NCBI GenBank assembly: GCA_004293815.1
Contig: RDZD01000008.1
Span: 62,001 to 126,000 of the forward strand
DNA from: Cytophagales bacterium
Lineage (GTDB): Bacteria; Bacteroidota; Bacteroidia; Cytophagales; Bernardetiaceae
Direction of reading: 5' to 3'
Length of the DNA stretch: 64,000 nt
A program made the position numbers and the translations under genes. Positions within the stretch are counted from its first letter, which is position 1; every line of letters starts with the position of its first letter. Positions 1-64,000 of this stretch are shown piece by piece. Below the pieces are notes generated by a model, which searched no databases, was not told the origin of the DNA, and saw nothing but the letters and a program-made list of their open reading frames with translations.

Positions 1-1
1 T

Positions 2-2173
2 TTAGAAATAAGAATTGGTTTATTAGGTAATAATAATATAGAGACTGCTAAAACTTATCAATCTATTGGAAATGTTTATAAGAGAATGAAAATTTATGAG
101 TTAGCTTTAGAATATTTAAATAAAGCATTGAATATAGATAAAAAATTCTATGGAGAATATCATCCAAATGTTGCTTCTGGTCTACAAAGTGTTGCAGAAG
201 TTTTTGTTATAAATAATAACTTTGATTCTGCACTTGTATATCACAACAATGCTCTAAAAACTTATCAAATACTATTTGGTGAAAATCATCCTAAGGTTTC
301 TACATCTTATAATGAGATTGGAAATTTATATATAAAAATGAAAGAAAGTAGCAAAGGTTTAGAAATGTATCAAAAAGCACTGATAAGTAATACGAGTAAT
401 TTTAATAAAATAAATATAACTGCTAATCCACCTTTATTTAAGTATTATGATGCAAATGTACTTTTGAATACTTTAATATTTAAAGGAAAAGCTTTTCAAG
501 ATATTTATATCAATTATTCCAAAGACTTAAAAGACTTACAAGTTGCTTATCAAACTTTTGCATTAGCCGACACTCTTTCTCAAATCATTGCTCTTTCTAT
601 GGAAAAAGTATCAGATAAAATTTTCTTATCTGAAAAAGAGAAAAAGATTAATGAAGGACTTGTAGAATGTGCTACTTATTTTTATAAGACTACTAGAGAT
701 GAAAGTTATATTGATAAAGCTTTTTATTATTGTGAAAAAAGTAAATCAAAAATTCTTTTGTCTGCTCTTTCTGATATTGAAACAAAAAAGCTTGCAAAAA
801 TTTCAAAAGAAGATTTATCAAAAGAAAAAGAATTAAAAAATAAAATAGAAGAATGTAAAAGAAATATTGCTATACGTGCTGAAAATATTTCAATGGAAGA
901 TAGCTGGAATATATTGTTTAAATCAAATGAAGATTTAAAAGAACATTTATTTTCTTATAAGCTTAAATATCCTATTTATAGTCAGCTTAAAAAAGAATTA
1001 AACTTTATTAAATTAGATAGCTTAAATCTTTTATTAGATGATGAAACAGCTTCATTGAATTACTTTATTGGTGAAAGCTCAGTTTATATTATAATGCTTT
1101 CTAAGGGGAGAAAAGAAATTATAGTAAAAAAGAAAAATGATTTCTTTGACTACCATGTAGAAGGTTTAAGACAAGGAATTGTTTTTGATGCTCAAAAAGG
1201 ATATATTGAATCAGCATTTTCTTTATATAATCAATTGATTCCTTCTGAACTAGACAAATCAATTAAAAATCTATTGATTATTCCTGATGGTAAGCTTACC
1301 ACAATTCCTTTTGAAGCACTTCTTACGTCTAATGTAAAGATGAAAGATTATAATTCTTATGATAAATATCCTTATCTTATCAAAGATTATAAAATTAGCT
1401 ATAGTTATTCTGCTACACTCTTTGCTCAAACTCAAAGTAGAAAGACTACAAAAACTCCAAAGGGCTTATTAGCCTTTGCGCCTATCTTTGAAAAAACAAA
1501 AGAAGATACTTTACTTTTAGCTACAAATGTATCTAGCAACTCAGTGTCTAATAATTCTTTCTTTAGTACATTACAAGCGTTGCCATACAGCGAAGAAGAA
1601 GTAAACTTTGTGAAAAAATTATTTGATAAAAAGAAATATGCATCTAAGCTTTATTTAGCAAACAATGCTACAAAAGAAAACTTTATAAGTGAATCACTAA
1701 AAGATTATAGGTATATTCATTTAGCTACACATGGTTTTACAAACGAAGATAAGCCTGAGTTATCAGGTGTAGCTTTCTTTAAAGAAAAAAATACACAGAG
1801 TGATTTTATTCTTTATCAAGGTGAAATATATAATTTAGATTTGCGTGCAGATTTAGTAGCTCTTAGTGCTTGTGAAACAGGTTTAGGAAAAATATCTAGT
1901 GGTGAAGGAGTATTAGGACTAAGTCGTGCTTTGTTTTATACTGGTTGTAAAAATATGTTGGTAAGTCTCTGGAAAGTTACAGATGAATCTACATCTATTT
2001 TGATGAGCAATTTTTATAAATCATTACTTACTAAAGGCTCACTGACTTCTAATTTACTAAATAATAATCCTGTTCATAGAGATGCTTTACATAAAGCTAA
2101 ATTACAAATGCTCAAAAATAAAACTTTAGCAAACCCTCATAACTGGGCAGGCTTTATTATTCTTGGTCAATAA
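2..2173 (+). CDS. TPR-CHAT domain protein (caspase-like putative protease), 5' end cut by window
   Basis: The reading frame is open from base 2, so the gene begins upstream of the window and the first ATG at 86 is not its start. The N-terminal part has kinesin-light-chain-type TPR repeats of about 42 residues, recognisable from recurring HPxVA/HPKVS and IGNxY patterns. A helical middle follows, then a C-terminal CHAT domain. The putative His-Cys dyad is visible as LATHG (His549, counted from the ATG at 86) and SACETGLG (Cys596), and the domain closes with NWAGF. CHAT proteins are caspase-like cysteine peptidases or their inactive relatives, and TPR-CHAT proteins often have proteolytic effector or signalling roles. 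Codon use is much more AT-rich than in the genes after 2.97 kb. Its substrate is unknown. Confidence 0.85.
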   Translation, partial: LEIRIGLLGNNNIETAKTYQSIGNVYKRMKIYELALEYLNKALNIDKKFYGEYHPNVASGLQSVAEVFVINNNFDSALVYHNNALKTYQILFGENHPKVSTSYNEIGNLYIKMKESSKGLEMYQKALISNTSNFNKINITANPPLFKYYDANVLLNTLIFKGKAFQDIYINYSKDLKDLQVAYQTFALADTLSQIIALSMEKVSDKIFLSEKEKKINEGLVECATYFYKTTRDESYIDKAFYYCEKSKSKILLSALSDIETKKLAKISKEDLSKEKELKNKIEECKRNIAIRAENISMEDSWNILFKSNEDLKEHLFSYKLKYPIYSQLKKELNFIKLDSLNLLLDDETASLNYFIGESSVYIIMLSKGRKEIIVKKKNDFFDYHVEGLRQGIVFDAQKGYIESAFSLYNQLIPSELDKSIKNLLIIPDGKLTTIPFEALLTSNVKMKDYNSYDKYPYLIKDYKISYSYSATLFAQTQSRKTTKTPKGLLAFAPIFEKTKEDTLLLATNVSSNSVSNNSFFSTLQALPYSEEEVNFVKKLFDKKKYASKLYLANNATKENFISESLKDYRYIHLATHGFTNEDKPELSGVAFFKEKNTQSDFILYQGEIYNLDLRADLVALSACETGLGKISSGEGVLGLSRALFYTGCKNMLVSLWKVTDESTSILMSNFYKSLLTKGSLTSNLLNNNPVHRDALHKAKLQMLKNKTLANPHNWAGFIILGQ

Positions 2174-2190
2174 TATGTCTATAATTTTTT

Positions 2191-2955
2191 ATGCATTTAT
2201 TAGTTTTAAGAAGGTGTCAAAAGAATTATAAGATAATTATTTTATTTGCTTTACTTATCTTTATAAATTGTTCTCAACAAGAAAAAAACTCTATTAAAAT
2301 TTCTTCAGCGTCTTCTTTGAGTAGTTTATTAGATTCTATAAGCTTGGTTTTAAATAAAGAATACTCTTTAGATTGTATAAATACCTTTGGGGCTTCTGGA
2401 ATACTTGCAAATCAAATTATTAATAATGTTAAATCTGATATATTTATATCTGCTGATTATGATATCGCACAAAAGGTTAAAAGTGATTTGAAAATAAAAA
2501 ATGAATTAAAGCTTTTATGTTCTGGATCAATAGCCATATTCTCAAGAGATCTTTTTTTATTTGATTCTACTTATCAATTTTTATTAAATGATTCTATTAA
2601 AAGAATAATTATTCCTAATATAAAAACATCGCCTTATGGAAAAAGAATACATCAACTATTTAAAACAAAAGGTATAGAAGAAAAGCTATCTAAGAAGATT
2701 GTTTATGCTGAATCTGCTCAAAAAGTATTTCATTTGTATTTGAATACCGATAATTGTATTGCTATTACAGCTCATTCTTTAAAGAATAAGTTAAAAGAAA
2801 CTGATTATAAAACATTTATACCTTTAGATAACCCAGATTTAAAAATTGATTATTACTATTTACGATTAAACAATTCTAAAAACGCTATTCTACTGGATTC
2901 TTTATTTCAGAATAAAGCATTTGACAAACTCATCAAAAACTCAGGACTTAACTAA
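2191..2955 (+). CDS. ModA-like periplasmic solute-binding lipoprotein
   Basis: A 254-residue protein that starts 17 bases after the CHAT gene stop. A hydrophobic N-terminus ends in Cys27, a plausible though imperfect lipobox. The next segment has the signature of molybdate-type binding proteins (ModA family): SSASSL, then FGASG, then a SDIFISAD stretch. These resemble the anion-contact regions of that family. No permease (ModB) or ATPase (ModC) is adjacent, so molybdate uptake is not supported by context. It could be an orphan sensor or binding protein for an oxyanion, or partner the CHAT protein. It shares the AT-rich composition of its upstream neighbour, which suggests a common origin for the pair. 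Confidence 0.65.
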   Translation: MHLLVLRRCQKNYKIIILFALLIFINCSQQEKNSIKISSASSLSSLLDSISLVLNKEYSLDCINTFGASGILANQIINNVKSDIFISADYDIAQKVKSDLKIKNELKLLCSGSIAIFSRDLFLFDSTYQFLLNDSIKRIIIPNIKTSPYGKRIHQLFKTKGIEEKLSKKIVYAESAQKVFHLYLNTDNCIAITAHSLKNKLKETDYKTFIPLDNPDLKIDYYYLRLNNSKNAILLDSLFQNKAFDKLIKNSGLN

Positions 2956-2975
2956 AGCCATAACACCCACTATTT

Positions 2976-4394
2976 ATGAAAAAAAAGCGCATACAGCCCG
3001 AAGAACTTGAACAGCTCACGATTCAGGAAGCTACCTCTGAAGGCTTTTGTATGGCCAAAACTGCTGATGGGAAGGTGGTTTTTGTACGTCATGCAGCCCC
3101 TCAAGATGTGGTAGATATACGCATCACAAAGCAACATCGCCGATTTGCAGAAGGTGAAATCGTTAAATTTCATCAGAAATCGCCACTTCGTGTTGCACCT
3201 GTTTGTTCACATTATGGGGTTTGTGGCGGCTGTAAGTGGCAGCACCTGAGCTATGAGCATCAGTTGGCTTTTAAAGAAAAACAGGTTATAGACAATTTGG
3301 CACGGATAGGCAAGGTAGAACTTCCGCAGCTAACGCCTATTTTAGGGTCTGAGAATCAATATTTTTACCGAAATAAACTAGAGTTTACGTTTTCTACGCA
3401 ACGCTGGTTAACGGATGAGGAGGTAAAAACCACTGAAAGTTTTGATGAGCAAGGCCGTTTGGCCTTAGGCTTTCATATACCGCAGCGTTTTGACCGAGTT
3501 TTAGATATACAATCCTGTCATTTGCAGTCAGATTTCTCTAACCGCATCTTGAATGCTGTACGCGATTTTGCGAAAGCAGAAAAGCTAAGCTTTTACGATT
3601 TACGTACCCATACGGGCTTATTGCGTACTCTCACCATTAGACAAAGTGTGCGGCAGGAGCACATGGTCATTGTGCAGTTTGGTGCTAAGGAAGACGATAC
3701 TATTGAGCTTTTGATGCAGCATTTGGCTAAAAATTTTCCTGAAATAGCCTCTCTGAATTATCTTATCAACACCAAAAAGAACGATACTTACCAAGACCAA
3801 GATATTGTTTGCTATAAAGGCCAGCCCTACATTACGGAATACATGGAAAATTTGCAGTTTAGGGTGAGTCCTAAATCTTTTTTTCAAACCAACTCTGGGC
3901 AGGCTTACCGCCTCTACAAACTGGTTCGCGATATGGCGCAGCTCAACTCTACTGACCGTGTATATGATTTATATACCGGAACGGGCACTATTGCCTTGTT
4001 TTTAGCGGCTCAAATTCAGCGAATTGTGGGAGTAGAGTATGTTGCTGATGCTATTGCAGATGCACAAAAAAACGCGGAGCTGAATCATATCAAGAACGCG
4101 TTTTTTGAGGTGGGTGACATGGCTAAAACCTTCAATGATGCTTTTGTGGAGAGGCACGGCATGGCAGATTTAGTCATCACCGATCCTCCTCGGAGCGGTA
4201 TGCACCCCGATGTGGTGAGTATGCTCACGCGCCTCCTGCCCGCCCGAATCGTGTATGTGAGTTGTAACCCCGCCACACAGGCGCGAGATTTGGCACTCAT
4301 GGACGCGTATTATCGCGTAGCGGCGGTTCAGCCTGTGGATATGTTTCCACACACACCGCATGTGGAAAACATAGTGAGACTCGAGAGACGCTAA
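2976..4394 (+). CDS. rlmD: 23S rRNA (uracil-5-)-methyltransferase, RlmD/RumA family
   Basis: A 472-residue cytosolic enzyme predicted to methylate a uridine of 23S rRNA using S-adenosylmethionine. The N-terminal ~60 residues look like a TRAM RNA-binding domain. The [4Fe-4S] cysteines are C77, C83 and C86 in a CxxxxxCGGC cluster, plus C181. The SAM-binding motif is DLYTGTGT, followed by DPPRSG, and the catalytic nucleophile is C430 in VSCNP. All hallmarks of the RumA/TrmA superfamily are intact and the length is normal. RlmD and RlmC cannot be separated by eye; Bacteroidota proteins of this type are usually annotated RlmD. Base composition returns to the window norm here. Confidence 0.92.
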   Translation: MKKKRIQPEELEQLTIQEATSEGFCMAKTADGKVVFVRHAAPQDVVDIRITKQHRRFAEGEIVKFHQKSPLRVAPVCSHYGVCGGCKWQHLSYEHQLAFKEKQVIDNLARIGKVELPQLTPILGSENQYFYRNKLEFTFSTQRWLTDEEVKTTESFDEQGRLALGFHIPQRFDRVLDIQSCHLQSDFSNRILNAVRDFAKAEKLSFYDLRTHTGLLRTLTIRQSVRQEHMVIVQFGAKEDDTIELLMQHLAKNFPEIASLNYLINTKKNDTYQDQDIVCYKGQPYITEYMENLQFRVSPKSFFQTNSGQAYRLYKLVRDMAQLNSTDRVYDLYTGTGTIALFLAAQIQRIVGVEYVADAIADAQKNAELNHIKNAFFEVGDMAKTFNDAFVERHGMADLVITDPPRSGMHPDVVSMLTRLLPARIVYVSCNPATQARDLALMDAYYRVAAVQPVDMFPHTPHVENIVRLERR

Positions 4395-4458
4395 AAAATA
4401 ATGTTTCTTCCTTTTCTTTAGATTGATTAACTGCTTTATTCGCAAAAATCTTAGTGCC

Positions 4459-7041
4459 ATGACATTTATACAACAAATAAGCAAACTAATTTTTCTTTTG
4501 AGTCTTGCGTTGCTTTTGTGGCAGTGTAAAACAAACCAAAAAGGCAGCCCCAAAAATAACTTTTCAGGTCAGGGTATATCTTTGGCAACCGACTCTACAG
4601 CAGAAACTGACGGAACAGATACGGTCTTTTATGCTGATACACTGCATAAAAAAATGGCTTTCTATAAAGTTTCCTCACCAAAAACCTTTCAGCTCATCCA
4701 TACCAAGCTCGAGATTACGCCTGACTGGGCTCAGGAAAGTATTTTAGGGCGAGCTACACTGACCGTAACACCATGGTTTTATGAACAGGATAGCTTGGTT
4801 CTAGATGCCAAAGGCTTTGATATCAAGCAAATAAAGATAGATAACCAAGTCGTTAGTAATTTTACCAATACAGGCCGCCATCTTATTATTAAACTGAATA
4901 AGCCCTTTGTTAAAGGCAAAAACTATGAAGTGTTTATCCATTACAGCACCACACCCAAGCTGCTAACCGAGCGCAACCACCCAAGCAAGGCTGAAGAAAA
5001 CGGACTTTACTTTATAAACGCCCAAAAGCAAACACCAAATAAGCCTCAGCAAATATGGACGCAGGGACAAACAGGAAATAATTCCTGCTGGTTTCCTACT
5101 TTTGACCAGCCAAACATACGCACAACGCAGGAAATGCACATCACGGTAGAGAACCGCTTTAAATCGCTGTCTAACGGAAAACTCATTGAATCAAAGCAAA
5201 ACGCTGACGGCACAAGAACAGATATTTGGAAACAAGAAGTTCCGCATCCGCCTTATCTTTTTATGCTGGCCGTGGGTGAGTTTGCAAAGATAACAGAATC
5301 TTGGAAGGATAAAGAAGTAGCCTACTATGTAGAAAATGCTTATAAAGAAGATAGCAAAGCTATTTTTGGACATACTCCTGAAATGATTGGTTTTTTTTCA
5401 AAGTTGTTTGGTTATGAGTTCCCTTGGGATAAGTACAGCCAAGTGGTGGTTCGTGACTACATTTCTGGTGCTATGGAGAATACCTCTGCCTCCGTGTTTA
5501 TGGAAGGTTTGCAGATGGAAAAACGATGCCTCATTGATGACCACTGGGACGATATCATAGCTCATGAGCTTGTACACCAATGGTTTGGTGACTTGGTAAC
5601 CTGTGAGTCATGGGGCAATCTTACCCTCAACGAAGCTTTTGCAAACTATGGAGAATATCTTTGGACAGACTACAAATATGGCCGTGACGAGGCCGACGCG
5701 CATCGTTCGCTAGAGCTTGAAAGCTACCTCAATGAAGCTGAAACTAAGCGCAGGCCTATTGTGCGCTACTATTACGATACCGACGATGAGCTTTTTGATA
5801 ACCACTCTTACGCTAAAGGCTATTTGGTGCTTCACTATCTGCGGAGCATCATTGGGGATGAAGCATTTTTTGCGACCCTAACTCACTATCTCAAACAAAA
5901 TGCCCACAAGAGTGTAGAGCTTGCCAATCTTCGCATGGCTTTTGAAGAGACCTCCGGGCTGGATTTAACCCTTTTCTTTGAGCAATGGCTACTCACCGCA
6001 GGACACCCCGAACTGAAAGTAACACATGAATACAAAAATAATCGCGTGTATCTGCATGTAGAACAAGCTCAGATAGAAGCATTGAGTACTACTTTTCAAA
6101 TTCCTTTTGAAGTAGAAATATGGGAAAATAATCAGGCGCGTATAGAAAAAAGTACCATCACCAACAAAAAGCAAACATTCTCTTGGCCTTTGAGTTCAAC
6201 GGCTGCCTCTTGTGTGGTTTTTGACCCACGTGGATTAATTCCAGCACGCATAACACACGATAAAGATCTCAAAGAATATGCTTTTCAGGTAAAAAACGGG
6301 CGTTACTTCGCTACAAAATACCAGGCTTTCAAGCCCTTGTATGCAGCCTTTCCAAGCGAACAAGCCCAGTACGCATGTCTTGATGCCATGCAAGACCCCT
6401 CGCACCAAATCAGGCAGGCAGGCTGTGAGGGTTTTCTTGAGCCTGTAGAAAAATTGGTACCCAGTGCTGTAGATTTACTCAAAAAGGCTTTTAACACTGA
6501 CCCTAGTTCTGGTGTGCGTATGCTGGCTTTAGATGGGCTTTTGGCTCAAAATGCTATGGAAGACATGCTTATAGACAGAGCGTTACAAGATACATCTTAT
6601 TACGTGATGAGTAGTGGTATTTATGCTTTGGCACTTACCAAAGGCCCTGAGGCGCGCCCAATCGTAGAAAAATACGAGCACTATAATGAAAAACATTTAG
6701 TGGCCATTATTGCTAATTTTTATAGCCAACTCCGCATAGAAGGAAAGTACGAATGGTTTATAGAAAAGCTAAACCGAGTGTCTGGTTCGGAACTGTCTTA
6801 TTTGCTTCAACCTTTTACGACTTACCTCATGGGGTCTGAGGGTGCTGTTCTAGACAAGGGTATGGTATTTTTAGTACAAATGGCACAAAAAAATAACTAT
6901 TTTCAAACACGAAAAGATGCTATTCAAGCACTTAGTCTGTTAGAAAGCTTCAGTAACAAGCCTGCGGCTTTAATTGCAGATCTCAAGAAAAACGAAAAGG
7001 ACAAGCGAGTTCTGGAGTGGATAGATTATCTGGGGCACTAA
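4459..7041 (+). CDS. M1 family zinc aminopeptidase, exported
   Basis: An 860-residue metallopeptidase. I start it at the ATG at 4459; the frame extends to a TTG at 4423, but the ATG gives a compact signal or lipoprotein leader ending in WQC. The M1 signatures are GAMEN at residues 337-341 and HELVH at 369-373, followed by the third zinc ligand Glu392 after exactly 18 residues. The C-terminal third is helical, as in M1 enzymes with a HEAT/ERAP1-like domain. The enzyme should remove N-terminal amino acids from peptides in the periplasm or at the outer membrane. Its stop codon overlaps that of the convergent methyltransferase gene. Confidence 0.93.
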   Translation: MTFIQQISKLIFLLSLALLLWQCKTNQKGSPKNNFSGQGISLATDSTAETDGTDTVFYADTLHKKMAFYKVSSPKTFQLIHTKLEITPDWAQESILGRATLTVTPWFYEQDSLVLDAKGFDIKQIKIDNQVVSNFTNTGRHLIIKLNKPFVKGKNYEVFIHYSTTPKLLTERNHPSKAEENGLYFINAQKQTPNKPQQIWTQGQTGNNSCWFPTFDQPNIRTTQEMHITVENRFKSLSNGKLIESKQNADGTRTDIWKQEVPHPPYLFMLAVGEFAKITESWKDKEVAYYVENAYKEDSKAIFGHTPEMIGFFSKLFGYEFPWDKYSQVVVRDYISGAMENTSASVFMEGLQMEKRCLIDDHWDDIIAHELVHQWFGDLVTCESWGNLTLNEAFANYGEYLWTDYKYGRDEADAHRSLELESYLNEAETKRRPIVRYYYDTDDELFDNHSYAKGYLVLHYLRSIIGDEAFFATLTHYLKQNAHKSVELANLRMAFEETSGLDLTLFFEQWLLTAGHPELKVTHEYKNNRVYLHVEQAQIEALSTTFQIPFEVEIWENNQARIEKSTITNKKQTFSWPLSSTAASCVVFDPRGLIPARITHDKDLKEYAFQVKNGRYFATKYQAFKPLYAAFPSEQAQYACLDAMQDPSHQIRQAGCEGFLEPVEKLVPSAVDLLKKAFNTDPSSGVRMLALDGLLAQNAMEDMLIDRALQDTSYYVMSSGIYALALTKGPEARPIVEKYEHYNEKHLVAIIANFYSQLRIEGKYEWFIEKLNRVSGSELSYLLQPFTTYLMGSEGAVLDKGMVFLVQMAQKNNYFQTRKDAIQALSLLESFSNKPAALIADLKKNEKDKRVLEWIDYLGH

Positions 7042-7676
7042 GCCAGTTTTCTACAAATCAAGATGGTTTGTATGCCGATAGCACCATCATTGCGTGTATA
7101 TGTGATGCGTTCGGTGTATAAAATTGCAAACCCTACACGCACTAGCTCTGTGCTAACGTCCTCGTGTGTATGCTGGTGTACAAGCATAGAGACAAGGCCG
7201 TCGCTACTGGTTTCGTACAGAGACAAAGGTTCTTCATTTTCTAAAAAACTGACGTAAAAGACTCCAAGTTTGTCCAATATCCTTGCTGTGTCCGTGAAAA
7301 GCTTTTTGCAAGCCTCGAATGTCAAGTAGGGCATACAAAAACCACATACAACCCCTTGGTAGCAAGGCTGTATCGTATGAAGCTGTTCCGCATCAAGGAC
7401 AAAAAAACGCACATCTGGAACATTCTTTTGAGCCAAAACCACCATGCTAGGTGCAAAGTCTGTAGATTCTATTTCTAAATCAGGTCTCTGAGTTTTGAGA
7501 TAACGGGTAATATTACCTGGGCCACAACCAATTTCAAAAACACGGCTCTGAATGGGAAGAAAACTTAAAAACAAGTCATAAGATTTGTCGTAAATCTTCA
7601 TATCCATAAATCTGGCCTCATATTTTCGGCTCATCAAGTCCCATGTTTCTTTTGTAGGAAGATTTAATGGAATCAT
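7038..7676 (-). CDS. Class I SAM-dependent methyltransferase
   Basis: A 212-residue protein with the class I methyltransferase motif I, FEIGCGPGN, near residue 45, preceded by a helical N-terminus. Motif II lies around ESTDFAPSM, where an acidic residue would contact the SAM ribose. The substrate cannot be told from the sequence. It converges on the aminopeptidase gene and the two stop codons interlock (bases 7038-7041), leaving no room for a separate terminator. Confidence 0.85.
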   Translation of the reverse strand: MIPLNLPTKETWDLMSRKYEARFMDMKIYDKSYDLFLSFLPIQSRVFEIGCGPGNITRYLKTQRPDLEIESTDFAPSMVVLAQKNVPDVRFFVLDAEQLHTIQPCYQGVVCGFCMPYLTFEACKKLFTDTARILDKLGVFYVSFLENEEPLSLYETSSDGLVSMLVHQHTHEDVSTELVRVGFAILYTERITYTRNDGAIGIQTILICRKLA

Positions 7677-7727
7677 ATGCTTTACTTTTACTTCTCACTT
7701 TTTAACAACAGAGTTGTGGAGTAGATT

Positions 7728-8060
7728 CTATTCTTCTTCTGGCTGGATTTTGATGGGTGGCTCTGTGCTTTGTTTCAAACCCAAAGGCATCACTTTCTGC
7801 ATGATGTCTGACTGTCGCCATTGTTTCATATAATCAGCTTTGGTAGTTATGTACTCAATGCGCATTTCTTCCACCTCACGTCGCAAAGTGTTCATTTCCT
7901 TAGCAGTACGCTCGGTTTGGTTTCTGTTGGCGATGTAGATAACTCCTAAAACAGCCAGATAAGCCAAATAAGGCATAAACTTATACAAAAGTCCCTCGTC
8001 GAGTTTGAAATCGCGTTCCAGAAAACGACCAGCTGAAGTTTTAAAATTTTCTTGAGACAT
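7728..8060 (-). CDS. ftsL: FtsL-like cell division protein (Bacteroidota type)
   Basis: A 110-residue bitopic protein with a ~40-residue cytoplasmic N-terminus, one transmembrane helix (about residues 27-45), and a periplasmic coiled coil rich in Arg, Glu and Lys. It ends in a MPLGLK...PP-I-I pattern that I recognise from Bacteroidota FtsL-family proteins. FtsL works with FtsB, FtsQ and FtsW/FtsI at the division septum. In this phylum the gene normally sits between rsmH and ftsI; here it lies 6 bases downstream of kmo, with no division or cell-wall gene beside it. It could be a second FtsL-like paralogue. Confidence 0.7.
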   Translation of the reverse strand: MSQENFKTSAGRFLERDFKLDEGLLYKFMPYLAYLAVLGVIYIANRNQTERTAKEMNTLRREVEEMRIEYITTKADYMKQWRQSDIMQKVMPLGLKQSTEPPIKIQPEEE

Positions 8061-8066
8061 ATTAAC

Positions 8067-9464
8067 TCAGACGTTGATTTGAAGTTTCTGCTGAAGTGCT
8101 TTGACGATAGCTCCAAAGTTGAGTTCATGCCATTCATGGGCAATATTGGGTTGCTGCATGACTTTACTCATGACATCGTCTTGGAGTTTTCCTATTCTTA
8201 AGGCTTCAGAATAAGGAATTTGTGGGCTAAAAGTAACCATGCTGTAAAGAGGTAGCCAGTCGTTTGGAAACAGCTCATGGATTCTAGCTTCTATTTTTTT
8301 GCGGAGCAAAAACATAGGCTCGGCTACTTTGTCACGCATTTCTATAAAGTTTGCCAAGGCTAAATCAGCTATTGCATTGCCTTCTTTAACGCGTTTTTGC
8401 TGATAGAGAGGCAGCACCTTTTCCCAGTTATCTTGGCACTCGTCCAAAATTTGGTTCAATACAAAACAATCTTCAAAGCCAGCATTCATACCCTGCCCAT
8501 AAAAAGGCACAATAGCATGTGCAGCGTCGCCAATCAAAAATAGGTTCTTGCCATAAACCCAAGGTGAGCAACGCACCGTTACAAGCGAAGCCACAGGATT
8601 TTGGTTCCAAACTGACAGGTAGTCTGGCATGAGCGGAATAGCATCGGCAAAATATTTTTCTACAAAAGCACGCACATCACTTTCAGTTTGCAATCGATTG
8701 AAAGCTTCTTGGCTGTGTGAGTCAGCCTCATGCGCCAAAAAAAGTGTGCAGGTAAAACTTCCGTCTAAGTTGGGTAGGGCAATAAGCATGAATTGATGAC
8801 GAGGCCATATATGCAAAGCATTTTTTTCCATCAAAAACTTTCCATTTGCACCAGCTGGAATGTGTAGTTCTTTGTAGGAGTGCTCAAGATAGGTTTGAGA
8901 ATAATCAAAGCGGTTGGTTTTTTGGAGCGTGGAACGCAATACAGAAAAAGCCCCATCAGAGCCACAAGCCAAATCGTAAGTCTGCTGTTGGGTCTCGCCT
9001 GTTTTGGTGTTACGCCACCATATTTGAGAATTTTCTAAGTCTATTTTTTCACATTCTTGGTCAAAGTGAAAATTGACGTTGGGTAAAGAATCTGCCAGTT
9101 CTACCAAACGGCGATTTAGCCCGCCTCTACTCACCGAGTAGATAGCCTGTTGCGATTTGCCGTAAGGTTGGTAAGTAAGCTCGCCGTTCAAGTCGTGCAT
9201 CATACGCCCATACATAGGAATAGCGACACTTTCTATTTCAGAGCCTATTCCCGCAGCTCGGAGCGCGTTCCAGCCGCGATCGCTCAAGGCGAGATTGATA
9301 GACCGCCCCGCATAGGCATCGCTTGCGCGATAGTCCGATCTTTTTTCATAAACATCTACGCGGTAACCGCGTTTGGCCATCACGATAGAAAGTAAAGCAC
9401 CCACTAAACCGCCGCCTATAATCGTGAGGTGTCGTGAGGAGTTTCTGTTATCAGAATTTGTCAT
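8067..9464 (-). CDS. kmo: Kynurenine 3-monooxygenase
   Basis: A 465-residue flavoprotein hydroxylase predicted to convert L-kynurenine to 3-hydroxykynurenine using NADPH and O2, in tryptophan degradation or quinolinate/NAD synthesis. The FAD dinucleotide motif GGGLVG is at residues 17-22, and the second FAD motif GDAAHA starts at G312, followed by PFYGQGMN as in KMO and related p-hydroxybenzoate-hydroxylase-type enzymes. The length is normal for bacterial KMO. No kynureninase or tryptophan dioxygenase gene is in the window. The upstream gap has a lone -7-like box at 9495-9502 on the minus strand. The ftsL-like gene follows after 6 bases and is probably co-transcribed. Confidence 0.88.
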   Translation of the reverse strand: MTNSDNRNSSRHLTIIGGGLVGALLSIVMAKRGYRVDVYEKRSDYRASDAYAGRSINLALSDRGWNALRAAGIGSEIESVAIPMYGRMMHDLNGELTYQPYGKSQQAIYSVSRGGLNRRLVELADSLPNVNFHFDQECEKIDLENSQIWWRNTKTGETQQQTYDLACGSDGAFSVLRSTLQKTNRFDYSQTYLEHSYKELHIPAGANGKFLMEKNALHIWPRHQFMLIALPNLDGSFTCTLFLAHEADSHSQEAFNRLQTESDVRAFVEKYFADAIPLMPDYLSVWNQNPVASLVTVRCSPWVYGKNLFLIGDAAHAIVPFYGQGMNAGFEDCFVLNQILDECQDNWEKVLPLYQQKRVKEGNAIADLALANFIEMRDKVAEPMFLLRKKIEARIHELFPNDWLPLYSMVTFSPQIPYSEALRIGKLQDDVMSKVMQQPNIAHEWHELNFGAIVKALQQKLQINV

Positions 9465-9597
9465 GTCTTTAGGCTAGCTTTTGGTAGCAATGCACAAATT
9501 TAAACAAAGAGTTGGAAGAAACTCACCACAAACAAAAAAATACATCAGAATCGTATGGAAACGCACTTAATACTAGCTGTTTTCTAAAAACTCCGCA

Positions 9598-10263
9598 TCA
9601 AAGATGGGTTGTTTGCTTAATAGCTTCAGATTCTACCACAAAAAAACCTTTTTTCTCATTCTGTGCAGCAAGGTGCATGGCCTTAGCCACTAAGGCAGCT
9701 TCTATGCCTTTGTATTTATTGGGGACTGCAAAATCAAACCAGTTCAGAAAAGATTTCCCCCAGTCTTCGCCAGTGCGCTTTTCTTTGCGATTGCCAAGTA
9801 AAAGAGAAGGGCGAAATATATAAACGGTATCAAAAACCAACTTTTTGATAAAATGCTCTAGCTGACCCTTCACACGGTTGTAATAAAACATAGACTTTTC
9901 GTCTGCACCCATGGCTGTCACGATAAGAAAGTGGTGTATGCCGCATTTTTCGCATAAATCCGCAAAACGGGCACAATAGGTATAGTCCACCTCATAAAAC
10001 GCAACTTTATTGCCCTTGACACTCTTCATGGTTGTGCCCAAACAGCAGAACGCCACATCAAAGTTTTCTACTACTCCTGCTTGATGGATTATTTTACTAA
10101 AGTCTATTTCTTTTTGGATCAATTTAGGATGCTGAATATCTAGTTTTTTGCGAACAAAAATCACTACTTGCTCATAGGACACATCTTCCAGCAACATGGG
10201 CAGTAGTGAACTTCCTATAAGCCCGCTAGCACCTACCAAAACTGCTTTTTTTTTGTTGTCCAT
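9598..10263 (-). CDS. NAD(P)-binding Rossmann-fold oxidoreductase (HTATIP2/SDR-like)
   Basis: A 221-residue atypical short-chain dehydrogenase. The N-terminal nucleotide motif VGASGLIGS (GxxGxxG) is at residues 10-18. A CCLGTT motif follows, and a YNRVKGQLE segment carries the YxxxK-type catalytic pair. This pattern matches the HTATIP2/TIP30-like branch and related DUF2867-like proteins. The substrate is unknown. It lies between kmo and the PiT transporter, all on the minus strand, but 80-130-base gaps on each side argue against a tight operon. Confidence 0.8.
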   Translation of the reverse strand: MDNKKKAVLVGASGLIGSSLLPMLLEDVSYEQVVIFVRKKLDIQHPKLIQKEIDFSKIIHQAGVVENFDVAFCCLGTTMKSVKGNKVAFYEVDYTYCARFADLCEKCGIHHFLIVTAMGADEKSMFYYNRVKGQLEHFIKKLVFDTVYIFRPSLLLGNRKEKRTGEDWGKSFLNWFDFAVPNKYKGIEAALVAKAMHLAAQNEKKGFFVVESEAIKQTTHL

Positions 10264-10345
10264 CTAAAAATAAACCCATTTACAAATACCTACTCAGACA
10301 AAGTTATGATGCCTCGTCTTTAAAAACAAATTTATAGGCATTTTT

Positions 10346-11782
10346 TTATAATAAAAATACTCTAAACAAAAAGAAAAAGCCTACTGAAAGCCCAATCGTG
10401 ACGGGCAGCGTGAGCACCCAAGCTAGACCTATATTGGTTAGCGTGCTACCTTGCAGGTTTTTTGTACCATCGCTAGCCACCATCGTGCCAGCTATACCAG
10501 AGGAGAGCACATGGGTTGTACTTACGGGCAGACCCAGCTGTGAAGCCATAAGAATGGTGGAAGACGCGATAAGTTCGGCAGATGCGCCTTGAGCGTAGCT
10601 CATGTGTGACTTACCTATTTTTTCGCCAATAGTTACCACAATGCGCTTGTAGCCAATCATGGTTCCTATACCCAAACACAAAGACACTAAAATTGAAATT
10701 TGAACTGGTGCATAATCTGTGTAAGGCGAAAGCTCATCTATACTGGCCTTTAAAGTTGCCGTTGGATTATTATTGGCAGCTTTGAGCATATCCTCGTCAG
10801 CAATTTTAGCTTTGCTAAAATTGCGTAAAATAGTCACAACTTGCTGGCGAATTTTTGGTCTTTCTTCGGCAGGAATACTTTCCATATTGCTCATCTTATA
10901 GCTAGATGTGAGGCTGAGCACGGTTTTAGTAGCTGCTTTCATGGCTGTTATACGCCCCTCATTCTCGGCATTAATGGCTGAGGCGGGCAAGGCTGCTAGC
11001 TGGGTTTCAATTCTTTGTACAATAGCAGGAAGTTCTTTGTAGTCCATTTTGTTGTTCAGCACAAAGTAAGATGGGACTGCCGTAATAAGAATAAGCATGA
11101 GCAAGCCAATACCTTTTTGACCGTCATTGTTGCCATGCGCAAAGCTTACGCCTGTACAGGTGAGAATAAGTATGGAGCGAATCCAGAAAGGGGGTACTTT
11201 TTTGGGGTCTGCCTCTTCAAAAATAACTTTATCTTTGATAAACCACTTACTGGCCATGAGCAACAGAGCTGCTGCTGTGAAGCCAAAAAGTGGCGAAACG
11301 AGCAAAGAAAGGCCAATATCCATACTTTTGCTCCAGTTTACTCCAGAACCAAATTCGCGTCCCTCTGTCATGGAGAAAGCCAAACCTACACCTATGATAG
11401 AGCCTACAAGCGTGTGAGAACTAGAGCAGGGAATGCCCAAGTACCAAGTGAGCAAATTCCAAATAATGGCACTAGTCAGCATGGAAAGTATCAGCAAAAG
11501 AGCTAGTTGCGTATTGCTTCCACTCTGGACTTCAGGCGGTAAAAGCTCTACGATACCCATGGCCACCGTAATGCCACCCACAAGTACGCCTGTGGCATTG
11601 CAGATACCCGACCAGATAACGGCAGGTGTGGGTTTGAGAGAGTTGGTGTATATGACCGTGGCCACCGCGTTGGCCGTATCGTGAAAACCATTGATGAATT
11701 CAAATGCACAGGCGGCCACTAAACAGATAACCAAAAGAGCAAACAGTGCTGGTTCAAGACCAAACATGCAAATAATAGCCAT
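10346..11782 (-). CDS. Inorganic phosphate transporter, PiT family
   Basis: A 478-residue polytopic membrane protein. The PiT signature is seen twice: GFHDTANAVATVI near residue 30, and the C-terminal copy with ASAELIAS and LPVSTTHVLSSGI. Between the two halves lies a ~110-residue soluble helical insertion (about residues 245-350). That is common in Bacteroidota PiT proteins and sometimes relates to PhoU-like control. The protein should carry phosphate with a cation across the inner membrane. A shorter start at Met6 (11767) is possible. No pho regulatory gene is adjacent. Confidence 0.92.
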   Translation of the reverse strand: MAIICMFGLEPALFALLVICLVAACAFEFINGFHDTANAVATVIYTNSLKPTPAVIWSGICNATGVLVGGITVAMGIVELLPPEVQSGSNTQLALLLILSMLTSAIIWNLLTWYLGIPCSSSHTLVGSIIGVGLAFSMTEGREFGSGVNWSKSMDIGLSLLVSPLFGFTAAALLLMASKWFIKDKVIFEEADPKKVPPFWIRSILILTCTGVSFAHGNNDGQKGIGLLMLILITAVPSYFVLNNKMDYKELPAIVQRIETQLAALPASAINAENEGRITAMKAATKTVLSLTSSYKMSNMESIPAEERPKIRQQVVTILRNFSKAKIADEDMLKAANNNPTATLKASIDELSPYTDYAPVQISILVSLCLGIGTMIGYKRIVVTIGEKIGKSHMSYAQGASAELIASSTILMASQLGLPVSTTHVLSSGIAGTMVASDGTKNLQGSTLTNIGLAWVLTLPVTIGLSVGFFFLFRVFLL

Positions 11783-11933
11783 GTAATAAAATGCTTAACA
11801 ATCAGGAAATGTTTTATATCTCGTCTAGGAGTTGTCAATAGTGATGCAATAACGGATTTTTATTTTAAAGATAAAAAAATATATTGGAATCTTATTGGTT
11901 TCTTAACATATCAAATAGCTGATTTCTGGCAAA

Positions 11934-11966
11934 CAAGAAGGCTACCTCGGAGAGGCAGCCTTCTTG
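11934..11966 (-). terminator. Hairpin terminator after the lipoprotein gene
   Basis: A 10-bp perfect stem (11934-11943 with 11957-11966) has an extra 4-bp inner stem and a tight loop. It lies 30 bases past the stop of the minus-strand lipoprotein gene at 11996. The T-run is poor on the minus strand, so it may act mainly as a 3'-end stabiliser. Confidence 0.6.
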
Positions 11967-11995
11967 CAAAAACTTTAAATCAAATACACTAGAAA

Positions 11996-12475
11996 CTACT
12001 TAGGCTGAAGCATCATCACAACAGCTGTTTCTGTAGCTTTATTAGGATCTTTCTTGTACTTGAAGTTGAAAGTCATACCTGCAGCAGACAAACCACTTAC
12101 TGGTACAGCCGTTGTGTTGAAAGTGATTTCCGTAAGTGCAGTGTTTACAGACCAAGTGCCTGAGTTAGCAGGAGCAGGGTTGAAAGGCAAACCGCCAGGA
12201 ACAACGGTGTAAGTAGTGGCTTTGCCGTTTGGAGCAGCCATACCGTCATAGTTGAAGGTCATTTCAAACTTACTGATGTCCAGAGTAGTCGCTACACCAT
12301 CTTCGGTGACGCTCTTAGCTTTCCAAGTTTTAGACTTGGCACCAGTACCGCCTTTGGCCAAAAACTCGACACCGCCGTCTGGTTTTAGATCCTCTCCTGA
12401 TCCAGGGCACTTACAACGAACGAGGAATACTGAAAGAACAGCGCATACAATAAAAAGACGTTGAAACAATTTCAT
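11996..12475 (-). CDS. Small secreted lipoprotein, lipocalin-like beta-rich, unknown function
   Basis: A 159-residue protein with a hydrophobic leader and cysteines at 21 and 23, one of which is probably lipidated although the -1 Arg is unusual. The mature part has alternating beta-strand patterns (KTWKAKSV, MTFNYDG, SGTWSVN, EITFN, MTFNFKYKK). These resemble the lipocalin-like or DUF5004-type lipoproteins common in Bacteroidota, but the family cannot be fixed by eye. It has an exact consensus promoter 67 bases upstream and its own hairpin, so it looks monocistronic. Confidence 0.7.
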   Translation of the reverse strand: MKLFQRLFIVCAVLSVFLVRCKCPGSGEDLKPDGGVEFLAKGGTGAKSKTWKAKSVTEDGVATTLDISKFEMTFNYDGMAAPNGKATTYTVVPGGLPFNPAPANSGTWSVNTALTEITFNTTAVPVSGLSAAGMTFNFKYKKDPNKATETAVVMMLQPK

Positions 12476-12541
12476 TTTGTTTGTTAATTTTGAAGTAAGA
12501 AGATAATTTTTTTAAGAACTGATTTTTTTGTGAACGCGATT

Positions 12542-12572
12542 CAAATTTATAGGCAAAAAACTTAAAAACAAA
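12542..12572 (-). promoter_or_regulatory. Exact Bacteroidota promoter for the lipoprotein at 12475
   Basis: On the minus strand: TTTG (12572-12569), 19 bases, then TAAATTTG (12549-12542). This is an exact match to TTTG-N19-TANNTTTG. Transcription should start near 12535, giving a leader of about 60 bases. Confidence 0.75.
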
Positions 12573-12590
12573 AAACAAACGCACTTTTTT

Positions 12591-13217
12591 TTAATTTTTG
12601 TAAGAATCAATAGGCAAAATATGGCTGCAAGTGCTGTATTCTGCTTCAATATTAGAACTTACAATTAAAATTTTTTGTTTGTCTATTTTGTTTAATAAAC
12701 TAAGCAACCAATCAAAATTTGTTTTGTCGAGGTTGGTGCTGGGTTCATCAAGCAAAAGCAAAGGGCTTTGTTCCGAAAAGGCCAAGGCCAGTTTTACTTT
12801 TTGCTTCATGCCCGAAGAAAAGTATTTGATAGGCTTTCCCTTTACATACTTCATTTGCAGGAGCTCCAAGAACTGCTCTTTGGTACAAGCCAAGGGCTTG
12901 AAACCTGCATAAAAGGTATAAAGTTCGTCCAAATCAAAAAGCTCGGGCAGCTCAGAATAAGGTGCTGCAAAAGCCACCAAATTAGCCGTATTGTCTTGGA
13001 GGTGTTTGTCTTGAGACACCTCCAAGAATTTTAGACCACCTTCTGTAGGCTCTAGCCATGTGCTGAGCACTTTGAGCAAGGTACTTTTACCACTGCCGTT
13101 TGCGCCCACTATGGCATAATGCTCACCTTTTTTGAACTCGTAGCTAAATTTTCTAAAAACCCACTCTCTACCAAAACGCTTGCCTAGGTTTTCAGCAATG
13201 ATTTTGATTTCATACAT
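12591..13217 (-). CDS. ABC transporter ATP-binding protein without adjacent permease
   Basis: A 208-residue ATPase. The frame begins at a TTG at 13238, but the ATG at 13217 is the better start. Walker A is GANGSGKST at residues 38-46, the ABC signature is FSSGMKQK, and Walker B is LLLLDEP, followed by an SS-N-type switch. This size and signature fit small export-type ATPases (CcmA/ABC-2 like). No permease gene is adjacent; both neighbours are small lipoproteins. The partner could be encoded elsewhere. An ABC-2 exporter or a cytochrome-c maturation ATPase are the main options. Confidence 0.88.
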   Translation of the reverse strand: MYEIKIIAENLGKRFGREWVFRKFSYEFKKGEHYAIVGANGSGKSTLLKVLSTWLEPTEGGLKFLEVSQDKHLQDNTANLVAFAAPYSELPELFDLDELYTFYAGFKPLACTKEQFLELLQMKYVKGKPIKYFSSGMKQKVKLALAFSEQSPLLLLDEPSTNLDKTNFDWLLSLLNKIDKQKILIVSSNIEAEYSTCSHILPIDSYKN

Positions 13218-13298
13218 AAAGACAGATTTTAGATGCAAAACGCTGCATTGAGTGTAAAAAAAAGATAAGCATGAGATAGCCTCACCTTAGCACAAACG

Positions 13299-13823
13299 TT
13301 ATTTCTTGAGTTCCATGAGCAGATTAATTTCTACATCTACAGGAAAAGGAAAAGGATCTACTTTGATTTTAGTAGTACCTATAGAGTTCATTTTCAATGA
13401 ATTTCCTGTGAGTTCGGTAATCTTGAAGGTTTGAAGGTCTGCAATAGTTTGGGGTTCTATTTCAAACTCACCACCGCCAAAGTCTTCAGGGTCAATGAGG
13501 CCGCTCATCTTCATTTTTGTATCGTTTTCGAGCAGTTCCCAAGTACCTTCTTGGATAACAGGCTTGCCTTCATCGTCTTTGGTGGTTATGAATAATTTTT
13601 TGTCAGCTTTGAATTCCATCAGTGGCTTTTCTGTAGGGGTTTGTCCTGTAGTATCCTCGAGAGGGAAGTCCTGCCCGGCCACTTTGATTTTGAAATCAAA
13701 TTTGTCTACTGTCCAAATACCTTCCATCTTGTCAGCAACTGTAGGCTCTGATTTCTTACAAGAAGATACAGAAAAAGCCACAAAGGCCAAAATTGCGAGG
13801 AATAAACTAAAGTGTTTTTTCAT
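13299..13823 (-). CDS. Lipocalin-like lipoprotein, unknown function
   Basis: A 174-residue protein with a clear lipoprotein leader ending in SVSSC (Cys22). A repeated beta pattern begins with MEGIWTVDKF, and EGTWELLEND sits mid-protein. This resembles the lipocalin-like domain proteins of Bacteroidota, in which GxW opens the barrel. It is probably anchored in the inner leaflet of the outer membrane. It lies upstream of the ABC ATPase on the same strand, with an 81-base gap. No binding partner can be inferred. Confidence 0.72.
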   Translation of the reverse strand: MKKHFSLFLAILAFVAFSVSSCKKSEPTVADKMEGIWTVDKFDFKIKVAGQDFPLEDTTGQTPTEKPLMEFKADKKLFITTKDDEGKPVIQEGTWELLENDTKMKMSGLIDPEDFGGGEFEIEPQTIADLQTFKITELTGNSLKMNSIGTTKIKVDPFPFPVDVEINLLMELKK

Positions 13824-14018
13824 GAGCTTGAGTGATTAAAAAAGTCAAAAGAAAGATGAGATTTGCAATTATTTCCAAATTAAAGAAAGATATACACTAG
13901 CACAAAGACACCTTTGGGCGGCCAGAGGTTGCATGCAAACGATGCACCAAGCTATTTTTCTTTTCAATGGATTGCAAAAATATGAACTTTTTAAACGAAA
14001 AACAAAGCCAACTGTCTA

Positions 14019-14783
14019 CTATCGGCTAAAAACCCACTCATTTTCAGAGGACAGATTAGAGTTGAAACTGTACTTGTTTTCTTGAAACAGTTTAATTTTG
14101 GCTGCTGTTGTGATTTTGTTTTTGATGATGTAGTTAGCCATCTCGCCTCTGGCTTTTTTGGCCAGTGTGCCAACAATTTTATAGGTATTATCTTTAAACT
14201 CTTTGAACACCACATGAACTACCTGACCTTGAATAGCCTCAAAGTCAATAGCTTTTCCATATTCGTTTGAAGCTAAGTTGATTAGGCAAGGTGCTTTGAG
14301 GTTTTTTAGCTCCTCGTTCAGTAGATTAGTAAGTTTATTTTGCCAAAATTGATAGAGGTTACTGCCCATACTGTTGGCTAAATGGATGCCCATTTCTAGG
14401 CGATATGGCTGAATGAGATCAAGCGGTTTGAGCAATCCATACAGGCCAGAGAGAATTCGGAGATGTTTTTGGGCAAACTGAAGGTCTTTTTCGTTAAATG
14501 AGGCTGCGTTCAAACCTTTGTAAACATCACCATTGAAGGCGAAAATAGCTTGCTTAGCATTCTGCGGCGTAAATTTTTCAGCAAAATTGAGATAACGCTC
14601 CACATTCTGAAGAGCTAAATTTTGGCTGATACTCATCATACTTTGCAAATCTTGGGGGCTTTTTTGTTTAAGAATAGCGACAAGATCTGCAATTTCTGTT
14701 TCAAAACACGGGATAGAGTGCGCCGAAGTAGGCACTTTGGCTTCAAAATTTTGGTTCTTGGCAGGCGAAAGGAGTAACAACAT
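14019..14783 (-). CDS. yaaA: Peroxide stress protein YaaA (UPF0246)
   Basis: A 254-residue protein with the full YaaA pattern: N-terminal LLLSPAKNQ, then FNGDVYKGL, LSGLYGLLKPLD near the middle, and NLASNEYGKA with ARGEMANYI toward the end. In E. coli YaaA limits free iron during hydrogen peroxide stress and binds DNA; the same role is inferred here from family membership. The length is normal. A minus-strand box CAAAATTA just upstream (TAATTTTG on the coding strand) may be its -7 element. Confidence 0.92.
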   Translation of the reverse strand: MLLLLSPAKNQNFEAKVPTSAHSIPCFETEIADLVAILKQKSPQDLQSMMSISQNLALQNVERYLNFAEKFTPQNAKQAIFAFNGDVYKGLNAASFNEKDLQFAQKHLRILSGLYGLLKPLDLIQPYRLEMGIHLANSMGSNLYQFWQNKLTNLLNEELKNLKAPCLINLASNEYGKAIDFEAIQGQVVHVVFKEFKDNTYKIVGTLAKKARGEMANYIIKNKITTAAKIKLFQENKYSFNSNLSSENEWVFSR

Positions 14784-14835
14784 CTTGTTTAGGACTGGTT
14801 ACGTGCTCAAAATTACACAGAAGCCACAGATAGTT

Positions 14836-14877
14836 AACACACAGAGAGCGCCTGTTATCAAGGTCTCTCTGTGTGTT
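14836..14877 (-). terminator. Hairpin after icd
   Basis: A 13-bp perfect inverted repeat (14836-14848 with 14865-14877) has a 16-base loop. It lies 20 bases beyond the icd stop and separates icd from yaaA. There is no strong T-run, so termination efficiency is uncertain. Confidence 0.5.
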
Positions 14878-14897
14878 CAACTTCCTCTATGGAATAT

Positions 14898-16337
14898 TTA
14901 TTGACCTTGCGCCAAAGTATACCCTCTGACACCATCAAAATTACATAGATTTTCTATTTTGATAAAGTCCAGACCAGCATTGTGAACATTGCTCAGGAGC
15001 TGAAGAATATCATTGTGGGTAATGTTTTTGCCCGCAGGGTTTTCAAATCTGCAACGCCAATGGTCTGTGCAGAAGGTTTCTGCGTGTCCATGAGGATACA
15101 CTTTTACGCCTCGGTTGCTCACCACAACGAGTTTGAGTTGCTCCGTGCCACAGGCTTCTATTAATGGCCCTATCACATTGGCCTCACCGTCCCAGTTCAA
15201 GAACACATCTACACCTACCAAATCTTTTTTGAAACGTGGGCGGTGTGTTATTTTGATGTCTATCTTCTTAGACTCTTTTGGATAATTAACCGTTTTGAGT
15301 GTGCTAGGAGTTTTATCTAAACGCTCAATAACAGCCTGAGCAAATTCAGTAGTGCTCACTTTACGTGTACTTTTGCCTTCCTTATACACGTCGTAGGTGT
15401 GAATGCCATCTTCGAGAGTCTTGAGCCATGCGTTGTGTACTCTTGAAGCCACCCCGCCTTGTCCAATGTGGTTGAGCATCATGACAGCACCCAAAAGCAA
15501 GCCTGAAGGGTTGGCCACATTTTGACCTGCCCGACGCGGCGCAGAACCGTGTATGGCCTCAAACATAGCGCAACTTGCTCCGATGTTAGCCGAGCCAGCC
15601 AGTCCTACCGAACCAGTGATTTGCGCTGCTACATCCGAAAGAATATCTCCATAAAGGTTTGGCATGACAATAACGTCAAAAGCCTCAGGTGTGTCGGCGA
15701 GTTTGGCCGCGCCAATGTCTACAATCCAGTGTTCTTTTTCTATTTCAGGATAATCTGCACCTACTTCATCAAATACTTGGTGAAACAAACCGTCAGTCAT
15801 TTTCATGATATTATCCTTAGAAAAGCATGTGACTTTTTTGCGGTTATTGTTGCGCGCATACTCAAAGGCATAACGCATAATTTTTTCGCAGCCAGGGCGA
15901 GATATGATTTTAAGGCACTGATACACTTCACTAGTTTGGCGGTGCTCTATGCCTGCATATAAGTCTTCTTCATTTTCGCGTACAATTACCACATCCATAT
16001 TGGGGTGCTTGCTCTGCACAAAAGGGTGATAGGATACACAAGGTCTCACGTTAGCATAAAGGCCAAGAGTCTTGCGGGTGGTTACATTGAGGCTTTTGTA
16101 CCCGCTGCCCGAGGGCGTTGTGATTGGGGCTTTCAAAAAAACTTGTGTACGGCGAAGAGAATCCCATGAGCTATCTTCTATACCAGCCGTAAGGCCGCGA
16201 AGATATACTTTTTCGCCAATTTCAATAACCTCAATGTCAATTTCTGCACCAGCCGCTAAGATGATGTCAAGAGTGGCCTGCATGATTTCGGGACCTATGC
16301 CGTCGCCGTATGCTACCGTAATGGGGGTTTTTGCCAT
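14898..16337 (-). CDS. icd: Isocitrate dehydrogenase (NADP-type, Thermus-like long form)
   Basis: A 479-residue enzyme of the isocitrate/isopropylmalate dehydrogenase family. It is predicted to oxidise isocitrate to 2-oxoglutarate in the TCA cycle. Visible family features are the N-terminal GDGIGPE, the VIVRENEEDLYAGIEH substrate and NADP loop region, the MPNLYGDILSD metal-binding region, and IHGSAPRRAGQ. Beyond about residue 340 there is an extra ~130-residue C-terminal domain with RGVKVYPHG, as in the long Thermus-type enzymes. Cofactor preference is inferred from the family. A hairpin follows the gene. Confidence 0.9.
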   Translation of the reverse strand: MAKTPITVAYGDGIGPEIMQATLDIILAAGAEIDIEVIEIGEKVYLRGLTAGIEDSSWDSLRRTQVFLKAPITTPSGSGYKSLNVTTRKTLGLYANVRPCVSYHPFVQSKHPNMDVVIVRENEEDLYAGIEHRQTSEVYQCLKIISRPGCEKIMRYAFEYARNNNRKKVTCFSKDNIMKMTDGLFHQVFDEVGADYPEIEKEHWIVDIGAAKLADTPEAFDVIVMPNLYGDILSDVAAQITGSVGLAGSANIGASCAMFEAIHGSAPRRAGQNVANPSGLLLGAVMMLNHIGQGGVASRVHNAWLKTLEDGIHTYDVYKEGKSTRKVSTTEFAQAVIERLDKTPSTLKTVNYPKESKKIDIKITHRPRFKKDLVGVDVFLNWDGEANVIGPLIEACGTEQLKLVVVSNRGVKVYPHGHAETFCTDHWRCRFENPAGKNITHNDILQLLSNVHNAGLDFIKIENLCNFDGVRGYTLAQGQ

Positions 16338-16753
16338 GATTAAATATTGTCAAATACGTTAAAAAAAGGGTTTGAGTATCACTAAAGCTGGAATCAACTT
16401 ATTGTATGACACATTTGTTTACACAAAACAACTATTTTTAGGGTAATTTGTTTAACTTTTTGAGCTGCTTTTTATAAATTTTTCGTTTAGTTTAAGAATA
16501 CTTACAACAATCTAGGATTTTGGCTAGGGGATTCTGGCCCGTATTTTAGACTTGGAAATGTAAGTTTGAGCAGTATTTTCACTGTAAAGCAAGGCTTTAC
16601 ATAACCAGAGGAATTTGAAGAAATAAAATTAGGTGGCAACAGCGCACTTATTGCCGCAGAAATGAAAAAAAGACAAGCTGAATTGTTTCCTGCTGGTCTG
16701 GTGCGGAGTGGGACGGTTCAAAATTTGACTCTTAAACGAAAAAAACAACTAAA
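16338..16753. other. Intergenic region with a 51-codon open frame
   Basis: This 416-base gap lies between icd and the acetyltransferase and should carry both divergent promoters. From 16605 to 16763 one frame on the plus strand stays open for 51 codons after a TAA, with an internal ATG at 16662. It runs into the acetyltransferase start, ending at a TAA at 16761-16763. The peptide is Lys/Arg-rich at its end and I do not recognise it. It could be a leader peptide, a gene remnant or chance. Confidence 0.3.
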
Positions 16754-17194
16754 ATGGAAATAAAAAAACTGCTTCAACATGAGATAGAAGCTTTCAAGAC
16801 ACTCATTACTATCTTTAATGAGGTTTTTGAGAATGAGGCTGAGATACCAGCTGCGCGGCATCTGGAAAAATTACTTTCTAACCCCGATTTTATGGTCTTT
16901 GTTGTGCAGGTCAACGGCCAGGTGGTGGGCGGACTAACAATCTATGTTTTGCACCGTTACTACGACACAAAACCTATTGCTTACATCTACGATGTGGGCA
17001 TCACGCCAAATTTTCAAGGCAAAGGGCTAGGCAAAGCCTTGATTGCAGAAGTTTGTAGATTTTGTCGAGAGAGCGGATTTGAAGACGCGTACGTAGAAGC
17101 TGAAAGTGAGGATAAAGATGCAGTTGAGTTTTATCGTAAAACAAATTTTACGTATGAAATGGCAGCTACTCACTTTACTTATTCTTTTGATTGA
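16754..17194 (+). CDS. GNAT acetyltransferase, AAC(3)-I-like
   Basis: A 146-residue single-domain GNAT N-acetyltransferase. The acetyl-CoA pyrophosphate loop is QGKGLG in motif A near residue 81. Several segments line up with aminoglycoside 3-N-acetyltransferase type I proteins: VGGLTIYVL, IAYIYDVGI, and AESEDKDAVEFY before the C-terminus. The AAC(3)-I fold also includes many chromosomal proteins of unknown substrate, so resistance activity is not implied. It converges on acpH with 13 bases between stops. No mobile-element sequence flanks it. Confidence 0.75.
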   Translation: MEIKKLLQHEIEAFKTLITIFNEVFENEAEIPAARHLEKLLSNPDFMVFVVQVNGQVVGGLTIYVLHRYYDTKPIAYIYDVGITPNFQGKGLGKALIAEVCRFCRESGFEDAYVEAESEDKDAVEFYRKTNFTYEMAATHFTYSFD

Positions 17195-17207
17195 TGTGAA
17201 GACGCTA

Positions 17208-17819
17208 TTAAAGCTTTGGGCTGTTGTCCACAAGCCAATTGGCCTTAAAGGTTTTTAAGTCTTGTATAAATTCTTCAAAATCAGATTTATAAAGGTCATG
17301 GGCATCGTGTACAAGCTGAGCTGCCTGAGGAATATGTGAGCCTGAACTGCTACGGCGTGCCAAACCATTCAAAGATAGCCAAAAACCTCTGCGAGAACCA
17401 TAGTAAAACAGCCAATTGTCTCTTTTCATGTTCTTGAGAACCTGTATAGCCTTTTCGGGCAAATACAGTTCGTTGTTTGTGAGGGTTTCGTAATAGGCTT
17501 GTGCGTGTTCATAAAGCCCCTGTTGACTGTGAGAGTCCCAGTTTTTTCCTAAAAAATGGTCATAAACTACGTCCACTATCACAGGTGCATACTTGCCAAA
17601 ATCAGGTTGCAAACGGGCAGCCATGCGTCTTGAGGCTGGATGCGCATCCGTGAAGGCATCAGTAGCCCGATGCATAAGCACCCCACGCTGCACAAAAGGC
17701 GGAAGACTTTGCAGCCAACTGCTACCCCTCAAAAAATCTGCAATGAAATGTCCTACAGCTAAACCTTCGTCAAAGCTTTCTTGCACATAGGCCAAATAGC
17801 TATGTCCTAGATAGTTCAT
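17208..17819 (-). CDS. acpH: Acyl carrier protein phosphodiesterase
   Basis: A 203-residue protein of the AcpH family, which removes the 4'-phosphopantetheine arm from holo-ACP. The characteristic N-terminus MNYLGHSYLA and GHFIADFLRG are present, followed by LMHRATDAFTDAHP and VVYDHFLGKNW. These segments carry the His and Asp residues of the HD-like metal site. The start codon is fixed by this conserved N-terminus. It follows cvpA after 21 bases and is probably in the same operon. Confidence 0.87.
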   Translation of the reverse strand: MNYLGHSYLAYVQESFDEGLAVGHFIADFLRGSSWLQSLPPFVQRGVLMHRATDAFTDAHPASRRMAARLQPDFGKYAPVIVDVVYDHFLGKNWDSHSQQGLYEHAQAYYETLTNNELYLPEKAIQVLKNMKRDNWLFYYGSRRGFWLSLNGLARRSSSGSHIPQAAQLVHDAHDLYKSDFEEFIQDLKTFKANWLVDNSPKL

Positions 17820-17840
17820 ACTAAGATTCGCTTAACGCGT

Positions 17841-18380
17841 TTATCGCAACAAGTCTTTCAAATCTTGCACTGTGCTCATCACCAAAGGTGTAAGATTGCT
17901 GAAAACTTCAAGAAACCACTCCAGAACTGCCAAAATAGGACCATAAAAATAGGTTTGTCCCATACCGCCGCTAGAATCAACGAAACCTGCCCAATTAAGG
18001 AGTAGAAGCCCAACGCCCAGTGCTAAAACATATTTGATAAGTCCCAAAACCGTACCTACATAATTGTCCAGATTATCAAATACGCTGTATTGGAGCGACT
18101 CAGCCAGCAGTCTACCAATCCAGTTGACAAAAATAACAACCCCCAAATAAAAAAGACTCAACATGAAAAAGGCAGTGGCTTTGGAACTCACTTTTGAGGC
18201 TGAAAAACCTAACTGAACAAGCTTAAAAGCAAAAAAAACAGTAAAAAGAAATCCAATCAACGAAATTAGTTCTACTAATAGCCCTTTTTGATAGCCTCTG
18301 TAAGCACCAAAAACAATAATTGCCAAAAAAACCAAGTCCCATAGATGAAATGTGACAGAGGAAATAGCCAGTGGAAACAT
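17841..18380 (-). CDS. CvpA family membrane protein
   Basis: A 179-residue protein with four predicted transmembrane helices. The N-terminal WDLVFLAIIVFGAYRG-type segment is the CvpA hallmark, followed by GLLVELISLIG. CvpA proteins are linked to colicin V production and, in other bacteria, to envelope stress; the molecular function is not settled. It sits in the order yqeY-cvpA-acpH on the minus strand, with gaps of 66 and 21 bases. Confidence 0.87.
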   Translation of the reverse strand: MFPLAISSVTFHLWDLVFLAIIVFGAYRGYQKGLLVELISLIGFLFTVFFAFKLVQLGFSASKVSSKATAFFMLSLFYLGVVIFVNWIGRLLAESLQYSVFDNLDNYVGTVLGLIKYVLALGVGLLLLNWAGFVDSSGGMGQTYFYGPILAVLEWFLEVFSNLTPLVMSTVQDLKDLLR

Positions 18381-18446
18381 CTTATTCAGGTTTGTTTTTG
18401 AAGATAAATGAATGATTATGAAGTAGTTTATATTACAGAAGTGGTT

Positions 18447-18902
18447 TTAGTCGGGCAACTGTTGTTTAATAATTTCCGAAATTTGCTTGTTATCTGCTTT
18501 TCCTGCCAGTTCTTTAGTGGCTGCGCCCATTACTTTGCCCATTTCTTTTTTAGAGTTGGCACCAAGCTTTGTGATAATCTCTTTTATAGCCACAGAAAGC
18601 TCTTCATCGGTCATCATTTGGGGCAGAAACTTTTCTATTACGGCCAATTCGGCTTGCTCTTTTTGGAGCAAATCAAGTCTATTTTCTTTCTCAAAAATTG
18701 CGGCAGCATCTTTACGTTGCTTGGCGGCCTTCATCAAAAGAGCCACTTCTTCGGCTTCGCTCAAAGAATCGTTCTGCTTACCTTCCTGGGTGAGCGCAAG
18801 CAAAATCAGGGATTTGATGCTTCTGAGAGCTTCTAGCGTCACTTTGTCTTTGGCGCGCATGGCCTCTTTAATGTCTGATTCTACTTTTTCTTTGAGCGTC
18901 AT
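18447..18902 (-). CDS. GatB/YqeY domain protein
   Basis: A 151-residue helical protein. The frame begins at a TTG at 18914, but the ATG at 18902 gives the standard YqeY N-terminus MTLKEKVESDIKEAM. Further family marks are LEALRSIKSLI, then FLPQMMTDEEL, and MGKVMGAATKELAGKAD at the end. The domain is homologous to the C-terminal tail domain of GatB, which binds tRNA; the role of free-standing YqeY is unclear. A lone box CAAATATA about 45 bases upstream may be the -7 element on the minus strand. Confidence 0.9.
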   Translation of the reverse strand: MTLKEKVESDIKEAMRAKDKVTLEALRSIKSLILLALTQEGKQNDSLSEAEEVALLMKAAKQRKDAAAIFEKENRLDLLQKEQAELAVIEKFLPQMMTDEELSVAIKEIITKLGANSKKEMGKVMGAATKELAGKADNKQISEIIKQQLPD

Positions 18903-19165
18903 ATGAGTGAGCAAGCAAGGTAATTATTAGAAAAGTTGAAGTTGGAACACAAATATAAAGAATTAGGCAATTGTTAATCACAAAAAAGTATAATTTTTTT
19001 TATAATTGGCTATAAAAAAGACATTTTTGTTTAAGTACTAAACAGATATTATTTAGCCCATGACAAAAACTTACAAGATTTGTAATGAGTTTAAGTATTT
19101 AATAATCAAATAATTGAATACTTGTGAGACCCATTGAGAATACCTAATTATGTTAAGGCAGGCTT

Positions 19166-21967
19166 TCAATAAGCAAGAGGCTCTTTTTTTGTATTGATAA
19201 ACCTTAAGGCTTCTAAAATAATACCATAAACTAACGAAGAACCCAATAAAAGCAACCACTCAAACCAGCCCACTTGCTGATAGGTACTACCAAAAAGCTT
19301 GCTCACAACAGGAATATAAAACAAAGCTAGAATACAGAAAAACACCCAGCCGATGGCAATCAATAAGGCATTGTTGTTGAGAGTTTGGCTAGAAAAAATA
19401 CTGTGCTTAGGTGCACGTTTATACATGATGGTTTGGGTGGTGAGTAGTACCAGTCCTGCAAAGGTCAGAAAAGTATAGCTTGTTTGAGTGCCAGAGAAAT
19501 GAATAGCTAAATAATTGGTTATAAATGTAATAATAGCAATTGCAGCACCAAAGCCCACACCTGTGAGCAAGTTATTGGCCGACAACAGCTTTTGATGTTT
19601 ATGGCCTTTTTGGAAACTATGCTTGTCGTATACCAGTACGCTGAGCGGGGCAGTGACAGCCACTACGTCGCTCAAAACAATCAAAGAAGGGTCTATGAGA
19701 ACGTTATTGGGCAAAAAGTAGTCTGCAAATGCAACAAACCCCTCTGCAAAAAGGAGAGACAAATAAGACACAGTCATTATCGCAATATTGAGAGAGAGCG
19801 CTTTACTTTCGGCCAACCCATAGGCAAAAAAGCTCAATTTATCCTTTACAAGAGCCATCTGGGCAGCCTCAATGGTTTCATCAGCTCCTCTTATAGCCAA
19901 TGCTACACCCACATCTGCTTGTTTTATGGCAGCTGCGTCATTCACACCATCGCCTATGACAGCCACAATTTCACCGTTTTCTTGCAACTCTTTAATGAAT
20001 TGTTGTTTGTTTTCGGCAGATGAGCGTCCCAAAATCAAGACCTTTTCTTGTTTCAATCTTTCATAGTCTTCAGCTGTCTTTTGATTGAAATAAATGGCTC
20101 TTGGTGCTTGCTGGTTCACTGTTGTAAGTCCTATTCGGCGTGAGAGAGCCCGCGTTATACCAGGACTATCGCCCGTAACCACTACAATATTCACATCTAA
20201 TTTTTTTAGCTCTTCTATGACCAGCGGCATGTCCTCGTGTGGCGGGTCGGCCAAGCATGCAAACCCTATAAAATCAAGTCTTTGTTCAGTGTCCTCTGTT
20301 GTATAATAACTGAAATCATTCAGCTCTTTTGTTGCTAAAGCAATTATTCTAAACTCCTTTTTTTCATATTCGTTGGCTAAAGCCAGAAACATAGCACGGC
20401 TGTCAGCATCTAGTCTAAACCTCCTTTGATCTTTGATATAGAAGAGCGAGGCTTCTAAAACAGACTCTATCGTGCCTTTTACAAACGAGCGATTGATACC
20501 ATCTAAACGCCACAACATAGACGAACGTTGAGTACTAGGTTCAAATTCAAATATTTGTATAAGTTGTTTGTTTGTATCGCTTTTGAGTCCTGACTTTAAT
20601 ATTTTTTGTCCTGCGGCAGCAAAGGCAGCATCTGTAGCCTCGCCTCGCGCGTGCCAGTAAGGTATGGCAGCAGTGGGTGGGTTGTTTTGTTCATGCGTAC
20701 AGAATAACGTGGCTTGCAAAATACTTTCGTAATTGTTATAATTGCTATTGTTAAGCAGTTCTTGGTTGTCTATCTTAATATCGCCATCTGGGCTGTAGCC
20801 TTTACCTGAAATGTGCAACACCCCTTCTGCGGTTACTAGTCTTTGTATGACCATTTCATTGGAGGACATAGTACCAGTTTTGTCCAAGACAACAGTTGTT
20901 ATAGAGCCAAGAGTTTCTATAGAGGATAGTTTTTTGAAGATAACATCTGTGAGAGGAAATTTGCGAAGAGCTATGAGTAAGCCAAAGTAGAGCTGCAGCG
21001 GCAAACCAATAGGCATTAAGGCAGACCCCAGCGTGATGGTTTCTTCTATGACATTTTTTACGCCATTTTTAAAGTCGGCAAAAGCCAATAAGATGCTGAA
21101 TGTATTGGTATTGCCGCCCACAAAAAGTTTAAGGAGTTCTTCTAAATGATGACTTGTGGCGCGTATATTAATCCAAAGCATGGGTAAACTCAGTACCAAC
21201 AAGAAGTAAGCGATAAAAATAGCCCCTTTTTTTAACTCTGATTCTATAGGGGTAAGTCTGTTTTGAATACTCTGAGACAGTTGCTTGATTTTGCCCAGCT
21301 CTGTATTTACGCCAATGCCATATACTAATCCCTTAGCTTTGCCTGCAATAATTTTTGTGCCTTTAAAGCAGCAATTATCCCATTGGTAGAGCGGAAGATT
21401 GTTATCCAAAATAGGGCGATTGTGCTTAGGTTTAGCCTCAGTACTTCCAAAAAGCACAAATTCATCGGCTACCAAACCTTCTGACTCTAGAAGGCGTAAA
21501 TCGGCAGGCACTTTTTGTCCAGCAGAAAGTAAGACAATATCGCCTGGTACAAGCTGAAAATCATTAACTTTAGACACTTTACTATTTCGGAGCACCATAC
21601 ACACACTGTGCTCTTGATGCTTGATTTTATCCAACATCTTGGCCGAACGCCACTCTTGCCAAGTGCCCAAAGAAGCATTCATCAGCAACACAGTCAAAAG
21701 CAGCCAACCGCTATAGCTACCGCTGTCGTTTGAGTGAATGATTATGTCTATCAAGCACATAACCATCATGACAAAAAACAAGGGCTTTTTTAGTTCCAAT
21801 AAGAAAATGGCAAAAATACTTTTGGCCTTTGCGAGTAATATTCGGTTAGAACCATAACGTTTCTTTTGTCTAAAAAACAAATCATTGCTCAAACCAGTGA
21901 AGTGATTTGAACCAAAAAATTTTAATAAATCGTCTATTTGCGACTGATAAGGCTGCTTCCTGCGCAT
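19166..21967 (-). CDS. Divergent P-type cation-transport ATPase with altered motifs
   Basis: A 933-residue protein with the P2-type layout: a cation-ATPase N-terminal domain, an actuator domain, a phosphorylation domain with DKTGT at Asp362, TGDSP, GDGVNDA, and about ten membrane helices. Two normally conserved sites differ. The actuator motif TGES reads FGST (residues 173-176), so the glutamate that drives dephosphorylation is absent. The M4 motif PEGLP reads PIGLP (319-323), losing a usual ion ligand. The M6 region lacks the N..TD pair of calcium pumps. The frame is intact, so this is either a pump with changed mechanism and ion, or a non-pumping relative. The ion cannot be assigned. Confidence 0.85.
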   Translation of the reverse strand: MRRKQPYQSQIDDLLKFFGSNHFTGLSNDLFFRQKKRYGSNRILLAKAKSIFAIFLLELKKPLFFVMMVMCLIDIIIHSNDSGSYSGWLLLTVLLMNASLGTWQEWRSAKMLDKIKHQEHSVCMVLRNSKVSKVNDFQLVPGDIVLLSAGQKVPADLRLLESEGLVADEFVLFGSTEAKPKHNRPILDNNLPLYQWDNCCFKGTKIIAGKAKGLVYGIGVNTELGKIKQLSQSIQNRLTPIESELKKGAIFIAYFLLVLSLPMLWINIRATSHHLEELLKLFVGGNTNTFSILLAFADFKNGVKNVIEETITLGSALMPIGLPLQLYFGLLIALRKFPLTDVIFKKLSSIETLGSITTVVLDKTGTMSSNEMVIQRLVTAEGVLHISGKGYSPDGDIKIDNQELLNNSNYNNYESILQATLFCTHEQNNPPTAAIPYWHARGEATDAAFAAAGQKILKSGLKSDTNKQLIQIFEFEPSTQRSSMLWRLDGINRSFVKGTIESVLEASLFYIKDQRRFRLDADSRAMFLALANEYEKKEFRIIALATKELNDFSYYTTEDTEQRLDFIGFACLADPPHEDMPLVIEELKKLDVNIVVVTGDSPGITRALSRRIGLTTVNQQAPRAIYFNQKTAEDYERLKQEKVLILGRSSAENKQQFIKELQENGEIVAVIGDGVNDAAAIKQADVGVALAIRGADETIEAAQMALVKDKLSFFAYGLAESKALSLNIAIMTVSYLSLLFAEGFVAFADYFLPNNVLIDPSLIVLSDVVAVTAPLSVLVYDKHSFQKGHKHQKLLSANNLLTGVGFGAAIAIITFITNYLAIHFSGTQTSYTFLTFAGLVLLTTQTIMYKRAPKHSIFSSQTLNNNALLIAIGWVFFCILALFYIPVVSKLFGSTYQQVGWFEWLLLLGSSLVYGIILEALRFINTKKEPLAY

Positions 21968-21991
21968 ATTTTATTCAAAAAATATAAAATG

Positions 21992-23398
21992 CTACTTACT
22001 AATTTTTTTTATTTCTAAACGGCTTTTACCTTCAGCTAGAACCAATGCTTCCACTGCCGAGCCTGTCATTACAAACTGCATAGGGGTAATCTTGAAACTA
22101 GAAAAACTCAAGTCAATGCGCTCTCCTAGCTTGCCTTTGTTAAGACCTTCCACAATTTTTTGTGGAATTTTATGTGAGAGCGAGTCCATAGGTATGGCCA
22201 CACTTTCTTCTATATAGGTTTTTAGTGTGCTGTTTAGCAACCAGTCACCCACCGAAAGCAATACCTCCTCACTGTGAATATCAAAGGCAAAGTCTTGAAT
22301 AAAAAGTACTTGCTTGGCGGTGTCAATAAAGGGTTTGCCCTTTAGGTACACATGTCCGTTCAAATCACCCTTGAGCCTAAGCCCTACCAAAAGTTCTTGG
22401 CCGCCGCCATCAATACTCACCTCTTTCACTTTGATGCTTGCACCGCCTTTTTCAAAAACTTTTTTCTCTAGTTTTTTATTAACTAACTCTGCAAGCGCAG
22501 TATAAAATGCGCGGCAATTCATATAAATCTTGAAACTGTCAGGTACATGAGTGACCAGTTTGAGATTGGGCAAGGGACGCGGTTCAACGTTAGGAGCTTC
22601 ACCTACCAAAGTTTGCAGAGATGTTTGCAAGGCCAGCGGAATGGTAAGCATGCCGTCTCGCGCTTTTGGCTGCATGGCACTGATAGCTACTGGGTTATTA
22701 ATCAGCCATATTGTTTGTGCTTTTTTGTCTAGTAAAATGGGTTTTTGCATGCTGAGCCAAATTTTTTCCACTTGTGTTTTAAGTGGCAACTTTTCGTAGA
22801 TGACCCTGTCTAAGGTGGCCTCTAGCATGGTTTCTTTCTTTTTAAGGATACGCTCTATAAGTTTGTCAAGTGGTATTTTTAAGCGTCCCACCTTTAGGTT
22901 TGGCTTCTTAATCCAAATCAGTTGTGTTATTTCTGTGTTAGGAATCACTTTCCAGTTCTCTGCTATGGCTATGCTGCTGGTCATGCTTACCTGTGCTTCA
23001 AAATTTAGTTTTTGAGAAGATGATATCAATTGCTTTTTGCCAATTTTTTTATCAATCAATCTTATTTCTACCTCTACACGAAGCGGCATACCCGCTGCCA
23101 ATATGCTGCCACTCATGCTGGCTTGAGCCTTACCAAGCTTAATGAGTTTGACTTTAAAATTATCTTTGTCATTATCCTCAAAACTAGCATCTTCATAAAT
23201 AACTGGCTTTAACGCATCATTCAAGGCTTTTTCTATTTCATCTACCTCAATTGAGAGTGGAATGCCCAATGTTGAAAGAGGCGTTTGAGGCAAAGGAGAT
23301 CCTGGTTGTAAAAACGGCTTTTCTGGATTTACTTTCTGGCCACAAGCCAACAATAATACAAAAAAAATAGTGTAAAAAGCGCAGAATTTTGGTTTCAT
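21992..23398 (-). CDS. DUF4403 family lipoprotein
   Basis: A 468-residue protein. I start at 23398, where MKPKFCAFYTIFF leads to a good lipobox LLAC (Cys19); longer starts to 23458 would bury the leader. The mature part has two similar halves of long amphipathic beta and helix segments (PLSIEVDEIEKALND near the start, and VHIDGGG-type and SVGDWLLNSTLKTYIEE segments later). These match DUF4403 proteins, which resemble lipid-binding tubular (BPI/SMP-like) domains. The function is not established. It is 24 bases upstream of the P-type ATPase on the same strand and may be co-transcribed with it. Confidence 0.75.
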   Translation of the reverse strand: MKPKFCAFYTIFFVLLLACGQKVNPEKPFLQPGSPLPQTPLSTLGIPLSIEVDEIEKALNDALKPVIYEDASFEDNDKDNFKVKLIKLGKAQASMSGSILAAGMPLRVEVEIRLIDKKIGKKQLISSSQKLNFEAQVSMTSSIAIAENWKVIPNTEITQLIWIKKPNLKVGRLKIPLDKLIERILKKKETMLEATLDRVIYEKLPLKTQVEKIWLSMQKPILLDKKAQTIWLINNPVAISAMQPKARDGMLTIPLALQTSLQTLVGEAPNVEPRPLPNLKLVTHVPDSFKIYMNCRAFYTALAELVNKKLEKKVFEKGGASIKVKEVSIDGGGQELLVGLRLKGDLNGHVYLKGKPFIDTAKQVLFIQDFAFDIHSEEVLLSVGDWLLNSTLKTYIEESVAIPMDSLSHKIPQKIVEGLNKGKLGERIDLSFSSFKITPMQFVMTGSAVEALVLAEGKSRLEIKKISK

Positions 23399-23759
23399 TG
23401 AAGCAAGATGAAAGTGACTCAAGAAGTGAGGCAATACCATGTGATTTGTATTATGCACGAAATGTAGTTTTTTTTGTCTAAACTAACAACCTTTTGGGTA
23501 AGAAAAATGCATAGAAAATTTTGCTACTCTAAAAAGGGATTTCGGAGACCATGTTTTGGGACGAGAAAAAACACAAGGCCAATCTTTTGTTAAAGATAGC
23601 TTGTAGAACGGCTTTTGAGTCTAAATTCTATGCTTTCAAGCTTAAAAAGGGATTCGCTTTTTTGGATTTTCGTATGAAAAGAAGAACTTTGCACTTCAAT
23701 GCTCCGTTAAATGGGCTAAGTCAAATATCATATTATTACAAAATTAAAAACAACAAACT
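23399..23759. other. Intergenic region between DUF4403 and rhomboid genes
   Basis: A divergent gap of 361 bases. An 86-codon plus-strand frame (23551-23811) overlaps the rhomboid start out of frame, has no recognisable features and is judged not coding. A short direct repeat (taaaaagggatt) occurs near 23530 and 23643. No confident promoter box was found. Confidence 0.4.
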
Positions 23760-24431
23760 ATGCTCAACGGGCTATTTATACCAGGCTCTATGGTTACCAG
23801 TACTATTTTGATAGCAACGGTAGGCATTAGCATCTGGGCTTTTGGCAACGAGTCGCTCATGCGCAAACTAGTGATGAGTCCTTATGCCGCAAAAAATAAG
23901 AAGGAGTATCACCGCTTTATTACCTCAGGTTTTATTCATGCCGACTGGATGCACTTGGCATTCAATATGTTTTCTTTGATGCTTTTTGGGCGCATGGTAG
24001 AGGCCAACTTGGTTTATTCTTATGGTGCAGAACTAGGCAGCGGCCTCTATTTGTTGATGTATCTTTCTGCTTTGGTGGTGTCAGACTTGCCTACTTTCAA
24101 CAAAAACAAAAACAACACTTATTATAGTTCTTTAGGGGCTTCAGGGGCGGTTTCTGCTATGGTTTTTGCCTTTATTTTGTTTGAGCCTACTCAAAAACTG
24201 TTGCTTTTTATGGTTTTGCCAATACCAGGTTTTTTACTTGGTCTGATGTATCTAGCCTACTCCTATTACCAAGCTAAGCAGCCAAACCGTCTTGATAATG
24301 TAAATCATGACGCACATTTATATGGTGCTCTGTATGGTCTTGCTTTTATTGCGGTAGTGCGTCCCATAACACTTTTGGAGTTTTTACAGAAGATGAGCAA
24401 TTTTTCTTTGTTTGAAATCTTGCCATTCTAA
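23760..24431 (+). CDS. Rhomboid family intramembrane serine protease
   Basis: A 223-residue polytopic protein with six predicted membrane helices. The catalytic serine is S128 in GASGAV, and the partner histidine is H186 in NHDAHLYGA; both are intact. The early HADWMHLAFNM motif is the rhomboid loop-1/helix-2 signature. It should cleave membrane helices of substrate proteins in the inner membrane. Substrates are unknown. It is transcribed with, or just ahead of, the hydrolase gene 95 bases downstream. Confidence 0.93.
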   Translation: MLNGLFIPGSMVTSTILIATVGISIWAFGNESLMRKLVMSPYAAKNKKEYHRFITSGFIHADWMHLAFNMFSLMLFGRMVEANLVYSYGAELGSGLYLLMYLSALVVSDLPTFNKNKNNTYYSSLGASGAVSAMVFAFILFEPTQKLLLFMVLPIPGFLLGLMYLAYSYYQAKQPNRLDNVNHDAHLYGALYGLAFIAVVRPITLLEFLQKMSNFSLFEILPF

Positions 24432-24526
24432 ATGAATGCTCAAAAACAATTCATCATTTTGGAAAGTTTTCTGTCAAGTGCAATGCTTTTCAAAAAAACA
24501 GTCTAAGATATAAACCCCTCCAATGT

Positions 24527-25327
24527 ATGAAACATCGTCTGCCAGACGGCCTAGAAATGTACTATGAGTATTATCCTTTGCCCAATACTGACAAACCCAC
24601 TTTGGTATTTTTGAATGGACTCACACAGTCTACAATAGCATGGGCGTTTTTTTTGAATACATTTAAGCTCACACATCCTATATTGCTTTTGGATTTGATT
24701 TTTCAGGGACAATCGGACAAAAAAGGTGATTTTAGAAGTTTTGAGCAACATGCGGCGGATGTAAAACATCTTGCCGATTCGTTGGGGCTTGTTAGCTGTG
24801 TTCCTGTTGGTATTTCTTATGGAGGTGCGGTGGCACAACGCTTTTTGGTGGAGTATAACGATTATTGTGACGCTGGTGTTATTCTGTCGTCATTTGCACA
24901 TAAAACGGTTTATTTCGATGCGCTAGGGTATTCGTGGAAGCGCGCTTTGCAGGTGGGCGGCTACTCGCTCATGTTAGATGTGATGCTACCCGCTGTGCTT
25001 GCACCCACTTACTTCGAGAATCCGCTTATTCCTATTGAACAAATGAAACAAATGCGTGTGGGGCTGAATGAAGACCAGGAAGCCATTATCAAGCTCATGC
25101 GCGCCACCGAAACAAGCAGCGACTACCGTCCAAAACTTGCCAAAGTAAAACAAAAAGTGCTGGTAGTTCAAGGGGAATACGACCTACTGACCACGCCCGC
25201 AATGGGCAAGGCTATTGCGGACGCGCTCCCAAATAGTGATTTCAAAGTACTGCCGCACAAAGGCCACACTCTCAACTTAGAGGCCATAGGCGAAACAATT
25301 GCCCTTTTACAAGGCTTTTTGAGATAA
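24527..25327 (+). CDS. Alpha/beta hydrolase
   Basis: A 266-residue alpha/beta-fold hydrolase. The oxyanion region is FLNGLTQS near residue 29, the nucleophile elbow is GISYGG near residue 97 (catalytic Ser), the acid is likely the Asp in QGEYDLL, and the histidine is in HKGHTLN. The three catalytic elements are in the expected order. The substrate is unknown; the family includes esterases, C-C hydrolases and lipases. A strong terminator follows the stop. Confidence 0.88.
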   Translation: MKHRLPDGLEMYYEYYPLPNTDKPTLVFLNGLTQSTIAWAFFLNTFKLTHPILLLDLIFQGQSDKKGDFRSFEQHAADVKHLADSLGLVSCVPVGISYGGAVAQRFLVEYNDYCDAGVILSSFAHKTVYFDALGYSWKRALQVGGYSLMLDVMLPAVLAPTYFENPLIPIEQMKQMRVGLNEDQEAIIKLMRATETSSDYRPKLAKVKQKVLVVQGEYDLLTTPAMGKAIADALPNSDFKVLPHKGHTLNLEAIGETIALLQGFLR

Positions 25328-25349
25328 CGACTGTTTTTGTAGAGGAATG

Positions 25350-25384
25350 ACCACTGGCAAGTTAGAGTTGCTAGTGGTTTTTTT
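25350..25384 (+). terminator. Rho-independent terminator overlapping the glycosyltransferase stop
   Basis: An 11-bp stem (25350-25360 with 25368-25378, one G-T pair) has a 7-base loop and a run of T. It ends the plus-strand hydrolase transcript 23 bases after its stop. The right arm also contains the TAG stop of the convergent glycosyltransferase gene (25371-25373). Confidence 0.8.
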
Positions 25385-26645
25385 GTGTGCGCTCACAAAA
25401 CTCAATAAATGCATCCAAATAAAGCTCAATAGAGTGCTTTTGAGCATTTTTCTTACCTTCTTCTATTAGCTTTTGACGTAATTCAGGCTTTTCATACAGT
25501 TGCAAAAGCTGTTCAGAAAGTTGTTCCACATGATGAGGGTCAAAGAACAGGGCAATACCACCAGTTTGTTCTCTATGGCCTTTTAGGTTAGAGCAGACCA
25601 CAGGGCAGCCCAGACTCTGAGCCTCACTTAATGGCATATTGGTAGGCCCTAAAAAAGTGGGCATAACTAAAGCAAAAGCTTTTTCATAGAGATGTTTCAA
25701 CTCCTCTGTTGACACAAAACCTAAAAAATGAACCTGTTGCGTTAAACCCAGTTGTTCGGTTAGCTGTTTGATGGTTTGTAAATATCCTTGATCCGAACCG
25801 CAGAGCACCAACTCTAGGGGCGCACCATGCGTGCGTGCCGCTGCAAGTGCATGAAGTAAATTTTGATGGTTTTTGTGTGCCCAAAACTGCGCGGGATAAA
25901 GTAAAAAAGGCTTATTGGCGAAAGATTGGCCTTTGAACCAAGATTCTGCACGCCCCGAGTCTGCCGAAAGCAAAGCCGCTGAAGCAAACATAGGCATCAA
26001 AAAAGTTTTGTCGCGGCTCAAGCCATAAAACTTCTCAAGCTCTTGATAGCCAGCCTCTGACTCTACCACAACACCACAGGCTGATTGTAATGTTTTAAGA
26101 AACCAGTCTTCGCGTTTTTGATATTCATTGTTTTGACTAACTTCAGGAAACTGCGCAACGGTTCTATGGCCGCAGTCCCAAACCGTAGCCACAAAAGGGA
26201 TTGAATAACAAGGTGTTAGGAAAGGTCTTGGATAGTAAAAAAAATCAATTCGATATTTGCGAGCAATATCCTTGAGTAATGCGTCAAGATTGGTGTGCAA
26301 ATCCTTAAATTCCCGTATAGCTTTCAAACTCTCTTGCCGCCAAGTTTCAGCTCGTTTGAGTTTGAATTTATACAGCAGAACTTCCTGAAACCATAGTTTT
26401 CGTTGTAACTTTTGAAGCTCTTTTTGATGTTGAGGCGGCATAGGCGCGGCCTCTTTGTTCAAAACAAGTATCTTGCTCTCTAGTCTATCCCAAGTCTTTT
26501 GGCTATGATCTTCTATCAGATTGAGCACTAAAAACTGCGCATTTTGCTGCTCCAGTTTGCTTAAATGCTGGGTAAGGGTGTGTATGTAGCTGAAAGCTCC
26601 TCCCTCAGACGCATCAAACTGCCTAACCACGATGCCAATTTTCAT
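25371..26645 (-). CDS. Glycosyltransferase, GT4-type (group 1)
   Basis: A 424-residue GT-B-fold glycosyltransferase. The N-terminal KIGIVVRQFDASEGGAF is a typical GT4 acceptor-side loop. The C-terminal domain shows FLLYPAQFWAHKNHQ, then VLCGSD, HFLGFVSTEEL, and the donor-site motif MPLSEAQSLGCPVV with its conserved Glu. It should add a sugar from a nucleotide-sugar donor to a surface polysaccharide or lipid. It is 14 bases downstream of bamD on the same strand, which suggests co-transcription with outer-membrane assembly. Confidence 0.88.
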   Translation of the reverse strand: MKIGIVVRQFDASEGGAFSYIHTLTQHLSKLEQQNAQFLVLNLIEDHSQKTWDRLESKILVLNKEAAPMPPQHQKELQKLQRKLWFQEVLLYKFKLKRAETWRQESLKAIREFKDLHTNLDALLKDIARKYRIDFFYYPRPFLTPCYSIPFVATVWDCGHRTVAQFPEVSQNNEYQKREDWFLKTLQSACGVVVESEAGYQELEKFYGLSRDKTFLMPMFASAALLSADSGRAESWFKGQSFANKPFLLYPAQFWAHKNHQNLLHALAAARTHGAPLELVLCGSDQGYLQTIKQLTEQLGLTQQVHFLGFVSTEELKHLYEKAFALVMPTFLGPTNMPLSEAQSLGCPVVCSNLKGHREQTGGIALFFDPHHVEQLSEQLLQLYEKPELRQKLIEEGKKNAQKHSIELYLDAFIEFCERTQKNH

Positions 26646-26659
26646 AGCTTTACAGATGT

Positions 26660-27526
26660 TTATTTGTCATATTCAGACTGTTTCTTTTTGGTCTCTATGG
26701 CTTGTTTTTGTTTAGCGAGATTTTCTAGGCCGCGTCGCGCAGAAGCATAAATATCTTGAGTTTCATTAACATAAACGCTTTTGCTGTATTTGTCTATAAA
26801 ATTTTCGCAGCGTCCTATTACTTCTTGAAAGCGTTCGGCTTGGACATCTTCAAAGCTAGACTTGGCATAGGCATAAAGTGCTCTTATAGACATGTAGGCA
26901 GCTTCTTCTTTGTATTTTGAATCGGGGAAGTCCTTTTGAAAATTATCTAACACAATAACAGCAGATTTATGCCTTTCTAGTTTGTAAAACAATTTGGCAT
27001 TATTGTACTCCTTGAACTCTAGCTTTTGACGCAGCTCAATGATTTTGTCTGAAGCGTCTTTGGCTCTAGCACTTTTAGGAAATCGGTTAATGAAGTCTTG
27101 TATAGACTCTATGGCATAACGCGTATTTTCTTGGTCTAGATACCAGATGGGCGACATTCTGCTCATTGTAACCGCAGACATATACAGCGCATCTTCGGCT
27201 TTGGGGCTTTGACGGTAGGTACTGTAGAAGGTACGGAAGTAGTATTCTGCGTCTACAAGTCGGTTTTCCTCATAGCAGCAGTTGGCGAATTTATAGTGAA
27301 TGTCTTCGGCAGTGGGGTCGTTTTTGATGATACTTACTAACTCCTCCAAAAGCAGCGAAGCGCGATAATAATCGCCTTTTTCGTAATATTGGTTGGCTGC
27401 TTGATATCGCACCTTCCAGTCAGGGTTTTTGAGTGCGCGTGACAGCTTGGAGCAAGAACTATTGGTGAGTAGCATAGCCAAACAAGCCAGTACACAAAAC
27501 AGTTGATAAAAGACGGAACGTAGCAT
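26660..27526 (-). CDS. bamD: Outer membrane assembly lipoprotein BamD
   Basis: A 288-residue lipoprotein. The signal peptide ends in NSSC (Cys25). It is followed by about five TPR-like helix pairs beginning WKVRYQAANQYYEKGDYYRAS, with the BamD/YfiO-type pattern of FPDSKYKEEA and SVYVNET-type spacing. BamD is an essential part of the BAM complex that inserts beta-barrels such as the PorP-like protein elsewhere in this window. It is the first gene of a likely bamD-glycosyltransferase operon. Confidence 0.88.
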   Translation of the reverse strand: MLRSVFYQLFCVLACLAMLLTNSSCSKLSRALKNPDWKVRYQAANQYYEKGDYYRASLLLEELVSIIKNDPTAEDIHYKFANCCYEENRLVDAEYYFRTFYSTYRQSPKAEDALYMSAVTMSRMSPIWYLDQENTRYAIESIQDFINRFPKSARAKDASDKIIELRQKLEFKEYNNAKLFYKLERHKSAVIVLDNFQKDFPDSKYKEEAAYMSIRALYAYAKSSFEDVQAERFQEVIGRCENFIDKYSKSVYVNETQDIYASARRGLENLAKQKQAIETKKKQSEYDK

Positions 27527-27581
27527 TTTTTTATGTGTTTAGAAAAAGTCAAAAATGAATTGTTGAAAATCAGATTGAGGG

Positions 27582-29465
27582 TTATAAATACTCGCTTAAC
27601 TCTAGCCAGCGCATGCTTTTCTCATCAATTTCTTCTGAAATTTGCTTGATTTTATCTGAAATATCTTTAATTTTTTGGTAGTCATCCGTTTGTTGAGTGA
27701 GCAGGAGTTCTAAATCCGCTTTGTTTTTCTCGAGTTCGGGTAGCTGCTTGTCTAATGTTTCGTATTCTTTTTGTTCTTTGAACGACAATTTAGCTTTAGT
27801 ACGCTCTTTTTGAGGCTTTTCACTATTTGCCAAAGCCGCTGCTGCTTTTACTGCCGCCGCTTCTTGAGCTGCTGCCTGTTTTTTTTCCAGCAAATAGTCT
27901 TTGTAGTCGGAATAGTTGCCCGGAAAATCTTTGACTACTCCATCGCCATCAAACACAAATAAATGGTCTGTGACTTTGTCCATGAAATAGCGATCATGCG
28001 AAACTACCAACAAACAACCTCCAAAAGACATCAAATATTCTTCCAAAACATTGAGTGTCACAATATCAAGGTCATTGGTAGGCTCGTCGAGAATCAAAAA
28101 GTTGGGGTTTAGCATCAAAATTTTAAGAAGTTGCAAACGCCTTCTTTCGCCACCCGAAAGTTTTTGTACTTCATCATATTGTTTGTTGGGCGGAAAGAGA
28201 AACAGTGTGAGTAGTTGCGAGGCCGTAATAATGCTTCCGCTTTCGGTTTTGATGACCTCCGCTACGTCTTTGACCACATCAATGACTTTCTTTGCTCCCT
28301 CAAAAGTATCATGCTCTTGAGTATAGTAGCCAAAAACTGTATTTTCACCTTTTTCAATGCTGCCGCTATCAGGGCGCGTTTGTCCAGTCAAAATCTTGAG
28401 CAGAGTGGTTTTGCCCACTCCGTTTCTACCCACTATGCCAATACGCTCGCCTCGCCTGAAAATATAGGTGAAGTGGTGTAGGATTTTTTTCTGCTCAAAG
28501 CTTTTGGTGATATTGGCAAGTTCTAAAATCTTTTTGCCTTGCCTAGAGGTTTGTAAATTAATCTGTATAGACTGTGTGTTGCCTTTCTGACTGGCCTTTT
28601 CTTTGATGCCCTCAAAAGCTTCCACACGGTACTTGGCCTTGGTGCCACGCGCTTGTGGTTGTCGCCTAATCCAGTCAAGCTCTTTACGCATGAGGTTTTG
28701 GGCTTTTTCTAGCTCCACCTCCTGCTGTATTCTACGCGAAACTTTCTGCTCCAAAAAATAATCATACTTGCCGTTGTAACGAAAAATCTTACCTTCGTCT
28801 AGCTCCATGATTTGATTCGTGACCTTATCCAAAAAATAGCGGTCGTGGGTAATGAGAATAACCGTGAGGGTGGAAGTAGATAAAAAATCTTCTAACCACT
28901 CTATCACGTCTAAATCCAAATGGTTAGTAGGCTCGTCTAGAATCAATACATCGGGTTGCGCTAGCAGGGCACGTGCGAGCGCAATGCGCTTACGCTGGCC
29001 GCCTGAGAGCGTGTGTGTGCGCAATGTGAGGTCGTGGATACCCAACTTGCTAAGAGTTTCCTTGATCTGCGATTCATAGTTCCAAGCCTGATGTTTTTCC
29101 ATAGCCTCGAGAACTTCTTGCAGCTCGTGCTGAGAGGCATTACCTTGCTCACTAAGTGCTTGGTAACGCTTGATAGTAGTCATCAAGGGGCTGGGATCTT
29201 TAAAAATGCTATCCCAAACGGTTTCTTGGTGTTCAAAATCAGGCTGTTGGTCCAGATAAACCACCTTTGTGCCTTTCCTGACACTGACGCTGCCTGTATC
29301 GGGCTGAATCAAGCCCGCTAAAATCTTCAAAAAAGTAGATTTGCCTGCTCCATTAATGCCTACCAAGCCCACTTTTTCGCCTTGACTCACACCAAAAGAG
29401 ATGTTTTGAAAAAGCCATTTTTCGGAAAAAGCTTTTGATATAAACTCTGCTGATAATACATTCAT
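27582..29465 (-). CDS. ABC-F family ATPase (Uup/EttA-like)
   Basis: A 627-residue cytosolic protein with two ATPase domains and no membrane helices. Walker A motifs are GINGAGKST (about residues 36-44) and GRNGVGKTT (about 344-352). The signatures are LSGGQRKR and LSGGERRR, each followed by an intact LDEPTN Walker B. The linker between the domains and a C-terminal coiled coil (from about residue 540, KAKLSFKEQKEYE) fit the Uup branch. ABC-F proteins act on the ribosome or on DNA; the exact subgroup is not certain. A near-consensus promoter lies 30 bases upstream. Confidence 0.92.
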   Translation of the reverse strand: MNVLSAEFISKAFSEKWLFQNISFGVSQGEKVGLVGINGAGKSTFLKILAGLIQPDTGSVSVRKGTKVVYLDQQPDFEHQETVWDSIFKDPSPLMTTIKRYQALSEQGNASQHELQEVLEAMEKHQAWNYESQIKETLSKLGIHDLTLRTHTLSGGQRKRIALARALLAQPDVLILDEPTNHLDLDVIEWLEDFLSTSTLTVILITHDRYFLDKVTNQIMELDEGKIFRYNGKYDYFLEQKVSRRIQQEVELEKAQNLMRKELDWIRRQPQARGTKAKYRVEAFEGIKEKASQKGNTQSIQINLQTSRQGKKILELANITKSFEQKKILHHFTYIFRRGERIGIVGRNGVGKTTLLKILTGQTRPDSGSIEKGENTVFGYYTQEHDTFEGAKKVIDVVKDVAEVIKTESGSIITASQLLTLFLFPPNKQYDEVQKLSGGERRRLQLLKILMLNPNFLILDEPTNDLDIVTLNVLEEYLMSFGGCLLVVSHDRYFMDKVTDHLFVFDGDGVVKDFPGNYSDYKDYLLEKKQAAAQEAAAVKAAAALANSEKPQKERTKAKLSFKEQKEYETLDKQLPELEKNKADLELLLTQQTDDYQKIKDISDKIKQISEEIDEKSMRWLELSEYL

Positions 29466-29494
29466 GATTTTTGCCCTCTAAAGAAAACCAATCG

Positions 29495-29526
29495 CAAAAA
29501 TACAAGATTAGCGAAGCTTTAGCAAA
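29495..29526 (-). promoter_or_regulatory. Near-consensus promoter for the ABC-F gene
   Basis: On the minus strand: TTTG (29526-29523), a 20-base spacer, then TATTTTTG (29502-29495). Spacing is one base longer than consensus. Transcription would start close to the ATG at 29465, giving a short leader. Confidence 0.5.
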
Positions 29527-29561
29527 CTTACATGACTCTTTCCTTGAATTCATGTATAAAG

Positions 29562-29678
29562 TTATACATCGTCTTTCTGTTTTTTCATGGCTTTGAGAAT
29601 CCGCACGAAGAAAAACACTGTGCAGACCGTCGTTAGTCCTTGTACAGAAAACATTAGAATGGTTGCTTCAAGAGTCAT
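29562..29678 (-). CDS. 38-residue single-pass membrane microprotein
   Basis: A 38-residue open frame with an ATG start at 29678 and a TAA at 29562, 17 bases downstream of the large membrane protein gene. The N-terminal ~26 residues (from MTLEATILMF to FFFVRIL) form one hydrophobic helix, and the tail is Lys-rich (AMKKQKDDV). This topology resembles small accessory subunits of transporters, such as the MetS type next to NSS-family transporters, but no such transporter is adjacent. Close spacing to the upstream gene suggests a shared transcript. No family assignment is made. Confidence 0.5.
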   Translation of the reverse strand: MTLEATILMFSVQGLTTVCTVFFFVRILKAMKKQKDDV

Positions 29679-29695
29679 TTTTTTATAAAAGCAGA

Positions 29696-32560
29696 TTAAT
29701 AATCAAAACTTAATACCTGGCATTCGTTCTGATGGCTTTTGTAAACCAAAAACTTTTTTTGAGACTCCGAATAAAGCAAGGCTATTTTTTGGGCTGAGGA
29801 CACCGGTTTATGATTGACAAGTTCGCCGCTTATGTAATAAATGTAGGTGTTTTTTTCTATTTTATCAAACACCGTGATGATTTCAAGACTGCCACCCAAA
29901 TTGTAGTAACACACATCTTTTTCTGAGGCTGTGTTGAAGTTTTTTGTAAAAAGTTCTTTGCCGTCTGGCCTCAAAAAAGTCAAATCTTTATCTTCTTGAC
30001 GCGATACAATCCATGATTTGTTAGCTACAGCATCAGAGCAGAGCGTGAATATGGACTTAGATGATTTGGACTCCAGTGTACTCAAGTTGGTAATTTTGCC
30101 ATCTAAATTGAAGTCAATCAAATCACCTTTGGAGTTGAGTACGGTCAGCCTAGAATTGCCAAAACTGCTATTGATGGTTGCAAAAAATGTACCGCCCAAA
30201 TCGCTTTCATTGAAGGCTAAAGGGAACTTGGGGTACTGAACCGCATCGCGTTTAAGCACACTCACGATGCCATTTTTTTGAATTGCCAGCATACAGTCGC
30301 GTCCTGCCACGCGCAGATGCGTAAGAGGCGCAATGAGTCCGCCCGAAAGGCTTTTGGGCTGCCAGCCGTCAAGCGGTCGCCCTTCTTTATCAAACAGATA
30401 CACATTGCCTTCGCGTGTAGCTGCTGCAATGCGATAGTTCTTGCTGTTATCGTAGTCGAGCACTGAAATATACTCAATTTTTTGACCAGCAGGCAAGACT
30501 ACAGGAAACTCGCCCACCACACGCCCCAGTCTGTCCATAAGGTAAATGTGGCGACTGGTTGCAATCAAAAATTGCAGTTTGCCATTGTTATAATAGTCTA
30601 TTTGCATCACTTTGCCACAAATCGCATCACCTAAATTGCGTGTCCAGAGGATTTTTCCATCATTGCCCACCAGATGGACATTAAAAGCAGCGTCTTGAAC
30701 AATTACTTCTGGCTTTCGGTCAGTATGATTGCGAACGATATAGGGCTGTGAAATAAGCTGACTCTGAAACTTGGTTTTGGTTTCCAGATTGAAGTTGGTG
30801 GCTTGGACGGTTTGAGTCGTGTCGTTTGGGTTGACAGCTTCTGCACGGCTAGATTTTTCGTGCCTAATGGTGATGTTGGTTTCCATTCTGTTGGGGTCAG
30901 AAAGGAACTGACAGCCCAAAAATTCAAATTTCAACAATTCAAATTTATACTGCTCAAAGGGGGCTTGCCAAGTACTATTAAGATATGGACTAAACAAGTG
31001 CCATGCACGTGGTACGTGTACGATGAAATTGAGGTTTGATTTTTTGCCAATTTGATCCAAAAATTGGCGATGAGAAATAAGTTTATCCCAAACCTCTTCC
31101 TGTTTGATGGCTTCTATGAGCTGACGAAGAGGCAATTCTCTTGTCCCCATCACCAAATACTCATCGTTAAGGAATGTATAAAACGTTTGGGGCGAGGTGC
31201 CAAACATTTCGCCAAAAAGAATTGCCGAAAAATCGGGAATACTGACTCTGGTAAAGGTATAACGCCCATACTTTTGGCTAATCTTAGCGGTGTTGCCGCT
31301 TACCGAGGCGGTATTTTCAGCCAAAATATTCAGCATTTTTTCAGCTTTTGAGCGGCTTTTAAGCCTTACAAAAGTCAGTTTATCGGCAATTGCCTGCCCC
31401 TGTTCGGGTTCTAAATAGGCTACCGCCACCTCCGATTGAATGCACTTAAAAAACTTATCAGGCGAAAAGCTATGCTCTGAGGCCAAATTTTCTAGCTTGG
31501 CATATTTGGCTGGCTCGTTTTGTTTCCATTCTTTATTGCGTTTTTCAAAAAAGCCTTCTGGATCGCTTAGCCCTAGTCGGTAAAAAACAGCAGTTTGCTT
31601 AGGGACAATTCTGAGTATTTCAGCAATAGAGGTAGGTTCTTGTTTAAGAAAAAGCTTCAAAAAGTCGTTCTTACCAGCTTCTTCGGGGTTTGTGAAAAAA
31701 GAATATCCGTTGAGCAATAGGTTGTTGTCTGCCACCATTGCATCTAAAGAAAATGAGCCAGTGAGTGCTGAAAGTGCTTCTAAAATAGGTCTGGCACTGT
31801 CTTCGGTAAAAATGGCCAAAAAATCAGAAAACTTTTTGAAGTTGATATACAAATTAGCGTCATCTTCAGATACTTGCGCTAGTTTGAAAAGCTCTTTGTT
31901 AATGTCTAAAAATGAACTAGGCTCGTCGTCAATCATCTTTCGTATGGCATCTTCCACCAACAAGGGCGTGTAGCTACAGATAAGATAGTCTTGATGAATA
32001 CAGTAAACAAACTCTAAATCAAATGTTTGACTATCGTATATCTCATAAATAGGAATTTCATTGTAGTTTCGAGAGCGTATTTTGAGCTGATAATCGTTAC
32101 ATACTTTGGCAAAAATATTTTGCATAAACACCTGCTCGGTAGGCTGAAGCGGCGTAAAGAACAAATAATCAAAGTCGGTGCGGGCGGTAATGAGCACAGC
32201 TGCATACACATTACGCCCCCTTAAAAACTCTGGAATACTTAGGCTGTCTGTGCGCAATCGTTTAAGCGCGGCGGCTTTGTGGTGTGCGCTGTCAAAGTAG
32301 GCCATTTGCCTGAGACTTCGCCAGATGCTTGCATTTTTGAGTTTCTCAAAGGTGTCTATCAGTTTGGGGCTTTCTATGACCATAACTGCATCATCAGGTA
32401 TGAGCTTCCAAACACCGCTCAGTTCTTCTTTTTTGGTTGAAAACAACCCCAAAGCAAGCAACGAGGACAGTAAAGCTACTACAAAAAACACCATAGCCAC
32501 GCGCTGAGTGGGGGTTTTGGACAGCCAGAAGCTTTTTATTTTTTGAAGTGTGCTACTCAT
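29696..32560 (-). CDS. Large membrane-anchored protein with C-terminal beta-propeller-like repeats
   Basis: A 954-residue protein. The frame opens earlier, but the ATG at 32560 avoids overlap with the upstream gene and places one transmembrane helix at about residues 20-42. A ~550-residue region then resembles DUF3352-type extracytoplasmic proteins (PDDAVMVIESPKL, then MLFDT-like and substrate-neutral segments). From about residue 600 there are repeated short strands such as NDGKILWTRNLGD, DRLGRVVGEFPV, DKEGRPLDGWQP and GKEL, typical of PQQ/WD-like propeller blades. No catalytic motif was found. It follows the SpoIIAA-like gene by 35 bases and is followed by the microprotein. Confidence 0.65.
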   Translation of the reverse strand: MSSTLQKIKSFWLSKTPTQRVAMVFFVVALLSSLLALGLFSTKKEELSGVWKLIPDDAVMVIESPKLIDTFEKLKNASIWRSLRQMAYFDSAHHKAAALKRLRTDSLSIPEFLRGRNVYAAVLITARTDFDYLFFTPLQPTEQVFMQNIFAKVCNDYQLKIRSRNYNEIPIYEIYDSQTFDLEFVYCIHQDYLICSYTPLLVEDAIRKMIDDEPSSFLDINKELFKLAQVSEDDANLYINFKKFSDFLAIFTEDSARPILEALSALTGSFSLDAMVADNNLLLNGYSFFTNPEEAGKNDFLKLFLKQEPTSIAEILRIVPKQTAVFYRLGLSDPEGFFEKRNKEWKQNEPAKYAKLENLASEHSFSPDKFFKCIQSEVAVAYLEPEQGQAIADKLTFVRLKSRSKAEKMLNILAENTASVSGNTAKISQKYGRYTFTRVSIPDFSAILFGEMFGTSPQTFYTFLNDEYLVMGTRELPLRQLIEAIKQEEVWDKLISHRQFLDQIGKKSNLNFIVHVPRAWHLFSPYLNSTWQAPFEQYKFELLKFEFLGCQFLSDPNRMETNITIRHEKSSRAEAVNPNDTTQTVQATNFNLETKTKFQSQLISQPYIVRNHTDRKPEVIVQDAAFNVHLVGNDGKILWTRNLGDAICGKVMQIDYYNNGKLQFLIATSRHIYLMDRLGRVVGEFPVVLPAGQKIEYISVLDYDNSKNYRIAAATREGNVYLFDKEGRPLDGWQPKSLSGGLIAPLTHLRVAGRDCMLAIQKNGIVSVLKRDAVQYPKFPLAFNESDLGGTFFATINSSFGNSRLTVLNSKGDLIDFNLDGKITNLSTLESKSSKSIFTLCSDAVANKSWIVSRQEDKDLTFLRPDGKELFTKNFNTASEKDVCYYNLGGSLEIITVFDKIEKNTYIYYISGELVNHKPVSSAQKIALLYSESQKKFLVYKSHQNECQVLSFDY

Positions 32561-32595
32561 CAGATTTAGACTTGTACTTGGCGAATATATAAAAT

Positions 32596-32982
32596 TTACT
32601 TTTTGGTTTTGAGCCACTTGATGGCTTCAGCTTCAGAAGTGAAGTAGCCATAATGGACTGTACCCACCTTGGTGAGTCTCAGAGAGGGGTTTATACTGCG
32701 ATAAAAAGCTTCAGATACCACCAATGCTGATTGTTTGAGACCATTCTCAAGCAGATTTGGAAACCACGTGTCTATCACCCAGTCATTTTTGATAAAGTTA
32801 GGCTCTTCAGAGATACTTTGCTTGACGCAAACGGCCTGAGCATCATTGCTCAAAAACAGCTCTAGGGCTTTGGCTGCACCAATGCGAATCTGTTCAGGTG
32901 TAGAGTAGCTCAGTACGTCCATTACAACGCATTTTATATCAGCATTATACTGAACATTAATGGTTTCTTTTTGAATCTTCAT
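32596..32982 (-). CDS. SpoIIAA/STAS-like small protein
   Basis: A 128-residue cytosolic protein with no signal or membrane helix. The beta-alpha pattern (NVQYNADIKCVVMDVL, then a helix, then AVCVKQ, WVIDTWFPN, SALVVSEAFY and EAIKWLKTK) resembles the SpoIIAA-like/STAS fold proteins frequent in Cytophagales. These are believed to be small regulatory or anchoring domains. It is the first gene of a likely three-gene unit with the large membrane protein and the microprotein. An exact consensus promoter lies 39 bases upstream. Confidence 0.6.
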   Translation of the reverse strand: MKIQKETINVQYNADIKCVVMDVLSYSTPEQIRIGAAKALELFLSNDAQAVCVKQSISEEPNFIKNDWVIDTWFPNLLENGLKQSALVVSEAFYRSINPSLRLTKVGTVHYGYFTSEAEAIKWLKTKK

Positions 32983-33020
32983 AGTTTTGAATGTGTTTTG
33001 GATAAGGTCTTATTGTTATG

Positions 33021-33051
33021 CAAAAATAATTCGTTTCTTGGGAAAACCAAA
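33021..33051 (-). promoter_or_regulatory. Exact Bacteroidota promoter for the SpoIIAA-like gene
   Basis: On the minus strand: TTTG (33051-33048), 19 bases, then TATTTTTG (33028-33021), an exact match to TTTG-N19-TANNTTTG. Transcription should start near 33014, about 30 bases before the ATG. Confidence 0.75.
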
Positions 33052-33092
33052 GGATATACTGCCCTACATTGAGTCTTTGAAAGGCTCAACAG

Positions 33093-33815
33093 TTATTTTT
33101 TTGAAAAAATATTGTACTTAAGAATGCAGTAAATGGCACGAACTCCATCTTTCCAGTTTATTTTTTTACCTTCGGCATAAGTACGGCCATAGTAAGAAAT
33201 ACCTACTTCATAAATGCGAACATCTGGCACACGGGATATTTTAGCTGTAACCTCTGGTTCGAATCCAAAACGGGTTTCTTTAAGCTTAATACCTTTGAGC
33301 ATGTGAGCACGGAAAAGCTTGTAGCAAGTTTCCATGTCAGTTAAGTTCAGGTTTGTAAACATATTGGATATAAAAGTCAGAAACTGATTGCCTATAGAGT
33401 GCCAAAAAAACAGGATGCGGTGTGGACGGCCTCCCATAAACCGTGAGCCATAGACCACATCTGCAAAACCATCTAAGATAGGTTGCAATAGAATATTGTA
33501 CTCTTTAGGATCATATTCTAAGTCAGCGTCTTGGATGATAATCAAGTCGCCAGTTGCGCAGGCTATGCCCGTGTGTAAAGCTGCCCCTTTGCCTTTATTG
33601 ACCTCATGTTTGAAGTATTGAAGCGGAAAGTCTGGATTCTGACTTTGGTAATGTTGAATAGCCTCTTCAGTATTATCTTTAGAGCAGTCGTTCACTATAA
33701 TAACCTCTTTTTCAATTTGTTGGTTGAGTTGTACCGCCTTTATCTTGTTTAAGATGAGGTGAATGGTTTTTCCTTCGTTGTAGGCAGGTATAACAATAGA
33801 AAGTTTGTGAATCAT
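33093..33815 (-). CDS. Family 2 glycosyltransferase (dolichol-phosphate mannosyltransferase-like)
   Basis: A 240-residue GT-A enzyme of GT2. The N-terminal [21 protein letters not shown], and the DXD-type [11 protein letters not shown] are all visible, with [10 protein letters not shown] later. This is the DPM1/GtrB-like pattern of enzymes that move a sugar from a nucleotide donor to a polyprenyl phosphate. There are no obvious membrane helices at the C-terminus, so it would act at the inner face of the membrane. It follows the NeuD-like acyltransferase by 51 bases. Confidence 0.9.
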
Positions 33816-33866
33816 AAAAACAAGGGAGTAGATGTGAGAACGAATAAACGGCTCAAAAAGCTGAAA

Positions 33867-34505
33867 TCAAGATTTGAGCGACGCAGCTGGATTGCCAAAA
33901 ACAGTCTGGTTGGCTGCAACATCTTGAACTACCACAGAACCAGCCCCCACACGGGCATTTTTGCCTACCTTCACTCCCGCCACCAGCACCGCACCAGCAC
34001 CTATGAATGCACCCTCGCCTATCAATACGCCTGCACCTAGATTAGCACCTGTGCCCACTTGTGCATAATGTCCTATGTGGGTATCTGCTTCTAGGATAGC
34101 TCCAGAACCAATGATGCAAAAGTTACCCACTTGAACATTCACACCAATCACAACCCTAGAACCAATCATATTGCCTATTCCGCAATGCCAAATAGAAGGT
34201 AAAAACACGCTGGCATGGATGGCATTAGCTAAACTGCCTTTGGTAAGGGTCATGATTTGCTCGGCCTGAGCTTTTTTGAATATATTGTTATCGGAAGCCA
34301 CAAAGGCATCACATTTTTTACCTATTTGCTTGAGTATTTTTTGGGAGTCGGTGCTACCCAAAACAGGTGTGCCCAAAACGTCTTGTTCTTGTAGGCTGGT
34401 GTCGTCATCAAGAAAGCCATAAACCAGAATATTCTGACTTTGAAAGATGTCTAGCGCGACTTTGCCAAGGATACCTGCCCCAAAGATAATGATAGGATTT
34501 GCCAT
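33867..34505 (-). CDS. Sugar O-acyltransferase, NeuD family
   Basis: A 212-residue protein. The frame opens to 34571, but the ATG at 34505 gives the conserved NeuD start MANPIIIFGAGILGK, a Rossmann-like N-domain. From about residue 100 the protein is a left-handed beta-helix of hexapeptide repeats (IGNMIG, IGVNVQ, VGNFCI, IGSGAI and so on), the acetyl-CoA-dependent transferase domain. The C-terminus VFGNPA is typical. It should O- or N-acetylate a nucleotide sugar. Together with the GT2 gene it points to surface glycan synthesis. Confidence 0.9.
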   Translation of the reverse strand: MANPIIIFGAGILGKVALDIFQSQNILVYGFLDDDTSLQEQDVLGTPVLGSTDSQKILKQIGKKCDAFVASDNNIFKKAQAEQIMTLTKGSLANAIHASVFLPSIWHCGIGNMIGSRVVIGVNVQVGNFCIIGSGAILEADTHIGHYAQVGTGANLGAGVLIGEGAFIGAGAVLVAGVKVGKNARVGAGSVVVQDVAANQTVFGNPAASLKS

Positions 34506-34725
34506 AAAAAACTTATAAAACTGAGCTACGGAGTGACATTTATGTTGTCCTCTCACGGGTTTTAGTGGCAAATTTAACTTAAAAATTATGATTAGAAAAA
34601 ATCTTATAACAAAATCAGGTTAGTGGCCTTTAAAATATTTTCAACTTCTAGTGCTAAGGCTTATGGTAGTATGACTTTTTGAATGCTCTGTGTTTAGTTC
34701 TTTGTAAGCAACAGCCAAACTCTGT

Positions 34726-34953
34726 TCAAACTAAAAGGCCAATAGGCTCAAATTTATCAAAAACCGTATCGAGATGTGGCGCATGTTTCATCTCTTCGGT
34801 TAGATCTTGTCCAGCCCAGTGCTCGTAATGTTGGCCATTTTGCCAAAGTCTTGAACCATTGAGTTCGTATATAAAACCTTTGTAAGCCACCCAGATTTCG
34901 GGGCGATCCTGACCATTTCGCAGAGAGAGTTCTCTTTGGGTATAAGTTTTCAT
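34726..34953 (-). CDS. Cytochrome b5-like heme/steroid-binding domain protein
   Basis: A 75-residue protein consisting of one cytochrome b5-type domain: YTQRELSLRNGQDRPEIWVAY opening, VYELNGS-type strand, then W-NGQHYEHWAGQDLTEEM, then APH and a closing FEPIGLLV. The heme-ligand histidines are likely in GQHYEHWAGQ and APH, although the classical HPGG is modified. The ATG overlaps the exosortase stop by 4 bases (ATGA), which implies translational coupling. The function of such free-standing domains is not established. Confidence 0.75.
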   Translation of the reverse strand: MKTYTQRELSLRNGQDRPEIWVAYKGFIYELNGSRLWQNGQHYEHWAGQDLTEEMKHAPHLDTVFDKFEPIGLLV

Positions 34954-35510
34954 GTCTTTAAAGCTAAATTTTTAGCATTTCTACACATCAAATAATCCAA
35001 AGCAATATAGTAGGCCACTAAGACGCACAAATAAACCCAAGCTCCCACAAACTGGTGCAAAACCTCACCCGAAAAAAAATGGTTTTTGAAAATAGCATGA
35101 GCAAACATGGCACACTGTATCCGAGAGGCATTAGCTAAAATGGTGAGCAAATAGGACAAAGGCAAAGCTCCTAAAACAAGCCCAAGCATAGACCCAAAAG
35201 TTAAACCAGGCTTTTTGATAAACACCAAACAGCTCACCACAAAGGAACAAAGCCAAAAATTATAGCCAGAGCAGGAACGCTCTATGAAAATATGCAACTT
35301 GACAAAATGGTAGCCCATTTCAGGAGAATAAACAAAGCTGGTATTGGTGAGTATTGCCACCAAACAAGCCGTTGGTTTAAGCAAAAAATCAAGACTAGGT
35401 GTACTGGTGTAGGTGTATAAAAAACGCAAGCATAAAGTGATCAAAGCTACTGACAAATAGAGCCAAGTTTGAGGCAGTAAGCCCAAAAATTTGGTTTGAA
35501 CAGCAGACAT
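34950..35510 (-). CDS. xrtK: Exosortase (XrtK type)
   Basis: A 186-residue polytopic membrane protein. The ATG at 35510 is used; a longer frame to 35528 would overlap the upstream gene. The exosortase catalytic set is intact: Cys80 in ERSCSGYNFW, Arg130 in LANASRI and His152 in VLHQFVG, each in a membrane-proximal position. Exosortases cut C-terminal sorting signals and move proteins or glycans across the envelope. The small size and the CSGYNFW motif fit the XrtK branch known from Bacteroidota. No clear PEP-CTERM-like substrate was found in this window. It is coupled to the cytochrome b5-like gene and follows DUF423. Confidence 0.8.
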   Translation of the reverse strand: MSAVQTKFLGLLPQTWLYLSVALITLCLRFLYTYTSTPSLDFLLKPTACLVAILTNTSFVYSPEMGYHFVKLHIFIERSCSGYNFWLCSFVVSCLVFIKKPGLTFGSMLGLVLGALPLSYLLTILANASRIQCAMFAHAIFKNHFFSGEVLHQFVGAWVYLCVLVAYYIALDYLMCRNAKNLALKT

Positions 35511-35511
35511 T

Positions 35512-35901
35512 TTATTGGTTTTTCTCAAAGTTGCGCCACACAGTCCAGAATGCGAGTAACCAACCTACAATAAAGCCCAAACCGCCAATAGGTGCAACCG
35601 CTCCCAGCCATTTGATTCCACTCACACTTAAAATTAACAAAGAGCCACAAAAAAAGAAAATACCTACCAGAATACTCACACCCGCCCACGCGAGCAAGGG
35701 TGCGTCTTGCTTGTACCGCCACGCGCTAAGCCCCAAAAGCCCTAGTGCGTGATAAAACCAGTAGTTCATGCCAGTTTGAAAAGTGTCTAGTGTTTGATTT
35801 TCTAACAAGACTGGCTTTAGAGCATGTGCGCCAAAAGCCCCCACTATTACACCCAAAGCCAACAAGGCCAAGCCACAAAGACACATTGTTTTAACAGACA
35901 T
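35512..35901 (-). CDS. DUF423 membrane protein
   Basis: A 129-residue protein with four predicted membrane helices. The VGAFGAHALK motif near residue 20 and the FQTGMNYWFYHALGLL stretch define DUF423 (YgdD family). The function is unknown. It lies directly upstream of the exosortase gene, with one base between stop and start, so the two are probably translated from one transcript. A lone -7 box TACCTTTG (35938-35931) precedes it. Confidence 0.85.
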   Translation of the reverse strand: MSVKTMCLCGLALLALGVIVGAFGAHALKPVLLENQTLDTFQTGMNYWFYHALGLLGLSAWRYKQDAPLLAWAGVSILVGIFFFCGSLLILSVSGIKWLGAVAPIGGLGFIVGWLLAFWTVWRNFEKNQ

Positions 35902-35994
35902 TTTTTTAGCGTTTTAAACTCACCTTAGCGCAAAGGTAGCGGTTTTGATGAGGATTTTAGTTTATTTCAAGCAAATTGTTTTGGCAAGAAAAAT

Positions 35995-37326
35995 TTAAAA
36001 CGAGAGGCTAAGCGAAGGCCAAATTTTGATAAAAGCTTTGATACTGAATACCATAACCAAAAATGCCACAAACAGAAGGGCTACTTTTTGTGGGACGCGC
36101 CCCGCCAGTTTGGCGGCCAGTGGAGCAGCCAAAGCACCGCCCAGAATAAGCCCCAAAATAATGTGCCAGTGGCTGATACCCAAAGCTGAGAAAAACACCA
36201 TAGAAGCTGAAAACGTTACAAAAAACTCTGATAAACTCACAGTACCTACCACGTAGCTAGACTTACGTCCTTTACTTAATAGGGTGCTGCTGACAATTGG
36301 TCCCCAGCCACCACCACCAAAAGCATCTAAAAAACCACCACAAAACCCCAAAATGGCTATTTTTTTTACTTTTTTCTTTACAATTTCTTTTCGGAGAGCA
36401 ATAGCTGCCAAGCGCAAACCTATCAGCATGGTGTAAAAAGCCAAAATACCGTAAGCTAGATTCTCAAATTGATTACCCAAATAAACTAGAAGCAAAGCTC
36501 CTGATACAGCTCCCACCACCCCTGAACTGGCTAACCAATAGAGCATCTTTTTATTCACGTTCCCAAAGCGGTAGTGTGAATAGCCGCTTATGGCACTCGA
36601 GAACATTTCCGCTGTGTGTATGCTACCGCTAATGGCGGGCAGTTTGATGCCCAAGAGCATCATGCTCGTACTGCACGTGACCCCATAGCCTAAACCTATC
36701 GCACCATCTACCAACTGCGCAAAAAAACCTACCAAAAGCATTCCCCAGAACTCACTTGGCACACTTTCAAAGGTATCAAACAGCATATCCGCCCTAATGA
36801 GATGCGAAAGCCCATAACCCACAAAAAAAGTGAGAAACAAATAACCCACAAAAAAAGTGAGAAACAAAAGGGATAGTTGAAAAGCCAGGCGGCCATATCG
36901 TAGTTTTTCGGTGCTTTGTCTGCGGATGTGTCTGCCTGCCTTTACTACTGGCAGATTAGGAGTTCTTGACGATGATTGCTGACTCAGGAAAAAGTGAGCA
37001 TTTTCTATCTCGCCCACAGGTAAGTTTAAAGATTTAGCTAGGTTTTTAATCTGTTCTATTTCAGTTATTTGATTATTCAGAAGCAAAAAATCTATGCCTG
37101 CCAAGTCTTCTTGAGCTAATACTTTTTTGAGCAGCGTTATTCTGGGCTGCTCTGCCGCCAACTTCTCTAAATCTTTACAAAAAGATGGTGCTAGCACATC
37201 AAAACGCAGATCCTCGTGCAAATCAAGCAAGGTTTGGGCTTGTTCCAAAGCTTCTTTTTCACCACTCAAAACGAGTATTCGGGTAGTTTTTGGATCAAAA
37301 AAAAGAGGTAGAAGTTTTTGGGACAT
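35995..37326 (-). CDS. Fusion of siroheme-synthase-like N-domain with TauE/SafE anion permease
   Basis: A 443-residue protein starting at the ATG at 37326 (a TTG lies at 37347). Residues 1-130 resemble the N-domain of CysG/precorrin-2 dehydrogenase (ILVLSG loop, VLAP, DFLLLNN), but the glycine-rich NAD motif is degenerate, so enzyme activity is doubtful. From about residue 145 it is a TauE/SafE (TSUP) permease with about eight helices, carrying GYGVTCSTS, SGSIHTAE and FGGGGWGP. The gene closes the cysHDN operon, so it may import sulfate or export sulfite. A 9-residue exact duplication sits in the first helix. Confidence 0.8.
   Translation of the reverse strand: MSQKLLPLFFDPKTTRILVLSGEKEALEQAQTLLDLHEDLRFDVLAPSFCKDLEKLAAEQPRITLLKKVLAQEDLAGIDFLLLNNQITEIEQIKNLAKSLNLPVGEIENAHFFLSQQSSSRTPNLPVVKAGRHIRRQSTEKLRYGRLAFQLSLLFLTFFVGYLFLTFFVGYGLSHLIRADMLFDTFESVPSEFWGMLLVGFFAQLVDGAIGLGYGVTCSTSMMLLGIKLPAISGSIHTAEMFSSAISGYSHYRFGNVNKKMLYWLASSGVVGAVSGALLLVYLGNQFENLAYGILAFYTMLIGLRLAAIALRKEIVKKKVKKIAILGFCGGFLDAFGGGGWGPIVSSTLLSKGRKSSYVVGTVSLSEFFVTFSASMVFFSALGISHWHIILGLILGGALAAPLAAKLAGRVPQKVALLFVAFLVMVFSIKAFIKIWPSLSLSF
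36814..36867. repeat. Exact 27-bp tandem duplication in the permease gene
   Basis: Two perfect 27-base copies abut (36814-36840 and 36841-36867), each holding a run of seven A. They encode LFLTFFVGY twice in frame within the first membrane helix of the fusion protein. Confidence 0.95.
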
Positions 37327-37343
37327 TGCGCTTAGATTTGAGG

Positions 37344-38120
37344 TCAAGCAGTTTTTTTCTTTCGCAAACCTATGTTGTGTATGACCGTTAAGCGCGGCGT
37401 GTGGCGGTTGTAGAAGTTGTTGACCGTAGTCCGTTGAATGAATTGATTCATATAGGCCACTTCAAACCAGAGGTTGTGAGCAGCGCGCAAACCCACACCT
37501 GCATATAAGCGGTTTTGGTCAAATACATTTACTACAATACGCTTTCCTGCATTTAGCATTACCTCGTTGCTTAAGCAAAGGTATAGAAGTGGCTGCCGCG
37601 ATGGCTTATGTTGAAGCAGGGTCTGCTTAAACTCCAGCATGTAACGAAATCGGAAGTTTCGGAATCTAAATGACTCCTCAAGGGTATTGTTTGCTATATT
37701 TCTAAAGAAGCGGCCTTCAAATCTATAACGGCTTTTGATAGTCAATCTACGAAGCTCTTGGCGCGACTCTGCCTCCAGATAGGGTCGTATCTCTGGCACG
37801 CTTATCACATTGTGTTCGTAAGCACTATTGGCGTGCTGCCTAAAAAAGCCCATACAAGCCGAAGCATTCCATCCATGCGGAAGCATGCGTCGCAGTTGAG
37901 TATGTACGAGTAGCTGATGTTGTTTCATGTTGGGCAAAAAATGCCTTTCACTAGCATTTATAAACAATTGATACTGCTTACTCAGAGACCAAGTGAGGCT
38001 GTAAGAATACCAAGCTAGATGCTGATTCTCTGTGTTTTTGCTTTGTCCTGTTGCCACCTGAGAAGAACAGAACAAAATGATAAGCCAGAGCAGTCTTTTT
38101 AATATTTTCATGTCAGACAT
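37344..38120 (-). CDS. DUF2490 family exported protein
   Basis: A 258-residue protein with a signal peptide (hydrophobic residues 6-22, probable cut after VATG). The rest is alternating beta-strand pattern with RHFLPNMKQHQLLVH and FNRHTPRLTVIHN, as in DUF2490 proteins, which are predicted beta-barrels of the outer membrane in Bacteroidota. The ATG follows the cysN stop directly. It sits inside the sulfate operon between cysN and the permease fusion, so an outer-membrane role in sulfur acquisition is inferred from position only. Confidence 0.75.
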   Translation of the reverse strand: MSDMKILKRLLWLIILFCSSQVATGQSKNTENQHLAWYSYSLTWSLSKQYQLFINASERHFLPNMKQHQLLVHTQLRRMLPHGWNASACMGFFRQHANSAYEHNVISVPEIRPYLEAESRQELRRLTIKSRYRFEGRFFRNIANNTLEESFRFRNFRFRYMLEFKQTLLQHKPSRQPLLYLCLSNEVMLNAGKRIVVNVFDQNRLYAGVGLRAAHNLWFEVAYMNQFIQRTTVNNFYNRHTPRLTVIHNIGLRKKKTA

Positions 38121-39359
38121 TTATAGAAACATACAAGCCCCCACGGTGTTGAAGTTGGTGTCATCTATCAAAATAGCACAGCCATTCGACGCAACGTCTG
38201 CAAACGAGTCGTAGGCAAGAGGCTGACTGAAACGTAGAGAGACTTGTCCAATGTCGTTCATTTTGAGGCTGTCAGCTGTCTCAAAATGCCACTCTTTAAT
38301 GCTCCATGTACGCTGTAAGGCTTGTACCTTGACCCTGACGGTTTTGAAGCGGTGTTGTAGCAAATAGGTTTTACCAAGTTGCAAGGGTGCAGTGTCTAGC
38401 CAGCATAACCAGCTTTGCGCGTCTTGCCTGTTCTGTATACTTTGGCTATCTGCTTTAATAATAGCATCGCCTCTGCTGATATCTAAGTTATCTGTTAAGT
38501 GAAGCACCACATTTTGCCCCGTTAGAGCACTTTGAACGTTTTTTTGATGCCTTTCTATGCGTTTGATGTGGCTTTCTAGACCGCTGGGTAATACGCGAAC
38601 AGCCTGCCCCACATGATAAGATCCGCTCAGAACCATGCCTGCATAGCCTCTGTAGTCATGGTACGCGTCGTCTTTGGGTCTGATAACCCACTGAACCTGA
38701 AAGCGTGCCTCTTTTTCAGAGGCTTCTGTTGCAACACTTATCTGCTCTAGATAAGGCAATAAGGCCATACCCTCGTACCAATCTATTTGGCCGCTGTTGT
38801 TCACCACATTGTGCCCTAGCAATGCGCTGAGCGGAATATATGCAACTGTTTTGTAGTTTAGTTCGGTTTTTTTGGTTTCAAAATCAGATACAATCTGTTC
38901 ATAAACAGCTTGTTCGTTGTTTACCAAATCCATTTTATTGATGGCCACCACAGCATGTTTAATGCCCATGAGCGAGCCTATGCTAGCGTGCCTTTTGGTC
39001 TGCTCTGTAATGCCTTTACGGGCATCAATGAGCAAAACAATCAAATCTGCGCCCGAGGCTCCCGTAATCATATTGCGGGTGTACTGTTCGTGGCCAGGTG
39101 CATCGGCTATGATAAACTTTCTTTTGTTAGTGGCAAAATATTTATAGGCTACGTCAATCGTAATGCCTTGCTCGCGTTCTGCCCGCAGGCCATCTGTGAT
39201 AAGAGAAAGGTCTATTTCACCAGTTTGCAGCTTAGACTGTTGTTTGATAACACCTAGCTGGTCTGTATGAATGCTTTGTGAGTCGTAAAGCATGCGGCCT
39301 ATGAGCGTACTTTTGCCATCATCTACATTTCCAGCCGTGATAAATTTGAGTGTGTGCAT
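38121..39359 (-). CDS. cysN: Sulfate adenylyltransferase large subunit (GTPase)
   Basis: A 412-residue elongation-factor-like GTPase. The P-loop is GNVDDGKS at residues 10-17, and DAPGHEQYTRNM and NKMDLV complete the nucleotide site. CysN with CysD forms ATP sulfurylase, which converts sulfate and ATP to adenylyl sulfate; GTP hydrolysis drives the reaction. No C-terminal APS kinase (CysC) is fused, so APS rather than PAPS is the likely product used next. It follows cysD by 25 bases. Confidence 0.95.
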   Translation of the reverse strand: MHTLKFITAGNVDDGKSTLIGRMLYDSQSIHTDQLGVIKQQSKLQTGEIDLSLITDGLRAEREQGITIDVAYKYFATNKRKFIIADAPGHEQYTRNMITGASGADLIVLLIDARKGITEQTKRHASIGSLMGIKHAVVAINKMDLVNNEQAVYEQIVSDFETKKTELNYKTVAYIPLSALLGHNVVNNSGQIDWYEGMALLPYLEQISVATEASEKEARFQVQWVIRPKDDAYHDYRGYAGMVLSGSYHVGQAVRVLPSGLESHIKRIERHQKNVQSALTGQNVVLHLTDNLDISRGDAIIKADSQSIQNRQDAQSWLCWLDTAPLQLGKTYLLQHRFKTVRVKVQALQRTWSIKEWHFETADSLKMNDIGQVSLRFSQPLAYDSFADVASNGCAILIDDTNFNTVGACMFL

Positions 39360-39384
39360 TGCGCTTTGACGGTTTTTGAATAGT

Positions 39385-40287
39385 TTAGAAATAGCCTTGT
39401 TTTTTGCGGTCTTCCATAGCGGCCTCAGATACCTGATCGTCTAGGCGGGTTTGGCCGCGTTCGCTGATGTTAGTTTGCACAATTTCCGCTATAACTTCGT
39501 CTAACGTTGTGGACTTGGAGGGGACTGCGGCTGTGCAGGTCATGTCGCCTACCGTACGGTAGCGCACCCACTCATGGACAACTGTGTCGGTTGGCTGGGG
39601 CGTGATAAACGGCGATGTGGCTACTAATTTGCCCTGATAAACAATACACTGGCGTTGGTGGGCAAAATAAAGGCTAGGCAACGCGATGTTGTGCAGGCGG
39701 ATATAGTTCCATACATCAAGTTCTGTCCAGTTGCTGATAGGAAACACCCTCACATTATGGTGCTTCTGAATTTTTCCATTTAAAATATTCCATAACTCAG
39801 GGCGTTGCAGCTTGGGTTCCCACTGACCAAAGTCGTCTCTGACCGAAAAGATGCGTTCTTTAGCGCGAGCTTTTTCCTCATCGCGGCGCGCTCCACCAAT
39901 ACACGCATCAAACTCATTGGCCGCAATGGCATCTAACAGAGCATAGGTTTGCAGTGCATTTCGCGAAGGAAAGCGTCCTTGTGTTTCTTTTAAATGGTGT
40001 CTTTTGATACTGTCTTCCACACTCTCAACGATAAGTCGCTCGCCTAAATCTGCCACCAACTGGTCGCGAAAGGCTATGGCTTCGGGAAAATTGTGACCAG
40101 TATCGATATGCAGTAAAGGAAAAGGCAATTTACCAGGTCTAAAGGCGCGCAAAGCCAAATGAACTAGCAGGATAGAGTCCTTACCGCCCGAAAACAAGAG
40201 AGCTGGTTTCTCAAACTGTGCGGCAGTTTCTCTCAGGATATAAATGGCTTCATCTTCAAGATGCGTTAGATAGCTATGGTCTTGCAT
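39385..40287 (-). CDS. cysD: Sulfate adenylyltransferase small subunit
   Basis: A 300-residue PP-loop-type ATP-binding protein. SGGKDS is at residues 33-38, followed by LHIDTGHNFPE and GGARRDEEKARAKER, all hallmarks of CysD. With CysN it activates sulfate. The spacing to cysH is 32 bases and to cysN 25 bases, so the three genes form one operon in the order cysH-cysD-cysN on the minus strand. Confidence 0.96.
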   Translation of the reverse strand: MQDHSYLTHLEDEAIYILRETAAQFEKPALLFSGGKDSILLVHLALRAFRPGKLPFPLLHIDTGHNFPEAIAFRDQLVADLGERLIVESVEDSIKRHHLKETQGRFPSRNALQTYALLDAIAANEFDACIGGARRDEEKARAKERIFSVRDDFGQWEPKLQRPELWNILNGKIQKHHNVRVFPISNWTELDVWNYIRLHNIALPSLYFAHQRQCIVYQGKLVATSPFITPQPTDTVVHEWVRYRTVGDMTCTAAVPSKSTTLDEVIAEIVQTNISERGQTRLDDQVSEAAMEDRKKQGYF

Positions 40288-40319
40288 GCAAAACTTCGAT
40301 TGAAGGTTTTTTTAGATTT

Positions 40320-41054
40320 TTAAGAACGGTGTAACCCGCATTCTTTTTGGGAGTTATCTTCCCACCACCAACGTCCTGACCTGAAGTCCTCGCCCTCGCG
40401 CACAGCACGCGTACATGGGGCGCAACCAATACTTGGAAAGCTGCTATCATGCAGTGTATTATAGCTGACATTGTTTAGGTGGACATAATCCCATACCTGC
40501 TGGGCTGTCCAGCTCAGTAAAGGCTGGCATTTAATGACTTGAAAAGAGCTATCCCATTCCACTTTGTTCACTGTTTGTCGGTTAGAGGACTGCTCGGCTC
40601 TCAAACCACTTATCCAGATGTGGGCATTGGCTAGAGCACGCTTAAGAGGTTCTACTTTGCGTATGTGGCAGCAGGCTTTTCGCAACGGCACAGACTCATA
40701 AAAGGCATTGATACCATATTCTGTTACATAACTTTCTACCTGCTCTTGGCTTGGGTAGTAAGCTTGAATATCTATGCCATAACGCTTGACGGTGCGTGCC
40801 CAGAGGTTGTAAGTTTCGGGAAACAAACGGCCTGTATCTAGGGTAAAAAGCCTGATTTGTTGCGCGTTGGCGGCTTTTATAGCGTCTGTGAGTATTTGGT
40901 CTTCCACACCAAAGCTAGTAGAGAAACAAATATTAAGCTTCTGATCAATAGCTAGTTGGTTTAAAGCTTCCATATCAGCTTGAAGATCTGAATTACTGAG
41001 AAGCAGCTCTAGGCTATGTATAAGTTCTTGGTTTTCTGGTGTTGGAGCCGACAT
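40320..41054 (-). CDS. cysH: APS reductase, assimilatory [4Fe-4S] type
   Basis: A 244-residue reductase. Four cysteines in the APS-reductase arrangement, CC at 128-129 and CAPC at 211-214, should bind a [4Fe-4S] cluster, and the catalytic Cys239 is in ECGLH. This pattern indicates reduction of adenylyl sulfate (APS) rather than PAPS, consistent with no CysC in the operon. Sulfite is the product. It is the first gene of the operon; a lone -7 box TAGTTTTG (41102-41095) lies about 40 bases upstream. Confidence 0.93.
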   Translation of the reverse strand: MSAPTPENQELIHSLELLLSNSDLQADMEALNQLAIDQKLNICFSTSFGVEDQILTDAIKAANAQQIRLFTLDTGRLFPETYNLWARTVKRYGIDIQAYYPSQEQVESYVTEYGINAFYESVPLRKACCHIRKVEPLKRALANAHIWISGLRAEQSSNRQTVNKVEWDSSFQVIKCQPLLSWTAQQVWDYVHLNNVSYNTLHDSSFPSIGCAPCTRAVREGEDFRSGRWWWEDNSQKECGLHRS

Positions 41055-41233
41055 GTGATGTGCTAAAGATAATTTGAGCGACTACTAGAGATTACAAAAC
41101 TAAGTAAATTTTGATAGCCCTACAGTAAACTCCGCTTACCTCTCAAGGATTTTCAGACACAGTCTTTAATGACTCATCCATACAAAGGACTGGCGAGGTT
41201 CTCAGCATCACTAGGGCTTGTATAGGTTTGGCT

Positions 41234-42007
41234 CTAGCCTCTTTTTTTAGAGTGTCCGCCAAAGCTTTTCTTTTTGTGCCTTGGTGGGATAGAGCTGTTA
41301 TGGCTGCTTTGTGAATGGCCGCCTCCCTTTTTGAAAGAGCGGTTTTGATGAGTTTTGTGGTGGTTTGGGTTGAGACTTCTTTGGGTGTTGTTAAATTGAT
41401 CATTAGACACAGGCTGACCTAAGGTGCTAAACATATTATATTGCTTCACCGTGTCAATGTCGAGTTCTATTTGATTGTTTGAGATATCAATGATATGTTC
41501 TATAACTGTTTCATCGTCTATGCCTTCACGCCCCCACGATACGTAGAAGGTCTTCATCAAACGACCGATGTAAGACAGAACACTAAGCTGCTCCATGCGG
41601 TCGGTAAGCGAGCAGGCATGCACTACAAGGGTTTCTAGGTTGCGTCCATAATGCTTGTACTTAAGCATTTTTTTGTTAGGCTCTAGTCTTTGTGGTTTTC
41701 TGTCTTGAATTCTTTCTTGTTGAATTTCAAAAGGGCAATCCACATCTAAATTCATGTCTGTAAGCACAAAAAGATGATCCCAGAGTCTCTGATTGTTTTC
41801 TGTGGTTTCTTTAATGCTAGGGTGAAGCAACTTGACAAGCGAAAGCAAACTGTTAGCGGCTTGTGTGCGCTTGGGTCGTTCGGGAATGGTAACAATATGC
41901 GTAGCCATCTTTTGCATAATCCTGCCATATTCTTTAAGCAAAATATGCTCACGCCCAGTGTTATACTCAAAAGGGAGAGGAAGAGTGATTTCCTTTTGTT
42001 TTTTCAT
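41234..42007 (-). CDS. DUF4290 family protein
   Basis: A 257-residue cytosolic protein. The N-terminal ~180 residues (FEYNTGREHILLKEYGR, then MATHIVTIPERPKRT, then LWDHLFVL) match the DUF4290 family of Bacteroidota. The last ~60 residues are a low-complexity tail rich in His, Ser, Gly and Lys (HKKKSFGGHSKKRG), which could bind nucleic acid. The function is unknown. It lies alone, with gaps of 150-260 bases on both sides. Confidence 0.82.
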   Translation of the reverse strand: MKKQKEITLPLPFEYNTGREHILLKEYGRIMQKMATHIVTIPERPKRTQAANSLLSLVKLLHPSIKETTENNQRLWDHLFVLTDMNLDVDCPFEIQQERIQDRKPQRLEPNKKMLKYKHYGRNLETLVVHACSLTDRMEQLSVLSYIGRLMKTFYVSWGREGIDDETVIEHIIDISNNQIELDIDTVKQYNMFSTLGQPVSNDQFNNTQRSLNPNHHKTHQNRSFKKGGGHSQSSHNSSIPPRHKKKSFGGHSKKRG

Positions 42008-42265
42008 GTTTTTTTGATTACTAGGGAGGCCGTTAAGGCTTTAAGCTGTTAGCTGTATCTATTCTATTTAGGTTCTTAAATGCTCAATGAAAAGGACTTA
42101 TAGGCAAATTTTGAGCAATTTAGAACGTATATTTTTTGAGTGAGATATAAAGACATTAGCCTCGAACTAAATATCATTTTAGTTTCACAAAATTAGTTTT
42201 TTTTTTTGAATGTACCAAATTCTTGCCAAAATTACTCTTATCTTTTTTAGAAGTAATCATCTTAA

Positions 42266-43081
42266 TTACTTCAGTGCCCAAAATATAGCCGCAGCTCCTA
42301 AAACAATGCAGTAAACGGCAAATCCATAGAGTTGCCCGTTTTGGACGATTCTGACCATGCCGCTGCAAGCCAAAAGCCCAACTAGAAAAGCTACTAAAGC
42401 CCCAATAGTCATATCTTGCCAAGACATAGCACTAGACAAGGCTGCTGAGCCGTTTTGAGACCAATACTTATACACTTTGATAGGCACACCACCCAGAATT
42501 GGCGGCAAGACAATCAGAAAAGAAAAGGCTGTGGCCTCGCGCTTGCCCACACCTAAGGCTAAGGCTGTGGCTATAGTGCAGCCAGAACGCGACAGACCAG
42601 GAAAGATTGCAATAGTTTGGGCACAGCCTATCAAAAATGCTTGCCAATAGTTCACCTCTTTATACTCAGTACTCACGGGTTTTAAGCGTTCCGCTACAAT
42701 CAAAAAAGCTGCCGTAAGCCAAAGCATAAACCCTGTTAAAAGAATTTTACCGCCAAAAAGAGCTTCCACATAGTCGTCAAATAAAAAACCAAGGATGCCT
42801 ATGGGTATAACTGCAATCACGATTTTTATACCGTATCTCCACTCGCTATTCCATTTAAAAGCTATAAGACCTTTGAGCAATTTCCAAATATTACCTCTAA
42901 AAACAATAATGGTACTAAGAGCTGTTGCAAAGTGCAAAACCATATTCAAAAGAAAGTTGTCTTCCGTACTCATACCAAATACCACACGCCCAAGCTCTAA
43001 GTGTCCATCGCTGCTCACTGGCAAAAACTCAGTGAGTCCTTGTATGAGACCCAAAACAATCGCGTCAATGGTATCGCTCAT
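42266..43081 (-). CDS. uppP: Undecaprenyl-diphosphate phosphatase
   Basis: A 271-residue polytopic membrane enzyme of the BacA/UppP family. Catalytic residues are visible in GLTEFLPVSSDGHLE (Glu18, His27) and in PGLSRSGCTIATAL. It removes a phosphate from undecaprenyl diphosphate so that the lipid carrier can be reused for peptidoglycan and O-antigen. It follows hslV by 55 bases on the same strand. Confidence 0.94.
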   Translation of the reverse strand: MSDTIDAIVLGLIQGLTEFLPVSSDGHLELGRVVFGMSTEDNFLLNMVLHFATALSTIIVFRGNIWKLLKGLIAFKWNSEWRYGIKIVIAVIPIGILGFLFDDYVEALFGGKILLTGFMLWLTAAFLIVAERLKPVSTEYKEVNYWQAFLIGCAQTIAIFPGLSRSGCTIATALALGVGKREATAFSFLIVLPPILGGVPIKVYKYWSQNGSAALSSAMSWQDMTIGALVAFLVGLLACSGMVRIVQNGQLYGFAVYCIVLGAAAIFWALK

Positions 43082-43136
43082 CTTAAAAAGTAGTTAACTC
43101 TGTTAAAAATGTATTAAAAATGGTGCTAGTTTAGAT

Positions 43137-43682
43137 TTAGGGCTGAGGCGACTCTATAACAAAATTATGATTAGTGTAAATACAAAGGTCTGCGGCAATA
43201 GTAAGCCCTTCACGCACCATTTCAGCGGCAGAGAGGTGTGGCGCATGTTTTTTGAGAGCCAAAGCAGCTGATTGCGCATACAAACTTCCTGAACCTATTG
43301 CCAAAACGTCTGTGTCTGGCTCAATCACATCACCCGTACCAGAAATCAACAGCATTTCGGTTGCGCTCACAGCAATGATCATGGCCTCCAAACGCCTCAA
43401 ATAACGATCTGTGCGCCAGTCTTTGGCAAGTTCTATAGCGGCTCTTTTGAGATTGTTGTTGTATGTACTAAGTTTTTCTTCAAATTTTTCTACCAAGGTA
43501 AAGGCATCGGCTGTGGAGCCTGCAAAACCTGCTACAATCTTGCCATTGGCCAACTTGCGTATTTTTTTGACATTCCCTTTGGCTACAACTGACTGACCCA
43601 TAGTAGCTTGGCCATCTGCCCCTATAAAAATTTGACCGTTATGTGAAACGGCCAACACTGTGGTAGCTTTTATTTCTAACAT
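43137..43682 (-). CDS. hslV: ATP-dependent protease peptidase subunit HslV
   Basis: A 181-residue proteasome-beta-like peptidase. The catalytic threonine is expected at T7 or T8 (KATTVLAV) after removal of a short propeptide. The IFIGADGQATMG segment and GNVKKIRKL carry the active-site Asp and Lys. It works with the HslU unfoldase, whose gene is not in the window. A near-consensus promoter lies about 70 bases upstream. Confidence 0.94.
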   Translation of the reverse strand: MLEIKATTVLAVSHNGQIFIGADGQATMGQSVVAKGNVKKIRKLANGKIVAGFAGSTADAFTLVEKFEEKLSTYNNNLKRAAIELAKDWRTDRYLRRLEAMIIAVSATEMLLISGTGDVIEPDTDVLAIGSGSLYAQSAALALKKHAPHLSAAEMVREGLTIAADLCIYTNHNFVIESPQP

Positions 43683-43753
43683 GCGCTGTGTTTAGAATTT
43701 AGGATAAAAAAACGGTACAAAAGAGTACCATTAACCCATTTTGTTTGTGAGCG

Positions 43754-43785
43754 CAAAGATAAGTAGGCGTGTGGCCTTTTCCAAA
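43754..43785 (-). promoter_or_regulatory. Near-consensus promoter for hslV
   Basis: On the minus strand: TTTG (43785-43782), a 20-base spacer, then TATCTTTG (43761-43754). Transcription would begin near 43747, giving a leader of about 65 bases. Confidence 0.55.
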
Positions 43786-43813
43786 AAAGCGGAGATATGT
43801 TTTTACAACGAAC

Positions 43814-44455
43814 TTAAGGTGCCAGACGGGCAATTTGCCAATCTTGTTGAGCAATATCTTCGCGCTCGAAGATAACGCGGTCGTGTAGCCTACTTGGGCG
43901 GCCCTGCCAAAATTCTATATAGTTGGGTACAACCCTAATCCCGCCCCAGTGTGAGGGACGTACTGAAGAACCTGCTTTTACAGATTGCTCAAAGAGTTCT
44001 TCTAGTTGTTCTCTGTTCTTGATTTTTTCGCTTTGTGGCGAAGCTTGTGCACTCATTCGGCTCAAAACTGGCCGTGATGTAAAATAAGCATCAGATTCAG
44101 CTGCTGTAATGCGCTCGGTAATGCCCTCAATGCGAACCTGACGCTCTAGCTCAGCCCAATAAAAATTTAAACAAGCGTAAGGATTATTGACTAAAGACCT
44201 GCCTTTGCGGCTGTTGTAGTTGGTAAAAAAGACAAAACCTTTAAGATCAACAGATTTCAGAAGAATAATCCGACAAGATGGATGGTTGTTATCTACAGTT
44301 GCCAAGGTGGCGGCAGTAGGTTCTGGCAACTGCGCCTCTAAAGCCTCAGCAAGCCACTTTTGGAACTGTTCAAAAGGATTTTTGAGTATACTAGACTCGT
44401 CAAGTGTGCCGTTGGCATACTCTCTGCGCAAGGAGGAGATATCTACTTTTAACAT
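43814..44455 (-). CDS. pdxH: Pyridoxamine 5'-phosphate oxidase
   Basis: A 213-residue FMN enzyme that oxidises pyridoxamine or pyridoxine 5'-phosphate to pyridoxal 5'-phosphate. Typical segments are the N-terminal LRREYANGTLDES, then RIILLKSVDLKGFVFFTNYNSRKG for the FMN site, SPQSEKI, and the C-terminal WGGIRVVPNYIEFWQGRPSRLHDR. The length and ending are normal. It is probably monocistronic. Confidence 0.95.
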   Translation of the reverse strand: MLKVDISSLRREYANGTLDESSILKNPFEQFQKWLAEALEAQLPEPTAATLATVDNNHPSCRIILLKSVDLKGFVFFTNYNSRKGRSLVNNPYACLNFYWAELERQVRIEGITERITAAESDAYFTSRPVLSRMSAQASPQSEKIKNREQLEELFEQSVKAGSSVRPSHWGGIRVVPNYIEFWQGRPSRLHDRVIFEREDIAQQDWQIARLAP

Positions 44456-44540
44456 TTGTACAAATTCTCTGCTGTGGATTGATAGTGCTTAATTTCTGCT
44501 TGTTTCAATACAAGCAAAATCTGTACTAAATATTTAGCAT

Positions 44541-44575
44541 AAAAACAAAAAAGCCACTCCTTTGTTCAGAATGGC
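44541..44575 (-). terminator. Terminator of the sigma-factor unit
   Basis: On the minus strand a 7-bp stem (44575-44569 with 44559-44553, one G-T pair) is followed by a T-rich run (44552-44541). It lies about 55 bases past the small gene's stop. Confidence 0.6.
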
Positions 44576-44628
44576 CTTGATTTAACTATAGTAAGATAGG
44601 ATCACTGGAAAATATTTTTTTATAAAAC

Positions 44629-44880
44629 TTAAGCAAGGACTGGCTTTGGTAGCTTTGAATAGTCTAGAATCTTTTTTGTAACACTGTCTGAAGGCTCTAG
44701 CAAAGACTTATCCAACTGTTTTTTTACATAAACTAAGTCGTAAAACTCCTCTCTCATGGCCTCATCATGTTGTATGGCCGTTTCAGTGTCTTCAAGAGAA
44801 GCTGCACTGCTGCTTTTATACACTAGGTTCAGCAAGTTTTCAAGCTGAGAGTTGGCTAAGGGTTTCTTTGCTTTCTGCAT
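44629..44880 (-). CDS. Small protein overlapping the ECF sigma gene
   Basis: An 83-residue acidic, helical protein with no signal peptide or membrane helix. It starts inside the last 41 bases of the sigma-factor gene in another frame, so translation is probably coupled. Its position suggests a regulator or anti-sigma partner, but no zinc-binding anti-sigma motif (HxxxCxxC) and no transmembrane segment are present. I do not recognise the family. Confidence 0.6.
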   Translation of the reverse strand: MQKAKKPLANSQLENLLNLVYKSSSAASLEDTETAIQHDEAMREEFYDLVYVKKQLDKSLLEPSDSVTKKILDYSKLPKPVLA

Positions 44881-45454
44881 ACGACTTATGGTTTTTACTT
44901 AATAACTTACGCAAGTTAATAAGCGCGTACCTCATTCGGCCAAGTGCGGTGTTGATGCTTACACCCGTAGCATCAGAGATTTCTTGAAAGCTCATCTTGA
45001 AGTAATGCCTCATGATAAGTACCTCTCTCTGCGGTTTGGGCAGCCTTTTCACGCATTCGCGGAGGTGTGCATAAGTTTCGGCTTTAATCTGCTGATCTTC
45101 AAACGACTCTTCTGCAAGCTCCATAGTATTCAGAATAACACTACCGTCTTCTAATACCACCGTGGGATAACGCTTATGCTTTCTGAAATGGTCAATGGCC
45201 AAGTTATGTGCTATACGAGAAACCCAAGGTAAAAATTTACCTTCCTCAATATACTTACCCGAGCGAATGGTGTCAATGACTTTGATGAATGTTTCTTGCA
45301 GAAGGTCTTCTGCCACAAATTGATCTTTTACAATTAGGTAAATTGCAGTATAGATTTTACTTTTGTGGCGACTTACCAACTGAACGAAGGCTTGTTCATC
45401 TCCTTGACGATATCCGTTGACGAGTTCACTATCGCTGGCTTCATGTCTTTTCAT
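44840..45454 (-). CDS. ECF-type RNA polymerase sigma factor
   Basis: A 204-residue sigma-70-family protein with regions 2 and 4 only. Region 2 is around VAEDLLQETFIKVID, and region 4 is the helix-turn-helix in FKMSFQEISDATGVSINTALGRMRYAL. It should direct polymerase to a specific regulon. The small overlapping gene after it is the only candidate regulator here. Confidence 0.92.
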   Translation of the reverse strand: MKRHEASDSELVNGYRQGDEQAFVQLVSRHKSKIYTAIYLIVKDQFVAEDLLQETFIKVIDTIRSGKYIEEGKFLPWVSRIAHNLAIDHFRKHKRYPTVVLEDGSVILNTMELAEESFEDQQIKAETYAHLRECVKRLPKPQREVLIMRHYFKMSFQEISDATGVSINTALGRMRYALINLRKLLSKNHKSYAESKETLSQLSA

Positions 45455-45796
45455 TTCAGTAGCATCTTTTTAACGTAGAAAACAGATGGTTAGTATTAGG
45501 ATAAGCTTCGGTCTAATTGAGAAAAGTTGTAATAACGAATAATTTTAGCAAAGTAAACAGGCTTTTTTTTACATTCCAAACTATCCGCAAATTATTTTTA
45601 AACTTTTTTAATTATTGTCAAAAGTTATGCCATTTTCGATAAACATACTAGTTTTTTCGGTAAAAAAAATAATTTGATCGACTAAACTATATGACTTGTC
45701 GGCTAAAAATAGATTTGTTTAGGATTGTGGTATACAAAAAAATAAAAATACAATTATTATATTACAAGGGTTGAAATATAATAAAAATATATTTTA
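45455..45796. other. AT-rich divergent intergenic region
   Basis: A 342-base gap between the sigma gene and tadA that must carry both promoters. A TAGATTTG at 45710-45717 fits the plus-strand -7 consensus, but no TTTG sits 19 bases upstream. No other structure is seen. Confidence 0.4.
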
Positions 45797-46237
45797 ATGA
45801 ACGCTATGAACGATTATTTCTATATGAAAATGGCTCTAATTGAGGCTGAGAAAGCGTTCTTTGAGGCCGAAGTACCCGTTGGGGCTATTGTGGTATGGCA
45901 AGAAAAAATTATTGCTAAATCGCGAAATATGTGCGAAAAGTTGTGTGATGCCACAGCTCATGCCGAGATGTTAGCATTAACCGCTGCTTTTACTGCCACT
46001 GGTAGCAAAAATCTTTCGGAATGTACGCTTTACGTAACGCTAGAGCCATGTGTGATGTGTGCGGGAGCTTTGTTTTGGTCTCAGATAGGTGAGCTGGTAT
46101 ATGCCGCACCAGAAAAAAAGCGTGGTTTTAGCCATTGCAGCCCGCCACTTTTACATCCCAAAACCAAAGTGAGAAGTGGGATCATGGAGGCCGAAGCAGC
46201 CGCACTGCTCAAAACATTTTTTCAAAAATTAAGATAA
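45797..46237 (+). CDS. tadA: tRNA-specific adenosine deaminase
   Basis: A 146-residue zinc deaminase. The HAE motif (His55, Glu57) and PCVMC (Cys85, Cys88) form the zinc site. The enzyme converts the wobble adenosine of tRNA-Arg(ACG) to inosine. The length fits TadA; a guanine or cytosine deaminase of the same fold is less likely. A strong terminator follows. Confidence 0.9.
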   Translation: MNAMNDYFYMKMALIEAEKAFFEAEVPVGAIVVWQEKIIAKSRNMCEKLCDATAHAEMLALTAAFTATGSKNLSECTLYVTLEPCVMCAGALFWSQIGELVYAAPEKKRGFSHCSPPLLHPKTKVRSGIMEAEAAALLKTFFQKLR

Positions 46238-46305
46238 GAACACGTTTGCGCTGACTAAGTGAAGGAAAGATTGCCGTCGTTAAAAATCTAAGACAAAAGA
46301 AATCT

Positions 46306-46332
46306 ATATGCTTTGAAAGCATATTTTTTTTT
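46306..46332 (+). terminator. Rho-independent terminator after tadA
   Basis: An 8-bp perfect stem (46306-46313 with 46317-46324) has a 3-base loop, followed by eight T residues. It isolates tadA from the TIR gene. Confidence 0.85.
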
Positions 46333-46414
46333 ATCATGTTTGTAGCTTTTGATATGTTTTGTTCAGAGTATCACTACAATTTCTATTTTTGACGCTTGAC
46401 CTTACCACTACCCT

Positions 46415-48973
46415 ATGTTGATTAAAGATGCGTTTATTTCTTATGGCAGAAAAGAAAGCGTTGCTTTTGCGGCTAGAATATTCCAAACACTCAAGCTCAA
46501 TGGATACGAAGTTTGGTTTGATAAAGTAAATATTCCTATTTCTGAGCAGTGGCGCATTAGCATAGACGATGGTATTAGAAGTGCTAAAAATTTTATTTTT
46601 GTGATGGCGCCCCACTCTGTGGCCTCCAAAAACTGCCTAGAAGAACTAGAGCTTGCTCTCAAATACGGTAAGCGCATCATTCCCGTCATGCACGTTAATG
46701 AAAGAGACAAGAGCAATTGGCAAACGGTTAATGGTCTGATAGGCAAATATCACCGAATTGAAGCCAAAGAAGATGTTCAAGACGTAACAGACCTCAAAAA
46801 GTGGGCCGACGGCATGGAAAATCGTTGGGACGAGCTAGAAGACAGGGTTTTTCTAAGCACATGGTCACCTTTCACTTTTCCGCCTATAGATAATTTTGAG
46901 GAGGCTATGAAAGAAATCATGAAGGTGATTGAAAAACACAAAACCTACGTTTCCACTCATACAGAACTCCTTGTCAGAGCCAACCACTGGGATAAGCATG
47001 GACATGCTACCAAGTACTTGCTCGTGGGCGATATACGCAAACGGGCAGAACTATGGCTGGACGAAGAGTTTGTAGCTCCTGATCAACCTCCTTGCTCTCC
47101 CACCGAACTGATTTGTGATTATATATCGGAAAGTGCTCAGAATGCTAACAACTTGCTTTGTGATGTATTTTTGTGCTTCTCATCTAAAGATAAAGCCGTT
47201 CTGCGCCATATCAACTATGCTCTCAAGCGCAAGGGTATTACTACTTGGACTTATCGCTCTGATACACGTATAGGTGAGGACTTTGAAAAAGCGACTCAGC
47301 GCGGTGTTCTTCAAGCAGCTTCTTTTGTCATATTGATATCACAAAACTCTCTAGCGGCTGGACACTGTCTGGATGAGTTGGAATATGCACGCTCTCTAAA
47401 CAAGCGCATTATCCCAATCATGCTAGAAAATGTGCCTGTTTATGATTTGCCAGATGCTTTGCGTGGACTATCAAACATTAACTTTGGCAATGTTATTGAT
47501 TTTATAAACAATCCAGACTCTTCTTATTTGAAGCAAGAATTTGCAGAGTATTGTGCACGGCTCGTGACTGAGATACACTACGATCGCAACTACTTCCGCC
47601 GACACACCATGTATTTGGTGCAAGCCGACCGCTGGCGTAAGCAAAACGAAAACAAAAGTATTTTACTGCGCGGCTATAATCTTTCAGAAGCACAAAGCTT
47701 TCTAAATCAAGGCAAGAGCAGAAGCAACAACCCGCCTCTAGCTCTTCATGAAGACTTTATTAGAGCCAGTGAAATCAATTTAAGTAACCTCTACACAGAT
47801 GTTTTTATCTCTTACTCCCGTGCTGATGCTGATTTTGCGCGGAAGCTAAACTATGAGCTTCAGCTTATGGGTAAAAACACCTGGTTTGATCAAGAAAGTA
47901 TTGCCAAAACATCTAATAACTTTGAGGAAGAGATATACAAGGGCATTGATAATGCAGCTTGCTTTTTGTTTATTATTACCGAAAGTTCTATCAAATCGCC
48001 TTTTTGTACCAAAGAAGTATCTTACGCCCTCAAGCAGCGCAAAAAATTTATTCCTGTACTACTAGAGCCTCTCCAAAGTAAGTTTAGTCTGCCCGCATCA
48101 GTGCAACAAATGCAATGGGTAGATTTTCTGGACAAAGATTTTATGGAAGGCTGCGGTGAAGTGATGCGAAGCCTCGAGATAGATAGAGAACACGCCAACG
48201 AACACAGCAGATGGCTGACAAGCGCGAACGAGTGGGATAGGAACGATAGAAAAGTAGATTATCTACTGGCTAGTGAACCTAGTTTTTTAGCTGCTGATTG
48301 GCTCAAGAACGCCAAGCTGAACAATAAAATGCCTCAGCCCACATACCTACAAGAGGAGTTCATTAATGCTAGCGTCAAGGCCAGAGAAAAGGCCAAAAAA
48401 CGACGCGAGATTGTGGCGAGCAGAAACCGAATTGTTATGTATTTTGCTTTGATTATCAGTGTAGTAGCTATCTTTTTTGCCATCAAGTCAGAACGTAGAG
48501 GCGATGAACTAGAGGAGGCCAAAGCCAAGCAAGATGAGGCTTTTCAAGAGCTTTATGCCAAAAACATAGACTTGATCAAAGCCAAGAACTTTAATGATTC
48601 ACTTAACAGGATAGCCAGAGAAGCAACAGGACAAAATCGTAACTTATCTATTGAGAAACAAAAGCTTGTGGAAGACCTTATTACAGGCGATAAATCACGA
48701 ACTGATTTGGCCGAGCAACTGGGTGCTTGCCAGAGCCAGTACCAAGTACTTGATGCCAAGTATAAAATGATTTCGGAGGACTATCGCCAGCTCAAAGATG
48801 AAAAGGGGAATATTAAAAGCAAACTGCTACGCTACAACCGCACATTTGAGAAGGAGCTAGACAAAATATTCGCACCCAACAGCATTGTGGGCAACAACAA
48901 AGAAGGCATGAAAGCAGCGGTTCGCGAAAACCTCCGCCCTTACAAGGAGCTAGAACGCGATATCAATAAATAG
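46415..48973 (+). CDS. Triple-TIR membrane-anchored coiled-coil protein
   Basis: An 852-residue protein with three TIR domains: about residues 3-130, 248-390 and 460-600. Each begins with a D-x-F-(I/L)-(S/C)-(Y/F) strand and has a glutamate at the place of the TIR NADase glutamate (E77, E321, E534). A ~60-residue linker follows every TIR. All three share a pattern L-x-A-x-x-W, then YLL or ILL, then WL, then P-T-x-L-x-x-x-F-I-x-A-S. One transmembrane helix (about 673-693) is followed by a charged coiled coil to about residue 805. TIR domains signal by assembly or NAD cleavage; whether these cut NAD is inference. No partner gene is adjacent. Confidence 0.88.
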   Translation: MLIKDAFISYGRKESVAFAARIFQTLKLNGYEVWFDKVNIPISEQWRISIDDGIRSAKNFIFVMAPHSVASKNCLEELELALKYGKRIIPVMHVNERDKSNWQTVNGLIGKYHRIEAKEDVQDVTDLKKWADGMENRWDELEDRVFLSTWSPFTFPPIDNFEEAMKEIMKVIEKHKTYVSTHTELLVRANHWDKHGHATKYLLVGDIRKRAELWLDEEFVAPDQPPCSPTELICDYISESAQNANNLLCDVFLCFSSKDKAVLRHINYALKRKGITTWTYRSDTRIGEDFEKATQRGVLQAASFVILISQNSLAAGHCLDELEYARSLNKRIIPIMLENVPVYDLPDALRGLSNINFGNVIDFINNPDSSYLKQEFAEYCARLVTEIHYDRNYFRRHTMYLVQADRWRKQNENKSILLRGYNLSEAQSFLNQGKSRSNNPPLALHEDFIRASEINLSNLYTDVFISYSRADADFARKLNYELQLMGKNTWFDQESIAKTSNNFEEEIYKGIDNAACFLFIITESSIKSPFCTKEVSYALKQRKKFIPVLLEPLQSKFSLPASVQQMQWVDFLDKDFMEGCGEVMRSLEIDREHANEHSRWLTSANEWDRNDRKVDYLLASEPSFLAADWLKNAKLNNKMPQPTYLQEEFINASVKAREKAKKRREIVASRNRIVMYFALIISVVAIFFAIKSERRGDELEEAKAKQDEAFQELYAKNIDLIKAKNFNDSLNRIAREATGQNRNLSIEKQKLVEDLITGDKSRTDLAEQLGACQSQYQVLDAKYKMISEDYRQLKDEKGNIKSKLLRYNRTFEKELDKIFAPNSIVGNNKEGMKAAVRENLRPYKELERDINK

Positions 48974-49065
48974 CTTGCCCAAAACTTATGCTATCTAGTA
49001 AAAGATAAGCCTTCTTTTTGAAAGAATTGCCTTAAGAGTTTATTTTTTAAAGACTTATAGAGAGA

Positions 49066-50043
49066 TTATTTATCTCTTGTAATCACGTACTCCACCAGCT
49101 GATGCAATGCGTTTAAGTAGGGACTAGGCGGCAAGTTATCTAAAAGAGAGAGGGCTTCTTGTTTGTAATCATTCATTTTTCTGAGAGTATAGTCTATGCC
49201 ACCAGAGGCTTTGACAAAAGCAATGACTTCCTGAACGACAGCCTCTTGCTCACTTTTGTTTTTGATAAGATAAATAATATGTCGCTTTTCCGTTTTTGAA
49301 CAGTGGTTAAGCGCATAAATGAGAGGCAGGGTCATTTTTTTTTCTTTGATGTCTATACCCAAAGGCTTGCCAATCTGGGCTGCTCCATAATCAAACAAAT
49401 CATCTTTAATTTGAAAAGCTGTTCCTATCAATAATCCAAAACGTTTGGCTTGTTCTATAGCCTCTGCACTAGCTCCAGCCGAAGCCGCACCCACACCGCA
49501 ACAAGCTTCCAAAAGCGTAGCTGTCTTCTGCCGAATAATTTCGAAATACACAGCTTCTGTAATATCCATACTGCGGGCTTTCTCCATTTGGAGAAGCTCA
49601 CCTTCGCTCATTTCCCTAACAGCATGGCTTACAAGCCTTAATAATTCGAAATCGTTGTTGTCTATAGAAAGGAGAAGCCCCCTTGATAGCAAATAGTCGC
49701 CTACCAATACCGAAATTTTGTTTTTCCAAAGAGCGTTGATAGAAAACAACCCGCGTCTTTGGTTGGCATCATCCACTACGTCGTCATGTACTAGCGTGGC
49801 AGTATGGAGCAATTCTACGAGTGCTGCCCCTCTGTGTGCTGCATCTGTAATTCCACCATGCGCTCCTGCTACCAAAAACACAAACATAGGCCGTATTTGT
49901 TTGCCTTTGCTACGCACAATGTACTCCATGATTTTGTCCAGCAACATCACGTTGGTGCGCACATATTCTCTAAAACGCTCTTCAAAAAGAGTCATTTCTG
50001 AGTCAATTGGCTTTTTGATATGGTCTAAAGATAGTGTTTTCAT
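49066..50043 (-). CDS. Polyprenyl diphosphate synthase
   Basis: A 325-residue trans-prenyltransferase. I use the ATG at 50043 rather than the TTG at 50064. The first aspartate-rich motif is DDVVD (residues 87-91) in LVHDDVVD, and the second is IKDDLFDYG. It condenses isopentenyl diphosphate with allylic diphosphates; the size suits octaprenyl/solanesyl-type synthases that make the menaquinone side chain. Product length cannot be fixed by eye. Confidence 0.92.
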   Translation of the reverse strand: MKTLSLDHIKKPIDSEMTLFEERFREYVRTNVMLLDKIMEYIVRSKGKQIRPMFVFLVAGAHGGITDAAHRGAALVELLHTATLVHDDVVDDANQRRGLFSINALWKNKISVLVGDYLLSRGLLLSIDNNDFELLRLVSHAVREMSEGELLQMEKARSMDITEAVYFEIIRQKTATLLEACCGVGAASAGASAEAIEQAKRFGLLIGTAFQIKDDLFDYGAAQIGKPLGIDIKEKKMTLPLIYALNHCSKTEKRHIIYLIKNKSEQEAVVQEVIAFVKASGGIDYTLRKMNDYKQEALSLLDNLPPSPYLNALHQLVEYVITRDK

Positions 50044-50110
50044 TGCCGCAATATTACGGCTCAAAAGTTTATTCTGCTAAAAAAGTGTTTTTTTTATTTG
50101 TATGAGAAGC

Positions 50111-50158
50111 AAACAACATCTTCTTAACCACAAAAAGGCGATTAAGAAGATGTTGTTT
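50111..50158 (-). terminator. Strong 17-bp hairpin between paaD and polyprenyl synthase
   Basis: A perfect 17-bp inverted repeat (50111-50127 with 50142-50158) has a 14-base loop. It starts 24 bases after the paaD stop and precedes the polyprenyl synthase start. It separates the two genes; the T-run is short. Confidence 0.6.
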
Positions 50159-50181
50159 TGAACTTGGATGAAAAAAAATAC

Positions 50182-50643
50182 TTAAATGCACTTGAAGTGG
50201 TCAAAGGGCTGGAGGCATTCCTCACACACATACAAAGACTTGCAGGCAGTAGTGCCAAACCAGCTTTTGAGCTTAGTTTTTTGAGAGTTACAGTAAGGGC
50301 AAGACACCTCTTTTTTATTTTGCTTAGTTTTTTCAGGAGGTGCTATACCAGAAAGCCGCATCTTTTCCTTAGCTACATCGCTTATCCAATCTGTAGTCCA
50401 TGCAGGAGCCAATACGCGTTTAACCGTAACTTGATCCAAGCCTTCTTTTTTGAGCCTACTTACAATATCGTCCTCTATGACCTTCATGGCTGGGCAGCCA
50501 GAATAAGTGGGTGTAATGTCAATTTCCACTTGCTGGTTATTGATTCGCACTTGACGCACTACACCCAACTCTACAATACTGATAGCAGGAATTTCAGGGT
50601 CAGGCACATCTTCTAACCACTCGTATATTTTTTCTTGTGTCAT
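50182..50643 (-). CDS. paaD: PaaD-like phenylacetyl-CoA epoxidase assembly protein
   Basis: A 153-residue protein. The N-terminal DUF59/MIP18-type domain has PDPEIP, then IVELGVVRQV, and PTYSGCPAM with Cys50. The C-terminus is a zinc-ribbon-like region with C115/C118 and C140/C143, as in PaaD. In phenylacetate degraders PaaD helps assemble the PaaABCE oxygenase and lies next to those genes; none is present here. A general Fe-S assembly role is an alternative. Confidence 0.88.
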   Translation of the reverse strand: MTQEKIYEWLEDVPDPEIPAISIVELGVVRQVRINNQQVEIDITPTYSGCPAMKVIEDDIVSRLKKEGLDQVTVKRVLAPAWTTDWISDVAKEKMRLSGIAPPEKTKQNKKEVSCPYCNSQKTKLKSWFGTTACKSLYVCEECLQPFDHFKCI

Positions 50644-50770
50644 GATTTGGTCTTTTTATGCCTCTTTACTGGTTTAAAGATACTCGTTTTATGCACAAAT
50701 AACAAGATGTTTGAGCGATGGTTTCATTTTTTTTTATGCTACCAGCCTTCTGTTGCTGTAAAGCTACTTT

Positions 50771-52054
50771 TTAGACCACTTTTACTAAAAAATAACTGGT
50801 TTTACCTTTCTGTACGAGTAAGTACTTACCCTGGAGAAGTGTAAATTTGGGTGCAGCCGCGTGGTCTGTTATTTTTTCTTTGTTAATCCTAACCCCTCCG
50901 TTCTGAATAAGCTTGCGTGCTTCCCCTTTGGAAGAACATATCTTGAGTTCAGTAGCGTTGCTTATAAGATCTTGAACATCTGTGGTTTGTTCATAAGCCG
51001 AACGGCTAATGCTTATTTGAGGCACACCCTCAAAGACTGAAAGCATGACAGATTCAGGCAAATCGTTGATTTCTTCAATGGCAGATTTTCCAAACAAAAT
51101 CTCAGAGGCTTTCACGGCTGTTTCATAGGCGGCGCGCCCGTGTATGCGTACTGTCACATCTTCGGCAAGTGCTTTTTGTAAAACCAAAAGATGCGGTGCT
51201 TTAAGGTGTTCTTCCTCAAGCTCTTGGATGCGTGCTTGTTCCAAAAGCGTGAAAACACGGGTGAGTTGAGGAGCCTCACTATCTTTTACTTTCAGCCAAA
51301 ACTGATAAAACTGATAAGGAGAGGTCATTTTAGGATCTAGCCAAACATTACCTTGCTCACTTTTACCGAATTTAGTACCGTCCGACTTTGTGATAAGAGG
51401 GCAGGTAATTGCGTAAGCCTCACCGCTTTCCTTGCGACGGATAAGCTCTATACCACTTGTGATATTGCCCCACTGGTCTGATCCTCCCATTTGCAGACGG
51501 CAATTTTTGTGTTTATAGAGATAATAAAAATCATAGCTCTGCAAAAGCTGATAAGTAAACTCTGTATAAGAAATACCGCTTTCTAGTCTATTTTGCACGG
51601 AGTCTTTAGCCATCATGTAGTTGACGGTAAGGTGCTTGCCCACTTGTCTTAAGAAATCTAAAAATCCAAAATCTTTAAACCAATCATAGTTATTGACCAC
51701 TTCGGCAGACGCTGCGCCCTTAGAAAAATCTAAAAATTGCTTAAGCTGTTCCGAAATGCAGGTTTGATTGTGGCGCAGAACTTCTTCGTCCAAAAACTTA
51801 CGCTCTTCAGACTTTCCAGAAGGGTCTCCCACCATACCTGTAGCACCACCCGCCAAGGCGATAGGCTTGTGTCCAGCTCTTTGCAGATGTACAAGCATCA
51901 TCAAGGTGGCTAAGTTACCTATGTGCAAGGAGGCCGCCGTAGGGTCGAAACCAATATAGCCAGTACCCATGCCTTTGTTTAAATAGTTTTCGGTTTCGGG
52001 GGTTACGGTATGGAGCATATTGCGCCATCTGAGTTCCTCTATGAGATTTGCCAT
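50771..52054 (-). CDS. tyrS: Tyrosine-tRNA ligase
   Basis: A 427-residue class I aminoacyl-tRNA synthetase that charges tRNA-Tyr. The HIGH-type motif is HIGN at residues 44-47 and the KMSKS-type motif is KFGKS, following [11 protein letters not shown]-terminal S4 RNA-binding domain ends the protein ([15 protein letters not shown]). It is divergent from serS; a lone -7 box TATATTTG (52164-52157) lies about 100 bases upstream. Confidence 0.97.
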
Positions 52055-52569
52055 TTTTTTTGTTGTTTTAAAGCAGTATCCGTGCTTTTAGCTCAAAAAA
52101 GGATTTTCTATTTGTCTAATGCTTTAAGAAAGCAAAAGAAGCAGTATTTGAGGCGGCAAATATAGGCTTATTTTCTGAAATAATTATGCTGCTTCGCCTT
52201 TCAAAAGTTTTAGGATGAGTTGGTAGACTAATGTTTTTTTGATGCTTAGAAAGAGTGTGACAAACTTTGAGACACAGCTAGACTAAAAGCCAGCAAAGCA
52301 GTTGTTCTAAATGCCATAAAACTGTAAAAATATCTTGATAATCAAATGTTTAAAATAATTTTTATGCGAAGCTTTGCGCTTGCTCATCTTATTAAATTAA
52401 CATTAAACCAAACCGCAGAAGAAGCCTTCTTGTGCTGGTCGGCAGTTTGGTTTCGATTAAAAAATGTGATTTGTAAGGGATATTGATTTTATAGAAAATA
52501 AAAAAAAAGCACTACTTTTGCAGCCAAGTTTTTAAATCTAAATCAGTTTCCTCAAAAAAGCATTCAGTT
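52055..52569. other. Divergent tyrS-serS intergenic region
   Basis: A 515-base gap without an open frame of note. It holds a -7-like box TACTTTTG at 52513-52520 that fits serS, a box for tyrS at 52157-52164, and an inverted repeat at 52405-52453 lying outside both expected leaders. Confidence 0.5.
52405..52453. repeat. Inverted repeat with inner hairpin in the tyrS-serS gap
   Basis: Outer 9-bp perfect arms (52405-52413 with 52445-52453) enclose a smaller 5-bp hairpin around 52419-52431. It could be a small structured RNA or a terminator. No family was recognised. Confidence 0.45.
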
Positions 52570-53847
52570 ATGCTACAAGTAGCAGTTATTCGTCAAGAAA
52601 AAGAAAGAGTCATTAAGGCGTTGAACAAAAAAAGATTGTTTCATGCAGACCAACTCATAGACAAGGTGCTCCGCATAGACGACGAGCGCAAAGCGGTACA
52701 AAACAACCTCAACGCCCTCCAAACCGAGGCGAATGAAGCCGCTAAGTTGATTCCAAACTTGATGAAAAATGGCGAAAAAGAGGCTGCCGAACAGCTCAAA
52801 TCCCGCTCTATAGAACTTAAGTCACAAATAAAGAACCTCGATGAGCAGCTATCGGGCTTAGACCAGCAGCTCACGCAGGCTCTTTATGAACTGCCTAATT
52901 TGCCACACGAATCTGTACCTGAAGGCAAAACGCCAGATGATAACGAAGTTCTTCTTAGCAAAGGCTCTATTCCAAAGTTTGATTTTAAGGCTGCTCCGCA
53001 TTGGGATCTTATCAAAAAATACGACATCATAGATTTTGAGCTAGGCAATAAAATTACGGGCGCAGGCTTTCCGATTTATAAAGGCAAGGGTGCGCGGCTG
53101 GTTCGTGCTCTGATTAATTTTTTCTTAGACCAAGCCACTAATGCAGGCTACTTGGAAGTTCAAGCTCCTTTATTAGTGAATGAAGCATCAGCTTACGGAA
53201 CTGGCCAACTTCCTGACAAAGAAGGCCAAATGTACCATGCCACTGCTGATAATTATTACCTCATCCCAACCGCAGAAGTACCCATCACAAACCTTTATCG
53301 CGACGTGATTATTGATGAACGCGAGCTGCCTATCAAAAATGTAGGCTACACGCCTTGTTTCAGGCGCGAAGCAGGGTCTTGGGGTGCGCATGTGAGAGGA
53401 TTAAACCGACTCCATCAGTTCGATAAGGTAGAAATTGTACAAATAGCTCACCCTAGTAACTCTTATAAACTTCATGAAGAAATGTGTGCCCACATAGCTG
53501 CATTGCTTGAGTCTTTAGAATTACCCTACCGTATTTTGCGTCTTTGCGGAGGCGATATTAGCTTTAACGCGGCTCTCTGTCATGACTTTGAAGTGTTTTC
53601 GGCAGCTCAAGAACGTTGGCTCGAGGTCAGCTCTTGTTCTAATTTTGAGACCTTCCAAGCCAACCGCCTTAAACTTCGTATCAAAGACAAGCAAAACAAC
53701 AAAGTACTCGCACACACCCTCAATGGAAGCGCGTTGGCACTGCCACGTATCTTGGCTGCTATCTTGGAAAATAACCAGACTGCTAATCAAGGTATTAGAA
53801 TACCTTCTGTGTTGGTGCCATATTGTGGTTTCGAGTATATAAATTAA
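52570..53847 (+). CDS. serS: Serine-tRNA ligase
   Basis: A 425-residue class II synthetase. The N-terminal ~110 residues form the long antiparallel coiled-coil arm that grips tRNA-Ser. The catalytic core shows class II motif 2 around TPCFRREAGSWG and motif 3 around GSALALPRILAAILENNQ. It charges tRNA-Ser, and a tRNA gene for valine follows. A possible hairpin 25 bases downstream may end the transcript. Confidence 0.97.
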   Translation: MLQVAVIRQEKERVIKALNKKRLFHADQLIDKVLRIDDERKAVQNNLNALQTEANEAAKLIPNLMKNGEKEAAEQLKSRSIELKSQIKNLDEQLSGLDQQLTQALYELPNLPHESVPEGKTPDDNEVLLSKGSIPKFDFKAAPHWDLIKKYDIIDFELGNKITGAGFPIYKGKGARLVRALINFFLDQATNAGYLEVQAPLLVNEASAYGTGQLPDKEGQMYHATADNYYLIPTAEVPITNLYRDVIIDERELPIKNVGYTPCFRREAGSWGAHVRGLNRLHQFDKVEIVQIAHPSNSYKLHEEMCAHIAALLESLELPYRILRLCGGDISFNAALCHDFEVFSAAQERWLEVSSCSNFETFQANRLKLRIKDKQNNKVLAHTLNGSALALPRILAAILENNQTANQGIRIPSVLVPYCGFEYIN

Positions 53848-53872
53848 ATGGAATAAATTCCTGTATGCAAAC

Positions 53873-53901
53873 TGCTCATAAAGCACTATCTGCTTAGAGC
53901 A
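53873..53901 (+). terminator. Possible two-part hairpin after serS
   Basis: Two 5-bp stems are stacked around a small internal loop (53873-53877 with 53897-53901; 53881-53885 with 53891-53895). There is no T-run, so it is a weak candidate. It sits just before the tRNA promoter. Confidence 0.35.
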
Positions 53902-53919
53902 CAAGAAATGTGTTGTTTA

Positions 53920-53950
53920 TTTGAAAAAAGAAAACAGCACATTATCTTTG
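53920..53950 (+). promoter_or_regulatory. Exact Bacteroidota promoter for tRNA-Val
   Basis: TTTG (53920-53923), 19 bases, then TATCTTTG (53943-53950): an exact match to TTTG-N19-TANNTTTG. Transcription would begin near 53957, about 10 bases before the tRNA. Confidence 0.8.
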
Positions 53951-53967
53951 CGATGCAAAACAGCGAA

Positions 53968-54042
53968 GGGTTGTTAGCTCAGTTGGTTTAGAGCATCATC
54001 TTGACAGGGTGAGGGTCGTTGGTTCGAATCCAATACAACCCA
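53968..54042 (+). tRNA. tRNA-Val (anticodon GAC)
   Basis: A 75-base cloverleaf. The 7-bp acceptor stem is perfect (53968-53974 with 54035-54041), the D arm opens with GCTC, the anticodon loop TTGACAG gives GAC at 54003-54005, and the T arm contains TTCGAAT. The discriminator base is A at 54042 and CCA is not encoded. GAC reads GUC and GUU valine codons. Confidence 0.96.
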
Positions 54043-54220
54043 CTTTAATTGTTAATGTTATGTTTTTTTATTGAACGTTTATTAACAAATTTTTTATTGT
54101 GAAAATATGTTAAAATACATCTTGAAGGCTTATAGAGCATCTTAGTGCAACTTTTTAAATCAATCAATCTAGGTTTGAAAAAAAAATGTTAATGAAAAGT
54201 AAATAAAAATCACAAAAAAA

Positions 54221-54251
54221 TTTGGAGATAACTTTTTTGATTATACCTTTG
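54221..54251 (+). promoter_or_regulatory. Exact Bacteroidota promoter for the Ala-rich lipoprotein
   Basis: TTTG (54221-54224), 19 bases, then TACCTTTG (54244-54251), an exact consensus match. The inferred start near 54258 gives a leader of about 58 bases to the ATG at 54316. Confidence 0.8.
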
Positions 54252-54315
54252 CATCGGTTTTACGACCAACTCCCCTTTTAAAAAAAACCAATTCATTTTA
54301 ACCCGTTTTTATCAA

Positions 54316-54555
54316 ATGAAAAAAGTATTTGCTCTCGCTCTCGTTGCTGGTATGTTTACATTCGCTTCTTGTGGTTCTAAAGCTACAACTGAAGGTGCTG
54401 TTGATAGCCTTTCTACATCTGCTAGCGATGCCACTACAACTGCTGTAGATGACGCTACATCTGCTGTAGATTCTGCTGCTACATCTGCTGCTACGTCTGC
54501 TGGTGATGCTGCTACATCTGCTGCTACATCTGCTGCTGATGCTGCTACTAAGTAA
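54316..54555 (+). CDS. Small Ala/Ser/Thr/Asp-repeat lipoprotein
   Basis: A 79-residue lipoprotein with a classic leader ending in FASC (Cys19). The mature part is almost only Ala, Ser, Thr, Asp and Val, with a recurring (D)AATSAAT-like unit. Such sequence can form an alanine-zipper helix, as in the major outer-membrane lipoprotein Lpp, or a disordered spacer. An exact consensus promoter suggests strong expression. The function is unknown. Confidence 0.75.
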   Translation: MKKVFALALVAGMFTFASCGSKATTEGAVDSLSTSASDATTTAVDDATSAVDSAATSAATSAGDAATSAATSAADAATK

Positions 54556-54644
54556 TTAGAGTTAAAAATTTAAAAAAGCAATCGTTGCGTACTTGTAGGT
54601 TGCCCAACCAACACAAAATATTTAGTGCAACGCAATATAAACAG

Positions 54645-54677
54645 AAAAAGAAACTGTACTTATTACAGTTTCTTTTT
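54645..54677. terminator. Bidirectional hairpin terminator
   Basis: A 14-bp perfect stem (54645-54658 with 54664-54677) has a 5-base loop, with A- and T-rich arms that serve as U-tracts on both strands. It ends the lipoprotein transcript (plus) and the acyltransferase transcript (minus, stop at 54683). Confidence 0.85.
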
Positions 54678-54682
54678 TGTTT

Positions 54683-55762
54683 TTATAGGCTCTGTTGCTT
54701 GGACGGAACGGAACCCAAGCAGAACCTCCGCAATTTCAAGAAGGGCTGATCTATGAGTGTTGTGAAGATAAAACCAGCCGTCAAAGTGCAAACTAAATAC
54801 CAGCAAAAACCAGTGAATGTTTGGCCATAGTGATAAAAAATCCAAGGGAGAAAGAGATAGTGCCACAAATAGATATTATAGCTGTAATAAGCCCCTACTC
54901 TCAAACAAAATAGGTATCGGCTGGAAAAATCATAAGAACCTATCACAACAGCCAACCACGCCATAGGCGCAACAGTACGCATAATGGCTCCATGCTCATC
55001 CCAGTCTGGTTGCAGCCAAAGCACCAGTGTAATAGCGAATATACCAAGCCAAAAGCAATAGGCATTGTTGAGCCAAGATTTTAATTGTTTGGGGTAGTAT
55101 ACCTGCAAACAAGCTAGCAAAACACCCCATAGAAATGAATCAAGACGGTTATGAGTATAGTTTTGCCATTCTGCTATTTCCCAAATATTACAACAAGCCC
55201 GTAATAACACTACCAAAAAAATAAGAGTAAGCAAGTACCAGACACCTTGTTGCTGAGGCTTGGGCAAAGACTTAAAGCCCCATAAGACAAGCGGAAGCAG
55301 CCAATAACAATGTTCCTCCACACACAACGACCAGAGATGTTCAAAGGGTAACCTTGCAGGAGGAGCGGCATAATTGCGCCAAAAGAACAGATATTGGTAC
55401 CATTCAGAACCTTGAATGAGGTGTTGAGGGGCAAAAGGCTCAACATACAACCAAAGCCAAACACTGCCCAAAGCCAAAAAACACCAATAAGAAGGCAGTA
55501 TTTTGAAGCCCCGTCTCAAATAAAACCTGAACCATGATAGCTCTGATTTAGGGTCTTGGGCCATGAGCTTGAGCATGTCATAGCTCACAAGAGCCCCTGA
55601 CATCAAATAGGCCAAGTCCATGGTACTGCCACGCATCAGGTGAGGATCGCCGAAATGGCCTATGACAACGACAAAAACCGCAAAACTACGCCAGTAATCA
55701 AAAGAAGGCAAACGCTTAGAGTTTTTGAGCGCAATTTGAAGGTCTTTGATAAAAAAAAACAT
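54683..55762 (-). CDS. Acyltransferase 3 family membrane protein (OafA/YrhL-like)
   Basis: A 359-residue protein with about ten predicted membrane helices. The N-terminus RLPSFDYWRSFAVFVVVIGHFGD carries the acyltransferase-3 signature with its catalytic His, followed later by FEHLWSLCVEEHCYWLLPL. This family moves acyl groups onto surface carbohydrates across the inner membrane. The acceptor is unknown. A lone -7 box TAGCTTTG (55793-55786) is upstream. Confidence 0.92.
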   Translation of the reverse strand: MFFFIKDLQIALKNSKRLPSFDYWRSFAVFVVVIGHFGDPHLMRGSTMDLAYLMSGALVSYDMLKLMAQDPKSELSWFRFYLRRGFKILPSYWCFLALGSVWLWLYVEPFAPQHLIQGSEWYQYLFFWRNYAAPPARLPFEHLWSLCVEEHCYWLLPLVLWGFKSLPKPQQQGVWYLLTLIFLVVLLRACCNIWEIAEWQNYTHNRLDSFLWGVLLACLQVYYPKQLKSWLNNAYCFWLGIFAITLVLWLQPDWDEHGAIMRTVAPMAWLAVVIGSYDFSSRYLFCLRVGAYYSYNIYLWHYLFLPWIFYHYGQTFTGFCWYLVCTLTAGFIFTTLIDQPFLKLRRFCLGSVPSKQQSL

Positions 55763-56077
55763 AAAACTACTGGTTGTTAGTGTCGCAAAGCTATCCTAAA
55801 ATTGTTAGGAGAAAAATAGATTTGAGTGGCCAGAATAGCTGTAATATAAACTTTATGACATTTTATAGGATAACGTGCGAACTCGAAACTCAGTTAGCAA
55901 AACAACAACTAGAACACTTGCCGGTTGAAATTTTGGTGAATTTTACTAAAATAGCGCAAGTTTATCTCATCATATCTTATTGACCGAGAGAAGAGCCTTT
56001 GAACTTATGCTCTTAAAATCAAGGTTATCAGCTCTGAAGATTTAAAAAGCTCTAAAATTATCAAGCACTCGCCTGCC
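55763..56077. other. Intergenic region before the PorP unit
   Basis: A 315-base gap. A plus-strand frame (TTG at 55774, ATG at 55856, stop at 55983) has no recognisable feature and is judged chance. The acyltransferase -7 box at 55786-55793 is the only candidate site. Confidence 0.4.
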
Positions 56078-56311
56078 TTAGTCTTCTAAGTGGGTAAAAC
56101 GCTGCAATTTTTGCCCATTGTGGTCTATCATTTCACAAAACATGGCCAGCGGTCTTACCCAAAGCGTTTCGCATGGCAGGTCGGTTGTTTGGTAAAGGGG
56201 GCGATAAATAACCATCAATTCAAGTGTTTCGCTGTGCTTAGCCGTATCCAACACTTCATATAGCTGGCCTTTAAAGTGTTGGTATCTACCTTTTTTGATA
56301 GCTTGACTCAT
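56078..56311 (-). CDS. DUF1653 domain protein
   Basis: A 77-residue protein consisting of one DUF1653 domain: an N-terminal KKGRYQHFKGQLYEVLDTAKHSET segment, VIYRPLY, LWVRPLAMF and a C-terminal RF. The domain is a small beta-barrel of unknown function. It begins 8 bases after the PorP-like gene stop and should be co-transcribed with it. Confidence 0.87.
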   Translation of the reverse strand: MSQAIKKGRYQHFKGQLYEVLDTAKHSETLELMVIYRPLYQTTDLPCETLWVRPLAMFCEMIDHNGQKLQRFTHLED

Positions 56312-56319
56312 ATATCTTT

Positions 56320-57399
56320 TTATGGTTCTATGCGTTTGTAGCGTCCACGAGTTTTGTAGTACTTTTTAGGGGCTTTTCTTTTATGTATCCCTTTGTTTCC
56401 GAATGGGTTGGGTCTAGATGGATGGTATACCTTACGGCGCGTAAGTCCGCCACTGCCCAAACCTTTTTGGCCTGCATAGGTTACGGTAGGGATTTGTTTG
56501 AACTTATAACCTATCATAATTTCGTTGCCGCCGCCAGCCACACCCGCTAGGTCTGAAACTGCAAAATCGCGGGCATAACCAAATCTGAATTGGCGGTGAT
56601 TGATACCCACTGCTGCAACTGCACCGTATTTTTCACGATAAGTAACAGCCCCCCACATAAAATTGGCATAAGACATCAGCATACCACCTTCAAACTGCCA
56701 GGGGGCGTTCATGCTTTTGCGTACCATCACCATAGGCTCGAGACGTGTATAACCATCGGGAAGCGTCCAGATGTATTTAGAGCTGAGCATCAAGTGCTGT
56801 GTGAGATTGATATTGTTTTCAGCTGCGTCAAGTGCTGTCAGAGAAGGGTTAATGAGTTGAGGCAAAACAAGAGACACCTGAAAAACATTTCTGTAAATAT
56901 AGTTGGCACCAAAAGCAGCCTCAAAAGAGGTAAAATTACCGCTATTATTAACCAAATTGGGGTCATTGGGGTGCTGCACAAACAGTTTATCCATGTTGAT
57001 GCGGTTGTAAAGAAACCCACCTGAAAAACCGAGTGATAATTTAGAGCTATTTTCATACGGGCCAAAAATATGGTAGGCGTAGGTGGCCATGGCTTTGGTT
57101 TGCGAACTCACTTTGATATTGTCTTGAGAAATATTCAATCCAAAACCGCATCGGTATTCATAAAAAGGAACATCGATGGTGGCTAGCATCGTGGTAGGTG
57201 CGCCATCCAACCCCGCCCACTGATTGCGATAGGTGAAATTAGCCGAGCCATAGTCGTAGTTACCAGCCCATGCAGGATTGTAGATGAACTGGTTATGAAA
57301 ATATTGGCTAAAAAGAGGTATCTGTTGCGCAAAGCTGCTTTGATCCATCACCAAGAGCCACACTGAAATCAAAACTAAAGACCTGTAAATTGTACGCAT
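56320..57399 (-). CDS. PorP/SprF family type IX secretion outer-membrane protein
   Basis: A 359-residue protein. The ATG at 57399 gives a clean signal peptide ending near SSFAQ; longer frames (to 57510) do not. The mature start QQIPLFSQYFHNQFIYNPAWAG is the PorP/SprF hallmark. The rest is a beta-barrel with many aromatic-ended strands, and the C-terminal ~50 residues are basic (RRKVYHPSRPNPF, RGRYKR). PorP/SprF proteins work in type IX secretion or adhesin export linked to gliding. No other T9SS gene is in the window, so its specific partner is not visible. Confidence 0.9.
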   Translation of the reverse strand: MRTIYRSLVLISVWLLVMDQSSFAQQIPLFSQYFHNQFIYNPAWAGNYDYGSANFTYRNQWAGLDGAPTTMLATIDVPFYEYRCGFGLNISQDNIKVSSQTKAMATYAYHIFGPYENSSKLSLGFSGGFLYNRINMDKLFVQHPNDPNLVNNSGNFTSFEAAFGANYIYRNVFQVSLVLPQLINPSLTALDAAENNINLTQHLMLSSKYIWTLPDGYTRLEPMVMVRKSMNAPWQFEGGMLMSYANFMWGAVTYREKYGAVAAVGINHRQFRFGYARDFAVSDLAGVAGGGNEIMIGYKFKQIPTVTYAGQKGLGSGGLTRRKVYHPSRPNPFGNKGIHKRKAPKKYYKTRGRYKRIEP

Positions 57400-57980
57400 G
57401 AAATAGTAGTTAAAAAACATTAGGCTATTTTGGAAAGTTGCTTTACGCTGTTCTGTCATAAGCTCGTGACTTAAATGGCAATACACATCATTATGCAAAG
57501 TATTTTCCAAATAAACACCAAACGATTGATGAGGGATATGCCTGAAATGACAGCTGGCAAGGTCTGTAATCTATGATTGAAAACGGAATTTATTGATTTT
57601 TATTGACATAAAGACCTACATTTTTTCTTTAGCGTCCAAGTAAGAGTTTTGGCATTGTTATCTTGTTAAAACACAAAAAATATCAACAGCTCAGTATCTT
57701 AGAGTCTTGGATGCCAGCGTTCAAGTTATAACAATAATATTGCCATGAAATACAAGTCAGCATTTAAATTTAGAGTCATAAACTGTCTTGAACTTACTTC
57801 ACATTTTTAAATGACCTTCAAACAGCCTTTAAGGTTTGTTAAGCCCTGCTTAGTTATAAATTAAAAGTAGGCTATTTATGCATTAAAGGGTATATTTTTG
57901 ATATTCCTAAAACCTTAAATAGGGCAATGCGTTTTATGAGAGCATAGGCTTTATTTAAACAAGCATTTTAGCAGTTAGAA
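57400..57980. other. Divergent intergenic region between PorP-like and ABC1 kinase genes
   Basis: A 581-base gap, the longest in the window, with no convincing open frame. A TATTTTTG at about 57892-57899 fits a plus-strand -7 element, but its -33 partner is weak. No repeat or structure stands out. Confidence 0.4.
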
Positions 57981-59321
57981 ATGGAAAATCCCAAGGACAA
58001 AGAAGAATTGTCGAGTATACCCACAAGCAAAGTTCAACGTGCTGCGCAGTTTATGAAAACTGGTGTAAAAGTAGGGTCAAACTACGTCAAGCATTACGCT
58101 AAAAAAGTGGTGAATCCCTCTCTTTCAAAAGACGAACTCAACGCTGCCAACGCTGAAGATGTGTATGAAAGTTTGAGCCAACTCAAAGGCAGCGCGCTAA
58201 AAATGGCTCAAATGTTGAGCATGTACGAAGATGTATTGCCGCAGGCCTACATTGACAAATTCAAAATGTCGCAGTATTCTGCACCAGCACTCTCCTTACC
58301 TTTGGTAGTGAATACTTTCAAAAAGCAGTTCAATAAAAGCCCTTTTGAGATGTATGACAGTTTTAGCAAAGAGGCCAAGCATGCAGCATCTATCGGCCAG
58401 GTGCATGAGGCTTATTTAAAGGGCAAAAGACTAGCTGTAAAAGTGCAATATCCTGGTGTTGCTGACAGCATTACCTCTGATTTGCGTATGGTTAAGCCCT
58501 TTGCTCAGCAAATGGTGAGTCTCAACGAAAAAGAGATGGATCTTTACATGAATGAAGTAGAGGAAATGATGACGGCTGAAACCAACTATCTACTCGAACG
58601 TGAACGTTCTGAACGTATATCAAAGGCCTGCGCTCATATTCCTAACCTATATTTTCCGTCTTATTATCCTGAGCTTAGTTCTGAACGTGTTCTGACTATG
58701 GACTGGCTAGAAGGGCAACATGCTGAGGCTTTTTTGGCAGAGCATGAACCTTCACAAGAGGTGCGAAACAAAATAGGTCAGGCCATTTGGGATTTCTACG
58801 ACTTCCAGATGCACGAGCTTTTGGAGGTACATGCCGACCCTCACCCTGGTAATTTTTTGATGAAGCCAGATGGTACGGTAGGTGTGATAGATTTTGGCTG
58901 TGTCAAAGTGATTCCGCCAGACTATTACAAAGCTCATTTCAGTGTCATCAACAACCGTGTATTTACAGACAAAGTCTATTTACAGAAAGTGTTCCGCGAT
59001 ATGGAATTTCTAAAACCCGACGACACTGCCGAAGAAATAGAGTTTTTTACAAATTTCTTTACAGAAATGCTAGATGTTTCTACACGACCTTTCCGTTCTC
59101 AAACCTTTGATTTTGGTGATCAGGTCTACTTCAAAGAGTTGTATGAGTTTGGTGAGCGGCTAGCGAAATTGCCAGAGCTGCGGAGCTCTAAACAAGCCAG
59201 AGGATCTAGACACGCTCTTTATTTGAATAGGAGTTACTTTGGGCTTTATTATCTGCTCAACTTGCTCAATGCCAATGTTATAACAGGCAATAGTATCTGG
59301 TTTCAAAAACAGGAAAAGTAG
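57981..59321 (+). CDS. ABC1/UbiB-family atypical kinase
   Basis: A 446-residue protein-kinase-like enzyme. The KxGQ-type helix region reads LKGSALKMAQMLS near residue 70 (Gly to Ala at the third place, common in this branch). It is followed by the Ala-rich loop HAASIGQVH, the catalytic loop HADPHPGNFL and the metal motif DFGCVK. UbiB/ADCK-type proteins support quinone synthesis; in a menaquinone organism the substrate is not known. A strong terminator follows. Confidence 0.9.
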   Translation: MENPKDKEELSSIPTSKVQRAAQFMKTGVKVGSNYVKHYAKKVVNPSLSKDELNAANAEDVYESLSQLKGSALKMAQMLSMYEDVLPQAYIDKFKMSQYSAPALSLPLVVNTFKKQFNKSPFEMYDSFSKEAKHAASIGQVHEAYLKGKRLAVKVQYPGVADSITSDLRMVKPFAQQMVSLNEKEMDLYMNEVEEMMTAETNYLLERERSERISKACAHIPNLYFPSYYPELSSERVLTMDWLEGQHAEAFLAEHEPSQEVRNKIGQAIWDFYDFQMHELLEVHADPHPGNFLMKPDGTVGVIDFGCVKVIPPDYYKAHFSVINNRVFTDKVYLQKVFRDMEFLKPDDTAEEIEFFTNFFTEMLDVSTRPFRSQTFDFGDQVYFKELYEFGERLAKLPELRSSKQARGSRHALYLNRSYFGLYYLLNLLNANVITGNSIWFQKQEK

Positions 59322-59631
59322 ATATAGCTTGGATGTTGTTTGAAGAGTTTCGCCTTTATCGCATTTCATAAAAAAAGTTTTACTAAGGTTTTTGAACTTG
59401 GTAAAACTTTTTTGCATAAACAGGGTAGTAAAAATGCTTGGGACAGTTGTTAGTGATGATTTTATTGCGATATTAGCACGTTTTTAGCATTGTGTCAGTC
59501 ATTTTTTGATTTATTCTAACCTAAACCAAGAATACGGCACGATATTTTGTAATAGACAAATAAGAAAAGATTTTCACAAAGTATATCTTGGATGACTCTC
59601 CTGCATTCAAGATTAATGAAGACCTGTTATC
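59322..59631. other. Intergenic region with a strong terminator
   Basis: A 310-base gap between the ABC1 kinase and the methyltransferase. Apart from the terminator at 59371-59413 I see no gene and no confident promoter box. Confidence 0.4.
59371..59413 (+). terminator. Rho-independent terminator after the ABC1 kinase
   Basis: A 17-bp stem with one G-T pair (59371-59387 with 59397-59413) has a 9-base loop and an arm ending in six T. It lies 49 bases after the stop codon. Confidence 0.85.
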
Positions 59632-60282
59632 ATGCCGCACCTCAATGTAAATTTCTACCAGAACATCAAAATGGGAACTTTTATGGATATCGCTCAACAA
59701 TCGGGCTTTGATATCTGTCCCGACATGGATCTCATTTATAGTCAAATACAAAATACAAAATCTTTAGCAGAGCTAGGCGGAGGTTATGGCAGGTGTGTAG
59801 ACTATTTGTTAAGCAACCACTATAAAGGCCATGTGTATTGTGTGGAGCGCGCCGGCTCTATGGTGAATTACATGCGCCAGCATTTTGAATCACACGCCTC
59901 ACAGATTGAAATTTTTCACCAAGATATTTGCGATCTCAAGCTCCCTGAGCGTGTGGATGCAGTTTTATGGTTATGGTCTGGTATTTTGGAGCAAACCAAA
60001 GCTGAGCAAAGGCTGTGCATTGCACGGATTAAGTCCTGCTTAAACCCCAAAGGGATACTCTTTATAGATACACCACACAGTGAGCTTAAAGTCTTTGGCA
60101 CAAAGCTGGATGACCACATCATTCGCGTGGATACAGACTGGGGGTCTTTAGAGGCTTATTTACCTTCGTCTGACGAAATCAAAAATATTGCAGAAGAATG
60201 CGGACTTTTGTTTGAGGCCATACCCTACCAAACACCCACTGGACTAAAGAGAATGATGTATCAACTCCAAAAAATGGCTTAG
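59632..60282 (+). CDS. Class I SAM-dependent methyltransferase
   Basis: A 216-residue protein. Motif I is AELGGGYGR near residue 47, with the acidic motif II in VYCVERAGSM. A proline-rich acceptor segment is not obvious, and the substrate is unknown. The pattern VLWLWSGILEQ at motif IV is typical of small-molecule or lipid methyltransferases. It is followed after 106 bases by the unknown membrane protein. Confidence 0.85.
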   Translation: MPHLNVNFYQNIKMGTFMDIAQQSGFDICPDMDLIYSQIQNTKSLAELGGGYGRCVDYLLSNHYKGHVYCVERAGSMVNYMRQHFESHASQIEIFHQDICDLKLPERVDAVLWLWSGILEQTKAEQRLCIARIKSCLNPKGILFIDTPHSELKVFGTKLDDHIIRVDTDWGSLEAYLPSSDEIKNIAEECGLLFEAIPYQTPTGLKRMMYQLQKMA

Positions 60283-60350
60283 CGATAAGCCATTTTTGAA
60301 AACATCTAAAAAACTTTGTTCAAACACTTGGAGTATCGCCCATTAAAGTG

Positions 60351-60358
60351 TACTTTTG
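60351..60358 (+). promoter_or_regulatory. -7 box supporting the start at 60389
   Basis: TACTTTTG fits TANNTTTG; upstream there is only CTTG at 20-base spacing. A start near 60365 would leave a short leader to the ATG at 60389, arguing against the earlier TTG at 60356. Confidence 0.35.
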
Positions 60359-60388
60359 CTTACATCGCTTTTTGTTTTGGCTTCTAGC

Positions 60389-60937
60389 ATGAAACCTGCC
60401 ATGACCTATATACAAAAGCAATGGGCTAATGCGAAGTCTCTCTTAGATAAACACTACAATGAGTTTACGCTTTTACCCGAAGAAGACCGAACACTGCTCT
60501 TGCCGCTTGATGCCCGTGTAGTTTACAGGCGTTTGTTAGCTGTTTCTTATAATAAACGAGACAAAATTGCTGTTGATAAACAGCTACTGGCTTTCTTTGG
60601 CGATGTGTGGCATGAAGGGTTTGTGTTTTCTCATGTTTTTGGCTCGCCTCAATGGCTTAAGCCTGTCATAAAAGGACGCATCGAAAGCACAAGGCATGGA
60701 AGTATTGTTTTTGTAAGTTATAGGCTTTCTCTGACTTGTAAGGCCATTTTATGGAGCTTTATGCTCTTCTGGGCGGCTCTTCTTGTTTTTCTTGGCTTTA
60801 TGAATAGCCCTTATCTAAGCACACTGTGTCTGCCTGGTTGTTTTTTGAACTATTTCTTAATGATGATTTTTTTAAAAGACCGCAAACGTTTGGCACATCA
60901 ATGTTTACTTGGCAGCTTATGGCTAGAAAAAAAATGA
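60389..60937 (+). CDS. Unknown protein with two C-terminal membrane helices
   Basis: A 182-residue protein I do not recognise. The ATG at 60389 is used because the earlier in-frame TTG lies inside a probable -7 box. Residues 1-110 are soluble, with a conserved-looking WHEGFVFSHVFGSPQWLKP stretch, and two hydrophobic helices span about residues 125-165, followed by a basic end. Neighbours give no clue to function. Confidence 0.6.
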   Translation: MKPAMTYIQKQWANAKSLLDKHYNEFTLLPEEDRTLLLPLDARVVYRRLLAVSYNKRDKIAVDKQLLAFFGDVWHEGFVFSHVFGSPQWLKPVIKGRIESTRHGSIVFVSYRLSLTCKAILWSFMLFWAALLVFLGFMNSPYLSTLCLPGCFLNYFLMMIFLKDRKRLAHQCLLGSLWLEKK

Positions 60938-61296
60938 TTAGTACCGCATTTTATAGCATAAGCATTTAGTAAGCAATTAGCATAGCTTTTGAGACGTTTA
61001 GGATAAAAAAATCTAGTATTTATCGATAAAAAATTGTATTTTACCTAGCTTTTGAACACTCTTTAAAGCTACGGCATTTTTTTTGATAAATGTTTAGCAA
61101 GGGTATCGTAAAAAGTTCTATAAAAAACACTTAGCATTTTGTCAAACATTCTCTAACTAGAGGCCGTTGAGACACGGCACTAATTATACAAACCGCTTTT
61201 TGTGTAGAACTAAAATACGCAGCAAGCGAGAGCGTTTTTTTGACAGCAGCTACTATTTTTTACAATACCTGAACTAACAACAAATAAGCCTATACC
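60938..61296. other. AT-rich intergenic region
   Basis: A 359-base gap before the Sel1-like gene. A direct near-repeat (tagcttttga) occurs near 60984 and 61047. No gene, hairpin with a T-run, or exact promoter was found. Confidence 0.35.
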
Positions 61297-63333
61297 ATGA
61301 AAAATTTGTTTTCTGATACTTTAAAACTGCTCATAGTCCTTTTTTTCGTTGCTCAAAGCAGCACCACTTTTGCCCAAAAAAAAGGCGACAGCTTCTGGAA
61401 AGAAGAAGAAAAAAAAGCCAAGCAAGGCGATTTACGTGCGATGGTTGCGCTTGGTGACGCATATAGAGGCAATATTTTTAGTCAAGACGACGATCGTAAT
61501 TTTGAAAAAGCCCTAAAATGGTACAAAAAGGCTCAACTCTCCACACTCGGAACTAAAGGGCAAAAAGGAGAACTTGGACTTTTTCTCATTCACTGGCTGG
61601 GCGGCTATGATTTGGAGCGAAATGAAGCAGAAGGTCTACGTTGGCTCAACGAAATTAAGCAACAAAGCTGGGCCACACGCACATACGACGACAAAGCCAA
61701 TATCTCATTGCTAGATTTGGCAAAAGTACAAACTGAAGCCGAAAAAGGTGTGGAAGAAGCTCAGATTCTTCTGGCTAGAATCTATTTGGAGTTTAATTTA
61801 GACTACCCAAGAGCGATAGCTTGGCTAGATCGCGCTGACATGAATGGAAGCCTAGATGCCCCTTATCTTAAAGCAAAGTGGGCTTTGATACGACAAAACC
61901 CACACTTTTTGGATCCCAACAACTGGACAGAATACCATAAAGCGATGGCCAGTATCTGGCAGCGCGCTATTGCAGAAGGTTCAACCATGGCGCAAATAGA
62001 GTATACGGCAGCCCAAATACAAAGCAACCGCGTGGACGCTAAAAATGTGGAAAAAATGATAGAGATTGCTTCCAAAAAGCGGACATCGCCTGAAATGGCT
62101 GCCAAGTCTCTCTTAATGGTCTATGCAGTAAAAGCTGGAAAAGAAAAGTTTGTATACCTGCGCAAATTTGCAGAAGTAGCTAAAAATATTGACTTTACCT
62201 ATTCTACCCAAGCCCAAGAAGCCCTCAAAGAATGGGCACACTTCAACAAAAAAATGAGCACCCTTTCGGGTTATGTAGAATATGCAGCAGATAGAAAAGA
62301 TCTCCGCAACGACATCATCAACACAGCGGATTACAGAGCAGATTTTCAAGGAAAAATCAAGCCTTTATCTGACTTTTATCATGCACTGCACAAGCCTGAT
62401 AATGTAGCCTTTATCGGCAGTGATAACATAAAGAATTACGACAACGAGTTCTATAGCAAAGTATTTAGAGTGTTTCAGAGAATCAACCATCTCGATGATT
62501 TGATGGAGTTTAGACGCGTTATGAACGACGAAAGCTGGCTTTCGCCCCTGCGTAGCGAGTACGAAGCACGTTACCCAAATAAATTTGCAGAACTTGGTGT
62601 AGCGGCAGATCGCATTGCCTACTATCAAGAAAAAGATAAGTTGCACCGCAAAAAATTTACAAACTTTGCGGAAGGCAGACTCTTCTTGAGCGAACTCATT
62701 TTGCGCAATGACCTTACTGCCAGCCTCAAAAATGAGCTTACGAGCGATACCAAAAAGCAAATTATTTACGACATCTATGGACGTTCACCCTCTAAAAAAC
62801 AACTGAGTCAGCTTCAAGATGTCATTTATCGCGAAAAATGGATTTTACCCGAAGGCGAACAAATTTATTTCGAAATGCAACATGACAGCGACAACAGTTT
62901 TGCGGGCGATGTAACACTCAATAAAGTCTTGTATCATTATCAGTGCACACGCAAAGGCGAAGGTAGCCGTTTTGAGCTGACTATACACGCAGTCAAAAAC
63001 AACCAATCCAATTTGGTTTACAAAGGCAATATTGACGCGCAAAATAAAGATGCCAATACAGTTGCTGTAAAAATATTCAAAGCTAAGTTCAATGTATACC
63101 GTTGGGTGGACAGCGCACAGGATTACTTACTCACAACAGTTTCTGCTCAGTCGTCCCAAATAGAGACTGCCGAAATGGGCGATATCTCCATCTACAAAAG
63201 CAGTGCACACGGCATGAGTCCAACACAGCTCACCCAAAAAGATCAGGCTAGAGAGTTCTCTCAAAAAGTGGCAGTAAAGAGCGCAGTCAAATATTTTATA
63301 CTGGCTTATACAAATTTGCTGACAACTATTTAG
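61297..63333 (+). CDS. Exported Sel1/TPR-like repeat protein
   Basis: A 678-residue exported protein with a signal peptide ending near TTFAQ. Sel1-like repeats fill about residues 30-260: GDLRAMVALGDAYRG, KALKWYKKAQ, AEKGVEEAQILLARIY, RAIAWLDRADMNGS. Helical and then beta-rich segments follow to the end. Sel1 proteins usually act as scaffolds for protein contacts in envelope or signalling roles. The C-terminal ~200 residues are not recognised. A bidirectional hairpin follows. Confidence 0.78.
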   Translation: MKNLFSDTLKLLIVLFFVAQSSTTFAQKKGDSFWKEEEKKAKQGDLRAMVALGDAYRGNIFSQDDDRNFEKALKWYKKAQLSTLGTKGQKGELGLFLIHWLGGYDLERNEAEGLRWLNEIKQQSWATRTYDDKANISLLDLAKVQTEAEKGVEEAQILLARIYLEFNLDYPRAIAWLDRADMNGSLDAPYLKAKWALIRQNPHFLDPNNWTEYHKAMASIWQRAIAEGSTMAQIEYTAAQIQSNRVDAKNVEKMIEIASKKRTSPEMAAKSLLMVYAVKAGKEKFVYLRKFAEVAKNIDFTYSTQAQEALKEWAHFNKKMSTLSGYVEYAADRKDLRNDIINTADYRADFQGKIKPLSDFYHALHKPDNVAFIGSDNIKNYDNEFYSKVFRVFQRINHLDDLMEFRRVMNDESWLSPLRSEYEARYPNKFAELGVAADRIAYYQEKDKLHRKKFTNFAEGRLFLSELILRNDLTASLKNELTSDTKKQIIYDIYGRSPSKKQLSQLQDVIYREKWILPEGEQIYFEMQHDSDNSFAGDVTLNKVLYHYQCTRKGEGSRFELTIHAVKNNQSNLVYKGNIDAQNKDANTVAVKIFKAKFNVYRWVDSAQDYLLTTVSAQSSQIETAEMGDISIYKSSAHGMSPTQLTQKDQAREFSQKVAVKSAVKYFILAYTNLLTTI

Positions 63334-63345
63334 CAATGCCATCAA

Positions 63346-63398
63346 CCCCAAAAGTATTGGCTTGAGATAAATACAATTCAAAGCCAATCCTTTTGGGG
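63346..63398. terminator. Bidirectional hairpin terminator
   Basis: An 18-bp stem with one mismatch (63346-63363 with 63381-63398) has a 17-base loop and a downstream T-rich run on the plus strand. It separates the convergent Sel1-like and DinB-like genes. Confidence 0.8.
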
Positions 63399-63422
63399 CT
63401 TGTTTTATAAGCAAATAACGAG

Positions 63423-63884
63423 TTATTTTTTAACAATATCCCGTATAATTTTGATGTGATGCGCGTTGTGAATGGCTAAAAAACTCAAAGCTTGCGCCAA
63501 GTTAATAGGACCAAACATAGGGTGCGAAAAATTGGCAGAGGGGGGAAGAGAGTCTAAATCCTTCAAGGCATCTCTAGCACCTTGCAAAAGAGTTTTAAGT
63601 TTTTCTGTATCAAAAGCCAATGTGGGTGGAGTGACTGCATTGGGGGCTTTGGCACGCCCTCTAGGAATGTATTTGAAGGTTAAAACTAAAAACTTATTCA
63701 AATTGAAATAAGGTTTATAGTCCTCTGGTTTGCTCTTTTTTAATGCAGCTGGCACGCCTTTCATTACCATAGCCAAATGAGCTATATGCCAGCCCACCGA
63801 TGCATTAGAGATTTTCTCCTTAAGCATCTTGTGTTGGCTGATAAAGCTTTCTAATTCGTCTATTTGGTGTACAAGCTGTTTCAT
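63423..63884 (-). CDS. DUF1569/DinB-like protein
   Basis: A 153-residue four-helix-bundle protein. The metal-type histidines are in VGWHIAHLAMV (early) and in HPMFGPINLAQALSFLAIHNAHHIKII (late), as in DUF1569 and DinB-like proteins, some of which use metal-bound thiol cofactors. The reaction is unknown. The window ends about 115 bases upstream of its start. Confidence 0.85.
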   Translation of the reverse strand: MKQLVHQIDELESFISQHKMLKEKISNASVGWHIAHLAMVMKGVPAALKKSKPEDYKPYFNLNKFLVLTFKYIPRGRAKAPNAVTPPTLAFDTEKLKTLLQGARDALKDLDSLPPSANFSHPMFGPINLAQALSFLAIHNAHHIKIIRDIVKK

Positions 63885-64000
63885 AAGATAAACTTTATTA
63901 AAAAAGTGCTGCGTTTAAAAGACAACAAAGCCTAAAAGACTGTTTGCTACAAATAAATAAAAAAAGACCCAATAATGCAAAATTAACAAGCTTCTTTTAA

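What the first reader, a model, noticed from the sequence alone, without database searches (positions are those of the whole stretch)
46415..48973. Triple-TIR membrane protein with three matching linkers
The sequence shows three TIR domains in one chain, each with a glutamate in the position of the known TIR NADase residue (E77, E321, E534), each followed by a copy of the same ~60-residue linker, then one membrane helix and a coiled coil. TIR domains signal by close packing or by NAD cleavage (established for SARM1 and bacterial TIR effectors). Three in cis would be prepacked, and the coiled coil could sense or oligomerise. This reads like an internally triplicated module, possibly a membrane-bound immune or stress signaller. 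No partner gene is adjacent, so a defence role is inference.
Basis: partly seen in the sequence, partly recalled or inferred. Interest (0 to 1): 0.72.

Follow-up and report, generated by a model that had tools for sequence, protein, structure and literature searches.

The report
Membrane receptor with three TIR domains
This gene encodes one member of a little-noticed family of bacterial membrane proteins that carry exactly three TIR domains (the NAD-cleaving type) inside the cell and an interchangeable, probably external, sensing part, an architecture for which I found no earlier description in bacteria.

Summary
One 852-aa ORF (46415-48973, +) carries three TIR domains; E77, E321 and E534 align with catalytic glutamates of known NADase TIRs. 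Each TIR is followed by a copy of the same ~65-72-residue module, then one membrane helix and a charged helical tail. The module is predicted to be folded (helical), not a loose linker.
It is not a local triplication. Sixty-one of 64 distinct homologues from 19 Cytophagales genomes, plus one on a cyanobacterial plasmid, share the order T1-K1-T2-K2-T3-K3; in a tree T1, T2 and T3 form three groups: one old triplication, kept at three. T1 and T3 keep the glutamate and W-x-D motif in 61/61; T2 has mostly lost the Asp (present in 5/61) and the Glu in 8/61. The C-terminal part is swapped between paralogues (WD40, TPR, polytopic membrane, WG+FGE-sulfatase, DM9, CHASE2, coiled coil). Flanking charges (58/60) predict TIRs inside, C-terminus outside.
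Most likely: a membrane-anchored receptor-effector in which a C-terminal signal packs pre-linked TIRs into an active NADase. Activity, trigger and defence role are untested; no partner gene is adjacent here. New variant of a known kind.

The parts
46415..48973 (+). triple-TIR membrane protein, 852 aa
46424..46708 (+). TIR1 (aa 4-98), Glu77 at 46643-46645; W34-x-D36 intact
   Evidence: Pfam; Glu and W-x-D in 61/61 homologues
46940..47155 (+). K1, helical module (aa 176-247)
   Evidence: homologous to K2 and K3
47153..47449 (+). TIR2 (aa 247-345), Glu321 at 47375-47377; Asp of W-x-D missing
   Evidence: Pfam; Glu in 53/61, Asp in 5/61 homologues
47576..47791 (+). K2, helical module (aa 388-459)
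47792..48094 (+). TIR3 (aa 460-560), Glu534 at 48014-48016; W490-F-D492 intact
   Evidence: Pfam; 61/61; model pLDDT 86.7 and SARM1-like fold
48182..48379 (+). K3, helical module (aa 590-655)
48431..48487 (+). membrane helix (aa 673-691), basic residues before it
   Evidence: hydropathy 2.56; 60/61 homologues have a helix here; N-in charges in 58/60
48500..48970 (+). C-terminal helical tail, probable coiled coil (aa 696-852), predicted outside the cytoplasm
   Evidence: helical in the low-confidence model; this part is exchanged in other members

Best explanation
A single-gene membrane receptor-effector. Three TIR domains sit in the cytoplasm, held in fixed order by folded helical K modules and tethered by one membrane helix. 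The C-terminal part (here a probable coiled coil) lies on the far side and senses a signal or clusters the protein. Clustering packs TIRs of the same and neighbouring chains against each other and completes NAD-cleaving sites. T1 and T3 are the catalytic copies; T2, whose site is decaying, mainly provides a packing surface. The result is NAD loss or an ADP-ribose-type signal that arrests the cell, probably as a response to phage or another attack on the envelope. Shown by sequence: architecture, homology, conservation of the Glu, old triplication, swapping of C-terminal parts. Predicted: topology, helical K fold. Inferred: NADase activity, packing mechanism, trigger, biological role.
For: T1-K1-T2-K2-T3-K3 in 61 of 64 distinct homologues. 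Glu 61/61 in T1 and T3, 53/61 in T2; W-x-D 61/61 in T1 and T3, Asp in only 5/61 of T2. T1, T2 and T3 each form one side of a branch, T2 with 100/100 support. T3 model pLDDT 86.7, matches SARM1 TIR (Z about 19) and SPARTA TIRs (Z about 18). Membrane helix after K3 in 60/61; more Lys/Arg before than after it in 58/60, the reverse in none. The cyanobacterial homologue ends in CHASE2 (E 1.6e-56), established as an extracytoplasmic sensor. Four paralogues in one genome share 45-61% in the TIR part but have C-parts at or near shuffled level. In bacterial TIR-STING the active site is completed by a residue of the neighbouring TIR and oligomerisation drives NAD cleavage (PMC9402430).
Against: No activity or phage data. 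The Trp that stands four residues before the Glu in SARM1 family members is not kept (a Cys three before the Glu is). The Asp that the partner TIR supplies in TIR-STING was not mapped here. The relative placement of the three TIRs is unknown. No defence genes beside the window gene, and neighbours differ between homologues. WD40 propellers outside the cytoplasm would be unusual, so the topology may be wrong for some members.
Confidence: 0.5

Rival explanations
1. Scaffold only: the three TIRs bind other TIR proteins and recruit a separate effector, as in animal Toll signalling, without cleaving NAD.
For: A fixed number of linked TIRs suits a docking platform; T2 tolerates loss of the Glu.
Against: Glu and W-x-D invariant in 61/61 of T1 and T3 across three families, which a pure scaffold would not need; the only TIR proteins over the cut-off in the own genome are this one and its paralogue.
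Confidence: 0.2
2. Second-messenger maker: the TIRs make a cyclic ADP-ribose isomer that activates a separate effector encoded elsewhere (Thoeris-like); in some relatives the NDT-like protein is a partner.
For: NDT-like gene directly upstream of five homologues and fused to the N-terminus in four; TIR profiles of Thoeris match.
Against: No ThsA-type gene beside the window gene; Thoeris equivalog cut-off not met (59.5 against 220 bits); NDT link absent from the window locus.
Confidence: 0.2
3. Cytoplasmic sensor at the membrane: the C-terminal part is inside (WD40, TPR and coiled coil are commonly cytoplasmic), and the helix only anchors the protein.
For: WD40 and TPR C-termini in many members.
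Against: Charge bias in 58/60; CHASE2 in Kovacikia.
Confidence: 0.2
4. Not defence: an envelope-stress, kin-recognition or developmental regulator of gliding Cytophagales.
For: Housekeeping neighbourhood; many paralogues per genome; no PADLOC model covers the whole protein.
Against: TIR NADase-type proteins studied in bacteria act mostly in antiphage defence; plasmid location beside transposases in two records.
Confidence: 0.25

Closest known systems
Bacterial TIR-STING (Sf STING, CBASS effector; PMC9402430)
   Same: TIR domains with the catalytic Glu; activity arises from packing, with a site completed by the neighbouring TIR
   Different: one TIR per chain with a STING domain for cyclic dinucleotides; here three TIRs in cis, a membrane helix and no STING domain
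SARM1 / C. elegans TIR-1
   Same: TIR fold (T3 model Z about 19) and aligned catalytic Glu; NADase switched on by TIR association
   Different: ARM and SAM domains absent here; three TIRs; membrane-anchored
SPARTA TIR-APAZ (short prokaryotic Argonaute)
   Same: among the closest structural matches of T3 (Z about 18); PADLOC profile E 9.5e-30
   Different: no APAZ, no Argonaute next door
Thoeris ThsB / ThcB4
   Same: TIR part matches
   Different: far below the equivalog cut-off; no ThsA-like gene beside it
Single TIR-K-membrane helix-WD40 protein of Tolypothrix sp. PCC 7712 (WP_264267989.1)
   Same: same TIR plus K module and membrane helix
   Different: one TIR instead of three; stands beside the T1 group in the tree
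Tandem-TIR Tolls of molluscs (PMC4929906) and Dictyostelium TirE (PMC13142454)
   Same: more than one TIR in a chain
   Different: two TIRs, eukaryotic; K modules not reported

Membership tests
TIR domain family (Pfam TIR_2, PF13676) | score over the curated cut-off | tested here: met
   237.1 bits against 28, three stretches
TIR NADases | catalytic glutamate in helix alpha-C | tested here: met
   E77, E321, E534 align with the Glu of known NADase TIRs; 61/61, 53/61, 61/61 in homologues
TIR NADases | NAD cleavage activity | not testable with these tools
   needs an enzyme assay
TIR NADases | TIR packing that completes the active site | tested here: inconclusive
   fold of T3 supported; arrangement of the three not modelled with confidence
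Thoeris (ThsB/ThcB4) | equivalog cut-off of NF058526 (220 bits) | tested here: not met
   59.5 bits
Thoeris (ThsB/ThcB4) | adjacent ThsA-type effector gene | tested here: not met
   adjacent genes are a TadA-like deaminase and a polyprenyl synthetase
SPARTA TIR-APAZ | APAZ domain and short Argonaute gene | tested here: not met
   Pfam finds only TIR families over cut-off; the PADLOC TIR-APAZ profile is matched over its first half only, 5-215 of 430; no Argonaute next door
TIR-STING (CBASS) | STING domain | tested here: not met
   no STING domain among Pfam matches
SARM1 | ARM and SAM domains before the TIR | tested here: not met
   TIR starts at residue 4; no other Pfam domain over its cut-off
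Toll-like receptors (works like, not a member) | outside sensor, one membrane helix, cytoplasmic TIR; LRR ectodomain | tested here: inconclusive
   one helix with N-in charges, but order reversed and no LRR found
Triple-TIR chassis family described here | T1-K1-T2-K2-T3-K3 followed by a membrane helix | tested here: met

The most novel reading that the evidence does not exclude
A class of bacterial transmembrane immune receptors: an externally sensing, exchangeable part coupled to a fixed cis-array of three cytosolic TIRs whose degenerate middle TIR acts as a built-in packing template, so that NADase sites form within one chain. In one relative the array has grown to nine TIRs (3 x 3).
Probability: 0.3. 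Interest if true: 0.82.

Novelty: new variant of a known kind. Interest (0 to 1): 0.62.

Why it matters
The well-studied TIR enzymes bring single TIRs together from separate chains. A conserved array of exactly three, with a decayed middle copy, would make the order and role of each TIR in an active assembly directly testable by mutating one copy at a time. If the topology holds, these would be bacterial receptors that look outward and act through TIRs inside, in a lineage where one genome carries about seven or eight of them with different sensors.

Tried and rejected
Full-length structure (two sequences, all that the rules allowed): pLDDT 48.5, not used. Viral contigs and phage records: no relative. 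Scan of genome contigs found only the 66% orthologue. K profile in 197 other genomes of the class sample: none at E 1e-5, so K is not a general Bacteroidia linker. A partner gene shared by all homologues: none; the commonest neighbour cluster (large proteins, one with a signal-peptide-like start) occurs beside many groups and is probably just an abundant family (not followed). dN/dS: synonymous sites saturated; only pN far below pS can be said. Literature: no bacterial protein with three TIRs in the papers searched; tandem TIRs only in molluscs and Dictyostelium; the library lacks many subscription papers, so this absence is weak. Considered and dropped: an assembly artefact (homologues in about 20 genomes, some in few contigs), and a recent in-gene repeat (copies are about 32-38% identical and position-specific).

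Full report
Observation. The window encodes an 852-residue protein at 46415-48973 on the + strand. Pfam finds three TIR_2 domains (E 5.8e-71). The three segments after the TIRs are homologous to each other: profile comparison gives probabilities of 98.9 to 99.3, and the single sequences score 10 to 14 standard deviations above shuffles; the TIRs score 24 to 29. One membrane helix follows at 673-691. The neighbours are housekeeping genes: a TadA-like deaminase upstream and a convergent polyprenyl synthetase downstream.

A family with a fixed chassis. The own genome (3.0 Mb, 84.7% complete) has a second triple-TIR protein of about 880-896 aa, 37% identical, on another contig. Sixty-four distinct homologues were collected from the order. 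Sixty-one have exactly T1-K1-T2-K2-T3-K3, each domain scoring best with the model of its own position. The exceptions are one contig-truncated protein, one two-TIR protein (L108) and one giant protein with nine TIRs. Of 291 sampled genomes of the order, 19 have the chassis, in three families; of 395 sampled across the phylum only the own genome. A protein of Bernardetia sp. Wsw4-3y2 is 99.3% identical to one of the family-f1 homologues, so f1 is very probably Bernardetiaceae and the window comes from a sister genus. The chassis is also on plasmid pB of the cyanobacterium Kovacikia minuta. A Tolypothrix plasmid has the simple form: one TIR, one K module, a membrane helix and WD-type repeats.

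History. In a tree of 58 TIR copies, T1, T2 and T3 are each one side of a branch (T2 with 100/100 support, T1 94/28, T3 87/52), the Kovacikia copies fall in the matching groups, and the single Tolypothrix TIR stands beside T1 (a larger quick tree with the divergent members is less clean but points the same way). The simplest reading is one triplication of a TIR-K unit before the families and the cyanobacterium came to share it, and almost no change of number since. The nine-TIR protein of G073 (2656-codon open frame) looks like a T1-T1-T2 block duplicated and set before a normal T1-T2-T3.

Active sites. In T1 and T3 the Glu and the W-x-D motif are invariant in 61/61. In T2 the Glu is lost in eight proteins (to C, D, I, Q, A or S) and the Asp of W-x-D is present in only 5/61. 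In the window T2 keeps E321 but lacks the Asp. This points to two catalytic outer TIRs and a middle one under weaker catalytic constraint (inference). The TIR3-K3 unit, modelled from the six repeat units of the window gene and its 66% orthologue, has pLDDT 86.7; its TIR superposes on SARM1 TIR at Z about 19 over 126 residues (rmsd about 1.9) and on SPARTA TIRs at Z about 18. The K module is modelled as helices with good confidence; its fold was not searched on its own. The full-length model is too poor to say how the TIRs lie to each other. Between the window protein and its orthologue T1 is the most conserved part, 81% against 56-68% elsewhere.

Topology and sensors. A membrane helix follows K3 in 60 of 61 homologues. 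Lys/Arg outnumber on the N-terminal side in 58 of 60, on the C-terminal side in none (means 5.8 and 2.8 per 15 residues). By the positive-inside rule (established knowledge) the TIRs are cytoplasmic and the C-terminal part is outside. The C-terminal parts differ: probable coiled coil only (window), TPR, WD40, seven to ten further membrane helices, WG repeats plus an FGE-sulfatase domain, DM9, hemopexin, and CHASE2 in Kovacikia. In one genome (G002) four paralogues share 45-61% in the TIR part while their C-parts are at or near the level of shuffled sequence. That is what a receptor family with exchangeable sensors would look like.

Neighbours. No gene accompanies all homologues. In five of them (L083, L084, L088, L092, L106) a ~140-aa gene in the same direction lies within 200 bases upstream, all five related to each other; two of the three tested score as Nuc_deoxyri_tr2 (PF15891) over the cut-off. 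The same domain is fused to the N-terminus of L084, L088, L092 and L078, and tested over the cut-off in L088. Gene next door in some, fused in others, is good evidence for a functional link in that subset. The window protein has neither; its genome holds one PF15891 gene on another contig.

Mechanism. In TIR-STING, oligomerisation packs TIRs so that a residue of one completes the site of the next and NAD is cleaved (PMC9402430). The same logic with three TIRs held in cis is my best explanation: an outside signal clusters chains through the C-terminal part, T1 and T3 become active NADases, T2 serves packing, and the cell is arrested. Shown: architecture, homology, conservation, swapping. Predicted: topology, K fold. 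Inferred: activity, packing, trigger, role in defence. Confidence 0.5. The rivals (pure scaffold, second-messenger maker, cytoplasmic sensor, non-defence regulator) are listed with their tests; they are not all mutually exclusive, so their probabilities need not sum to one.

Relation to the known. The TIR domains belong to the TIR family and carry the NADase signature. The protein is not Thoeris (59.5 against a 220-bit cut-off), SPARTA, TIR-STING or SARM1 by their defining parts. PADLOC and NCBIfam have no model that covers the whole; all hits are to the TIR part, one extending over the K3 region. In the papers I could search there is no bacterial protein with three TIRs; tandem pairs are known in mollusc Tolls (PMC4929906) and Dictyostelium TirE (PMC13142454). 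I rate it a new variant of a known kind.

Limits. Genome searches were samples and the phylum search used a strict threshold (E 1e-40); other phyla could not be sampled, and the Kovacikia find shows that the chassis is not confined to one phylum. Topology rests on sequence rules. No biochemical evidence exists here.

Noticed in passing
L109+L110 (G073:C4:219858-227825, +): One open frame of 2656 codons with nine TIR domains in blocks T1-T1-T2, T1-T1-T2, T1-T2-T3, extra K modules, a membrane helix, a coiled-coil-like stretch and a WD-like end.
   Followed up: partly
L088:3678-4136 and 4218-8393; also L092, L084, L083, L106, L078: A nucleoside 2-deoxyribosyltransferase-like gene directly upstream of some triple-TIR genes, and the same domain fused at the N-terminus of others.
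   Followed up: partly
L112:7989-11138 (Kovacikia minuta plasmid pB): Triple-TIR chassis followed by a CHASE2 sensor in a cyanobacterium, with transposase, integron integrase and DNA methyltransferase genes nearby.
   Followed up: partly
L058:5663-9121: Triple-TIR protein ending in WG repeats and an FGE-sulfatase domain, perhaps akin to the lectin-type sensors that diversity-generating retroelements alter in other bacteria (PMC10907252); not checked for a retroelement.
   Followed up: no
L108:6078-9491 and L078:736-4491 (G197): Divergent relatives in one genome: L108 has two recognisable TIRs, L078 keeps a good T1 but strongly diverged T2 and T3.
   Followed up: no
G154:C259:42562-44490: A triple-TIR homologue with an in-frame TAA inside the TIR region, possibly a pseudogene or a sequence error.
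   Followed up: no
L111:1037-5506 (Bernardetia sp. plasmid): Three transposase genes (IS4, ISL3, IS1182) just upstream of the plasmid-borne triple-TIR gene.
   Followed up: no
window 46709-46939 (aa 99-175): An insert of about 77 residues between TIR1 and K1, present in some homologues and much shorter in others.
   Followed up: no
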